Shown piece by piece: positions 1 through 40,592 of a stretch of DNA of 40,592 nucleotides. The stretch is from Acidithrix ferrooxidans. GTDB taxonomy: Bacteria > Actinomycetota > Acidimicrobiia > Acidimicrobiales > Acidimicrobiaceae. The notes below the pieces were generated by a model that was given only the letters and a program-made list of their open reading frames with translations, searched no databases and was not told where the DNA came from. Where the stretch lies: contig NZ_JXYS01000065.1 of NCBI RefSeq assembly GCF_000949295.1, forward strand, positions 1 through 40,592, written 5' to 3'. The number at the start of each line of letters is the position of its first letter. Position 1 is the first letter of the stretch. Made by a program: the position numbers and the translations under genes.

Positions 1-614
1 GCTGCACATACCCGGTTGATCGGGAGCCCAAGGAGAAACTTCGCCACCACGATATGGGCGAGGAACCCAGCCGACAGCCTACCTTTTGGAACTACCTTCG
101 CTGGTGGTGCGCCAGCTACGACCCCCTTGGTCGCCTTGCAGTTACATCCTCTCCGGTACGTCGGACGGATATGGTCGATGACCCGGACTATCACCTCGAC
201 GTCGATCTCCTCGCAGCGTTCCTCTCCGAAAGGCGCATAAGGCGCACCACAGCTCCCACAGACCAACAGCTTGGAATCGGGCTCATGGATCTGTTGTACG
301 CGTGGTAGGTGGTCATAGCTGCGTCGACCATGGCCGCGGTGCCCGAGTTGTTGACCTCTCTTGCGCCTTGGCACCTCATCAGGCTCAGGGTCGCTACTTT
401 CTTCCAAGGCGCCTATTGGTTCTGCGTTCACATCCTGAGCCATCTTCGCCCGTTCGGAGCGACGCCCGAAAGCCTGTTTGGTTAGCTCGACGATCTTGGC
501 TGTGAGTGCATCCACTTTGGCAGACAACTCGTCACGCTCGGACCTAAGGACGACGTTCTCGGCCTCCAGCGAAGCGATCCGCTCGTTGTCGTATTGGCGC
601 ACTGTTTTTGCCAC
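1..614 (-). CDS. IS66-family transposase (TnpC-like), N-terminal part, cut by window edge
   Basis: The minus-strand frame is open from a GTG at 614-612 to the left edge (about 204 codons); an in-frame TAG lies upstream of the GTG. The N-terminus is a leucine-zipper-like coiled coil (LEAENVVLRSERDELSAKV), followed by a segment ending FGRRSER. A Cys-rich zinc-finger region follows (VCGSCGAPYAPFGEERCEEI, then GCNC). After that comes VPKGRLSAGFLAHIVVAKF and LPINRV, matching the region before the DDE catalytic core in IS66 TnpC proteins. The catalytic core itself lies outside the window, so activity cannot be judged. No tnpA/tnpB is visible upstream, as in the single-ORF IS66 variants. Family assignment is from remembered motifs and is fairly secure. 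Confidence 0.8.
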   Translation of the reverse strand, partial: MAKTVRQYDNERIASLEAENVVLRSERDELSAKVDALTAKIVELTKQAFGRRSERAKMAQDVNAEPIGALEESSDPEPDEVPRRKRGQQLGHRGHGRRSYDHLPRVQQIHEPDSKLLVCGSCGAPYAPFGEERCEEIDVEVIVRVIDHIRPTYRRGCNCKATKGVVAGAPPAKVVPKGRLSAGFLAHIVVAKFLLGLPINRVCA

Positions 615-694
615 GTAACTATAACTATCACAATTAAAGCGCCGTGTCCAGCCACCCTAGGCCACAGAGGATAGGCCAGCTACCCCAACCTTAC
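1..694 (-). mobile_element. IS66-like insertion sequence, one end inside the window
   Basis: The transposase frame starts about 80 bp inside a candidate terminus at 694. Read on the minus strand the terminus begins GTAAGGTTGGGGTAGCTGG; IS66-family ends typically begin GTAA. Sequence beyond 695 belongs to a different decayed reading frame, consistent with an insertion boundary. The other end and the 8-bp target duplication cannot be checked because the element runs off the left edge. Confidence 0.5.
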
Positions 695-699
695 GCCAT

Positions 700-1360
700 C
701 ATCGAGTGTCTACAGCACCGCTTGTTTGACGGGATCACCGAATGTGTACATGGTTTGAGTACTGAAGCGAGCAATCAACGTTGATAATGCGGCGAGTAGC
801 GATGCAAGCGGGGATGCCGGGGCCCAGCGACCGGTCGGTGAGAGGCTCCGACCCGTAGTCACCGACGCGATCCCGAACAGGTAGCTGACAATTACAACGC
901 CAAAGACTGGATAGAAGAGGGGTAGCCCCGACGTGTCATTGGGCAGTAGGGGCAACTTGTCGACGGTGTGCAATGGAGCGCTCTGCGAGATCATCGAGTG
1001 TAAGAGTTCGTTTCGAGGCCAGATGTCACTGACAGCCCGTTGGCGCCGGCAACGTAGAGAGTTGGATTGCTGCTTAGAGTGAGGACGCCGAATATCCGTC
1101 CCTCGCGTAGCGACTCGAGACCTATTTCGCTCGAGAGCCCCCGGACAAGGTCGAGAGCCCCCGGTTTGCTCTGATTGACATTGATGAACTAGCGCCGGAA
1201 CGGATGCCGGACTGCCAACCACGTCGACGCGGCCATCGCGCGGGCGTGGTGAGTGATAACCAATCAGCAAGACCGCGACGAACACGACGCCGACTGTCAG
1301 GGCTTCAGCTACAGGCAAGAAGAAGCCTCGCTCTTGTGATGCGCTGGGCCAATCACGCAA
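700..1360 (-). pseudogene. Decayed DUF3533/YhgE-like (ABC-2 related) membrane protein
   Basis: Pieces in two minus-strand frames assemble into one protein. An N-terminal hydrophobic helix (VGVVFVAVLLIGYHSPRPRD) is followed by VDVVGSPASVPALVHQ. After a frame change comes LREGRIFGVLTLSSNPTLYV and AGANGLSV, then back in the first frame LPLLPNDTSGLPLFYPVFGV and VIVSYLFGIAS. The order is typical of actinobacterial DUF3533/YhgE-like membrane proteins: TM1, an extracellular domain, then a 'PLPxxDxxGLxLFY' segment entering a TM bundle. It needs at least two frame changes and lacks the C-terminal TM bundle, probably interrupted by the neighbouring IS66 end. The single-frame 216-codon ORF over it is therefore not an intact gene. 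Confidence 0.5.
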
Positions 1361-1529
1361 AGTTGTACCCTCTTGAATCTCGGGCCACCGGAACCCTCAC
1401 ACCGCAGATACGACGAGGGTTCCGGTGGCGATGTTAGCGGAGGTCGCCCTGGGCGAAGGCGTGATAGACACCCTCTTCACCGGACGCGGCGTAAAGCTCC
1501 CCAGAGGCAGGGTTCTAGTAGTTCCTGAG

Positions 1530-2066
1530 GATATGGAGGTGATCATGGGTATCACCGTCATCAACTCGATTTCCGTGGCTAGTAAGAGGTCACGGCTGTT
1601 CTGGGCACCGATTTTGGTGCAAGCAGCCGAGGTGTCCATCAGTGCTACGACGTTGAAGCCCTCTTCTTTCGCCGATAGGGCTGGGGGACCAAGCAGACAT
1701 CGGTCGTCAAACCACCTATCAGCAAGTTCGTCTTGCCAGTGGCTCTCACTGCCTCGGCGAAAGCCGGGTCCTCCCAAGCATTGATGACACCCTCTCGCTT
1801 GATGCGCGCGACGAACTCTTCGGGAAGGAACTTTTCGAACTCGGGCAATAGCGGTCCTTGTGCTTCGGTTTCGAGGCTGCTCGTGAGGACAAGAGGTATA
1901 CCGGCCGCCTCAGCGAAGCGTGCGATGACCGTAACTCACATCTTGAGCTGTGCTGCCAGCAACAAACTGCTCCTTCTCTTCGACCACGAGTTCGCCCGCC
2001 CAGCTGATCGTGCCGACGTGGTGGTCGATGAGGACCAGTGCTGTGTTTTCGAAGTCTTCTGACCAC
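1530..2066 (-). pseudogene. YcaC-like isochorismatase-family hydrolase, frameshifted
   Basis: Three consecutive minus-strand segments match the E. coli YcaC layout. The first is EDFENTALVLIDHHVGTISW, with the Asp of the LVDHQ-type motif. The second is FAEAAGIPLVLTSSLET through EFEKFLPEEFVARI, INAWEDPAFAEAVRATGK and GGLTTDVC; TTDVC holds the nucleophile-type Cys region of this superfamily. The third is PPALSAKEEGFNVVALMDTS. The frame changes near 1920 and again near 1690, so no single product can be made. The catalytic-type Asp and Cys positions persist in the remnant, which suggests recent inactivation. It sits among other remnants next to an IS66 end. Confidence 0.65.
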
Positions 2067-2656
2067 CAGATGCGTTCGATGGATCTCGCCAGCGGTCTTG
2101 GCTGGTAGCGCAGTCGTACCTCTCAGCAACTTAGCTGGATGGCTGTGCGTGGCCTCGTTGTTCGCAAGGATATGTAGCACCGATCGGCGTGGATCGATTA
2201 AGGTGCTCACTGAAGAGGGTCTGAAGTGAATCACTATGGCGGAGCCTATCCACGCCGTAGCAGTCTGTCATTGCTTTGCGAATGTGTTGAGTGGCCAACA
2301 GTTGATCGCGCTCTCGGAAATTAGCCAAACGATTTTGGCGCATCTCGAAGTTGAACAGCTAACTAATGTCTACAGAGGAGATTGGCTGCTTATAGGTCGG
2401 TGAGCGAATATATACCGACCAGAGAATCTACCCAACCAGAGAATCTACCCAACCAGAGAATCTCTCGCCTAGGCGCTTTTTATACCTAGCCTAAGTTGTA
2501 ACGCTAAAATTAGAACCTAGCTTTTACTTTTTTGCTTTTAATGATTGTTGAGGGCTCGGTTTTGGAATTGTATCCAACTTTGGGTATCTTGGGAATATAG
2601 AAAGCAAAAAAACACCCAGATATATAGAGATTGCATCCAGCCTCCGTACGCAAATT
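2067..2656. other. Intergenic stretch before the GntR regulator, no convincing gene
   Basis: About 590 bp. A 70-codon minus-strand ORF (2131-2343) has no recognisable motif and lies in the decayed zone. Bases 2400-2640 are AT-rich, unlike the GC-richer remnants to the left, and contain the 17-bp repeat listed separately. The GntR reading frame is open from 2552 onward without a canonical start. Confidence 0.5.
2418..2463. repeat. 17-bp tandem repeat, two full copies plus 12 bp
   Basis: The unit accagagaatctaccca occurs exactly at 2418-2434 and 2435-2451, and its first 12 bases recur at 2452-2463. It lies upstream of the GntR-type regulator. It could be an operator array or just a local duplication; similar short duplications occur elsewhere in the window. 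Confidence 0.8.
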
Positions 2657-3358
2657 GTGTCCGGACAGGTGAGTCGTGGCTCGGTCTTACCGAGCGAGGC
2701 GGCCCTTTCACGAACTCATAGGGCTAGTCGGATTACTGTAAGAAAAGCTCTCGATGTCTTGAGAAGCGAGGGCCTTGTTGACTCAAGACAGGGTTTTGGT
2801 TGGATCGCGAATTCAGACCCGGTACGTCAGAGCTTAGGGCGCTTCACTACCATTGAAGCCCAGATGTCTGAACGAGGTGTTAAACCGGGCAGGAAGATTA
2901 TCTCCGCACGGGTTGAGATCGCCGAGGGCCGGCTGAAGGAGATTCTCGGCGAGGGCGAGTTGCTTGTCATAACGAGAATCAACCTCGCCGATGGTAATCC
3001 GTTTGCTAGGGTTACAGTTTGGGTTCCGGCGCAAATTGGTGCTCAGTTTTCGATACCTGAACTGGAGGAGGCGAGTTTGTATGATCTTTTGGGGGAGCGG
3101 GGTAATCTAGCTAAGCGTCTGAGTCGGGCGGTGCAGACAATTGTGGCCATTGCAATCGACCATGACGATGCCAAGTTGCTTGGAGTACCGCGTGACTCGC
3201 CGGCGCTTTGGTGTGAGAGGATTACCTATGATGAAGACGGTGGGGCCAAACTTTATTCAGTCTCCGTCTTTCCTGGTCATAAAACGGAATTTGTTACCGA
3301 GTTGGTTAGTGAGCCAGATTCTATAGCTCCTTCGGGTCTGCGTCTAGTGCAATCATAG
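2657..3358 (+). CDS. GntR-family transcriptional regulator, HutC/UTRA type
   Basis: The N-terminal winged helix-turn-helix contains LPSEAALSRTHRASR and ITVRKALDVLRSEGLV, then the wing (DSRQGFGW). The C-terminal half is a UTRA ligand-binding domain: RFTTIEAQMSERGVKPG, then about 140 residues ending SVSVFPGHKTEFVTEL. HutC-type members bind a small effector and usually repress nearby catabolic or transport genes. The start is a problem. The GTG at 2657 omits recognisable helix 1, because upstream in-frame codons read PRYIEIASSLRTQIVSG, a typical GntR start. No ATG, GTG or TTG lies in that frame between the TGA at 2549-2551 and 2657. The gene may use an unusual start or have lost its start. No obvious target operon lies beside it on the same strand. 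Confidence 0.8.
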   Translation: MSGQVSRGSVLPSEAALSRTHRASRITVRKALDVLRSEGLVDSRQGFGWIANSDPVRQSLGRFTTIEAQMSERGVKPGRKIISARVEIAEGRLKEILGEGELLVITRINLADGNPFARVTVWVPAQIGAQFSIPELEEASLYDLLGERGNLAKRLSRAVQTIVAIAIDHDDAKLLGVPRDSPALWCERITYDEDGGAKLYSVSVFPGHKTEFVTELVSEPDSIAPSGLRLVQS

Positions 3359-3732
3359 CCGCTCTTTCGGCGCCGATTTTTCAATTTTTAACCAATTAGT
3401 ACTGCCTTAGGCTATCTCAGTCCCTCGTTTTATTAGGCGTTAGGTCCAAGTGTAAGTCTCCTCGCATCTAGAGTTTGGATCAACCAGGGGTTAGTCCTTG
3501 GAGCGATTGGTAGTTAGGTTATAAGTGGATGGGATAACCACCGCTAGACAGCCAAAGAGCGACGGGTAGATGATTTTATCCTTAAAACTGACCTTATAAA
3601 TAACGAGCTGGCATCGTGTAATTTGGGCTTACCTAAACAGAGAGAAAGCCGTTCCCTGGGAGTACATTGGATAATAAATATGTCGACGTCGACCTTAAGG
3701 CTCGGCTCGTCTTTCTCTAGCAGGCTATTAAA
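3359..3732. other. Intergenic region, convergent genes, no gene seen
   Basis: The 374 bp between the convergent GntR and PlsC genes hold no convincing reading frame. A weak GC-rich inverted repeat followed by T-runs just after 3358 could terminate the GntR transcript, but the stem is only about 4 bp. Confidence 0.5.
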
Positions 3733-4668
3733 TCAGAGTGGCTTGTCGATAAATGGTAATCTTGGCCAACGACTTTTCTTTGAATCTTCAAAGGTGTCGC
3801 TAAACCTGGGACGATTCCACTCTGCTATCCAGGAATTATCGCCATTGTCGGCTAAGTCCGGCGTGGAACTTGCTCCGCTTCTTAGCGCAGCGTCCCAGTA
3901 GTCGCTGTAGACCTCATCTCCAAGACGGTTGACCGCACTTTGTAACTCTTTGGTTAAATCACGGGGATTTGAACCGCTAGGACTTATTGGCCTGCCAAAG
4001 TTTACAACTGTAGAACCGGGGCTAAAGCCTTTTTTATTTTTACCTAGGACCTCATAGGTGCCACCTATGAAGACGGGTACGATGGTCGAGCCTGTCTTTA
4101 GGGCTAGCTGCGCGACGCCCCCTTTGAACTCCCTTGCGAAACCGTCAGGGGTTCTGCCGCCTTCAGGAAAGAGAATTAGGTTCCAGTCATCGCGCAGGAT
4201 CTCTAAGGCTAAATCGGTTGATCTTCTCGATACCCTTGTTCTCTCGATAGGAATTGCTCCTAAGAGGAATGACCAGATGACTGCCTTGTATTTGCGGTCA
4301 AAGAAGTAGTCTGCTCCGGCTCCAACAGCCGTCTTGTGGCGAAAGTCATCTGGAAGCACCGAGAGTAGAAGCGGAGTATCTAAGTGAGAGGCATGGTTAG
4401 CGGCAAAGATAACAGGTACGTCGATACCCTTTAGGCGATCGGTACCGAGCACTTTTGGGGAGGCAACTATATTTATCGCGGGTTTAGTGACATAGTCAGT
4501 TATCAGTGATCGTACAAGACGTACTGAGTACCTTCTAGCCCATTCTGTATCGTAGTTTGCACCGAGTTTTGACTTGGGAATTGTTCTTTCTACATTGGCT
4601 GGCCAAGTGGGCCGACCAAGTGGGAAGGGCATAGTTATCTTGCCCAGTAGTCCACGCATTTTTGCCAT
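3733..4668 (-). CDS. 1-acyl-sn-glycerol-3-phosphate acyltransferase family protein (PlsC-like)
   Basis: 311 residues. The acyltransferase block I is NHASHLDTPLL (His92 and Asp97 of the HX4D motif), and block III is FPEGGRTPDG at about 168-177, a variant of FPEGTR. Block IV-like GGTYEVLG follows. This family transfers acyl groups from acyl-CoA or acyl-ACP to lysophosphatidate or related alcohols at the membrane. It is the last gene of the minus-strand set, 37 bp downstream of the LarA-like gene, and so probably co-transcribed with it. A second, more standard PlsC lies at 27358-28071, so this copy may serve the cluster's own lipid. The C-terminal extension beyond about residue 240 is less conserved. 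Confidence 0.88.
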   Translation of the reverse strand: MAKMRGLLGKITMPFPLGRPTWPANVERTIPKSKLGANYDTEWARRYSVRLVRSLITDYVTKPAINIVASPKVLGTDRLKGIDVPVIFAANHASHLDTPLLLSVLPDDFRHKTAVGAGADYFFDRKYKAVIWSFLLGAIPIERTRVSRRSTDLALEILRDDWNLILFPEGGRTPDGFAREFKGGVAQLALKTGSTIVPVFIGGTYEVLGKNKKGFSPGSTVVNFGRPISPSGSNPRDLTKELQSAVNRLGDEVYSDYWDAALRSGASSTPDLADNGDNSWIAEWNRPRFSDTFEDSKKSRWPRLPFIDKPL

Positions 4669-4705
4669 TGCTCGTCCTTGGTATTAGATCTTTTCGAATT
4701 CTAGA

Positions 4706-6295
4706 TTATTCAACTTGAGCCATCAACAGAGGAGGTGAGTGCAAGTGTGTAATCGACGGAGAAGTACCAACATAAGCCGAGGCCATTGCTAATGCGTCAT
4801 TAAGGGTACTTGCTGCCATGAAACCCAGTCGCTTTGCAACCTTAGGGTCGCCACCAAGAATAATCACTGCTCCGAGGTGGTCAAGTGCGTGGGCTCCCCA
4901 GTACCACATATAGAACGGATGAACTCCATGGTATGCGTTACCTGTTCTATAGAGATGGATATACCAGGGGTCCTCAGCGTAACTCTTTTCGTACTTTGCC
5001 TCGATCTCAATTGGATCTGTGGTTTCACTTAGGACGTTTTCGTAAAAGTCAATGTAGGAAGGGTGAAAGACCGGGTCAAATTCGTTGCGCGTGGGGTGGC
5101 TCATTATCAACACACCTCCCTTTCGCACGAGAGGCTTGTTTTTGTACATATTAAAGAAATACCCAAGTCCCAAACAATAGACCAGAATTGGGTTCATGAT
5201 CGAATTGACGTTGTATGGACCAATGAATGGCAAACCCATAGTCAATATGTCGGATTGTCCAGAGACATGAACCAGTTGTTGCTTGTAGACCCGCTCAAGC
5301 GTCTTTTCATGGACGGCGTCTACCTCACCTGCGTTCACGCCAGTAAGGCCATAGGGAGATCTTATGGAGTGAAAGATATTACGAGCCATCCATGGGGGAG
5401 TGGCCTCTAGAGCTTTAGATGTGGTGATGAATTTCGCGCGGTCTTTTAGGTTCCACTCCCATTCGCGCTTTTGGAGGAATTCGAATTGCTTTGGAAAGGT
5501 GTCGTTATTTAGAGTGGTTTCGATCTGGAAGATCTTGATGCCTGCCTCTTTTATGACTGCTCCCATCCTCCAGTTGGACGAGTGCAACTGCGAATTGTGA
5601 CGATCCATAAATGACTTAGAGTGGACCATTGTCTTTACGTTATGGTGATGTCTTAGGCTCCGATAGCTAGATAGACCAGTAGCTACGCTCTTGTGGCCGC
5701 CATCCATGGAGACTAAATTGACATTTACATAGACTATCAGGTCGCTTTCAGCGGCGCGCTTGGAGATTTCGACCTCTTCGCCCTGTGGCGTGAGGCCTAT
5801 AAAGCTAAGCCCCTTGGGATCTTCGGCGTCGTGCTGCAAAAGGAGACCGCGTGGGTAAAACGAGTCATAAACTCGATCTCCGACCGCATGGCGAAGTTCG
5901 GATTCGGTCATTCGGCGATGGAGAGCTAAAGCAGCTATCAGCACCACGTCCTCGACGCCTGCTCTAGCCGCACGCTCTAATACTGCTTCAATTATTAGGG
6001 AGCGAATGTCGGGTGAGACCATTTGAGGAAGAGGAAGCGACACGTCGTCAAAGGCGATTGTCAAGCGCATCCCTGAGGTCAGAAGGGTATCCAACGGATC
6101 GCTATCGCCAACTGGGTTGTCCAGAGCATCTTCGATGGCCCCGAGAGGGTCAGATAAAGATGGTAGCGATTCAGGTGCATAGATGACAGATGAACCTTCG
6201 GGAAGTTTTTCAATTCGATAGCCTTCGCCGTGCCAAAAGAGAGTTCCCGGATACGACTTGTCTACATTTAGGATAAATCCAGGTCTAGGACTCAA
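4706..6295 (-). CDS. LarA-like (DUF2088, lactate racemase domain) protein
   Basis: 529 residues, TTG start directly after the TAA of the upstream dehydrogenase (TAATTG), so translation is probably coupled. LarA-type landmarks are AFDDVSLPLP (about 81-90), ALHRRMTESEL (His126, aligning with catalytic His108 of the L. plantarum enzyme), HDAEDPKGLSFIGLTPQGEE, and GGHKSVATGLSSYRSLRHHH with Lys202 and His216-218. In LarA the equivalent Lys and His hold the nickel pincer nucleotide. The usual His about ten residues before that Lys is not present here (VNVNLVSMDGGHK). The protein is longer than LarA (about 425), with an N-terminal extension. The fold is supported; the reaction is unknown. Its place between a dehydrogenase and an acyltransferase suggests a hydroxy-acyl or sugar-lipid substrate, but that is inference. 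Confidence 0.75.
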   Translation of the reverse strand: MSPRPGFILNVDKSYPGTLFWHGEGYRIEKLPEGSSVIYAPESLPSLSDPLGAIEDALDNPVGDSDPLDTLLTSGMRLTIAFDDVSLPLPQMVSPDIRSLIIEAVLERAARAGVEDVVLIAALALHRRMTESELRHAVGDRVYDSFYPRGLLLQHDAEDPKGLSFIGLTPQGEEVEISKRAAESDLIVYVNVNLVSMDGGHKSVATGLSSYRSLRHHHNVKTMVHSKSFMDRHNSQLHSSNWRMGAVIKEAGIKIFQIETTLNNDTFPKQFEFLQKREWEWNLKDRAKFITTSKALEATPPWMARNIFHSIRSPYGLTGVNAGEVDAVHEKTLERVYKQQLVHVSGQSDILTMGLPFIGPYNVNSIMNPILVYCLGLGYFFNMYKNKPLVRKGGVLIMSHPTRNEFDPVFHPSYIDFYENVLSETTDPIEIEAKYEKSYAEDPWYIHLYRTGNAYHGVHPFYMWYWGAHALDHLGAVIILGGDPKVAKRLGFMAASTLNDALAMASAYVGTSPSITHLHSPPLLMAQVE

Positions 6296-7501
6296 TTAGG
6301 ATGCCTTTCGAGGTGTGTGTGAAACTTTGGATGCAGGGTCAAATGCGATCTTGGTCGCTCCTCTGCGCCCTGAATTTCTAGCGTGATTAATTGCTTCTTC
6401 GAAATCTTCGAGGGGATAAATTGTCGATACAAATCGCTCCAAGCCAAGCGAGTTGGCTCTTTGAATAGCGAGTTCAAATGTTCGTATCGTCTTATCTTCG
6501 TAGATTTCGCTACCATATGCGTAGGTGCCCACGATAGAGATTTGTTTGTGCCAAAGCGGAGTTAAATCTATTCGCATCGGAGAAGGAAGACCGGAGAGAA
6601 TTACAGTGCCACCAGGTCTAGTTATTTCGAGTGCATGGCTTAAGGTTTCATTTGTGCCAACACAATCAAATGTGGTATCGAAGCCGCCCATTACCCTATT
6701 GGCAACCATGATACCCTTTGACTTTCGCCTTGCAGTTCGACGTAGTTCGTCGTTGGAACGTAAAATCGAGGCACCGAACGAACTAGCTAGTTCGGCTTGG
6801 TTTGAGTAGCGGGCTAAGGCACTTACCTTGGCCTCAGGCGCCAAGGTGAAGAGGGCTGCGAGCGTCATCTGACCGACGGTTCCAGCGCCAATAACTGCTA
6901 CCTCAGAATCGGCCTTGGGCTTAGCTCGCAGAACTCCATGCATGGCACATGCAAGTGGTTCGATCATGAGGGCTGCTTCATTTGAGATCGACTCTGGCAA
7001 GTCATGGATTTGGCTCGGGTGGGCGATAAAGTTCTCAGACCATCCTCCGCCAGTTGAATGGCAGTAGCCAGTTTGAGTTCCACTATTTAGTGATCCGGAG
7101 ATGGTGTTTATGCATTTGTCGGTAGCGCCAACGCTGCAGTAGTCACAGAGGGGCGAGATTTCTCGTACGATGCAACTTAATCCCGGTTCAATTACCACTC
7201 GCCTTTTAGTCCCATCGTCATTGGGGGCAAGCGCAACAATTTCATGGCCGGGGACAAAAGGAAAGCTGGTGAAATCTTCGAAGTATCGAGAAGAAGATGA
7301 GTCCAGCATGGATATGTCAGAGCCACAGATTCCGCTCAAAAGTACCTTGCATTGTTGATAAGGAAGGTTCCTATTTGGTAGTTCGAAGTTAGTTGTGAAG
7401 TCTAAGGGAGAGACCGACGCATTGAAACGCGAACTAACCACGCTAAGAGTCCGCGTCGCCGCGTACCTCGTTGGAGATCTTGAGAATACTAAAGCTTTCA
7501 T
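6296..7501 (-). CDS. Zinc-dependent medium-chain alcohol dehydrogenase
   Basis: 401 residues. Catalytic zinc ligands are visible as Cys59 in GICGSD, His86-Glu87 in PFVPGHE and Glu181 in EPLACAMHGV. Structural-zinc cysteines cluster at Cys110, 119, 122 and 130. The Rossmann motif AVIGAGTVGQM (about 202-212) binds NAD(P). The spacing of the structural cysteines is looser than in classical ADHs. Its start overlaps the stop of the acyl-reductase fusion by 4 bp, and its stop abuts the LarA-like start, showing a single operon. A role interconverting an alcohol and an aldehyde or ketone made by its neighbours is likely; the substrate is not known. Confidence 0.85.
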   Translation of the reverse strand: MKALVFSRSPTRYAATRTLSVVSSRFNASVSPLDFTTNFELPNRNLPYQQCKVLLSGICGSDISMLDSSSSRYFEDFTSFPFVPGHEIVALAPNDDGTKRRVVIEPGLSCIVREISPLCDYCSVGATDKCINTISGSLNSGTQTGYCHSTGGGWSENFIAHPSQIHDLPESISNEAALMIEPLACAMHGVLRAKPKADSEVAVIGAGTVGQMTLAALFTLAPEAKVSALARYSNQAELASSFGASILRSNDELRRTARRKSKGIMVANRVMGGFDTTFDCVGTNETLSHALEITRPGGTVILSGLPSPMRIDLTPLWHKQISIVGTYAYGSEIYEDKTIRTFELAIQRANSLGLERFVSTIYPLEDFEEAINHARNSGRRGATKIAFDPASKVSHTPRKAS

Positions 7502-9837
7502 CGTGCTTTACCAATCGGGAGGAGTAGTTTTGAATGTCCTGGTTGCCGTTCCCAATTTTCTATCGTCCAACCCCGTCTTTTTGCCATCGCTAGTAGGCGC
7601 GGTTCTGGATTTACAGCCACCGGGAAGCCAACAGCCTCCAGCATTGGAAGATCGGATGACGAGTCCGCATATGCAACGCATTTGGAGAGGGATACCTCGT
7701 ATTTATCGGCAAAGTCTCCGAGCAGAATGGCTCGCGCTTCCCCGGTAGGTGGGGTTTGATCTAAGTTTCCGGTAAGGCGTCCACGGCTATCGGTCGTCAT
7801 GGTACATGCGACGATGTCGTCAAAGAGTGGCGCTAATGGTGCTATGACAAAGTCGAGTGCTCCCGTTATCAGTATCGTCTTGTGACCCAATCTGCGGTGA
7901 TGGCGAATCCGTTCGATAGCCCGAGGAAATGCTTTCTTTAGGAGGTAGGAGTTGAAGAGTTCGTTGGCGTCTTCACTGAGATGAGCCGCTTCTGCCTTTG
8001 AATAGCGTCGATAGAAGTTGCGTAGAAAGTCACCTCTATCACTTCGATCAGAGGCTATCAGCGACGGTCCTTCAGCCATTAGCGCGAGCGAAAAAAGTGC
8101 TTTCTTACCAAGAGGGAGATCTTTTGTTGCAAACCAGGCATATGCATCGACGACATTGGATGCTATAACTGTGTTCTCTAGGTCAAAAGCTGCCACTTTG
8201 AATTCATCGTTCAATATGGATGAGGTGGTACGATCCACTCGAGCGCTAGTGGACTTGCGATCTGGGGTCGTCTTTACTCTTGCGTGTTTGACTACTGAAG
8301 GTAGATGAATCTCTGTTACAAAAGAGTCCCAATTGATCAGTCGCGGATCGAATGCAAAATCTAATTGATCTGAGGCGCTTTGCTTATTCCAAAGCGCAAG
8401 GAGGTTCTTTACGTCAAAGATAGCTTCGGTCTCCGCGTAGGAGCCATAGAGCTTGACGTATGAAAGGGCTCTATTTATAGCCTCCTTCTTCTCCTCTAAG
8501 TCTGTTACGAGTTCGGCTCGTTCCCCTCTGAGGGGGAGATGTGAAATTATCGAATCAGCGAATTCTAAATTGGTAGCTAACCTTGCGAGTTGTTTTTGGA
8601 CCCGACCTCGGCCGGGGAAGTTCCACTCTGGTACCAGGATAGGTTGTCCCTGTGAATCATAAAGTGGGTGTTCTAGGAACCACTCTCGCACTAGGTCGAC
8701 AAGGACCTTATAGCGTAGAGGATTAGCAGAGCCCGAGGCAACCTGATAGACAGGAATATTTGTCGAAGGTTTTGGCTTATCTTCCGCAGCTACAGCAAGG
8801 ATGGTACCAGTTACAAAGTCGACGGGAATTACGTCGATTATGCCTTCAGGTACTCCGGGGAACTCCTTGAGGAGACCTCTAGCGTAGGAGATGATGATAG
8901 GCTCTGCCATTCGAAAGCCCTTTATCCACCCCGGAAATGGGTGGATCATTGAAGATTCAATAATAGAAGGTCGAACGACAGAGATGGCAAGGTCGGAGTG
9001 GTTGGAGACCAGTGCCTCTTCGCCTAATGCCTTTGTGTAGGTGTAGGCATCGGGCCATCCAAGCGACTGAGCTCTAGCAATTCCTAGTTCAACCAGACGA
9101 TCATTAACCCATTCGTCGCGAATCTTTTCGAGTTTTTGAGCTAAAAGCGGTCCACCAACCGCCCCTAGTTCTTTACGGGCGCTCTTTTTGAAGTCCTCGA
9201 GGCGCTCTGGGACTCGGGAGTCTCGTTCGACCTCGTCACGTAATTGAGAGGCTACGTTAACTTCAGTTTTAAAGTCAGGCATCGGCGAGAACGGGGTATT
9301 TCGAAGAAGCTTTTCGGGTGCTAACCCTCTGCGATAGCCAGCCACGTAGGCGGTTGAAACTGTAATAAAGTGGGTGTCGGTAGGGGCTTTCCCGGCTCTT
9401 TGGGCAGCCGCTTTGATTGCATCACCGACATTTGTTGGTCCAAGAAGGTTTACTGATACCGCTTGTGTCAATGGTGAGTCGAAACTAACGGTAGCTGCAG
9501 AGTGTACCACGATGTCAGCACTTGCAAGAGCGTCAAGACCAGAGTCGTCTAGGCCCAGAAGGGGCTTTGATACATCGCCTGGGACAGCACTTAGATGTGA
9601 ATTTATGTAACGGTCGAAGTCATCGCCAAAGCGTTCGCGCATGAGGTTGAATGCATCATTTTTAATGATCTCTCGCTTGGCACGCTCTATCGGAGATGCA
9701 CGACGGCCCGCCCTAATCAAAAGGATCAGCTTTGCGTCGGGAATAACATTTAGGATTCGTTCCGCTAGGGCAGTTCCTAGAAAACCGGTTGCTCCGGTCA
9801 CAAAGAATGTTTTGCCTTCGAGTGTTTGAGATATCAA
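7498..9837 (-). CDS. Fatty acyl-CoA reductase-like SDR fused to HAD-IB phosphatase-like domain
   Basis: 779 residues. Residues 1-380 form an extended SDR of the NAD-binding-4 (fatty acyl-CoA reductase) type: VTGATGFLG (13-21), VVHSAATVSFD, TVSTAYVAGY, and the active-site pair Tyr265/Lys269 in AYTYTKALGE. A helical linker of about 150 residues follows. Residues 545-779 are a HAD-IB domain: motif I FDLENTV (551-557), motif II TILITGALDF, and motif IV YADSSSDLPMLEAVGFPVAV. Motif I has Glu where most HAD phosphatases have the second Asp (DxE instead of DxD). Family knowledge suggests reduction of an acyl thioester to aldehyde or alcohol plus a phosphate-ester-acting domain. First of four tightly linked genes with the dehydrogenase, LarA-like and PlsC proteins. 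Confidence 0.82.
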   Translation of the reverse strand: MISQTLEGKTFFVTGATGFLGTALAERILNVIPDAKLILLIRAGRRASPIERAKREIIKNDAFNLMRERFGDDFDRYINSHLSAVPGDVSKPLLGLDDSGLDALASADIVVHSAATVSFDSPLTQAVSVNLLGPTNVGDAIKAAAQRAGKAPTDTHFITVSTAYVAGYRRGLAPEKLLRNTPFSPMPDFKTEVNVASQLRDEVERDSRVPERLEDFKKSARKELGAVGGPLLAQKLEKIRDEWVNDRLVELGIARAQSLGWPDAYTYTKALGEEALVSNHSDLAISVVRPSIIESSMIHPFPGWIKGFRMAEPIIISYARGLLKEFPGVPEGIIDVIPVDFVTGTILAVAAEDKPKPSTNIPVYQVASGSANPLRYKVLVDLVREWFLEHPLYDSQGQPILVPEWNFPGRGRVQKQLARLATNLEFADSIISHLPLRGERAELVTDLEEKKEAINRALSYVKLYGSYAETEAIFDVKNLLALWNKQSASDQLDFAFDPRLINWDSFVTEIHLPSVVKHARVKTTPDRKSTSARVDRTTSSILNDEFKVAAFDLENTVIASNVVDAYAWFATKDLPLGKKALFSLALMAEGPSLIASDRSDRGDFLRNFYRRYSKAEAAHLSEDANELFNSYLLKKAFPRAIERIRHHRRLGHKTILITGALDFVIAPLAPLFDDIVACTMTTDSRGRLTGNLDQTPPTGEARAILLGDFADKYEVSLSKCVAYADSSSDLPMLEAVGFPVAVNPEPRLLAMAKRRGWTIENWERQPGHSKLLLPIGKAR

Positions 9838-9954
9838 TTTTTCACCGTTTCTGCAATGAACTCGCTTGTTTTGGGCTTGGACTGCATAGTCACACCTTGA
9901 TTGACGATTAAACCCAAATAATTACTACGTTCACTATTAGTTCGGCCGTGGGAA

Positions 9955-10488
9955 CTATTTTTTGTTATCATGTTCTGAAGATGCACCACCCTTGGGTCCC
10001 AATCGGCCCAAGCTTCCGTAGAGTTGACTGCTAGGTGCTGGAGTTGGTTGTCTCTTTTTGCGGGGCTTTGGTGGTGTAATGCGTCGTGATTCGAATTGAA
10101 TTTGATTTTGAGTCGATGTGGCCTTTGCTGACTGCTTCGCCTCTGCGTTAGCTTTGATCCGATCCTTCTTGGGTTGCATGACAAATCTAAAGCCAGAAAA
10201 GGCCGCGAAGATAACAGCAGGCATCATCAAAACGACATATTTGCCAAGAGGTCCAAGTGAGAGTGCTAGTCCTGCGAACCCGACCCAAATTCGTTTGCCT
10301 ACAAAGACTGTAAGCGCAAAGAAGAGGGCAATCGCAACACCTTCAATCGCGTATATGTATGGAGATGATTGACCTTTGACGACCTTATCGTGAAGGTGGG
10401 GTATCCACAAGATCAAATAGACGACTATTGCATAGATTGCTATGGCGAAGCCAAGTAGCTTTTCTTTTTTATTTAGAAGCGAACGCAC
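9955..10488 (-). CDS. Small integral membrane protein, conserved actinobacterial hypothetical
   Basis: 177 residues. About four hydrophobic helices fill the first 105 residues (for example LLGFAIAIYAIVVYLILWI and YAIEGVAIALFFALTVFVG). A long, charged, Lys/Gln/Pro-rich cytoplasmic-type tail follows (PPKPRKKRQPTPAPSS). I recognise the general type but no function. It lies 117 bp upstream of the acyl-reductase fusion on the same strand and may belong to that transcript. An overlapping ORF in another frame (9834-10184) is treated as a shadow. Confidence 0.7.
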   Translation of the reverse strand: MRSLLNKKEKLLGFAIAIYAIVVYLILWIPHLHDKVVKGQSSPYIYAIEGVAIALFFALTVFVGKRIWVGFAGLALSLGPLGKYVVLMMPAVIFAAFSGFRFVMQPKKDRIKANAEAKQSAKATSTQNQIQFESRRITPPKPRKKRQPTPAPSSQLYGSLGRLGPKGGASSEHDNKK

Positions 10489-10603
10489 AGTTGTCTAGTT
10501 TATGCCGGCTTGGGGGATGTTTTCGACATCAATTGACTTATGATCCTTCAAATGCTGCCAGTTATAGCTTTTTGGCCCCCTGGAAGGGGTCTAATGGGGC
10601 TAC

Positions 10604-13531
10604 TTAGTAGCCGAAAGAGATGCTATTGCCAAAGGGATGTCTTGGATGTGGATCTCTGGAGGTGGCAAAGCTCACTACATCTCCTGAGATGACTGTAACA
10701 CCGGCCATTACAAGAGGATCCACGTTGTGCTCGTCATTTAGATGTTGCGCTACGATTCGAATTCCTCGGTCATGTGCAATTGCCAGGAGAGAAGAGAGGG
10801 AATTCGGAATTGCGCGGTTAGCGTCGCTAACTGCTTCATTGGCGCTGATTGCGAGATATGTTACCATTGGCATGCAGATGTCATGGAAGCGTAGTTCTCG
10901 ATTCTCTACCGAAGAGATCATTAGCTCGCATCGAAATCTAATTGCTAATGCCGAAAGTGCGGTGAGGAGGTCTGGATCTTTTGCTAGTTCTCCTGAGGTG
11001 ATTGAGAGGACGAGCCTTCTATGTCGTTCAAAGGTTCGGGCAAAGTTAGCGACAGAATATGCCAGGTCTCCGACCCCTTGCACGCTGATCGGCCCCAATT
11101 CGACTAAGACCTTTGCTCCTCTATATGTCATTGACGACGAGAAGATCTCGGAAGTTGGACCCATCTCTGTCAATTTTCTAAGAACAGAGAGGTGGTGTCC
11201 ATCGTTGGAGTTTGCCACATCGAGGCCAGGTCTAAAGGCGACAAGTTCAGGTCGTACGTCACCTATTTGGCTTGCTAGAAAGGTGGTCGGTTGTAGGTCG
11301 TTTGGAATCCGGCGATCATATGAATGTGGCGCAGGACTGCCGGTTAGCGACTCTATGGCATGGCGCAACTTTGCCATTTCCACATAGTCGGCACTAAAGC
11401 GTAGGTAGAGAGTGGGCACTAGGTCAGATCTCAACTTATTTGTTGCCTGGTCTTCGATCTTTCTTTTTGAAAATTCAAAGGTCTCGCGAAGGTCGATTTC
11501 ACCAAATTGTTCTCGATTATCGTGAAATGAGAGTCGCGCCCGACCACGCTCTTTGGATCGATACATCGACTTGTCAGCATTCGCCAGAAGATCTAGGCCA
11601 CTTATGCCAGCCGCGCCGAGTGCGATGCCCATGGATATCGAGACATTTAACTCGAGTTGGCCGATTGAATAGAGGTCATTGAGTCTATTGAAGGCGCGGG
11701 TAGCAATTTCGATCAATTCGTCCCGTTCAGGGGCATTTTCTACAAGAACTACGAATTCGTCTCCAGATAGGCGTGCCACAGTATCCGTATCCCTAAATAC
11801 CCCAAGGAGGCGTCGGGCAATTTGTACTAGAACTTGGTCGCCTGTTTGGTGGCCGTAGGTGTCGTTAATATGCTTGAATAGGTCGATGTCGATGAAGATT
11901 ACTGCGGTCCGCGCATTGGTTCGCTGTGCTTTCCCCAGGGCGACGCCGAGTCGATCGTTGAATAATTCGCGATTTGGAAGGCCGGTTAGGGAGTCCTTGA
12001 AAGCCATCTCGCGAAATTTCTCGAGGCTCCTTTGTTCAGAAAGGCGGAGGCCGACGTTATCGGCGACCAGTGTTGCTGAAATACTCCAATCCAGTGCGAT
12101 TGATTTCTCTTGAGAACTCCAGAATTTCCTGTCTTTTGAGATCGTTGATGCTCCAAAACCTATTAGGCCATCCGAAGTGGAGATTGGGACTATCGCATAT
12201 GGCTTTTGTTGGACTAGATCTACTATCTCGTTTGTGTAGAAGCTGGAATCGGTGTATTCGATGAGTAGTGGCTCATGGGAAGCCGCAATAGTGCGATAAA
12301 AAGGAAGGTAGGAAGCTTCGACTCCGATCCAATTACTGCGAATTTGCTCCGTTTTGTTTTCGTCACATCCAAAGCTTGCAATGACGGAGATCTTGCTTTG
12401 ATTTTCAAATAGAACAAATAGAGCGGATTCGGATCCAAGGGTTAATGAGAGGGATCGTGCAAGAAACTTTGCCATTTCATCACGGGTGATAATCTGCGTG
12501 GCGGCGTCCAACATGGGTGCAAGTCCATCGGTTGCTCTAAGGCGGAGCTCTTTTTGCTGGTCTTCTTGAAATTGAGTAAATAAAAGCGCGAGATGTGCCA
12601 GCAAAAGGGTAACACTTGGGGAATCCACGAGGTTATTCCAGCTGCTGTTTATCGGTTTCTCAAGGACGATTACGCCCAATTTACTCTCACCGCGACGAAG
12701 TGGGACGACTATTCCATGGCGACTTCGATCAGCGTTGGAGCGCGAATCTTTAAAGTGCATCGCATCGATATAGTTTGAGTCGAAGTCAATAGGTGTCCGT
12801 AACTCAAATGCTCTATCAGAGAGGCTGGAAAGTGCGCTTAGAGTCTTTTTGGTTGGATAGGAGCTATTGAAGTTTACTACCTCCCCGTTCGAGCAAGCTA
12901 CAACTGGGACTAGTCGACCTTGATCAAGCGCATATAAGGTGGAATTAGAAAATCCTAGATGTATTGCAAGACAACTACAGAGGCTGCGTAACCCTGTAAC
13001 CCAAGAATCCGCGGTAGCTGCGGCGCTGGAGAGTTCAAGGATAAGTCTGTCTAAGGCTTCGTCTGAGGTTGGGTCAAAGGATGCCGTTACGTCTTTAGGG
13101 ATGAGCCTGGATAATTCAGCGATTGATGGAGTATTCCACTCCTTGGCATCGATGAGAATTAAGGCAAGATTTGACTTGTAGATAGGGACTATGAGTTGCC
13201 AGGAGTGGTCGTTTAGAGTCAAAATTGCGGGGATGAAGTGGCTCAGTTCTTCCTTGAGAGGCGTCGTCATCTTGACTCTACGTGGCTTATGCGAAGGTAA
13301 TGCCATTTTAACGTGGCGAATGACTTCCTTGGACTTCATCCAATCCGTTGAGCCTAATTCAAGAGTGATTGTCTCGTTCTTTGTCTTCGAAGCTCTCTTG
13401 GCGACAAGTCCCATAATCGAGTTAGCATCATTGAAGGTGATTGCTACGACGAAGGTTGCCTTTGAAGCAAAGATGAATTCGGTAATAGCTCGATCGAGAT
13501 GTTCGATAGGAACGCGATTTGATGTAAGCAT
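10604..13531 (-). CDS. GAF-GAF-GGDEF protein with degenerate EAL-like C-terminus
   Basis: 975 residues with no transmembrane segment. Two GAF-like sensory domains lie at about 165-320 and 345-495. The diguanylate cyclase domain (about 508-670) has DSLTGLPNRELFNDRL, IFIDIDLFKHINDTYGHQTG and the signature RLSGDEF (SGDEF at 589-593, an active-type GGDEF variant). The product-inhibition I-site RxxD is present (Arg580-Asp583), five residues before the signature. Residues about 675-975 look like an EAL phosphodiesterase domain without its motifs. VLSITSGELAKD stands where EITExxL is normal, and IAHDRGIRIVAQHL where iAxxxgixvvAEGVE is normal, while the EAL and DDFG metal ligands are missing. It probably makes c-di-GMP and may bind it or a partner through the dead EAL part. 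Alone, with intergenic gaps on both sides. Confidence 0.88.
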   Translation of the reverse strand: MLTSNRVPIEHLDRAITEFIFASKATFVVAITFNDANSIMGLVAKRASKTKNETITLELGSTDWMKSKEVIRHVKMALPSHKPRRVKMTTPLKEELSHFIPAILTLNDHSWQLIVPIYKSNLALILIDAKEWNTPSIAELSRLIPKDVTASFDPTSDEALDRLILELSSAAATADSWVTGLRSLCSCLAIHLGFSNSTLYALDQGRLVPVVACSNGEVVNFNSSYPTKKTLSALSSLSDRAFELRTPIDFDSNYIDAMHFKDSRSNADRSRHGIVVPLRRGESKLGVIVLEKPINSSWNNLVDSPSVTLLLAHLALLFTQFQEDQQKELRLRATDGLAPMLDAATQIITRDEMAKFLARSLSLTLGSESALFVLFENQSKISVIASFGCDENKTEQIRSNWIGVEASYLPFYRTIAASHEPLLIEYTDSSFYTNEIVDLVQQKPYAIVPISTSDGLIGFGASTISKDRKFWSSQEKSIALDWSISATLVADNVGLRLSEQRSLEKFREMAFKDSLTGLPNRELFNDRLGVALGKAQRTNARTAVIFIDIDLFKHINDTYGHQTGDQVLVQIARRLLGVFRDTDTVARLSGDEFVVLVENAPERDELIEIATRAFNRLNDLYSIGQLELNVSISMGIALGAAGISGLDLLANADKSMYRSKERGRARLSFHDNREQFGEIDLRETFEFSKRKIEDQATNKLRSDLVPTLYLRFSADYVEMAKLRHAIESLTGSPAPHSYDRRIPNDLQPTTFLASQIGDVRPELVAFRPGLDVANSNDGHHLSVLRKLTEMGPTSEIFSSSMTYRGAKVLVELGPISVQGVGDLAYSVANFARTFERHRRLVLSITSGELAKDPDLLTALSALAIRFRCELMISSVENRELRFHDICMPMVTYLAISANEAVSDANRAIPNSLSSLLAIAHDRGIRIVAQHLNDEHNVDPLVMAGVTVISGDVVSFATSRDPHPRHPFGNSISFGY

Positions 13532-13870
13532 TTATTTGGCTCGCGCTCCTTTTTTCTGGTGTAGCCGCATTCTCTGGGCGGGTGGTGGACCAACTACTTT
13601 ATGTGACTTATCATAGCACTAGTTTGTGACTGTAAGGGTATTTTGCACAATTAGTGACAATAAATGCCGTCAGCGATTTTTTGTTCGCGAGTAAATGCAA
13701 TTCATTCTTGTGTGAAAACGATTCTACTAATCCGATGTAACCCTTTGGTAAGGAAAGCCGGCTCACTATGTCCATATCGGAAGGAAATCACCCCGCAACT
13801 TGCTTGCATGAATCTATACAGCTCATTATCTTACTTAAAATCTGAACTCGGTCGGAGTGATTCTTCTATT

Positions 13871-13916
13871 AAAGTTATTGAAATTGAATCTTATTTGTGA
13901 AAGTTATTGAAATTGA
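13871..13916. repeat. 17-bp direct repeat, two copies 29 bp apart
   Basis: The sequence aaagttattgaaattga occurs at 13871-13887 and exactly again at 13900-13916. Confidence 0.8.
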
Positions 13917-14088
13917 TGAACTAGATGCAATAACTTTGCTCCTCTAGCCATAACTTTCAGGCGCCAAGGTCGCGGGAGTGTGCATTTTTTATTTACTTCA
14001 ATTTATAGGTGTTCGTTCATTTTGGGTTCTTTGATCTATCTAGTTGTTCAGTACAACAACGCAAAATCTGGCATTACGGCTATTCTTT

Positions 14089-14114
14089 GTAAGGCCGATT
14101 AGTAAGGCCGATTA
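14089..14114. repeat. 13-bp exact tandem duplication
   Basis: The unit gtaaggccgatta occurs at 14089-14101 and 14102-14114. Confidence 0.85.
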
Positions 14115-14297
14115 GCTCTGGTACTTGCCTAAGTGAATAACCTACAAGATTCCTTATATATAAGTAGTTTGCCCGTAGAATCGCCCCTGGTGCACGGCTA
14201 TCGAAGTCTCCTAAGTTGCTCTTTAGGGTAACTACAACTTGAGGTTTTGATATTAGGTTAAAGGTTTATGAAATGTCAAGGTAAAGCCTGATCGTCT

Positions 14298-15284
14298 CTA
14301 TTGACTTCTAGGAACAAACCCGACCGCGTCTTGTGCTCTTCGTAGGGTCTCGTTGGCTGTAATTTCAGCCTTTTCGGCGCCCATACGCATTAATCTTGCT
14401 AGTTCAGCTTTGTCATCTAGTAAGTTATTTAATCTGTCTCTTATCGGTGCCAGATTTGTAACGAGCACTTCCGTTAGATCGTTTTTGAGCGCTCCATAGC
14501 TCGAATAAGATTGAGCAATCGATCTTGGATCTTTGCCGGTCGCTACACCAAATATCTCTAAGAGGTTGGAGATTCCCGAACGGTTTTGAGGGTCATACTC
14601 CACGCAATTGTCGGTATCGGTTACGGCCTTTGAGATCTTCTTTTTGATTTGATCAGCTGGTTCAAGCAGATAGATTATACCCGCAGGGGAGGAGGAGGAC
14701 TTAGACATCTTTTTTGTTGGATTTGAAAGATCCATTATTCGGGCACCGATTGTAGGAATCGATGGTTCCGGTACCGTGAACACCTCGCCGTATAGTCGGT
14801 TGAAGCGCATCGCTAGGTCTCTAGTGAGTTCTAGATGTTGCTTTTGATCGTCTCCAACTGGTACTTTATCTGCTTGATACAATAGGACGTCTGCTGCCAT
14901 AAGCGCAGGATAAGTAAAGAGACCGGCCCTAACACTCTCGCTTCCACGGCCCTTGTCTTTGAATTGGGTCATTCGGTTAAGCTCGCCCATGCTGACAGTG
15001 CACTCCATTAGCCAGGCTAAATTTGCATGTGCTGCTACGTGGCTCTGGACGAAGATTGTGCATTTATCCTGGTCAAGACCGGCGGCCAAAAGAGTTGCAA
15101 ATAGTTCCAATGTGCCCAAATAGAGTTCTTTCGGATCGTGCTCTATCGTTATGGCGTGAAGATCTACGACTGTGAAATAGGAGTCTTGGAGCTCTTGTTG
15201 GGCGACCCAGGACTTTATTGCTCCAAAGTAGTTACCGATATGTGCTTGTCCCGTTGGTTGAATTCCTGAAAGTACCCTCATCAA
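14298..15284 (-). CDS. trpS: Tryptophanyl-tRNA synthetase
   Basis: 328 residues, normal for the bacterial class Ic enzyme that charges tRNA-Trp. The HIGH-type motif is PTGQAHIGNYFGA (about residues 10-22) and the KMSKS loop is intact at 192-196. Other family segments are VGDDQKQHLELTRDLAMRFN and the tryptophan-pocket region around MGELNRMTQFKDK. The start is ATG at 15284; a second Met follows immediately. It is divergent from the nucleosidase gene, so the intervening 218 bp should hold both promoters. Confidence 0.96.
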   Translation of the reverse strand: MMRVLSGIQPTGQAHIGNYFGAIKSWVAQQELQDSYFTVVDLHAITIEHDPKELYLGTLELFATLLAAGLDQDKCTIFVQSHVAAHANLAWLMECTVSMGELNRMTQFKDKGRGSESVRAGLFTYPALMAADVLLYQADKVPVGDDQKQHLELTRDLAMRFNRLYGEVFTVPEPSIPTIGARIMDLSNPTKKMSKSSSSPAGIIYLLEPADQIKKKISKAVTDTDNCVEYDPQNRSGISNLLEIFGVATGKDPRSIAQSYSSYGALKNDLTEVLVTNLAPIRDRLNNLLDDKAELARLMRMGAEKAEITANETLRRAQDAVGFVPRSQ

Positions 15285-15502
15285 GCCAAGATTCTAACCG
15301 CTCGAGAGATATCTTCATCAAGCTCCTCAAAGTTAAACGCTGTAGAAGTAGCCCAGTGTCTAGCCTCTTTTTTCAAATGGGACATGGCTTTCTCCCATAT
15401 GGTCTCTGTGAGCCGAGTTACTTTCTCGATCAGGGTTACAATGGCCATTGGCAATTTATTGATTTGCTAGCTTTGCTATTGGTTGAGATAAGGAGCTTTG
15501 CG

Positions 15503-16288
15503 GTGTCAAAGGAAAAGTCCAAAGTTATAGGACTTGTTGTGGCTATGGAAGAGGAACTCCTTGAGCTCCGTAATCGTCATTTCCAGGGTTTTGAAATCAC
15601 TGAGGGGCTCGTTCCAATGTCTCAAAGTCAAATCGGGGATTCAATCGTTGTGATGGCTTATTCGGGGATGGGTAAAGTTAACGCTGCGATGGCCGCAGCC
15701 TCCCTGGTAGAGAGGTACACCGTAAGTGCACTTTTAATCTCCGGATTAGCGGGATCTTTGGATGATCGGTTAAACATCGGTGACATAGTGCTTGCAAGTG
15801 GCGCCTTTCACCATGACTTTGACCTTCGTCCCATTCTGAATTCGCCTGGCATTCTTCCGGGAGCAAGTTGTCATCTAATCTCTGCCGATCCAGGGATTTT
15901 GGCGCTTGAGGTGGAGATAGCCAATAGATATTGCCTTTCTAATGTAGGTAGCGAATCGTCTTTTGGATCGGGTGCAATCTCGCGATCGATTAAATGTGTG
16001 ATAGGCGAAGTGGCTTCCGGAGATGCGATAATAGGCACAAAAGCGCAAAAGATTGCAATAAAGAAAAATTTCCCCGATGCGATCTGCGTTGATATGGAAA
16101 GCGCTGCTCTTGCTCAGGTGGCGCTTGCAGCAGGGGTGCCCTGGGGTGCTATTCGCGTAATCTCGGACTTCGCCGATGACTCCTTTGACATGAATATGGT
16201 TGTAAATTTTTGCGTCAATGAGGCAAGTTCAACTATTGCGCAAGTCATTAGCGCACTAGTTCGAGACGAGAAGATTCATCGAGGCTGA
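15503..16288 (+). CDS. mtnN: 5'-methylthioadenosine/S-adenosylhomocysteine nucleosidase family protein
   Basis: 261 residues from a GTG at 15503, chosen because AAGGAG lies about 7 bp upstream and VIGLVVAMEEEL follows as in the family. The longer in-frame extension back to 15218 overlaps trpS and is unlikely. Family marks are ISGLAGSLDDRLNIGDIVLA (nucleobase/ribose pocket glycines), DAICVDMESAALAQVA (the ribose-binding MESAA) and RVISDFADD, with the catalytic-type Asp. It would hydrolyse MTA and SAH to adenine plus the thioribose, serving methyl-donor recycling. It is slightly longer than E. coli Pfs (232), so substrate preference could differ (for example futalosine-type nucleosidases). Confidence 0.85.
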   Translation: MSKEKSKVIGLVVAMEEELLELRNRHFQGFEITEGLVPMSQSQIGDSIVVMAYSGMGKVNAAMAAASLVERYTVSALLISGLAGSLDDRLNIGDIVLASGAFHHDFDLRPILNSPGILPGASCHLISADPGILALEVEIANRYCLSNVGSESSFGSGAISRSIKCVIGEVASGDAIIGTKAQKIAIKKNFPDAICVDMESAALAQVALAAGVPWGAIRVISDFADDSFDMNMVVNFCVNEASSTIAQVISALVRDEKIHRG

Positions 16289-16449
16289 TCGTCAAGTTAC
16301 CTGGTTACCCTTTGTTATCTGATAGTTTTGGGTGTGTTATTGGGGATTTCAAATTGGAACAGATCTGATCTGACCATTTGTCGTGCTATTCACAATCAAG
16401 GTTTGTTGGCCAGGGTAATTAGTCAGATTGGGATTTCCAAGGAGGCTTC

Positions 16450-16527
16450 ATGGCCGATCTGCCTAGTGCTTTGTGGGAGTTGGCGCCATGTCTGTTCTTT
16501 TTTGATTTATGTTTAGGGCTTCTTTGA
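16450..16527 (+). CDS. Possible 25-residue hydrophobic peptide with strong Shine-Dalgarno
   Basis: AAGGAGG at 16439-16445 stands 4 bp before an ATG. The frame reads MADLPSALWELAPCLFFFDL and then CLGLL before TGA. The last 14 or so residues are hydrophobic. It could be a small membrane peptide, the start of a truncated gene, or chance. The strong ribosome-binding site is the only positive evidence. Confidence 0.25.
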   Translation: MADLPSALWELAPCLFFFDLCLGLL

Positions 16528-16586
16528 GTGGATCAAAGGTTTGATGGGAACCGAAATAAATTTGTATTTGTCGCAGGGGCGATTTT

Positions 16587-16618
16587 CTGGTGAGATTTAT
16601 GGCTGGTGAGATTTATGG
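16587..16618. repeat. 16-bp exact tandem duplication
   Basis: The unit ctggtgagatttatgg occurs at 16587-16602 and 16603-16618. Confidence 0.85.
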
Positions 16619-16701
16619 ATTTGGTAATAGATTGAACATAAGAACATAAAAAGCATTGCTCGGATAAATGTGGTTGGTGGGCACTTTAGGATTCAAGAGT
16701 G

Positions 16702-16989
16702 TCACTTGGGTGGATTCGATGGGGAGTTGATGTTCGCAAAGACTAAGGCGAAATATATACAAGCCAGCGCATAAACAGCGCCTCTGGGTCGAGCTTTTCC
16801 AGTTCGCGAAGGCGCGGATTGACTAGATGCAGTTTTCCCAGAAGATTTGACGTTTTGGATAGATTTAAGAATCGTAACTGAAAGAGATGTAGCCAAGATA
16901 TGAGTTGATGGGTCGACCTGACCTTTCTTTAATCTTCGGTCCATCCCGCCAAAATCTTTGAACCGTCTAATTCTTTGTTGGACTAACAT
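16702..16989 (-). CDS. Possible small protein with one hydrophobic helix
   Basis: 95 codons. A basic N-terminal half is followed by a C-terminal hydrophobic stretch (AVYALACIYFALVFANINS). It lies just downstream of ctaG on the same strand, a position that could suit a small oxidase-assembly membrane protein, but no family motif is seen. A chance ORF is at least as likely. Confidence 0.22.
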   Translation of the reverse strand: MLVQQRIRRFKDFGGMDRRLKKGQVDPSTHILATSLSVTILKSIQNVKSSGKTASSQSAPSRTGKARPRGAVYALACIYFALVFANINSPSNPPK

Positions 16990-17256
16990 TCTTTGGAACT
17001 GCGCAAAATATGCACTTCAACGAAGCATCGAGCATTTATAGCGAACATAAATGGGTCTTCAATGATGATGGTCGAAATTGATTGCTACGTCTGACTTTTT
17101 GCAAACTTTATGCTTATCTATGGGTAAAGTCGATATGGTTGAGCATTTTCTCGTTTCAACCTTGCACCCCATGCTATCTAGTAGTGGGGAGTCCCCTCTG
17201 GGTAAAACGGCCACGAGTTGGCTGTTAGACGTAGAACAAGTTTCGATAATGACACT

Positions 17257-18180
17257 CTATGAGAGGCCGGGTATCCTCTTCTTGACCTTGTTGTTTGATG
17301 ACTTTGTCGTAAGTTTTTCTAGTTCGTAGTCAAAGTCTGCCTCTCTAGACATCCACTTTCGAATGTTGTAGATCGCAGCGTAGGTAAATGGCTCCATGCA
17401 CAGGACCCATAGAACTGCAGAGCCAAGTTCTTGATCGGCCATTCCCGAAAGGGTCTTTCCTGGTATATGTAGGTAGACACTGTAGAAGGGAACTGATGCG
17501 AAGCCCATTATCATGGCCAGGATCCAAGAGAGGACCGTTGTGAAGAATATCGGGACAATCCGCTTGATCTCGGGGTAGATGCGAGGTCGAATTGGATGGG
17601 AATCTACTAAATGGATCCAAAGAAGCATTCCTGAGACCACAAAGAAAAAGTGCATAAAGTTGTGGACCACCTGGTTTCGTTCCGCCAGGTCAAGTACGGC
17701 TGGAAAGTGCCAAAAGTACATGTCGACGTTGAAAAACAAGAATCCGAAAACTGGGTTCATGAAGAAGTTTCCAATGGACCTTAAAATTGAGGTTTGTTCG
17801 CTCACAAGAAATGTTCGACCTAGGGATCGACGCCATTTGACAGGGAGTCCTCTGTAGATAACTAACCATGGAGCCGATATCACTATTAGCGCTGGTGCAT
17901 AGACCATCAACATGACATGCTGGAACATGTGGACCCAGAAGTAAGTATCGGACCAATAGTCAACAGGTGACATTACAGCCAGAACCAGGATGGCAATTCC
18001 ACTTCCGAAGATCAACGCATTGAGTCGCCGCCGTTTGGGCGATCGTTTTGAACCCCGAGCAATTGTGGCCTCGAGTCTTCGGTATCCGATCACATACAAG
18101 ACCACAGGTATTCCCGTGAGTATGAAAAATATCGGATCGAACCCCCAATGGCTCAGCAGATATTTATCTACGAACGTCAT
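17257..18180 (-). CDS. ctaG: CtaG-type cytochrome c oxidase assembly protein (caa3_CtaG family)
   Basis: 307 residues, mostly membrane helices (about seven). Family segments carry the His and acidic residues set in helices: FWVHMFQHVMLMVYAPALIV, SAPW, HNFMHFFFVVSGMLLWIHLV followed by DSHP, GFASVPFYSVYLHIP, then LGSAVLWVLCMEPF. CtaG-type proteins of the Bacillus caa3 family help assemble the haem-copper terminal oxidase, probably in copper delivery to CuB. This would fit an aerobic respirer. The start is ATG at 18180. No oxidase subunits lie in the window. Confidence 0.85.
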   Translation of the reverse strand: MTFVDKYLLSHWGFDPIFFILTGIPVVLYVIGYRRLEATIARGSKRSPKRRRLNALIFGSGIAILVLAVMSPVDYWSDTYFWVHMFQHVMLMVYAPALIVISAPWLVIYRGLPVKWRRSLGRTFLVSEQTSILRSIGNFFMNPVFGFLFFNVDMYFWHFPAVLDLAERNQVVHNFMHFFFVVSGMLLWIHLVDSHPIRPRIYPEIKRIVPIFFTTVLSWILAMIMGFASVPFYSVYLHIPGKTLSGMADQELGSAVLWVLCMEPFTYAAIYNIRKWMSREADFDYELEKLTTKSSNNKVKKRIPGLS

Positions 18181-18409
18181 TGCTACCCCGCACTAGTCTC
18201 GTCGTACCGTTTAAACACCCTTGATTCTAACAAAGAATAATTATTAGTGGTGATCAACCCTCTCCAAGTTCCTTTGTGATGAGTTTTTTACGGTATGGCA
18301 ATTGTCTCGTCTCTTAGGCGTGACGGACCTTGTTGATGCGCGCTATCGATGATTTTAGATCAGTTCTATGACTAGAGTGCTTGGGCTAATTGGCGAGGGG
18401 TTCTTTAGG

Positions 18410-18871
18410 CTATACGACCTTGAATTCGAGATATTCGACCTCAAGCTTAGATAAGTCGACGCGGTAGATTGAGCCCTTTGCGCATCTGATCGAGTCCGGG
18501 CTATAGCGTTCTAACAGTCGTAGGATTAAGGGAATAATGTTTCCATGGCTGCAGATCGCGTGTTCTCCTTCGAGATGGATCACCTCTTCGATAAAGGTAT
18601 CCAACTCTTTGATCGAGGCATCTTCTCCGATTCGACGATCAATCATGATCTTTTTTTGGGACACGGTGGACAAAGGCGTCAGTGTCTCGATAGCACGGGC
18701 ATAGGGAGATGCCCACAGAAAATTTATTGGTCGATTTCCAAGATGTTGAGCGATCATCTCAGCCTGCAACTTCCCTTTGGCAGAGAGACTCCGATCTTGA
18801 TCATCCTTTGAATCGTGCAAGCGTTCTCCTGCTTTTGCATGGCGGATCAGATAAAGATTCGAAGCTGTCAT
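18410..18871 (-). CDS. SixA-like histidine phosphatase
   Basis: 153 residues from the ATG at 18871, which has AAGGAGAC just upstream; a 20-residue upstream extension in frame looks untranslated. The histidine phosphatase signature is LYLIRHAKAGERL (phospho-acceptor His11). ASPYARAIETL provides a second Arg, and ICSHGNIIPLIL the second His. Length and the RHAKA form match SixA, which dephosphorylates phosphohistidine on phosphotransfer proteins. Small actinobacterial relatives may act on other phosphate esters. It stands alone. Confidence 0.85.
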   Translation of the reverse strand: MTASNLYLIRHAKAGERLHDSKDDQDRSLSAKGKLQAEMIAQHLGNRPINFLWASPYARAIETLTPLSTVSQKKIMIDRRIGEDASIKELDTFIEEVIHLEGEHAICSHGNIIPLILRLLERYSPDSIRCAKGSIYRVDLSKLEVEYLEFKVV

Positions 18872-19217
18872 TATTGTCTCCTTAGCTTTTTGGCTTGATT
18901 TGGCGTAGTTGCGGCTAAATAAACAGAACATACGTGGTAGCTTGGCGAAGCTACAGCGCCCAAGCCGATCTAATACAATTTAGGTAAAGGTGGCAATTAA
19001 CCAGCTTCAACGGTGGCGAGCTTTATCTATAACTTATGACGTTATAGACGCAAAGGCATCTTTTATTGTGACTGACTTGTTAATTATTTAGCCCTAGGGT
19101 CAACTTGGGTGATCTGCTACCTCGATTTGACGGTAGCAGCCATGAGTTAGCGAAATTTGGTGAAGAAAGCGAACGATTATCTGAGCGACTAGGTCGCAAT
19201 GGTCAAATTGGGCGCAG
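18872..19217. other. Intergenic region, no gene seen
   Basis: About 345 bp between two minus-strand genes; no reading frame with a recognisable motif. It should contain the promoter of the SixA-like gene. Confidence 0.5.
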
Positions 19218-19427
19218 TTAGGCGAGCTCTATTATTGTTTGGCCTTCTTCAACGAAGTCACCCGGGGCTAGGGATAATTTTGCCACAACACCGTCAGTCT
19301 CTGCTGAGACAGGTATCTCCATCTTCATCGATTCGATGATGGCTACATCGTCTCCTTTGGAGATTGATGATCCAACTGCAACGCTGAAGGTAATTAGCGT
19401 TCCAGACATGGGACTTACTATTTTCAT
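19218..19427 (-). CDS. Biotin/lipoyl attachment domain protein (small biotin carboxyl carrier)
   Basis: 69 residues, a complete single biotinyl domain. The biotinylation motif is ESMKMEIPV with the Lys in MKM. The mirrored half contains DGVVAKLSLAPGDFVEEGQ, and the N-terminus is IVSPMSGTLITFSVAVG. Small BCCP-type proteins of this size carry CO2 for acyl-CoA carboxylases. An acyl-CoA carboxyltransferase subunit lies about 14 kb away at 33846, and no biotin carboxylase is seen in the window. The two may belong to one complex, which is inference. Confidence 0.9.
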   Translation of the reverse strand: MKIVSPMSGTLITFSVAVGSSISKGDDVAIIESMKMEIPVSAETDGVVAKLSLAPGDFVEEGQTIIELA

Positions 19428-19973
19428 TGTCTTCCTTGAGATATTGACTTGTCAAAATAATGCCACATCAAAGCTCGGTCTGTGTTTGATTTTCATCTTG
19501 ATATCTATCCGAATTAGAAATGAGATCTACCTGTAGCGGCTAATTTTGGAGGCTACCCATTATTGCTGGACTTGAAAAAGGTCGCCTTCGTTATCATTTT
19601 ATCCCTATCGATTTCAAACTTTCAGATCCATGGACAAAGAGTTAGCGCCCTCTTGATGGGGGAGGTAGATGCTACAAGTGATCTTACCTTGGGATGGAGA
19701 ATAGCTCTTGATGGTTATCTGGGCTGACTCGGTTTTTCGTGTCTCTTTTAGCGAACACAGTTTGTTCGGATGTGTTGGGACTGTACGTGACGATTGGGAG
19801 GTTTTATGGGAACATCGGTCTTTGGTAGGATCTGGGCTTGGACTATCTTGCCTACAGTTAATGGAGCCTTCAGAGGTGCCTGGTAGTGTTAATGGTGACG
19901 TTGAGGTCTAAACATTTGGTGATTTGTTCAAAATTTTTGGTCGATGTGGTCGATGTGGGTGAAGTTGGTTTAA
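19428..19973. other. Gap upstream of scpA with a possible broken small gene and a 9-bp duplication
   Basis: 546 bp. Apart from the candidate at 19563-19911 nothing coding is seen. A 9-bp unit tcgatgtgg is tandemly duplicated at 19941-19958, just before scpA. Confidence 0.45.
19563..19911 (+). pseudogene. Possible frameshifted small gene upstream of scpA
   Basis: GGAGG at 19548-19552 precedes a TTG at 19563. That frame reads LDLKKVAFVIILSLSISNF and continues through VSALLMGEVDATSDL and WRIALDGYLG to a TGA at 19725. A shifted frame from 19708 continues with ADSVFRVSFSEHSLFG, VRDDWEVLWEHRSLVG and then stops after NGDVEV at 19911. Joined, they would give about 115 residues with an N-terminal hydrophobic segment. 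No family is recognised. A frameshift, a sequencing error or two chance ORFs are all possible. Confidence 0.3.
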
Positions 19974-20711
19974 ATGTCCTTTGAAGTCAAGATGGATATT
20001 TATGAGGGACCCATTGGTCTATTGCTCTCTTTGATCCAAGGGCAGGACCTAGATGTCTATCAATTGTCTATCTCTAAGTTGGTGAGCGACTACCTTGTGG
20101 AGATCGAGAGGCGCAAGGCGATAGACCTTGAAGTAGCCACGGAGTTTTTATTGGTAGCTGCTACTTTGTTGGAGATTAAATGTAGGCGGTTATTCCCGAA
20201 CCTTACCGCTTTAGATGATGAAGAAGAGATTGCTTTCTTTGAAGAGCGTGACCTTCTTCTGGCGCGTCTGCTTGAATGCAAGACCTATCGAGATGTTTCT
20301 TTAGTGATTGCGTCGCTTTTGGAGGTTGGGGGAAGAAGGCGATCTCGAGATGCTGGATTTGGGATCGAGCTCTCTCACTTGGTCGCCGATCCCTTGGGTA
20401 AGGTTTCTCCAGACAAGCTAGCTCTCGTCTATCGAGAAGTGGTTTCAAGACAACCCAAGGAGAGTCTTGGTCCGATCCATGTAACGCCGCTTCCCAAGGT
20501 TTCAGTAGCCCAAGCTAGAGATAAGATCTTGGCTCGATTGACCCTCAAAAAAGAGGTACCTTTCGATGAATTGATTGAGTTTTCTTCTCATCGAATTGAA
20601 ATTGTAGTGATGTTTCTTGGGCTTTTGGAGCTCTTCAAATTGGGCAAAATTGAGATATCGCAGGAGGGAAGCAGTTCTCCAATTTTGCTTTCGGCTCGAC
20701 TACTGGTTTAG
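19974..20711 (+). CDS. scpA: Segregation and condensation protein A
   Basis: 245 residues. The kleisin N-terminus is typical of ScpA: YEGPIGLLLSLIQGQDLDVY and DLEVATEFLLVAATLLEIKC. An acidic linker follows, then the C-terminal winged helix (KEVPFDELIEFSSHRIEIVV). ScpA bridges the SMC dimer and ScpB in the condensin that organises and separates chromosomes. First gene of the scpA-scpB-rluB-aroH run; scpB starts 177 bp downstream. Confidence 0.93.
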   Translation: MSFEVKMDIYEGPIGLLLSLIQGQDLDVYQLSISKLVSDYLVEIERRKAIDLEVATEFLLVAATLLEIKCRRLFPNLTALDDEEEIAFFEERDLLLARLLECKTYRDVSLVIASLLEVGGRRRSRDAGFGIELSHLVADPLGKVSPDKLALVYREVVSRQPKESLGPIHVTPLPKVSVAQARDKILARLTLKKEVPFDELIEFSSHRIEIVVMFLGLLELFKLGKIEISQEGSSSPILLSARLLV

Positions 20712-20888
20712 CCATGCGGTTCTCTGGGTCAAAGTGGTCTGATGTGATGGGTGCAAACTAGGATAAGTGGTACCATTACCCGAGTTCTCGGGACCATGCA
20801 AATGTAAAAATGATGAATTTGAAGTTGGCTGGTTGAACTCACGATTAAATAGCACTCCAGATTTGCTGGAACCTCGAAGGTATAGACA

Positions 20889-21455
20889 TTGTCGGAATTT
20901 GAATTATGCGCGATTGTAGAGGCTATATTGTTCGTGGCAACTGAACCAGTTACCGTCGATCAGCTCTGTCGAGCTAGCCGTTATGACCCCAGCCAGATCC
21001 GCGATGCGATCGATACACTAACGCAAAAGTATGATGATAGCGTTTCCGGCGTGGAATTAGTTGAGGTAGCTGGAGGATTTCGTCTTTATACTAAGCCTAC
21101 TTTGAACGAATATTTGAAGAACTTCTCTGATGACGTCAATGAGTCTAAACTTTCGGGTGCAGCTTTGGAAACTTTGGCAATAGTCGCATATCAGCAACCC
21201 ATTTCACGAGGAGCCGTATCCACAATTCGAGGGGTTAACTCAGATGCAGTCATGAGACTATTGGGGGTGAAGGGCTATATAGCTAGCGTGGGAAGAGATT
21301 CTGGTCCGGGATCGGCAGTGCTATTTGGAACGACAACCTTGTTTTTAGAAAAAATTGGTCTGGGCTCTTTGGGCGATCTTCCTCATCTGGCGGACTTTAC
21401 CCCACCAATTGAGATAGCTGAGGCCTTCGAAGTTACCTTGAGAGAGGAGGCGTAA
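20889..21455 (+). CDS. scpB: Segregation and condensation protein B
   Basis: 188 residues from a TTG with GAAGG upstream. It has two winged-helix domains: an N-terminal one starting AIVEAILFVATEPVTVDQL, and a C-terminal one containing LETLAIVAYQQPISRGAVST, IRGVNSDAVMRLL and the GPGSAVLFG turn. It binds ScpA within the SMC complex. It is followed after one base by rluB, showing co-transcription. Confidence 0.94.
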   Translation: MSEFELCAIVEAILFVATEPVTVDQLCRASRYDPSQIRDAIDTLTQKYDDSVSGVELVEVAGGFRLYTKPTLNEYLKNFSDDVNESKLSGAALETLAIVAYQQPISRGAVSTIRGVNSDAVMRLLGVKGYIASVGRDSGPGSAVLFGTTTLFLEKIGLGSLGDLPHLADFTPPIEIAEAFEVTLREEA

Positions 21456-21456
21456 C

Positions 21457-22233
21457 TTGTCAGACTTTTGGGATGGACTAAAAGATCTAGGGATTACAAA
21501 GGACAATATCGACGACTCTAGTAGCCGCATACGTCTTCAGAAGGTGATTTCCCAGGCTGGACTTGGGTCGCGCCGTCACGCCGAAGAACTGATTGTAGCG
21601 GGCCGCGTCATGGTCAATGGTGAAGTAGCCTGTCTGGGAGATCGCGCTGACCTTGATTGCGATACTGTAATGATTGATGGCGTCCCAATTATGGTGAATT
21701 CGTCGAGAGTTTACTATTTGATTCACAAGCCAAGGGGCGTGGTTTCCACGGTGCGTGATACTCATGAGCGACCGGTGGTGATCGATTTGGTGCCCTCGAC
21801 TCCGCCTGTCTATCCCGTTGGCCGTTTGGATTCCGATTCCGAAGGGCTATTGATACTGACCAACGACGGGGAATTTACCAACCGCTTGACACATCCAAGA
21901 TACAAGATCGAAAAGGAATACCTTGTGGTATTGGATCGTTCGGTTCGTCGCGAACATGTGGTGAGCCTAAGAAAAGGCGTCGAATTGGAGGATGGTATTA
22001 CCCTTCCAGCTCAAGTGAATGATCTAGGAAATGGTGCGCTCCGTATTGCCATTCGTGAGGGCCGAAACAGACAGATAAGGCGAATGCTAGCCGTCTTGGG
22101 GTACGATGTCGAGAGATTGATCCGCACCCGCATTGGTCCGTTGTCGGACTCCAAACTCATTCCGGGCGATTTTCGCAAATTGGAGGAGATTGAACTTCGG
22201 TCTCTGTGGGCGGCTGCGTTGGAAAGTGACTAA
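21457..22233 (+). CDS. rluB: 23S rRNA pseudouridine synthase, RluB/RsuA family
   Basis: 258 residues from TTG at 21457. An N-terminal S4 RNA-binding domain (RLQKVISQAGLGSRRHAEEL) leads into the catalytic domain. The catalytic motif is VGRLDSDSEGLLILTNDG, with the nucleophile Asp in GRLDSDSEGL. IREGRNRQIRRMLAVLG is the family C-terminal motif. An RluB-type role in 23S rRNA modification is inferred from its fixed position after scpB; RsuA is the alternative. Confidence 0.93.
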   Translation: MSDFWDGLKDLGITKDNIDDSSSRIRLQKVISQAGLGSRRHAEELIVAGRVMVNGEVACLGDRADLDCDTVMIDGVPIMVNSSRVYYLIHKPRGVVSTVRDTHERPVVIDLVPSTPPVYPVGRLDSDSEGLLILTNDGEFTNRLTHPRYKIEKEYLVVLDRSVRREHVVSLRKGVELEDGITLPAQVNDLGNGALRIAIREGRNRQIRRMLAVLGYDVERLIRTRIGPLSDSKLIPGDFRKLEEIELRSLWAAALESD

Positions 22234-22243
22234 AATTTTTCGA

Positions 22244-22606
22244 ATGTCAGTCAGAGCACTTCGTGGAGCAACAACAATAGATAGAGATAGCCGTGAGGAG
22301 ATCATCACTCGTACCAAAGAGTTATTGGGAGAGATGTTTTTGCGCAATGAGGTTGATAAGGACCAGTTGATTTCGATACTCTTTACTGGAACTCCCGACG
22401 TACACGGCGCATTTCCAGCGGCTGCAGCGCGAGAGCTTGGCTATGGCGACGTGCCACTAATGTGTGCTCAGGAACTTTCGATTGATGGCGGAACACCCCT
22501 TTGCATTCGGGTCATGGCCCATATTGAAACTACGAAGGCTCGAGACGAGCTCCGACATGTCTACCTTTGGGGCGCGAAAGGGTTGCGCGACGATCTTCCA
22601 GCCTAG
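22244..22606 (+). CDS. aroH: Chorismate mutase, AroH class
   Basis: 120 residues from the ATG at 22244, 10 bp after rluB; the longer in-frame start inside rluB is rejected. It aligns by eye along its length with B. subtilis AroH: VRALRGATTIDRDSREEI (Arg7 equivalent), TPDVHGAFPAAAARELG, CAQELSIDGG (Glu78), CIRVMAHIET (Arg90) and RHVYLWGA (Tyr108). It converts chorismate to prephenate for Phe and Tyr synthesis. In many actinobacteria tyrA follows; here aroA comes next after a 217-bp gap without a gene. Confidence 0.95.
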   Translation: MSVRALRGATTIDRDSREEIITRTKELLGEMFLRNEVDKDQLISILFTGTPDVHGAFPAAAARELGYGDVPLMCAQELSIDGGTPLCIRVMAHIETTKARDELRHVYLWGAKGLRDDLPA

Positions 22607-22823
22607 AGATCATGAGCCTTTGGGCTTTAATTTCTAGCTAGGGTGAATCCGGGGTCGCTACTTCGTAGTCTACTTTCCTCCTTCTGGAAACGATTGAAGA
22701 TAACTTTTGCTTTGCCATTAGCCATATGGTCGTGGATTTGACGTGCTGTTTTGCTAGTTTTTTGGCCAGATTGAGCCACTATCGATTTTTATAACTTATA
22801 AATTTTTGTCAGGAGATGTCCCT

Positions 22824-24155
22824 ATGAAGGCTGTTGTACGAGGTGGGATTGGCAACGAGGCCTCGGTGTCGGTTCCTGGAGACAAATCGATCTCACATAG
22901 AAGTCTTTTACTCTCTCTCTTGGCGAGCGAGACGTACTCAGTAGATGGCCTATCTAGTGCTCTCGATGTCCTCGCAACTAAGGATATTGTCGAAACCCTA
23001 GGCGTTCATATCTCTCAAGAAGGTTCCAGAATTATCCTTAGGGGGGTTGGCTTTGATATATCTGAGCCCAATGACTTCTTAGATGTTGGCAATTCGGGTA
23101 CACTGATCCGCCTAATATCTGGAGTTCTTGCGGGCAGTGAGGGTAATACATTCTTTTTGAAGGGTGATTCTTCGATTGGAAAGCGTCCCATGGGTCGCGT
23201 GATCGACCCTTTGACAAAGATGGGGGCGAAGATTATTGGTAGAGGTTATTCAACCCTTGCACCTCTTGGAATAGTTGGCACTAAGTTGCACGGTATTGAC
23301 TATGAGATGCCAGTGGCTTCGGCTCAGGTAAAGTCTGCCATCTTATTTGCAGGATTGAACTCTTCGGGGACTACCACTTTGGTAGAGACGGTTCCAACAC
23401 GGGCCCATACTGAAGAGATGCTCAGCCAATTTGGCGCAAATCTAGAAGTGACCAGGACCCCAACTGCAAATAAAATCTCGATTGAGCCATCTAAATTGCG
23501 CCCAATCGACATCAAGGTTCCAGGTGATCCCTCTTCGGCTGCCTTTTTTGTTGTATTGGGACTGATAGGTCAATGCTCAATAGAGGTTACGGACGTATAT
23601 TTGGGACCGCAACGCGATGGATTTTTAAAGACTCTGATCTCTATGGGTGGGCGGATTGACCTTAGCGATAAGGGCAATGGTTTGGGTGATATTAAATCTT
23701 ATCCTAGTGAATTGAGTGGAGTAGTAGTTGGGCCAGATGGCACCCCCGACCTTATCGATGAGGTTCCCATTCTTGGTGTAGCTGCGGCCATGGCGCGCGG
23801 GAGAACTGAGTTTTTAGGTGTTGGGGAGTTGCGACATAAAGAGAGCGATCGAATAGCCACCACCTGCGACATGCTCGCCTCTTTTGGGGTAGATACTGGT
23901 GAGTTAGATGGAGGGTTTTATGTCGATGGCATTGGCCATGATCCATCCAAAGGCGTCTTAGAAAGCAATGGATTCGTTCAAGAGCCACGTATCGTTGTAA
24001 GTCACTATGACCATCGGATAGCGATGTCTGGCGCTATTTTAGGTGCCCTAACTCAAGGGGAGACTTACATTGAGGGTTTTGAATCGGTTGAGACCTCTTT
24101 CCCTACCTTTGTTTCGGTCTTTAGATCTTGTGGCTTTGAGATCGAAGTGCGATAG
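22824..24155 (+). CDS. aroA: 3-phosphoshikimate 1-carboxyvinyltransferase (EPSP synthase)
   Basis: 443 residues from the ATG at 22824, chosen because AGGAG lies 8 bp upstream; an in-frame TTG at 22806 is possible. Family motifs are GDKSISHRSLLLS, GNSGTLIRLISG, KRPMGRVIDPLTKMGA, VASAQVKSAILFAGL, GDPSSAAFFVV, DEVPILGVAAAMARG, GELRHKESDRI and SHYDHRIAMSGAI. It joins shikimate-3-phosphate and PEP, the sixth step to chorismate. All substrate-binding Lys, Arg and Asp motifs are present, so it should be active. Confidence 0.97.
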   Translation: MKAVVRGGIGNEASVSVPGDKSISHRSLLLSLLASETYSVDGLSSALDVLATKDIVETLGVHISQEGSRIILRGVGFDISEPNDFLDVGNSGTLIRLISGVLAGSEGNTFFLKGDSSIGKRPMGRVIDPLTKMGAKIIGRGYSTLAPLGIVGTKLHGIDYEMPVASAQVKSAILFAGLNSSGTTTLVETVPTRAHTEEMLSQFGANLEVTRTPTANKISIEPSKLRPIDIKVPGDPSSAAFFVVLGLIGQCSIEVTDVYLGPQRDGFLKTLISMGGRIDLSDKGNGLGDIKSYPSELSGVVVGPDGTPDLIDEVPILGVAAAMARGRTEFLGVGELRHKESDRIATTCDMLASFGVDTGELDGGFYVDGIGHDPSKGVLESNGFVQEPRIVVSHYDHRIAMSGAILGALTQGETYIEGFESVETSFPTFVSVFRSCGFEIEVR

Positions 24156-24408
24156 GCGACATTACGTTGCTCTTTTGACAAGTTTTAGCGATTGGCTCCA
24201 TTTGGCCTTTAGCGGAGTATCCTTTTTAAATTTTTTATGCGATACTGCGTGGGTTCCATCTCCAACTATGGATACAAATAAAAGAAATCACATATTAGAT
24301 TGCGCCGAGGCGACAAGATCGATGATCTCTGTAGTTTTGTGACCTTAACCTCTAAGAGATGGGGATTTGAAACTAGTTCTCTCATTAAACTACAACGGTG
24401 CTATTAGC

Positions 24409-24981
24409 TCACAGAGGTAAGTCCCAGATCGGAAACCACCTCTCAAGGTCGGCTTCTAGGACGATATCGTCTTTGATTATCGCTTGAAGAGAAAGCTCGC
24501 GCTCATTGTCTCGTCGCTCGCCTCTAAGTGGTGCAAATGGGTAGAAGGTCCCGCGTTTATATAGATAGATGAGATAAACCCGCTGTGCGCTATCGCGATC
24601 GGTAAAGGCAAAGACGGAACAGAGCAGCTGTGGCCCAAAGTTGTTTGACTCTAAGGTGGAATTGACCGCATGGATTGCGGTCGTTAGAGTTTCAAGGTTG
24701 TCGGCTTCAATCGTTACCCATTTATAGCCCATAGAATCGATTGTCTCAACCGGAGGTTTCTGACCGTCATCTTCCATCTCAAGGATCGCTTTAAAGTCCA
24801 AAGTGGTGTTGGCGAATGCGCTTCCAGATGCTGGTTTGAAACAGACCGAAGCTTTGTTGGTGGATATCAAATTAGCTGAAATTTCAAGCGTAATCCCTGC
24901 CGCAGGAAGTGCAAAAAGATTATCTAAGTTAGCCTGAGCTGGAGCAGTGCGCCCAAGTATGATGTCGCGAAGTTTTCCCAA
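24409..24981 (-). CDS. pspAB: PspA-associated protein PspAB
   Basis: 190 residues from TTG at 24981. The sequence follows the actinobacterial PspAB pattern from end to end: GRTAPAQANLDNLFALPAAG at the start, ASVCFKPASGSAFANTT, AVNSTLESNNFGPQLLCSVF, YLYKRGTFYPFAPL, and ADLERWFPIWDLPL at the end. PspAB is linked to the phage-shock/envelope-stress system and is commonly paired with htpX, as here (same strand, about 500 bp downstream). The molecular role is not established. The gap to htpX holds a decayed frame. Confidence 0.85.
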   Translation of the reverse strand: MGKLRDIILGRTAPAQANLDNLFALPAAGITLEISANLISTNKASVCFKPASGSAFANTTLDFKAILEMEDDGQKPPVETIDSMGYKWVTIEADNLETLTTAIHAVNSTLESNNFGPQLLCSVFAFTDRDSAQRVYLIYLYKRGTFYPFAPLRGERRDNERELSLQAIIKDDIVLEADLERWFPIWDLPL

Positions 24982-25047
24982 ACCGGTGCCTTTCTAAAGA
25001 GCCGATGCTATATCGATATTCTATTCCTTATCTTCATTCGGGCAAAT

Positions 25048-25472
25048 GTCATTCTCTAATGAAGAGTGGCCAAAATGGGATAGTTTTTCCCAACTGATTA
25101 GAGATGCATCTTCCCATGGTCCCCCTAGGTGTCAAAGCAGTCGGATGTGCGGCTGGTTTGTGGTTGTCTATGGGTCCAAGTAAACCCGCTATTTCTTCGA
25201 TCCCTATTTCATCGATCTGGGGCCTACTTTGTGGCTCTACTTGGAAAGATTTTCAAGGATCGGATGACTTTTCACCTAATTCGAGCTAGCGTTTATCCAA
25301 TCTGATTTGCCATAATCTCGATTATCAAAAATTATGGCGTTCGAAGTTCAAGTGGCTCTTTGAAGCCTTTGATCCCAAAAATCACGCCAGCTTTAACCTA
25401 TTTGGAGGTGACGGCGTTTTGCAAGGTGACAATGTAACCTTGCTCCAAAAGTTGCTTGCCACGCAGTTATAA
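25048..25472 (+). pseudogene. Unrecognised decayed gene between pspAB and htpX
   Basis: From the ATG at 25048 the frame reads SFSNEEWPKWDSFSQLI, then CGWFVVVYGSK, then TAA. It continues in the same frame as TRYFFDPYFIDLGPTLWLYL and ERFSRIG, then TGA. A second plus-strand frame then reads LDYQKLWRSKFKWLFEAFDP, KNHASFNLFGGDGVLQ, GDNVTLLQKLLATQL and a stop at 25472. Composition and aromatic-rich motifs look protein-like across about 420 bp, so this is probably one gene broken by two stops and a frameshift. I do not recognise the family. It runs opposite to its neighbours. Confidence 0.4.
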
Positions 25473-25481
25473 AATGAAAAA

Positions 25482-26396
25482 CTATTGCATCAGATCGCGT
25501 TCGAGTTTGTCCAACTGAGCGATTCTCTTTTCTAGACTCGGATGCGTTGAGAAAAGTCCGCTCATGCTATTAGGGCTAATCGCTGGAGCGAAATAAAAGG
25601 AGTTGAAGGCAGAGGCGCGTCTTAGGTCTCGAGTTGGAATTCGGCCCATCTCTCCTGTGATCTTGATCAGTGCTGACTTGAGATTTGAGGGGCGCCCGAT
25701 CAGGATCGCTCCTGATCGATCTGCAGAGAGTTCGCGGTATCTAGAAAGTGCCCGAGTGATTAGAAAGCTAACGGCATAGACGACTACCGAGACAACCAGA
25801 ATCAACATTCCAGCATTTCCCTGGTTATTGTTTCCGTTACCCCTTCTGTTGCCACCTCCGCCTATACCTCCACCGGTCCAGAGTTCGATTCGAGTAAGAA
25901 AACCAGCTACCATGCCCAAAAATGATGCAATGGTCATGACTGCGACGTCGCGGTGGGCTACATGCGAGAGTTCATGAGCAAGCACGGCCTCTAGTTCCTG
26001 CTCGTTTAATCTCCTCATGAGGCCAGTAGTTGCGCACACCACTGAATTTGATGGGTTGCGACCGGTGGCGAATGCATTTGGCATATCATTTCGAGCGACT
26101 GCAACTTTAGGCTTTGGCATATTGGCCAACGCGCATAGGCGATCCACTAACGCGTGCAACTGAGGCTCTTCTTCCCTGGTTACTATCTTTCCTTTCATAG
26201 ATGCTAAAGCAATCTTGTCGGAAAAGAAGTACTGCACGAAGAGAATCCCGAAGGCAACGACTGCTATAAGCGAGAGTGAGAGCTTGAGCATTAAAAGCAC
26301 TGCGATAAAAATTACGTAAACCAACCCGAGAAGGAATACAGTCAATCCCATTCTTGCGGTAAGGCCTCTGTCTTTTGGAAATTTTGATTTTGCCAC
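25482..26396 (-). CDS. htpX: Zinc metalloprotease HtpX (M48B)
   Basis: 304 residues. Two N-terminal TM helices (about 15-37 and 39-58) precede the cytosolic protease domain with the zinc motif HELSHVAHRD (His141, Glu142, His145). The third ligand lies in RYRELSADRSGA. An extra hydrophobic segment (AGMLILVVSVVVYAVSFLI) follows a Gly/Asn-rich stretch (GGGIGGGGNRRGNGNNNQGN), a low-complexity insert longer than usual. HtpX degrades damaged membrane proteins; pairing with pspAB fits envelope stress. Divergent from cmk. Confidence 0.95.
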   Translation of the reverse strand: MAKSKFPKDRGLTARMGLTVFLLGLVYVIFIAVLLMLKLSLSLIAVVAFGILFVQYFFSDKIALASMKGKIVTREEEPQLHALVDRLCALANMPKPKVAVARNDMPNAFATGRNPSNSVVCATTGLMRRLNEQELEAVLAHELSHVAHRDVAVMTIASFLGMVAGFLTRIELWTGGGIGGGGNRRGNGNNNQGNAGMLILVVSVVVYAVSFLITRALSRYRELSADRSGAILIGRPSNLKSALIKITGEMGRIPTRDLRRASAFNSFYFAPAISPNSMSGLFSTHPSLEKRIAQLDKLERDLMQ

Positions 26397-26595
26397 ACCA
26401 ATATTCTTAGCCCGAATTCTTCAGGAATCGATCGAGTTTTCTGAGTTCTTTCTGAATAGTTTGTTTTTGAAGATTGGCATCATCTTGGCTCTATCTGTCC
26501 AAAGGGATTGTGTGGTTTTACCTTAGGTCCGTCAAGGTCGCCTGTTTCCATCAAAAATCAGAGGTATTTTCCTCATGAGCGAATAGTTTCGTATT

Positions 26596-27240
26596 GTGGA
26601 AAATGTTGAGGACTGGCATGAAAGATCGATAGCGATTGATGGAATGGCGGGTACAGGTAAGTCCACTTTAGCTCGATTGATCGCCCAAAAGGTGGGTCTC
26701 GCATTTTTGGATACTGGTGCAACTTATCGCTCAATTGGCCTTTTGGCGATTCAAAATGGGCTGGACTTAGATGATGGGGCCGCCGTCTGTGAACTCGCTA
26801 AATCGGTGGTACTTTCTTACGTCGATGGCAGGATGTTTCTAAATGGGTCCGATGTCTCTGGAGCCATTCGCACCCCTGAAGTAGCCGAGGCCGCAAGCCA
26901 GATAGCAGTACATCCTTGCGTTCGGGAGTTTTTGAGTAGATGGCAGACAGATTACGCTCAAAGTCATGGAGGGGCCGTTCTAGAGGGTCGAGATATTGGG
27001 ACCAAAGTGCTTCCAAAGGCTAAATTCAAGGTGTTTCTAGTGGCTAACCCGGAGGTCCGCCTCGCGAGGCGACGAGAGGTAACCTCTGAACAGCTTTCCA
27101 AGCGCGATTTGCGCGATTCGAAGAGAGTTCATAGTCCCCTAGCTATTGGAGACGATGCAATTGAGATCGATACATCTAATCGAACTATCGATGATCTTTT
27201 GGATGAATTGGTCACACTCTATGGGAACCGTTTCGTTTAG
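26596..27240 (+). CDS. cmk: Cytidylate kinase
   Basis: 214 residues from GTG at 26596; no strong ribosome-binding site is seen. The P-loop is IDGMAGTGKSTLARLI (usually GPAGSGKS; here Met replaces Pro). The CMP-binding region is FLDTGATYRSIGLLAI, and the lid region is EGRDIGTKVLPKAKFKVFLV followed by ANPEVRLARR. It phosphorylates CMP and dCMP. Position between aroA and plsC is the usual actinobacterial order, here interrupted by the pspAB-htpX block. Confidence 0.94.
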   Translation: MENVEDWHERSIAIDGMAGTGKSTLARLIAQKVGLAFLDTGATYRSIGLLAIQNGLDLDDGAAVCELAKSVVLSYVDGRMFLNGSDVSGAIRTPEVAEAASQIAVHPCVREFLSRWQTDYAQSHGGAVLEGRDIGTKVLPKAKFKVFLVANPEVRLARRREVTSEQLSKRDLRDSKRVHSPLAIGDDAIEIDTSNRTIDDLLDELVTLYGNRFV

Positions 27241-27357
27241 ATAACGGCCCCTTGTCGGATTTTGTTTATAAGCTTCGTGCGCATCCATGACGTGCTGGTC
27301 ATGCGCTAGAGTGTTGCTAGGTTTGGGAAATTTGCCCATATCTAGGGAGGTTGTCTT

Positions 27358-28071
27358 TTGGATGATTTGATGAAGGTTGGCGACTTTGAAGTTCGACTTC
27401 ATACGAGTGCAGTTGATAGCGGTCTGTATGCAACAGCGACCTCAATTTTGAATGTCGTCAATCGTCTTTACTTTCGATTAGAGATCAAAGGTGATCTTCC
27501 ACTCCCAGAACCACCCTACATAATAGCGCCAACGCATCGTAGCTATCTCGACACAATTTTGATGGCATCATTGACGCGAAGGCGTCTTCGCTATATGGGC
27601 AAGGAGGAACTGTGGAAGTATCCTTTTCTAGCAAAGGTGATGGGAAGTATGGGAGGGATTCCAGTCAGTCGCGGTACTCCTGATCGCAATGCCGTTGAGG
27701 CTAGTATTCGGATATTACAAGCTGGACAGTCGCTAGTTTTATTTCCCGAAGGAACTAGACGCCACGGGCCAATCGTTACCGACCTGCTCGATGGAGCAGC
27801 CTATATTGCACTTAAGGCCCGAGTTCCAGTTATCCCAATTGGAATTGCAGGCAGTGAGGGTGCAATGTCTAAGGGTGCCAAGTTTCCTCGTCCCGTGAAG
27901 TGCATCATGTCTATTGGGCCAGCAATTTTAGATGGAGTCGAGGGCGACCCTGATCAAAAGCGCATAGCTCGATCTCGTATTCGTGTCTTGACAGACAGAC
28001 TTAGGAATGATCTTCAAGCGCAATATGATATGGCGCTAGAGGCCCTTGGGCAGCAGTCGGGAAAGCTTTAG
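27358..28071 (+). CDS. plsC: 1-acyl-sn-glycerol-3-phosphate acyltransferase
   Basis: 237 residues. The TTG at 27358 has GGGAGG 7 bp upstream; an ATG at 27370 is the alternative. HX4D is APTHRSYLDTILM, block II is GGIPVSRGTPDRNAVEA, block III is LFPEGTRRHGP, and block IV is VPVIPIGIAGSEG. It makes phosphatidate from lysophosphatidate in the membrane. Placement after cmk matches other actinobacteria, so this is likely the housekeeping copy. The copy at 3733-4668 would be the specialised one. Confidence 0.93.
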   Translation: MDDLMKVGDFEVRLHTSAVDSGLYATATSILNVVNRLYFRLEIKGDLPLPEPPYIIAPTHRSYLDTILMASLTRRRLRYMGKEELWKYPFLAKVMGSMGGIPVSRGTPDRNAVEASIRILQAGQSLVLFPEGTRRHGPIVTDLLDGAAYIALKARVPVIPIGIAGSEGAMSKGAKFPRPVKCIMSIGPAILDGVEGDPDQKRIARSRIRVLTDRLRNDLQAQYDMALEALGQQSGKL

Positions 28072-28468
28072 CAATTGAATTTTGACTAAATTTTACTCCC
28101 ATTGCGAGGTAGTTCATTGAGTAATAGCTGAAATTTGTAATTCAAAGTGACCCATCAATTGGTTTTTCTTTTGGGCTACCCGATAATCTGACGCGCCTAG
28201 AGCGGTTGTGGTTGTTTTACGGTTGTGGTTGTTTTAGTAATCCAAACGGTAAATGAGGCGAGAGCTTTGATCAAACGATGAGGAACTATCTCGTGGCTTC
28301 CAAAGGATGCTGTTCTTTGATAGGACTGTATTTGGGGGACTATTTTAGTCTGGAGTAGCTAGCAAGGATTAGGGAGTCTGGACATATTCGAAGCTCTAAA
28401 TGCTACTATGGCTGGCATCTTTTGGTGTGTTCATCGCCTTTATCTTTAGGTAATCGACAAGGCGATCG
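28072..28468. other. Intergenic region, no gene seen
   Basis: About 400 bp between convergent genes; no recognisable frame. It contains the 17-bp duplication at 28203-28236. Confidence 0.5.
28203..28236. repeat. 17-bp exact tandem duplication
   Basis: The unit cggttgtggttgtttta occurs at 28203-28219 and 28220-28236. Confidence 0.85.
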
Positions 28469-28900
28469 TTATTGGCTACGATTGCCTATAAGTGCAATTG
28501 TTCGCCAATAGGTGCCATCTTCTCTAAATCTTTTACCAGAGATAGCAATACCTGCGCCGACTAGGACGATTACGTGAAAGATATCTAGGATACCGCCCGG
28601 AATGGAGATGTCGCGTAGGACGACTAATCCAAGTAGGACCAAGGTGTAGATCACGTAGCTCGAAATCATGATAAAGGTTGATGCGAGTAGGATGAAGTTA
28701 TAAAGATCTAGATCGAGCTCACCTCTTACCCCGGATAACAATAGCAGGGCAGCTCCTGCGGTGACGCTTGAGAGTAATATAAAGATTTCATAGGCTGAGT
28801 TCGAATGACTCATGTAGTTCGTCTGTGAAAAGATAACCCACCAAGCAAAGACGATTCGGGCTATCGTTTGATTGCGTTCGCCCTTGAGCATCGAAATCAC
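28469..28900 (-). CDS. Small four-helix membrane protein, unknown function
   Basis: 143 residues. Four hydrophobic segments are separated by short loops: IARIVFAWWVIFSQTNYM, IFILLSSVTAGAALLLLSGV, FIMISSYVIYTLVLLGLVVL and ILDIFHVIVLVGAGIAISG. No motif is recognised. It follows the broken HD-domain gene on the same strand at a distance of about 170 bp. Reading-frame quality and the helix pattern make it likely real. Confidence 0.6.
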   Translation of the reverse strand: MISMLKGERNQTIARIVFAWWVIFSQTNYMSHSNSAYEIFILLSSVTAGAALLLLSGVRGELDLDLYNFILLASTFIMISSYVIYTLVLLGLVVLRDISIPGGILDIFHVIVLVGAGIAISGKRFREDGTYWRTIALIGNRSQ

Positions 28901-29073
28901 TACTTCCTCCTTGAACCGTTGGTTGAGAGCGTGCTGATTTGAAAATATCCAACAAAGCCACTAGGTCGCCTAGAGACAACCGTGGTTTTAATCTTTATTA
29001 TTTTAGAATCCTATAGCCTTTGGTACCATTAGTTGATTCAAGGAAGAAGTTTAAGGATCACGTTTTCTTCGTA

Positions 29074-29673
29074 TTAACCAAATGACCTTTTTGGCTTTGC
29101 GAAGGTTTGCCTAATTAGCGGCTCAAAGTGGCTTAGAGGTTGAGTGGGGTAGGTAGGATCAAATGAATTTTGATCCCATTTATCCGCGAAAGTTTCACCA
29201 GTTGAAAACCATGCTTCGTCGCGGTAGCCTTCACGAGCATCTGGATTGCCTCCGAAATATTCGAAATAGTGTCAGCCTTGGAACTCTTGGTGGGTTCTAA
29301 TTACGTTGTATACGTCCTCGTCTACGTAAGGACGAAGGATTTCAGCCGCAATTTGAGCATGGTTAGCCACAGAAATTGCTTTACCAATATCATGACAGAG
29401 CGCAGCGACAATCATTTGAGGTTCTGCTTTATCCTCTTCAGCGCGCGTTGCAGTTTGCAGGGAGTGGGTAAGTTGGTCGACAGAAAATCCATCGACGATA
29501 TCTTTTAGCGAATTTAACATCGTCAATATCGATTGAGCGACCCTTGGTTGATTTTTGGAGGTTTCGTGGCCTATCGCCATCCATTGGTCTTTGTTGGATG
29601 AATCCATGGCGCTGAAAGTATTATTGAGTGAACTGGTCGTAGTCTTTTCATGCATATGTAAATTATGCATCAA
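29074..29673 (-). pseudogene. HD-domain phosphohydrolase-like gene with an in-frame TGA
   Basis: The minus frame from the ATG at 29673 to the TAA at 29074 (200 codons) is interrupted only by a TGA at 29274-29272. Before it lie metal-binding HD-domain motifs: DQLTHSLQTATRA, ALCHDIGKAISVANHAQIAA and VIRTHQEFQG. After it the same frame reads HYFEYFGGNPDAREGYRDEA, then ADKWDQNSFDPTYPTQPLSH and FEPLIRQTF. This is the conserved C-terminal signature of this HD family (as I recall, WDQxSFDPxYP and HFEP). The coding sequence is therefore full length with a single nonsense codon, probably a C-to-T change of CGA. Readthrough, a recent null allele or a sequencing error remain possible. Confidence 0.7.
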
Positions 29674-29817
29674 CTGTCTAATCCGATGTGGCTCATTGGC
29701 TACTTATTGACCACGGAAATCATTTATTTGTTCGGCTCGATGAGACTCGATCTTCGAAATGATGAGACTTTATCTTAGAAATTGAATTGCTCCGATCATG
29801 AGTTACTGGTATCGGTT

Positions 29818-29858
29818 CACTGTTTCGCCTTTTTAAGGCGGTAAAAGGCGAAACAGTG
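29818..29858 (-). terminator. 16-bp perfect hairpin downstream of ispH
   Basis: The arm cactgtttcgcctttt (29818-29833) is perfectly complementary to aaaaggcgaaacagtg (29843-29858) around a 9-base loop. It lies 38 bp past the ispH stop on the minus strand and before the HD-domain gene. No long U-tract follows on that strand, so it may be a terminator, an mRNA-end stabiliser or an extragenic palindrome. Confidence 0.55.
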
Positions 29859-29895
29859 TAGCTTCCGTTAGTTGGGGTGAATTTGGTGATAGCGA

Positions 29896-30921
29896 TTAAT
29901 TTATTACAGACGACGCGGAGATTGATGAATCGTTATCTAAGGGGAAGTAAGCGGGCTTGGGAGCCCCGAAGACAAAGGCGCTAACCAATGTGAGACTTCG
30001 TAGAAATTCTCTTAGTTCTCGTGGAGGCGGGAAATATTCATCTTCGTCCACCACGGCAACTTCTTCGACTCCTTGAATTGGGGCTAGTCGTTCGATTACC
30101 TTTTGGATAAGGTCCTCTGGGGCTGAAGCGCCTGCTGTAATCGCAACGACACCATGAATATCATCTGGAAGCTCGCTTGCAGAATTGACCCGTAACACCC
30201 TAGCGTCGGTAACCTTTTTGGCAACCTTTTCAAGTGCGATGGTGTTCGAGGAATTCTGCGAACCGATAATAATTGTTGTTTGTGCTAGCGGCGCAAGATG
30301 TCTAATGGCACTTTGGCGATTTGTGGTTGCAAAACAGAGATCACTTTTGCCAGGCATCCAAAGACTCGGGTAAAGCTCGCTGGCGCGATCAGCCATCTCT
30401 CTCCATTCGTCCAGAGCTAGCGTTGTTTGGGCGATGAGCGCGACTGACTCCGATTCGATCGTCAAATCCTCGAGTTCCGCGATGGTTTCAATGAGTTTCA
30501 CATTTTCAGGCGCTACCGCCTTGGTCCCAAGTGCCTCATCGTGGCCGTGATGGCCGATATAGATTATCTCAAACCCCTTGTTTGCTCGCGTTTTTACTTC
30601 GTGATGTACCTTTGTTACAAGTGGGCAGACTGCGTTTATCGAGATGCTGGCGATCGAACGTGAAGACTCAACGATTGAAGGCGCACTTCCATGTGCGCTT
30701 AACATTATTGGTGCGCCATTTGGAACATCGCTAGGGTCATCTACGAAGATAACTCCTTGTTCTAAGAAACGATCTACAACAATTTTGTTGTGTACTATCT
30801 CGTGGTAGCAGTAGACTGGAGGGTCGAAGACGCGCACCATCCAAGAGAGGGCTTTGATTGCCATCTCGACTCCTGCGCAAAAACCTCTAGGCTTTGCTAG
30901 TAAAACTTTTTCAACGGCCAT
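29896..30921 (-). CDS. ispH: 4-hydroxy-3-methylbut-2-enyl diphosphate reductase
   Basis: 341 residues. The three Fe-S cluster cysteines are present: Cys15 (PRGFCAGVEMA), Cys99 (NAVCPLVTKVH) and Cys196 (SDLCFATTNRQ). The substrate-binding His motifs EIVHN, SAHGS and GHHGHDEA are intact. It makes IPP and DMAPP at the end of the MEP isoprenoid pathway. About 30-40 residues longer than the E. coli enzyme, with a variable Ser-rich C-terminus. Divergent from the DUF512 gene, 37 bp apart. Confidence 0.96.
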   Translation of the reverse strand: MAVEKVLLAKPRGFCAGVEMAIKALSWMVRVFDPPVYCYHEIVHNKIVVDRFLEQGVIFVDDPSDVPNGAPIMLSAHGSAPSIVESSRSIASISINAVCPLVTKVHHEVKTRANKGFEIIYIGHHGHDEALGTKAVAPENVKLIETIAELEDLTIESESVALIAQTTLALDEWREMADRASELYPSLWMPGKSDLCFATTNRQSAIRHLAPLAQTTIIIGSQNSSNTIALEKVAKKVTDARVLRVNSASELPDDIHGVVAITAGASAPEDLIQKVIERLAPIQGVEEVAVVDEDEYFPPPRELREFLRSLTLVSAFVFGAPKPAYFPLDNDSSISASSVIN

Positions 30922-30958
30922 ACGCTAAATTCTAGCCCAAGGCAATAGGTGTCTCGAA

Positions 30959-32371
30959 TTGTCGAATCCAATAGTGCTCTCAGTAGCGAAGAATTCCCCG
31001 GCGGCATTGGCAGGTGTTATACCTGGCGATGAGCTTGTGTCGATTAATGGTCAGGTTCCAACCGACGTCATAGCCTATCAGATGCTAGTAGAAGAGCCAG
31101 ATGTAGCTCTTTTGATCGATCGAGGTGGTATTGAGTTCGATTTTGAGATAGAAAAGCTTGCCGGAGATCCATTGGGAATTGAGGTATCCTCCGCGATATT
31201 TGATCAGGTTCGGACCTGTGACAACCATTGCGAGTTCTGCTTTATCTATCAGTTGCCAAAGGGAATGCGAAAGACGCTCTATATGAAGGACGATGACTAT
31301 CGACTTTCGTTCCTTTATGGAAACTTTACAACGCTAACCCGTTTTACAGAAGCTGATTTAGAACGGGTAATTACTGAGAAGCTTTCACCGCTCTTTGTCT
31401 CGATCCATTCAACGCATCCAAAGCTACGGACTGAGCTTTTGCGAAACCGCCGTGGTGCCACCTCTTTGCGTTGGCTAGAGGCACTTTTAGAGGCGGGTAT
31501 AGAGGTTCACGGTCAGCTTGTGATCTGCCCAGGTGTGAATGATGGTGCTTTTTTGCACGAGACTCTTATATCGATTTTGGATCGTTTCCCGAAATTGGTG
31601 AATGTAGCTGTTGTGCCCTTAGGCGTGTCACGCTTTTCTAACGAGGGGCGGATGCGCCCACATACCCAGCAAGAGGCGCTCTCGGTGGTTGAAGCTATCG
31701 ATTCGATGCAGAAAGTTTTTTTGGAACTACTTGGACGAAGGATGGTTTACGCCTCTGATGAATATTACATTCTCGCCCAGGTGCCACTTCCTAAGTATGA
31801 AGATTATGACGATTTTTCACAACACGAGAATGGAATTGGTATCGCTAGAGCATTTGAGGCAGCCTTCAACGGAAATAGTGACGCAGCATTTTCTGTGAAG
31901 TCGGGCTTTTTCTCTTGGGTAGAAGGTGCCCCAAAGAGTGGCTATCGTGCACAGAGGATCACCGATCAGATCGGAGTCTCGGTGGGAGTTCCGCGCAAAA
32001 GGAGTGACCGTCGAATCGCGATTTTGACTTCGACTTATGGTATGGCAACCCTCCCAGAGGTAGTCTCGCCTAGATTTCCTAATGTTGAATTCTTAGAGGT
32101 ACGCAACGACTTTTTCGGAGGCAATATCGGTGTTGCGGGTTTGATGGTCGGAGAAGACATCAAACGAACCATTTCAAAAGCGTCAAAGCATGATTTGTAT
32201 CTCCTTCCAGATGTGGCTCTCTCTGAGGATATCTTTTTAGATGGCACCTCCGTGGATGAGATAGACGCACCTATTCGCGTTGTGGCGACCGATGGCATTG
32301 CTCTTCGGGGTGTATTGGAGGAGATCTATGGGCACAAAGGTGTACCAAAGGGTGAGTTTTTAGCTCGATAG
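30959..32371 (+). CDS. PDZ-like / radical SAM / DUF512 protein
   Basis: 470 residues from TTG at 30959. A PDZ-like N-terminus (SPAALAGVIPGDELVSINGQ) is followed by the radical-SAM cluster motif CDNHCEFCF (CX3CX2C), then LPKGMRKTLYMKDDDYRLSF. The C-terminal DUF512 domain includes VPLGVSRF, RMVYASDEYYILAQVPLP, and near the end GLMVGEDIKRTISKASKH. The family is widespread next to der, as here, and its reaction is not known to me. Neighbour conservation suggests a link to ribosome assembly or isoprenoid-region genes, which is inference. Confidence 0.92.
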   Translation: MSNPIVLSVAKNSPAALAGVIPGDELVSINGQVPTDVIAYQMLVEEPDVALLIDRGGIEFDFEIEKLAGDPLGIEVSSAIFDQVRTCDNHCEFCFIYQLPKGMRKTLYMKDDDYRLSFLYGNFTTLTRFTEADLERVITEKLSPLFVSIHSTHPKLRTELLRNRRGATSLRWLEALLEAGIEVHGQLVICPGVNDGAFLHETLISILDRFPKLVNVAVVPLGVSRFSNEGRMRPHTQQEALSVVEAIDSMQKVFLELLGRRMVYASDEYYILAQVPLPKYEDYDDFSQHENGIGIARAFEAAFNGNSDAAFSVKSGFFSWVEGAPKSGYRAQRITDQIGVSVGVPRKRSDRRIAILTSTYGMATLPEVVSPRFPNVEFLEVRNDFFGGNIGVAGLMVGEDIKRTISKASKHDLYLLPDVALSEDIFLDGTSVDEIDAPIRVVATDGIALRGVLEEIYGHKGVPKGEFLAR

Positions 32372-32386
32372 TTATCGAGCTTTATT
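32362..32386 (+). terminator. Candidate intrinsic terminator after the DUF512 gene
   Basis: The arms agctcgat (32362-32369) and atcgagct (32374-32381) form an 8-bp stem with a 4-base loop, followed by ttatt. It overlaps the stop codon. A second short inverted repeat (ttggaa ... ttccaa) follows. The T-tract is short, so termination may be partial and der could be reached by readthrough. Confidence 0.55.
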
Positions 32387-32432
32387 AATTGGAAGTTATA
32401 AATTCCAAGGCGAGAAGTTTCAAGGAGCGTTA

Positions 32433-33752
32433 ATGTTTAAAGTGGCAGTCGTGGGACGGCCAAACGTCGGTAAATCGACGCTTGTAAATCGTATAGTGGG
32501 TAGACAGGATGCCATCGTTGAGGAACGATCAGGCGTTACAAGAGATCGCAAATCTTATGTTGCGGCTTGGCGGGGCCATAGTTTCGAGTTGATCGATACA
32601 GGCGGATGGCTTGAAGCCGGCGACGCCCTAGAGGTAAAGATCTCAGAGCAGGCGCGCTCGGCTATGGCCGATTGCGACATAGCGCTCTTTGTGGTGGACG
32701 CTGCAGTGGGCATAACTAGCGAGGATGCTGATGTCGCGGAACTGCTTCGTCGTATCTCTAAGCCAGTCATAGTCGTAGCTAACAAGGCAGAGTCTGAGTC
32801 TCGTCGCTTTAATTCTTGGGAATTTGCAGCGCTTGGCTTTGACGATCTAATTCCAGTATCTGCGTTGCATGGTGTAATGACGGGAGACCTTCTTGACGTG
32901 CTCATAGATCGACTTACTGAGAATGCGCCTGAGGGCTCTATCGATCTTGATGATGGCGAGAATAGCGAAACCGATGTCGATGACGGAATCTTCTCGGTGG
33001 CAATTGTGGGACGGCCAAATGTGGGTAAATCGACTTTGTTCAATCGGATGGTTGGTGATGATCGAGCCGTAGTCCACGATATGCCAGGTACTACCACCGA
33101 CACAGTGGATACGGTCATCGAAACCGACATTGGAGTACTTCGGTTCTTAGATACTGCAGGAATGCGTAGGCGAGCAAAAGAGGCAAGTGGAACCGAGTAT
33201 TACTCTATGGTGCGTGCGCTAAAGGCTATAGACTCAGCCGACGTAGCGATTTTGGTGGTTGACGGCCAAGAAGGTGTTACCCATCAAGATCAAAGACTCG
33301 CTGAGCGTGTAGATGCTGCAGGTAGTCCCGTGGTGGTCGTTTTGAATAAGTGGGAAGACCTCTCCTCTGAAGACAAGCTGATCCGTGGCGAGGAGGCCGA
33401 AGAGAAGCTGGCATTCCTCACCTATGCTCCTTTTATTAGGATTAGTGCCAAAACTGGTTTGGGAGTCCATCGAATTCTTCCTGCAGTCCAAAATGCGATC
33501 GTTGCCTATCGTCGACGAATTCCAACTCGTGAATTGAATGTGGCTATCTCTGAGTTTCAGACTGTACATCCGCCTAAGGGAACAAAGATCCTCTATGCTG
33601 TCCAGGGTGCGACTGACCCACCTACCTTTACTCTCTTTTCGTCGAGACCGATAGATGCTGGTTATATGCGCTATCTCGAGCGTAAGTTGCGAGAGAGATT
33701 TGGCCTCGGCCCAACTCCTATAAAGATGAGGGTTCGTCGTCGTTCCGACTGA
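32433..33752 (+). CDS. der: Ribosome assembly GTPase Der (EngA)
   Basis: 439 residues, ATG with AAGGAGCG upstream. It has two tandem GTPase domains: P-loops GRPNVGKSTLVNR (about 8-20) and GRPNVGKSTLFNR (about 192-204), G3 motifs DTGGW and DTAGM, and G4 motifs NKAE and NKWED. A KH-like C-terminal domain ends in the typical basic PTPIKMRVRRRSD. It binds the 50S subunit during assembly. An acidic linker (DLDDGENSETDVDD) joins the G domains. Confidence 0.97.
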   Translation: MFKVAVVGRPNVGKSTLVNRIVGRQDAIVEERSGVTRDRKSYVAAWRGHSFELIDTGGWLEAGDALEVKISEQARSAMADCDIALFVVDAAVGITSEDADVAELLRRISKPVIVVANKAESESRRFNSWEFAALGFDDLIPVSALHGVMTGDLLDVLIDRLTENAPEGSIDLDDGENSETDVDDGIFSVAIVGRPNVGKSTLFNRMVGDDRAVVHDMPGTTTDTVDTVIETDIGVLRFLDTAGMRRRAKEASGTEYYSMVRALKAIDSADVAILVVDGQEGVTHQDQRLAERVDAAGSPVVVVLNKWEDLSSEDKLIRGEEAEEKLAFLTYAPFIRISAKTGLGVHRILPAVQNAIVAYRRRIPTRELNVAISEFQTVHPPKGTKILYAVQGATDPPTFTLFSSRPIDAGYMRYLERKLRERFGLGPTPIKMRVRRRSD

Positions 33753-33845
33753 TTAACTTGATCTATTAATGTTTTCAATTGCTTTGTAACTTTGTTGGCT
33801 GCTACATTGATAACTTCATATGGAGCTTTCACCTAAGGGGAAGAT

Positions 33846-35375
33846 TTGACAAGTAGACCACTTGATATGGATAAAGTTCGCTCGGAGATTAGAACCGGAA
33901 ATAGCGAGCGATCCAAAGCCAAGCTCGAATCTAGCGGACGCCTTTACGTGCGCGACCGTATAGCGCTCCTTTTTGATCAGGGCAGTTTTGTCGAGGATGG
34001 CCTCTTTGCCAATGTTTCATCCAACTCTTTGCCTGCCGATGGTGTCGTAACCGGCCTAGGTGAGATCGATGGGCGCAGAGTTTGCGTGATGGCGAATGAC
34101 TCTACAGTGAAAGCTGGATCTTGGGGTGCACGTACCGTTGAGAAGATAATTCGAATTACCGAGACTGCGCTCCGTTTGGAACTACCGATCGTTTATCTGG
34201 TCGATTCTGCTGGTGCGCGTATCACTGATCAGGTTGAGCTTTTCCCGGGTCGACGTGGAGCTGGACGGATCTTTTATAATCAGGTGCAACTTAGTGGGAA
34301 GGTACCCCAGGTCTGCTGTCTTTTTGGCCCGAGTGCGGCCGGAGGTGCATACATACCTGCTTTTTGTGACGTTGTCTTTATGGTGGAAGCCAACGCTTCG
34401 ATGTACCTCGGTTCACCAAGGATGGCTGAAATGGTGATTGGAGAAAAGACTACATTAGAAGAGATGGGTGGCGCTCGCATGCATGCAAGTGTCTCGGGCT
34501 GTGGCGATAATCTGTTTGATTCCGACGAATCAGCGATTGCCGCTGCTAGAGAATACCTTTCTTATTTTCCGACCAACTTTAGAGATACTCCTCCAACCTA
34601 TTTGAGTGAGCCCCCGACGCTGGAGCTCGAGAATGACTTCTTCCCGGAGCTATCCACGGCTGGGTATGAGATGCTGGATGTGATCGAGCGATTGGTCGAT
34701 GAAGGTAGCTTTTTTGAGGTAAAGCCTCTTTTTGCGCCTGAATTGATCGTAGGCTTGGCTCGACTCGATGGCAAGTGCATTGGGATTGTTGCAAATAATC
34801 CCGCCAGCCGTGGTGGAGTTCTCTTTGTGGATTCCGCCGATAAGGCGGCAAGATTTATCTGGATGTGTGACGCCTTCAACATCCCTCTTTTATTTTTAGC
34901 TGATGTGCCAGGGTTTATGATTGGTACAGCAGTCGAGAGACAAGGCATTATTCGCCATGGCGCGAAGATGATCGCAGCGGTATCAGAGGCTCAGGTCCCG
35001 AAGGTGACCGTCATTGTAAGAAAGGCCTACGGGGCTGGACTCTATGCCATGGCCGGACCCGCTTTTTCGCCCGAGGCAACCATTGCTTTGCCGGGCGCAG
35101 AGATCGCGGTCATGGGCCCTGAAGCTGCGGTGAATGCAGTCTATGCCAATCATATTGCTGGAATTGTAGACCCAGTCGAGCGGGAGCAATTCATTGCACA
35201 AAAGCGAAGCGAATATGTCGCTGACGTCGATCTGTATAGACTTGCGAGTGATTTGGTGATTGACGACATAGTCAGTCCAAGTGATCTGCGTAGTGAGTTG
35301 ATTGGAAGATTTGACTGTGCCATTGGAAAGCCAAGGTTAGATGTGCCAAAGCACCACGGCGTTCATCCGGTATAG
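33846..35375 (+). CDS. Acyl-CoA carboxylase, carboxyltransferase (beta) subunit
   Basis: 509 residues from TTG at 33846. The N- and C-terminal crotonase-fold halves carry the oxyanion-hole glycines: GARITDQVELFPGRRGAG with FGPSAAGGAYIPAFCD, and in the second half ADVPGFMIGTAVERQGIIRH with KAYGAGLYAMAGPAFSPEAT. It transfers carboxyl from carboxybiotin to acetyl-, propionyl- or related acyl-CoA. The sequence does not fix which acyl-CoA; relatives are annotated as propionyl- or methylmalonyl-type. A matching small biotinyl protein is at 19218-19427; the biotin carboxylase is not in the window. Confidence 0.92.
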   Translation: MTSRPLDMDKVRSEIRTGNSERSKAKLESSGRLYVRDRIALLFDQGSFVEDGLFANVSSNSLPADGVVTGLGEIDGRRVCVMANDSTVKAGSWGARTVEKIIRITETALRLELPIVYLVDSAGARITDQVELFPGRRGAGRIFYNQVQLSGKVPQVCCLFGPSAAGGAYIPAFCDVVFMVEANASMYLGSPRMAEMVIGEKTTLEEMGGARMHASVSGCGDNLFDSDESAIAAAREYLSYFPTNFRDTPPTYLSEPPTLELENDFFPELSTAGYEMLDVIERLVDEGSFFEVKPLFAPELIVGLARLDGKCIGIVANNPASRGGVLFVDSADKAARFIWMCDAFNIPLLFLADVPGFMIGTAVERQGIIRHGAKMIAAVSEAQVPKVTVIVRKAYGAGLYAMAGPAFSPEATIALPGAEIAVMGPEAAVNAVYANHIAGIVDPVEREQFIAQKRSEYVADVDLYRLASDLVIDDIVSPSDLRSELIGRFDCAIGKPRLDVPKHHGVHPV

Positions 35376-35469
35376 AATTTGCTCTCAGCCCAAACCATCC
35401 TGACAAGGTTTTCTTGTAGTTCCGATCTCGGAGGAAGTAGGATCACTGTCAAAGTTATTATTTATGTAG

Positions 35470-35676
35470 GTGAGTTTTTTGGCTTGGTGTGAAACATGTG
35501 CGAAGTTTCAAGAGGACGACAGAATTCCGCGTAATGGCCACTGTCCGGTTTGCGACACTCCTATTGTGAAGCCGAAGAAAGCTCCATGGCACTTCAAATT
35601 ACTAGTGGTGGCCACCGCGATATATTTGGTCTATCGCTTGGTTCAATTGATTATTTGGTTGCCCCATCACCTCTAA
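35470..35676 (+). CDS. Small zinc-ribbon protein with one membrane helix
   Basis: 68 residues from GTG at 35470. Cysteines pair as Cys7/Cys10 (WCETC) and Cys25/Cys28 (HCPVCDTP), a zinc-ribbon arrangement. A basic linker (KPKKAPWHF) and one TM helix (KLLVVATAIYLVYRLVQLII) complete it. Such C-terminally anchored zinc ribbons are often found beside carboxyltransferase genes in Actinobacteria as far as I recall; the function is unknown. 94 bp after the carboxyltransferase, same strand. Confidence 0.75.
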   Translation: MSFLAWCETCAKFQEDDRIPRNGHCPVCDTPIVKPKKAPWHFKLLVVATAIYLVYRLVQLIIWLPHHL

Positions 35677-35923
35677 TTGCACGGTCGCCTGATTTAGCCT
35701 GATAATTACCCTGGACTTTCCATTCCAGTAATTTTTTGCTTAGCTCATGAAGTTCGATTGCGGTATCGACTGATTTTTGTGTCGGTAGAAAATAGCCATT
35801 TGTTGGGTGGTGATCGGCTAGGCATGCTGACCAATAGAAGGTATAAGCGTCATTAGCTTGGTTATAGCGTTTGTAATTATTTTGTCAAAAGTGATCGCCT
35901 GATTTTAGAGCGTAATCTACCAT
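35651..35923 (-). pseudogene. Unrecognised small gene with an in-frame TGA
   Basis: Minus strand from the ATG at 35923: MVDYALKSGDHF, then TGA (35887-35885). It continues in frame as QNNYKRYNQANDAYTFYWSA, CLADHHPTNGYFLPTQKSVD, TAIELHELSKKLLEWKVQGN and a TAA at 35651. The frame is also open upstream to about 35994 (reading FEQIDPGCFKPTSSLQSFIK) without a start. Aromatic-rich, helix-like composition suggests a real protein of 90-115 residues interrupted once. The family is not recognised. Its 3' end overlaps the zinc-ribbon gene antisense by 26 bp. Confidence 0.4.
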
Positions 35924-36180
35924 TTTTGAATATTTTATGAAGCTTTGCAAAGAGGATGTAGGCTTGAAACATCCTGGATCGATCTGCTCGAATTAATAAG
36001 TCGGCTGCTAAATAGGCTTAGTTAGTTAATCTTAGAACGCAATTGTGCAATTAATGGATCGTCTGAATTGTAGGTTTGTGGATTTTAATTGCCTGATATG
36101 GTTGTAATTTGCTTGATACTATCGGCAAACATATTCAAATTCGGATATTTATTTAATTGAATAATTAAAAATTCGTTTAC
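35924..36180. other. AT-rich leader region of the chemoreceptor gene
   Basis: About 257 bp with a marked rise in A+T toward 36180. The left end overlaps the upstream extension of the broken minus-strand frame. It should carry the chemoreceptor promoter; no specific box can be assigned with confidence. Confidence 0.4.
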
Positions 36181-37407
36181 TTGATGATGTGCTATGCCGA
36201 TTATCGAAATATGTTTGGTAAATCGAAAGAGACTGTAGATGTCGGACGGCTCGAAGCTGTCTTGGACTTGGTAGATAACATTGTTATGCTCTGTGACTCA
36301 AGCCGTGAAAATACAATCATTTATATGAATAAGGCTGCTTCGTCAACCATGGTAAAGTACCATTCCAAGCTCACCGAGGCGTTACCGCATTCGGATCTAG
36401 CACACGCGATGGGAAATTCGATTCATCAATTTCATAAGGATCCGGAACGGGTTCGGCGAATACTGGGCGAGATGGGGAGTGGATCAAGCTCAGAGCACGT
36501 TGCCGATATCCCAATGGGTAACGATATCTACTTCCAGACTAAAACCTATCCCATATGGCATCCACAGAAAAAGGGTGAGCTTTTATGCTACATGGCCTGT
36601 TGGACTGATATTTCAACTCAGTGTGCCCTGGAGCGTAAAAAGCGGACCCTTGAACTTCAACGTACCGGAAATATGAACGACAAAGTCTCAGCTATTGCTG
36701 CTGCGTTGGAAGAGATGAGCGCTACTGTAGCTGAAATTGCTAGGAGTTCTCAAGTAGCTAGTGATTCTTCGATAAAGGCGTCAAGCGTTACCTCTGAATC
36801 TAAAGTTTTAATACAGAGTGCAAGTGCGGCGATGCGGGATGTCGCTTTGAGAGTTAAAGATACAGCACATATAATTTCCGAGCTGGGTACTCAATCTGAA
36901 GAGATTGACTCTATCGTCTCTTCCATCAAGAGCATTGCCGAACAGACGAACCTCTTGGCCCTAAATGCCGCGATTGAGGCAGCCCGGGCGGGGAGCGCTG
37001 GCAAGGGATTTGCAGTTGTAGCTGACGAAGTGCGACAGTTGGCGGAACGATCCAGAATCGCAGCTACGGAAATTACCGAAAAGATTAGGATGATCCGAAA
37101 TGGCACGTCGGCCGCAGTAACGTCGATCGAATCATTTACAAGCAAGGTTGCCGAGTCCGAGGCGTCGTCTGCTCGGGCTGATAATGCTTTGTTAGAGATA
37201 TTTGAAGACGTGGCAAGCGTTGGTGATATGGTCTCGCAGATCGCCGCGGCAGCCGAGGAGCAGAGCGTTGCATCTTCAGACATATCACGAAACCTAAATC
37301 ACATTCTAAGTAGTACCTCGAACGAAGAGATAGAACATTCGATTCAATCAACCTCTCCAGTTGATCGCTTTGGGTACAAAGGGTCCTCTAAATCTTCCAT
37401 ACACTGA
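36181..37407 (+). CDS. Soluble PAS-containing methyl-accepting chemotaxis protein
   Basis: 408 residues; the start is TTG at 36181 or the ATG codons at 36184/36187. There is no TM segment and no HAMP domain. Residues 20-150 form a PAS-like sensor ([46 protein letters not shown]). Residues 165-375 are the MCP signalling hairpin with the near-invariant tip [38 protein letters not shown]. The tip binds CheA and Che[11 protein letters not shown] and [15 protein letters not shown] look like methylation-helix segments. A cytoplasmic receptor for redox state or a small ligand is likely; the cofactor cannot be told. No che genes lie in the window. Confidence 0.9.
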
Positions 37408-37629
37408 AGTTTCGCCTACGTTTGGTTGTTGCTAAGTTCTGCTAAGGTGTTACCTGGCGAACTTAGCGCTTTAGGGATCGTTCCGAGAGTGGATGCGAAT
37501 TTCCTATGTTGATCCTCATGGTTGGTAGTCTGCTTGATGAAGGCTCGCGATACCTCTGTTTTGTGGTCTAGGCCTTTAGAGTGCCTGGCGACAATCGCCC
37601 TGAGCGCTGGCGTTTGACAGATTATATTC
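37408..37629. other. Short intergenic stretch, GC-richer, no secure gene
   Basis: 222 bp between the chemoreceptor and the GT87 gene. A minus-strand frame from an ATG near 37634 down to 37416 reads ALRAIVARHSKGLDHKTEVS and could be a gene fragment, but no family is recognised. Confidence 0.35.
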
Positions 37630-39006
37630 ATGAATATTTGTCTCGGTGGATCGATGAAAAAGGGAAGATTTTTTAGTTTAAATCGCAGTTTGATTAGGTC
37701 GGAACTTATCTTTTGGTTGAGCGTCGTTCTCACATCGATCATCCTATTTTATTATGTTCGGCGCGTCAATCAATCTGATTTTCTTGTCTTCCTGCATGCG
37801 GCACGCGAGATTTCGAGGGGTCGAAGTCCATATCCGCCCGTGGGATCGCCGGTTACTTATTCGGGATCTAGCTATGTATATCCCTATTTTGTCGCATATC
37901 TCCTACAGCCATTGGGTTATTTTTCCAACTATCTAGCCTCAATGATCTTTGTTTATCTCTCGATTTTGTTAAATGCACTCACTATTCGTTTTTCAGTTGG
38001 GGCTAAACCTTTGGTCGCCGTAGCCCTAATGATCTCTAGCCCGTTCGTGATTGCCATCCAGATGGGTACATTGACTCCAATTCTGATCTTTGGGATGGTT
38101 TTTGTTTGGCACTTTAGAGATCGGCTCAAGATAGTCGGTGGCTTTGTATTGGCTGGAGTCGCAATGTCAAAGCTCTATCTGGCTCCTCTTTTGCTTTTTC
38201 CCATTTGGACTAAACGGTATTCTTTGACGATTTCGTCATTGACTAGCTCGATACTTCTATTGGGTATTGGCTTTGTAGTTGGGCCCCTCTCACCTCTTGG
38301 ATTTGCCAAGATGTTGTTACTTCTTTCGGGCCATGAGACGCTTCAGGGTTGGTCGTTGACTCGGTTGATGGGAACTCTCGTAACAAGCCATATTTTACGC
38401 GATCTATCGGTTGGAGCAGTTGCTGGTGGAGTGATATTTGTAGGGCTTGGAATTTATCGCAAGACTAAGGACGATTCCATCCTCTTTGTCGCCTTGATTG
38501 CGGCATCTTTGGTCTTGACACCGATTCTATGGAGCAGTTATCTTCCTATTTTGCTTGTTCCGATCTTGATCAAGAGGAGAGATCCGCTCTTTTTGGTAGC
38601 TGCAGGCACAATTGGTACATTGTTGGTGACCCCAGATCGCGGAACCCTTGCAGTCAATGGATTTCAATTCTTAATAGAATTTACCTCTTTGGTTTTGGCT
38701 TTTCGAATCTACATTAATTCTAGAGTCGACTTATTGGGAGAGGCTTTTGGCAAGCGCTTATTTCTGGCCGTGAAGCGACTTCCTTTGCGGTCGGTGGTGC
38801 CAGGGGTCTTTCTCATTTTAGGATTAGTAATTTTGATGGTGGCTTCTCCGGTCTTGATGCCGGATGTGCTTGTGCAAATTGGAGTGTTTAGCGTCTTTGT
38901 GATTGCAATACTGGATTCGCTTCGAGGTTCAGGTTTCAATCTTTCCGAAAGTGTAAAGGGTGGTTTTTTGTCTTCTCGTCGCCGTCCTGGCCTTCCTACG
39001 GGCTAA
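37630..39006 (+). CDS. GT87-type (DUF2029) polyprenyl-phosphate-dependent mannosyltransferase-like membrane protein
   Basis: 458 residues from ATG at 37630 (an ATG at 37654 is an alternative; neither has a good ribosome-binding site). It has ten or so TM helices. The GT-C/GT87 signature after TM1 is QSDFLVFLHAAREISRGRSP followed by YPP, with the Asp of the DF motif. The second family mark is AGVAMSKLYLAPLLLFPIW, the K-x-Y/P region. The family adds mannose or arabinose-type sugars from polyprenyl phosphates to envelope glycolipids in actinobacteria. The C-terminal end (from about 390) carries two more helices and a basic tail. Stands alone before the tRNA. Confidence 0.78.
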   Translation: MNICLGGSMKKGRFFSLNRSLIRSELIFWLSVVLTSIILFYYVRRVNQSDFLVFLHAAREISRGRSPYPPVGSPVTYSGSSYVYPYFVAYLLQPLGYFSNYLASMIFVYLSILLNALTIRFSVGAKPLVAVALMISSPFVIAIQMGTLTPILIFGMVFVWHFRDRLKIVGGFVLAGVAMSKLYLAPLLLFPIWTKRYSLTISSLTSSILLLGIGFVVGPLSPLGFAKMLLLLSGHETLQGWSLTRLMGTLVTSHILRDLSVGAVAGGVIFVGLGIYRKTKDDSILFVALIAASLVLTPILWSSYLPILLVPILIKRRDPLFLVAAGTIGTLLVTPDRGTLAVNGFQFLIEFTSLVLAFRIYINSRVDLLGEAFGKRLFLAVKRLPLRSVVPGVFLILGLVILMVASPVLMPDVLVQIGVFSVFVIAILDSLRGSGFNLSESVKGGFLSSRRRPGLPTG

Positions 39007-39027
39007 GATGTTGTAACTCAATGAGTT

Positions 39028-39105
39028 CGGGCTGTGGCGCAGCTTGGTTAGCGCGCTTGACTGGGGGTCAAGAGGTCGGAAGTTCAAATCTTCTCAGCCC
39101 GACCA
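39028..39105 (+). tRNA. tRNA-Pro, anticodon GGG, CCA encoded
   Basis: The acceptor arm cgggctg (39028-39034) pairs with cagcccg (39095-39101), followed by discriminator A and CCA. The D arm is gcgcagcttggttagcgc. The anticodon stem cttga/tcaag encloses the loop ctggggg, giving anticodon GGG. The T arm ggaag/cttct encloses ttcaaat. All arms fold, and the sequence is a standard proline tRNA. Confidence 0.96.
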
Positions 39106-39114
39106 TAAATGTCC

Positions 39115-39284
39115 AGGTTAGATGGCATAAATTTTCCTCTTTCATCACGGACGCATCTTCTGAGCGAATCCTCTTTAGGCGAAAGCTATATAGCCACATC
39201 TTTTACGCTACGACCAGAATCAATTACCCTATGGGCTGCCTCTGTTTTGAACTTCAAGGTGAAGTTCCTCTTATTGATTGCCAT
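39115..39284 (-). pseudogene. IS3-family OrfA (helix-turn-helix) transposase remnant
   Basis: From the ATG at 39284 the minus frame reads MAINKRNFTLKFKTEAAHRV, then IDSGRSVKDVAI, then TAG at 39188-39186. It continues with LSPKEDSLRRCVRDERGKF. This matches the IS3/IS911 OrfA N-terminal pattern (KRRxYTxEFKxEAVxLV, GxSVxEVAxxLGVSxxxLRxWV). It is a fragment with a nonsense codon, starting about 10 bp past tRNA-Pro. No OrfB is visible. Confidence 0.6.
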
Positions 39285-39614
39285 AGTGAAATTCTTTCAT
39301 TCAACATCGTATGTTGAATTGTTAGGTGTCTACTAATTCTGGTTGACCTCACAAGTACTAAGTACCGCAATTTTAGACAGACTGTTACATCACTGCCACG
39401 TTATAAACATCAAGGGCAACAGCTAACGGCTCAAGGATCGAATCAAACAAGGAATCTATACCAATCCACAAACTGGTGACAACGTGAAGAAAGGTGAAGA
39501 GGTGGAAAAATGAAAACTCGAAGTCAACACTTGCGATACCTAAGCGAACCTGATCCGGTCTCAAATGATTTCCAATCGGTTCGGGGGTTACAAATACCGA
39601 AGAACCAATACCTA

Positions 39615-39755
39615 TTTCTAAACGTTACAGAATTATCTCAGCTGGGATCACTAGAGCGAACCCGAGAACCATTTCATAACGTTACGGAACTATCTCAGCT
39701 GAGAACTGAACAGAGAGGAGAACCCATTTCATAACGTTACGGAACTACCTATCTC
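39615..39755. repeat. Three degenerate direct repeats, 55-57 bp period
   Basis: A core like aacgttacggaactatctca begins at 39621 (variant acagaattatctca), 39678 and 39733 (with a 'ctac' insertion). The core is preceded by (c)atttc(a/t)ta each time, and the first two are followed by gctg. Translated in one frame two copies give NVTELSQL. Confidence 0.7.
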
Positions 39756-39843
39756 AAAGATCTGCGAGAGACAGGGGTGTGATCAAATACTTCCGGAAGA
39801 TTGCATAGGAAGACCACAAAGGTACTGCTCAGCAGCTTGTCGT

Positions 39844-40044
39844 ATGGCAGCTCATAGACAGAGGAAAAGAGGCCTGATTAGAGCAGAGGTACATTTTGGT
39901 TCTGCAACTACCCGGAGTCGACCAGAGGAGCGATCCTGGATGGTCAAGTTACTTCGAGATAATGAAGAAGTGATAGTCACCTTCGATCAAACTAGAGATA
40001 ATGCAGAGCGTCTTACTGCTCGGCTAAACGAATTTCTCAACTGA
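39844..40044 (+). CDS. Possible 66-residue protein or fragment, unrecognised
   Basis: From the ATG at 39844 the frame is basic at the N-terminus (HRQRKRGLIRAEVHFG) and helix-like at the C-terminus (FDQTRDNAERLTARLNEFLN). There is no convincing ribosome-binding site and no known motif. It sits in the mobile-element remnant zone, so a fragment is more likely than a whole gene. Confidence 0.25.
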   Translation: MAAHRQRKRGLIRAEVHFGSATTRSRPEERSWMVKLLRDNEEVIVTFDQTRDNAERLTARLNEFLN

Positions 40045-40169
40045 GATTTTCAGATCCACGGTGTCTTAGAAATGAGACACTTTTACTGACACCAACAACT
40101 ACTATTGAACTCAATTGGGCGGGTCAATTTTAAACCGCTGATGTGGGTCAAAAAAAAGTCGCTGTTTAC

Positions 40170-40407
40170 AACTGCACAACCTGACACGGTGCAACTGCAC
40201 AACCTGACACGGTGCAACTGCACAACCTGGCACGGTGCAACTGCACAACCTGGCACGGTGCAACTGCACAACCTGGCACGGTGCAACTGCACAACCTGGC
40301 ACGGTGCAACTGCACAACCTGGCACGGTGCAACTGCACAACCTGGCACGGTGCAACTGCACAACCTGGCACGGTGCAACTGCACAACCTGGCACGGTGCA
40401 ACTGCAC
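40170..40407. repeat. 23-bp tandem repeat array, ten full copies plus a partial
   Basis: Units begin at 40170 and every 23 bp after that to 40377; the last partial unit (aactgcac) is at 40400. The unit starts aactgcacaacctg and ends cacggtgc. Copies 1 and 2 have ctgacac, and the other eight have ctggcac, with no other variation. Each unit junction contains gtgca-ac-tgcac, an inverted repeat. Because 23 is not a multiple of 3 and no stop arises, several frames on both strands stay open; these ORFs are artefacts of the repeat. There are no spacers, so it is not a CRISPR array. Confidence 0.95.
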
Positions 40408-40592
40408 GAATAGGTGCTATTACAGAAACTGTTATCACCACACCAAAGCTTCGACGGTGTTACTTTCAGATCGCAGGACATATCACTCGTTCAGCTAGAA
40501 AAGTAATACTCCATCTTGAAGAACACTGGCACTATAAGGATAAGTTCTTAGAGGCTCTTGATCGGATCAGAAAGTTTGAGATCATACTTATC
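40401..40592 (+). CDS. IS1380-type DDE transposase, C-terminal part, runs off window
   Basis: The plus frame through 40401-40592 reads TPKLRRCYFQIAGHITRSAR, then KVILHLEEHWHYKDKFLEAL and DRIRKFEIILI, with no stop before the edge. The pattern LRxxxFxxAGxxxRxARxxxLxLxxxWxxxxxFxxALxRI is typical of the C-terminus of IS1380-family transposases. Upstream the frame enters the 23-bp repeat array, so the catalytic part is absent and the piece is a remnant. Confidence 0.55.

Follow-up and report, generated by a model that had tools for sequence, protein, structure and literature searches.

An actinobacterial operon that places a LarA-like protein among lipid genes and may serve ether-lipid synthesis

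Results

The window, the whole stretch of 40,592 nucleotides of the Acidithrix ferrooxidans genome that was analysed, carries on its minus strand a compact set of four genes and a possible fifth (Table 1). The FAR-HAD and MDR reading frames overlap by 4 bp, the TTG start of the LarA-like gene immediately follows the MDR stop, and 37 bp separate the LarA-like gene from PlsC, which is the layout, small gene ahead included, given in a preliminary description of this DNA. That description also called the product of the small gene a membrane protein; the gene is present, and its product is probably membrane-bound, as judged by inspection. The protein has no Pfam or NCBIfam match, its homologue in one compared locus (L154) reaches 22 bits against the SCO2097-family cut-off of 110, and in 22 of the 91 group A loci a homologue is encoded immediately ahead of FAR-HAD in the same orientation. 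All five genes occur in the same order in the locus (L106) of Ferrithrix thermotolerans DSM 19514.

Table 1. Genes of the operon and the possible fifth gene, in window coordinates
Feature	Length	Positions	Strand	Basis
FAR-HAD fusion	779 aa	7498-9837	minus	NAD_binding_4 and HAD domain matches
Zinc-type MDR dehydrogenase	401 aa	6296-7501	minus	ADH_zinc_N and ADH_N matches
LarA-like protein (TTG start)	529 aa	4706-6295	minus	Lar_N, E 7.4e-38
PlsC-type acyltransferase	311 aa	3733-4668	minus	PF01553 Acyltransferase, E 5e-19, 68.9 bits
Small protein, possible fifth gene	177 aa	9955-10488	minus	putative membrane protein by inspection

By its score against NCBIfam NF052592 (891.6 bits for a cut-off of 740, over positions 1-520 of 520), the LarA-like protein belongs to the LarAH14/15/16 family of the nickel-pincer nucleotide (NPN) superfamily; LarAH14 is used below as shorthand for this whole family, the level at which the assignment is made. 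Among 396 genomes of the phylum, 86 encode a LarAH14 over the cut-off, 95 a FAR-HAD match, and 84 both. Genes in the loci of relatives were called by codon usage, longest-ORF calls being dropped because antisense ORFs won in GC-rich loci. The genes for FAR-HAD, MDR, LarA and PlsC stand side by side in 85 of the 100 loci that share the window's type and in 16 of 17 loci from other families, and their order is strict. Because it recurs in many genera, the four-gene arrangement is far beyond chance, and the lipid-assembly operon of all four families envisaged in the preliminary description recurs over the phylum rather than being limited to this genome. In the seven loci of group D, whose LarA relatives score below the cut-off, neither FAR-HAD nor MDR lies beside LarA (0/7), so the lipid-gene context belongs specifically to the family that passes the cut-off. 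When plasmids were searched for LarAH14, seven records were returned, all with distant LarA matches only. The Rubrobacteraceae are looser: LarA directly follows FAR-HAD/MDR in 6 of 16 loci, lies one gene further in two and is placed otherwise in eight, and in genome G065 it sits on another contig than FAR-HAD.

The LarA-like protein is predicted to adopt the LarA fold (AlphaFold model, mean pLDDT 85.8): of the 19 PDB chains matched at E<=0.001, 18 bear titles naming them as LarA-like, as lactate racemase or as malate racemase, the other being 4nar, and the top match is 9q3k (E 1.7e-29). Among the NPN-binding residues of LarA, Lys184 and His200 correspond to K202 and H218, both invariant in 16 sequences, while Arg75 aligns with L87; a Lys at a substituted position is reported for the enzyme pair described in the excerpts of PMC12611868. 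The catalytic Asp72 corresponds to D84, likewise invariant in 16 sequences, and the catalytic His108 to H126. The second catalytic histidine, His174, is matched with N193 in a part of the profile alignment that contains gaps, and at least 53 of the 54 LarA sequences above the cut-off share this Asn; the same histidine is described as missing in LarA groups 14 and 15 (PMC12611868, in part). The plain epimerisation entertained in the preliminary description is weakened, since the second catalytic histidine aligns with Asn, and a simple lactate-type racemase is unlikely, that histidine being missing and the Frankia LarAH14 having shown none of the seven activities tested, according to the excerpts of PMC7583248. 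The enzyme called LarAH15 in the excerpts of PMC11770544 is a D-gluconate epimerase of Phytophthora in the GntE branch; it apparently follows another numbering and was set aside as a guide to the window's protein. Group 16, which forms part of the NCBIfam family name, was left out of a 2020 LarA study as probably not NPN-using, as far as the excerpts of that study go.

The family is linked to the genes for NPN synthesis. LarB and LarE both score over their cut-offs in 55 of 59 LarAH14 genomes against 2 of 20 genomes without LarAH14 and 0 of 17 LarAH14-free genomes of the same class, and in 31 of the 35 genomes whose sole Lar_N gene is LarAH14; the other 4 of the 59 are without LarB or LarE over the cut-off. 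Among the 17 group B loci, six have larB, larC and larE within the same locus stretch as the operon. The window's genome has LarB (240.8 bits) and LarE (272.1 bits). A second Lar_N gene is present there too, closest to a hexonate-epimerase model yet below that model's cut-off, and the LarA-like protein was therefore rejected as the genome's sole NPN user.

The fusion is, as judged from its domains (NAD_binding_4, E 1.2e-52; HAD, E 1.9e-24), a fatty acyl-CoA reductase, with an SDR domain and a FAR C-terminal region, joined to a HAD-IB phosphatase-like domain; its Sterile domain match, 34.7 bits, is slightly below the cut-off of 35.4. Its closest solved relative is the fatty acyl-CoA reductase 7eoz (214 bits), and neither Pfam nor NCBIfam found an adenylation or carrier domain across its 779 amino acids, which rules out the ordinary carboxylic acid reductase that the preliminary description had kept in view. 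At least 95% of the 111 FAR-HAD sequences aligned keep the TGxTGFxG motif, Y265xxxK269, D552, D725 and D729. HAD motif I, expected as DxDx(T/V), reads DxE in 84/84 group A sequences, DxE in 10/15 and DxD in 5/15 of group B, and DxD in 12/12 from Rubrobacteraceae.

The nearest solved relatives of the MDR protein are ketose reductase and other polyol dehydrogenases; C59, H86 and E87 (125/125 aligned sequences) and E181 (121/125) are presumably its zinc ligands. Both residues of the PlsC HX4D motif, H92...D97, are conserved in 95% or more of the 134 cluster members aligned. In Rubrobacteraceae, the single over-cut-off, canonical PlsY of the genome adjoins FAR-HAD in all 18 genomes tested, with 15-163 nt between matched stretches. 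This link is confined to that family, and PlsY matches are entirely lacking in the window's genome. Both PlsC and PlsY use glycerol phosphates as substrates.

Genes of known ether-lipid routes were also sought. DUF2229, which we take to be a marker of the Ger/PlsA ether/plasmalogen route, is absent from all 59 LarAH14 genomes, the window's included, and present in 3 of 20 without LarAH14. The window's genome encodes an AGPS-like flavoprotein, whose best solved relative is Dictyostelium AGPS at 273 bits, compared with 91 bits for D-lactate dehydrogenase, so that the notion of no AGPS anywhere in this genome was rejected. None of the three FAD-oxidase_C proteins detected in Rubrobacter indicoceani has AGPS as its nearest relative (the third judged by NCBIfam only), and in the one Rubrobacter examined for both, neither an AGPS-like nor a Ger-like gene was detected.

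Discussion

We propose, with a probability of about one half, that the operon contributes to the synthesis of the 1-O-alkyl, ether-linked half of membrane glycerolipids with the participation of a nickel-pincer enzyme. Around the observed gene content, its conservation, the active-site residues, the cofactor-gene link and the PlsY link in one family, we infer an ether product, the substrates of every step and the LarA reaction as follows. FAR would convert a fatty acyl thioester to an aldehyde or alcohol, the acyltransferase (PlsC here, PlsY in Rubrobacteraceae) would act on a glycerol-phosphate backbone, and the carbonyl reduced by MDR would be either that of a fatty aldehyde or, in alkyl-dihydroxyacetone phosphate, the ketone at C2. 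With NPN, the LarA-like protein might transfer a hydride at or next to glycerol C2: C2 would be transiently oxidised, the acyl group at C1 exchanged for an alkyl group and the hydride returned to the same face, or else the hydride would shift within the molecule. With only one catalytic histidine, a racemase-like inversion of the centre is unlikely.

This ether-lipid reading is supported by the co-occurrence of LarAH14 and FAR-HAD, the strict gene order, the LarB/LarE link, the PlsY neighbour, the absence of DUF2229 and the lack of an AGPS-closest protein in R. indicoceani. It is also supported by the likeness to the elb operon discussed below and by the mixed ether/ester lipids that dominate Rubrobacterales, according to a title (Sinninghe Damste et al., 2023). 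Of the products guessed at in the preliminary description, an ether-like lipid is the likeliest. Against it count the frequent non-adjacency of LarA in Rubrobacteraceae, the restriction of the PlsY link to one family, the AGPS-like flavoprotein of the window's genome, the four genomes without LarB/LarE, the Arg75 to Leu change, the exclusion of group 16, and the fact that the reported LarA activities, in the excerpts of PMC11770544 and PMC7583248, concern small 2-hydroxy acids and not lipids; moreover, the ether-lipid link is drawn from one lineage and a title.

A more specific proposal, which we regard as tentative and rather doubtful, is that LarAH14 itself forms the ether bond, in a pathway distinct from AGPS and Ger. 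NPN would transiently take up the hydride at C2 of acyl-glycerol phosphate, or shift it within a fatty-aldehyde hemiacetal, leaving the alkyl group ether-linked at C1; one catalytic histidine would suffice because nothing is inverted. Given the AGPS-like flavoprotein of the window's genome, the ether bond there need not be the work of LarAH14, and this flavoprotein lends some weight to an AGPS-type route, in which FAR would supply the alcohol, AGPS the ether bond and MDR the ketone reduction, together with PlsC, the LarA-like protein being an accessory acting, for example, on a head-group or backbone precursor. By tblastn, the G134 locus has a sequence similar to the flavoprotein at 178 bits and the G289 locus one at 191 bits, but the R. 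indicoceani proteins speak against such a route, and AGPS-like proteins are also found in mycobacteria that are not known for ether lipids; we consider it unlikely.

Quite unlikely, in our view, is a role in long-chain 1,2-diols or 2-hydroxy lipids, with the LarA-like protein working on a 2-hydroxy acid at its C2 hydroxyl, FAR reducing C1, MDR acting on the vicinal diol or on the hydroxyketone, and PlsC esterifying the product. LarA enzymes do act on 2-hydroxy acids, the relatives of MDR would suit such substrates, and in Thermomicrobium roseum long-chain 1,2-diols replace glycerolipids, their synthesis being described as unclear in 2009 (PMC2615216, in part). However, the Asn at the second catalytic position makes simple epimerisation unlikely, the glycerol-3-phosphate acyltransferase PlsY in the Rubrobacteraceae set points to a glycerol backbone, and the lipids reported for Rubrobacterales are of the ether/ester type. 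A FAR, an alcohol dehydrogenase and an acyltransferase would also fit fatty alcohol or wax-ester metabolism, LarA being a functionally separate passenger; this is improbable, as the co-occurrence and adjacency of LarAH14 and FAR-HAD across families argue against a passenger and the substrates of PlsC and PlsY are glycerol phosphates.

None of the literature matches listed concerned the present operon, a LarA protein in lipid synthesis, or lipid data or ether lipids for Acidimicrobiales. Sinninghe Damste and colleagues reportedly put forward, in 2023, a putative Rubrobacterales operon for making 1-O-alkyl glycerol phosphate; it may be the form that the present operon takes in Rubrobacteraceae. 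As the two may be the same, the operon may already have been proposed in print for Rubrobacterales, and the claim of an undescribed pathway is doubtful.

These observations place a group of orphan nickel-pincer enzymes in a conserved metabolic setting, which for LarAH14 looks like membrane lipid assembly and not sugar or hydroxy-acid metabolism, and they make the operon a testable gene set for actinobacterial ether lipids. If the ether-lipid reading is correct, NPN chemistry would extend from the racemisation of small acids to a step of glycerolipid synthesis, with a bearing on the bacterial-archaeal lipid divide.

Among known systems, the elb ether-lipid operon of Myxococcus xanthus likewise brings together a FAR-like protein, a HAD protein and an AGPAT-like acyltransferase. 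In the excerpts of PMC9131029 it is described with no LarA-like protein or MDR (ElbC being of unknown function), both of which are present here, and ElbD has acyl-CoA synthetase and ACP domains that are absent from the four genes here; elb mutants lose ether lipids, whereas the ether-lipid role of the present operon is a predicted one. The mammalian FAR1-GNPAT-AGPS-reductase-AGPAT ether-lipid route has a comparable set of FAR, acyltransferase and reductase, but it includes AGPS, which is not in the present operon, and the latter adds a LarA-like enzyme. The reductase also differs, being an MDR here and a short-chain dehydrogenase in the known ether-lipid route (PMC13256971, in part). The Frankia LarAH14 is of the same family by score; the excerpts of PMC7583248 name no pathway for it, whereas the window's protein has a conserved lipid-gene context. 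Finally, the best fold matches are the single-histidine enzymes LarA_Sp (9q2u/9q3k) and LarA_Bw (9q3j), with TM scores of 0.74/0.81 and 0.70/0.81, which share with the window's protein the Asn at the His174 position but only 20-24% identity, and which are proposed to act in carbohydrate metabolism (PMC12611868, in part), whereas the window's protein lies among lipid genes.

Organization and recurrence of the operon

The preliminary description placed five genes on the minus strand of the window, with a 4-bp overlap between FAR-HAD (a fatty acyl-CoA reductase fused to a HAD-IB phosphatase-like domain) and MDR (a zinc-type dehydrogenase), an MDR stop abutting the TTG of the LarA-like gene, and 37 bp before PlsC. 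All five genes are present, these spacings agree with the gene coordinates, and Pfam and NCBIfam agree with the protein families proposed for the operon genes. The cofactor motif and YxxxK are kept in FAR (motif check on aligned sequences), and alignments show that C59, H86 and E87 are retained in MDR and HX4D in PlsC. HAD motif I reads DLENT in the window; it is DxE in 84/84 group A sequences (see below) versus DxD in 12/12 Rubrobacteraceae, so that phosphatase activity of the window HAD domain, as judged from this motif, is uncertain.

Features of the window and of other contigs of its genome
Feature	Location	Strand	Remark
GntR/UTRA regulator	window, 2657-3358		convergent with PlsC
PlsC	window, 3733-4668	minus	acyltransferase
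LarA-like	window, 4706-6295	minus	over NCBIfam NF052592 cut-off
MDR	window, 6296-7501	minus
FAR-HAD	window, 7498-9837	minus
Small protein	window, 9955-10488	minus	upstream of FAR-HAD
G+C-rich end	window, 1-2000		58%; 43.5-50% in remaining 2-kb steps
Second Lar_N protein (L180)	contig C113, 4251-4700		423 aa
AGPS-like flavoprotein (L200)	contig C83, 1105-1842

The operon is real and is present in many families of the phylum. We use LarAH14 as shorthand for over-cut-off members of NCBIfam LarAH14/15/16, not as a choice among groups 14-16. In a sample of 396 genomes from the phylum, LarAH14 is found in 86, a FAR-HAD profile match (E<=1e-60) in 95, and both together in 84. FAR-HAD occurs without over-cut-off LarAH14 in 11 genomes, five of which (G095, G138, G141, G287, G309) carry a sub-cut-off LarAH14 fragment, and LarAH14 without FAR-HAD in two (G387, G394). 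Across the 30 genomes of the window's order the presence of one coincides with that of the other (both in 21, neither in nine); neither was detected in the eight genomes from other orders of its class.

Besides the window's genome, 85 genomes have an over-cut-off LarA; wide loci were taken from 53 of them and from seven genomes with a lower-scoring LarA. To these were added 80 named loci, the best from 568 relatives, a set biased to the window's kin. Many of the named records closest by LarA sequence bear the title Acidimicrobiaceae or Acidimicrobiales and others just Actinomycetes; Ferrithrix thermotolerans DSM 19514 is also among them. The recurrence of all four genes in actinobacteria, proposed as a check, was observed: FAR-HAD, MDR, LarA and PlsC sit side by side on the same strand in 85/100 loci of group A (20 loci of the window's order and the best 80 of 568) and in 16/17 of group B (other families), with median gaps of -4, 0 and 8.5 nt in group A. 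Among the 15 departing group A loci, 13 reach the locus end, no LarA is called in L127, and no MDR lies between FAR-HAD and LarA in L043 and L112. In group C (16 loci of one family, f25), FAR-HAD, MDR and LarA are adjacent in six loci, one gene apart in two and otherwise arranged in eight. Neither FAR-HAD nor MDR lies beside LarA in any of the seven lower-scoring loci (group D), one of which, L085, has a single HAD-like ORF belonging to the FAR-HAD cluster at another position.

Upstream of FAR-HAD, 45/91 group A loci carry a divergent TetR gene. Ferrithrix (L106) likewise has a GntR/UTRA gene convergent with PlsC, and members of this regulator's cluster are present in 24 group A loci. Three loci are titled Acidobacteria, Acidobacteriota and Bifidobacterium breve (L114, L124, L162); these titles look wrong because their LarAH14 is 68-72% identical to the window's.

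The LarA-like protein and the nickel-pincer cofactor

Residues were compared with Lactiplantibacillus LarA (5huq), with roles as given in the available part of PMC7583248. Asp72, His108, Lys184 and His200 correspond to D84, H126, K202 and H218, invariant in 16 sequences; Arg75 aligns with L87, and His174 with N193 in a gapped stretch. The fold model (pLDDT 85.8) best matches two single-histidine LarA structures. For one-histidine LarA, the portions available of PMC12611868 and PMC7583248 suggest single-enantiomer action or a hydride shift to a neighbouring site. According to PMC7583248, none of seven activities was detected for Frankia LarAH14, and group 16 was omitted from that 2020 study as probably not using the nickel-pincer nucleotide (NPN), which calls for caution because the NCBIfam family covers groups 14-16.

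LarB and LarE are both over cut-off in 55/59 LarAH14 genomes (all but G263, G294, G084 and G106) versus 2/20 genomes without LarAH14 (0/17 in the same class; within-class Fisher p ~1e-8, uncorrected for kinship). LarAH14 is the only Lar_N match in 35 genomes, 31 of which have LarB and LarE. larB, larC and larE share a stretch with the operon in 6/17 group B loci, and representatives were confirmed by NCBIfam (for LarC, the LarC2 part scores 139.7 against a cut-off of 50 and LarC1 falls just below its own). These associations are strong indirect evidence, not proof, that LarAH14 uses NPN. In L043 (G263), which has FAR-HAD, LarA and PlsC, the checked LarA residues are intact. The second Lar_N protein of the window's genome is nearest to the model for hexonate epimerase, scoring 353 bits where the cut-off is 500, and overlaps an ORF that, by inspection, resembles gluconate kinase.

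A possible role in ether-lipid assembly

All 3251 bases of a stretch taken from Rubrobacter indicoceani plasmid NZ_CP031116.1 match G076 at 100%, with identical coordinates, which identifies G076 as R. indicoceani and f25 as Rubrobacteraceae. In 18/18 Rubrobacteraceae genomes tested, the sole over-cut-off PlsY (representative 186 bits, cut-off 137) is on the FAR-HAD contig, 15-163 nt away between matched stretches, with weaker PlsY-like matches elsewhere in eight. This link was not seen outside Rubrobacteraceae, and the window's genome gave no PlsY match. FAR-HAD has one in-frame stop in eight Rubrobacteraceae genomes (G026, G087, G109, G119, G173, G206, G237, G270), which could mean that FAR and HAD are encoded separately there, or that the gene is damaged or misassembled, and a second MDR-family gene lies downstream of LarA in L067, L071 and L072.

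One study of Rubrobacterales lipids reportedly mentions that 1-O-alkyl glycerols are abundant, as well as a putative operon. Mixed ether/ester lipids are reported as dominant in this order by its title, cited in the available part of PMC11150832. Ether-lipid assembly is the best-supported reading of the operon, at about even odds. The ether bond might be made by AGPS, a flavoprotein. In R. indicoceani the three FAD-oxidase_C proteins found are nearest glycolate oxidase, D-lactate dehydrogenase and YdiJ, all below curated cut-offs, the third placed by NCBIfam alone; in the window's genome the best PDB relative of the AGPS-like protein is Dictyostelium AGPS (273 bits), so AGPS may act there. DUF2229, which we take as a marker of Ger/PlsA, occurs in 0/59 LarAH14 genomes. 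Neither of these two known ether-bond enzymes was found in R. indicoceani, where LarAH14 is a candidate for this step.

The analysis establishes the gene set, its order and conservation, and its links with cofactor genes and, in one family, PlsY; beyond that, we propose that ether-lipid assembly could proceed as follows. FAR would produce an aldehyde or alcohol and MDR would reduce a carbonyl; LarAH14 would carry out NPN hydride transfer at glycerol C2, the transient C2 ketone would activate C1 for acyl-to-alkyl exchange, and the hydride would return to the same C2 face, for which one histidine would be enough; PlsC would acylate the alkyl-glycerol phosphate. The interest of the operon lies in the role of its LarA, an orphan nickel-pincer relative amid lipid genes. 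FAR, HAD and acyltransferase are likewise united in the myxobacterial elb ether-lipid operon, as described in the available part of PMC9131029.
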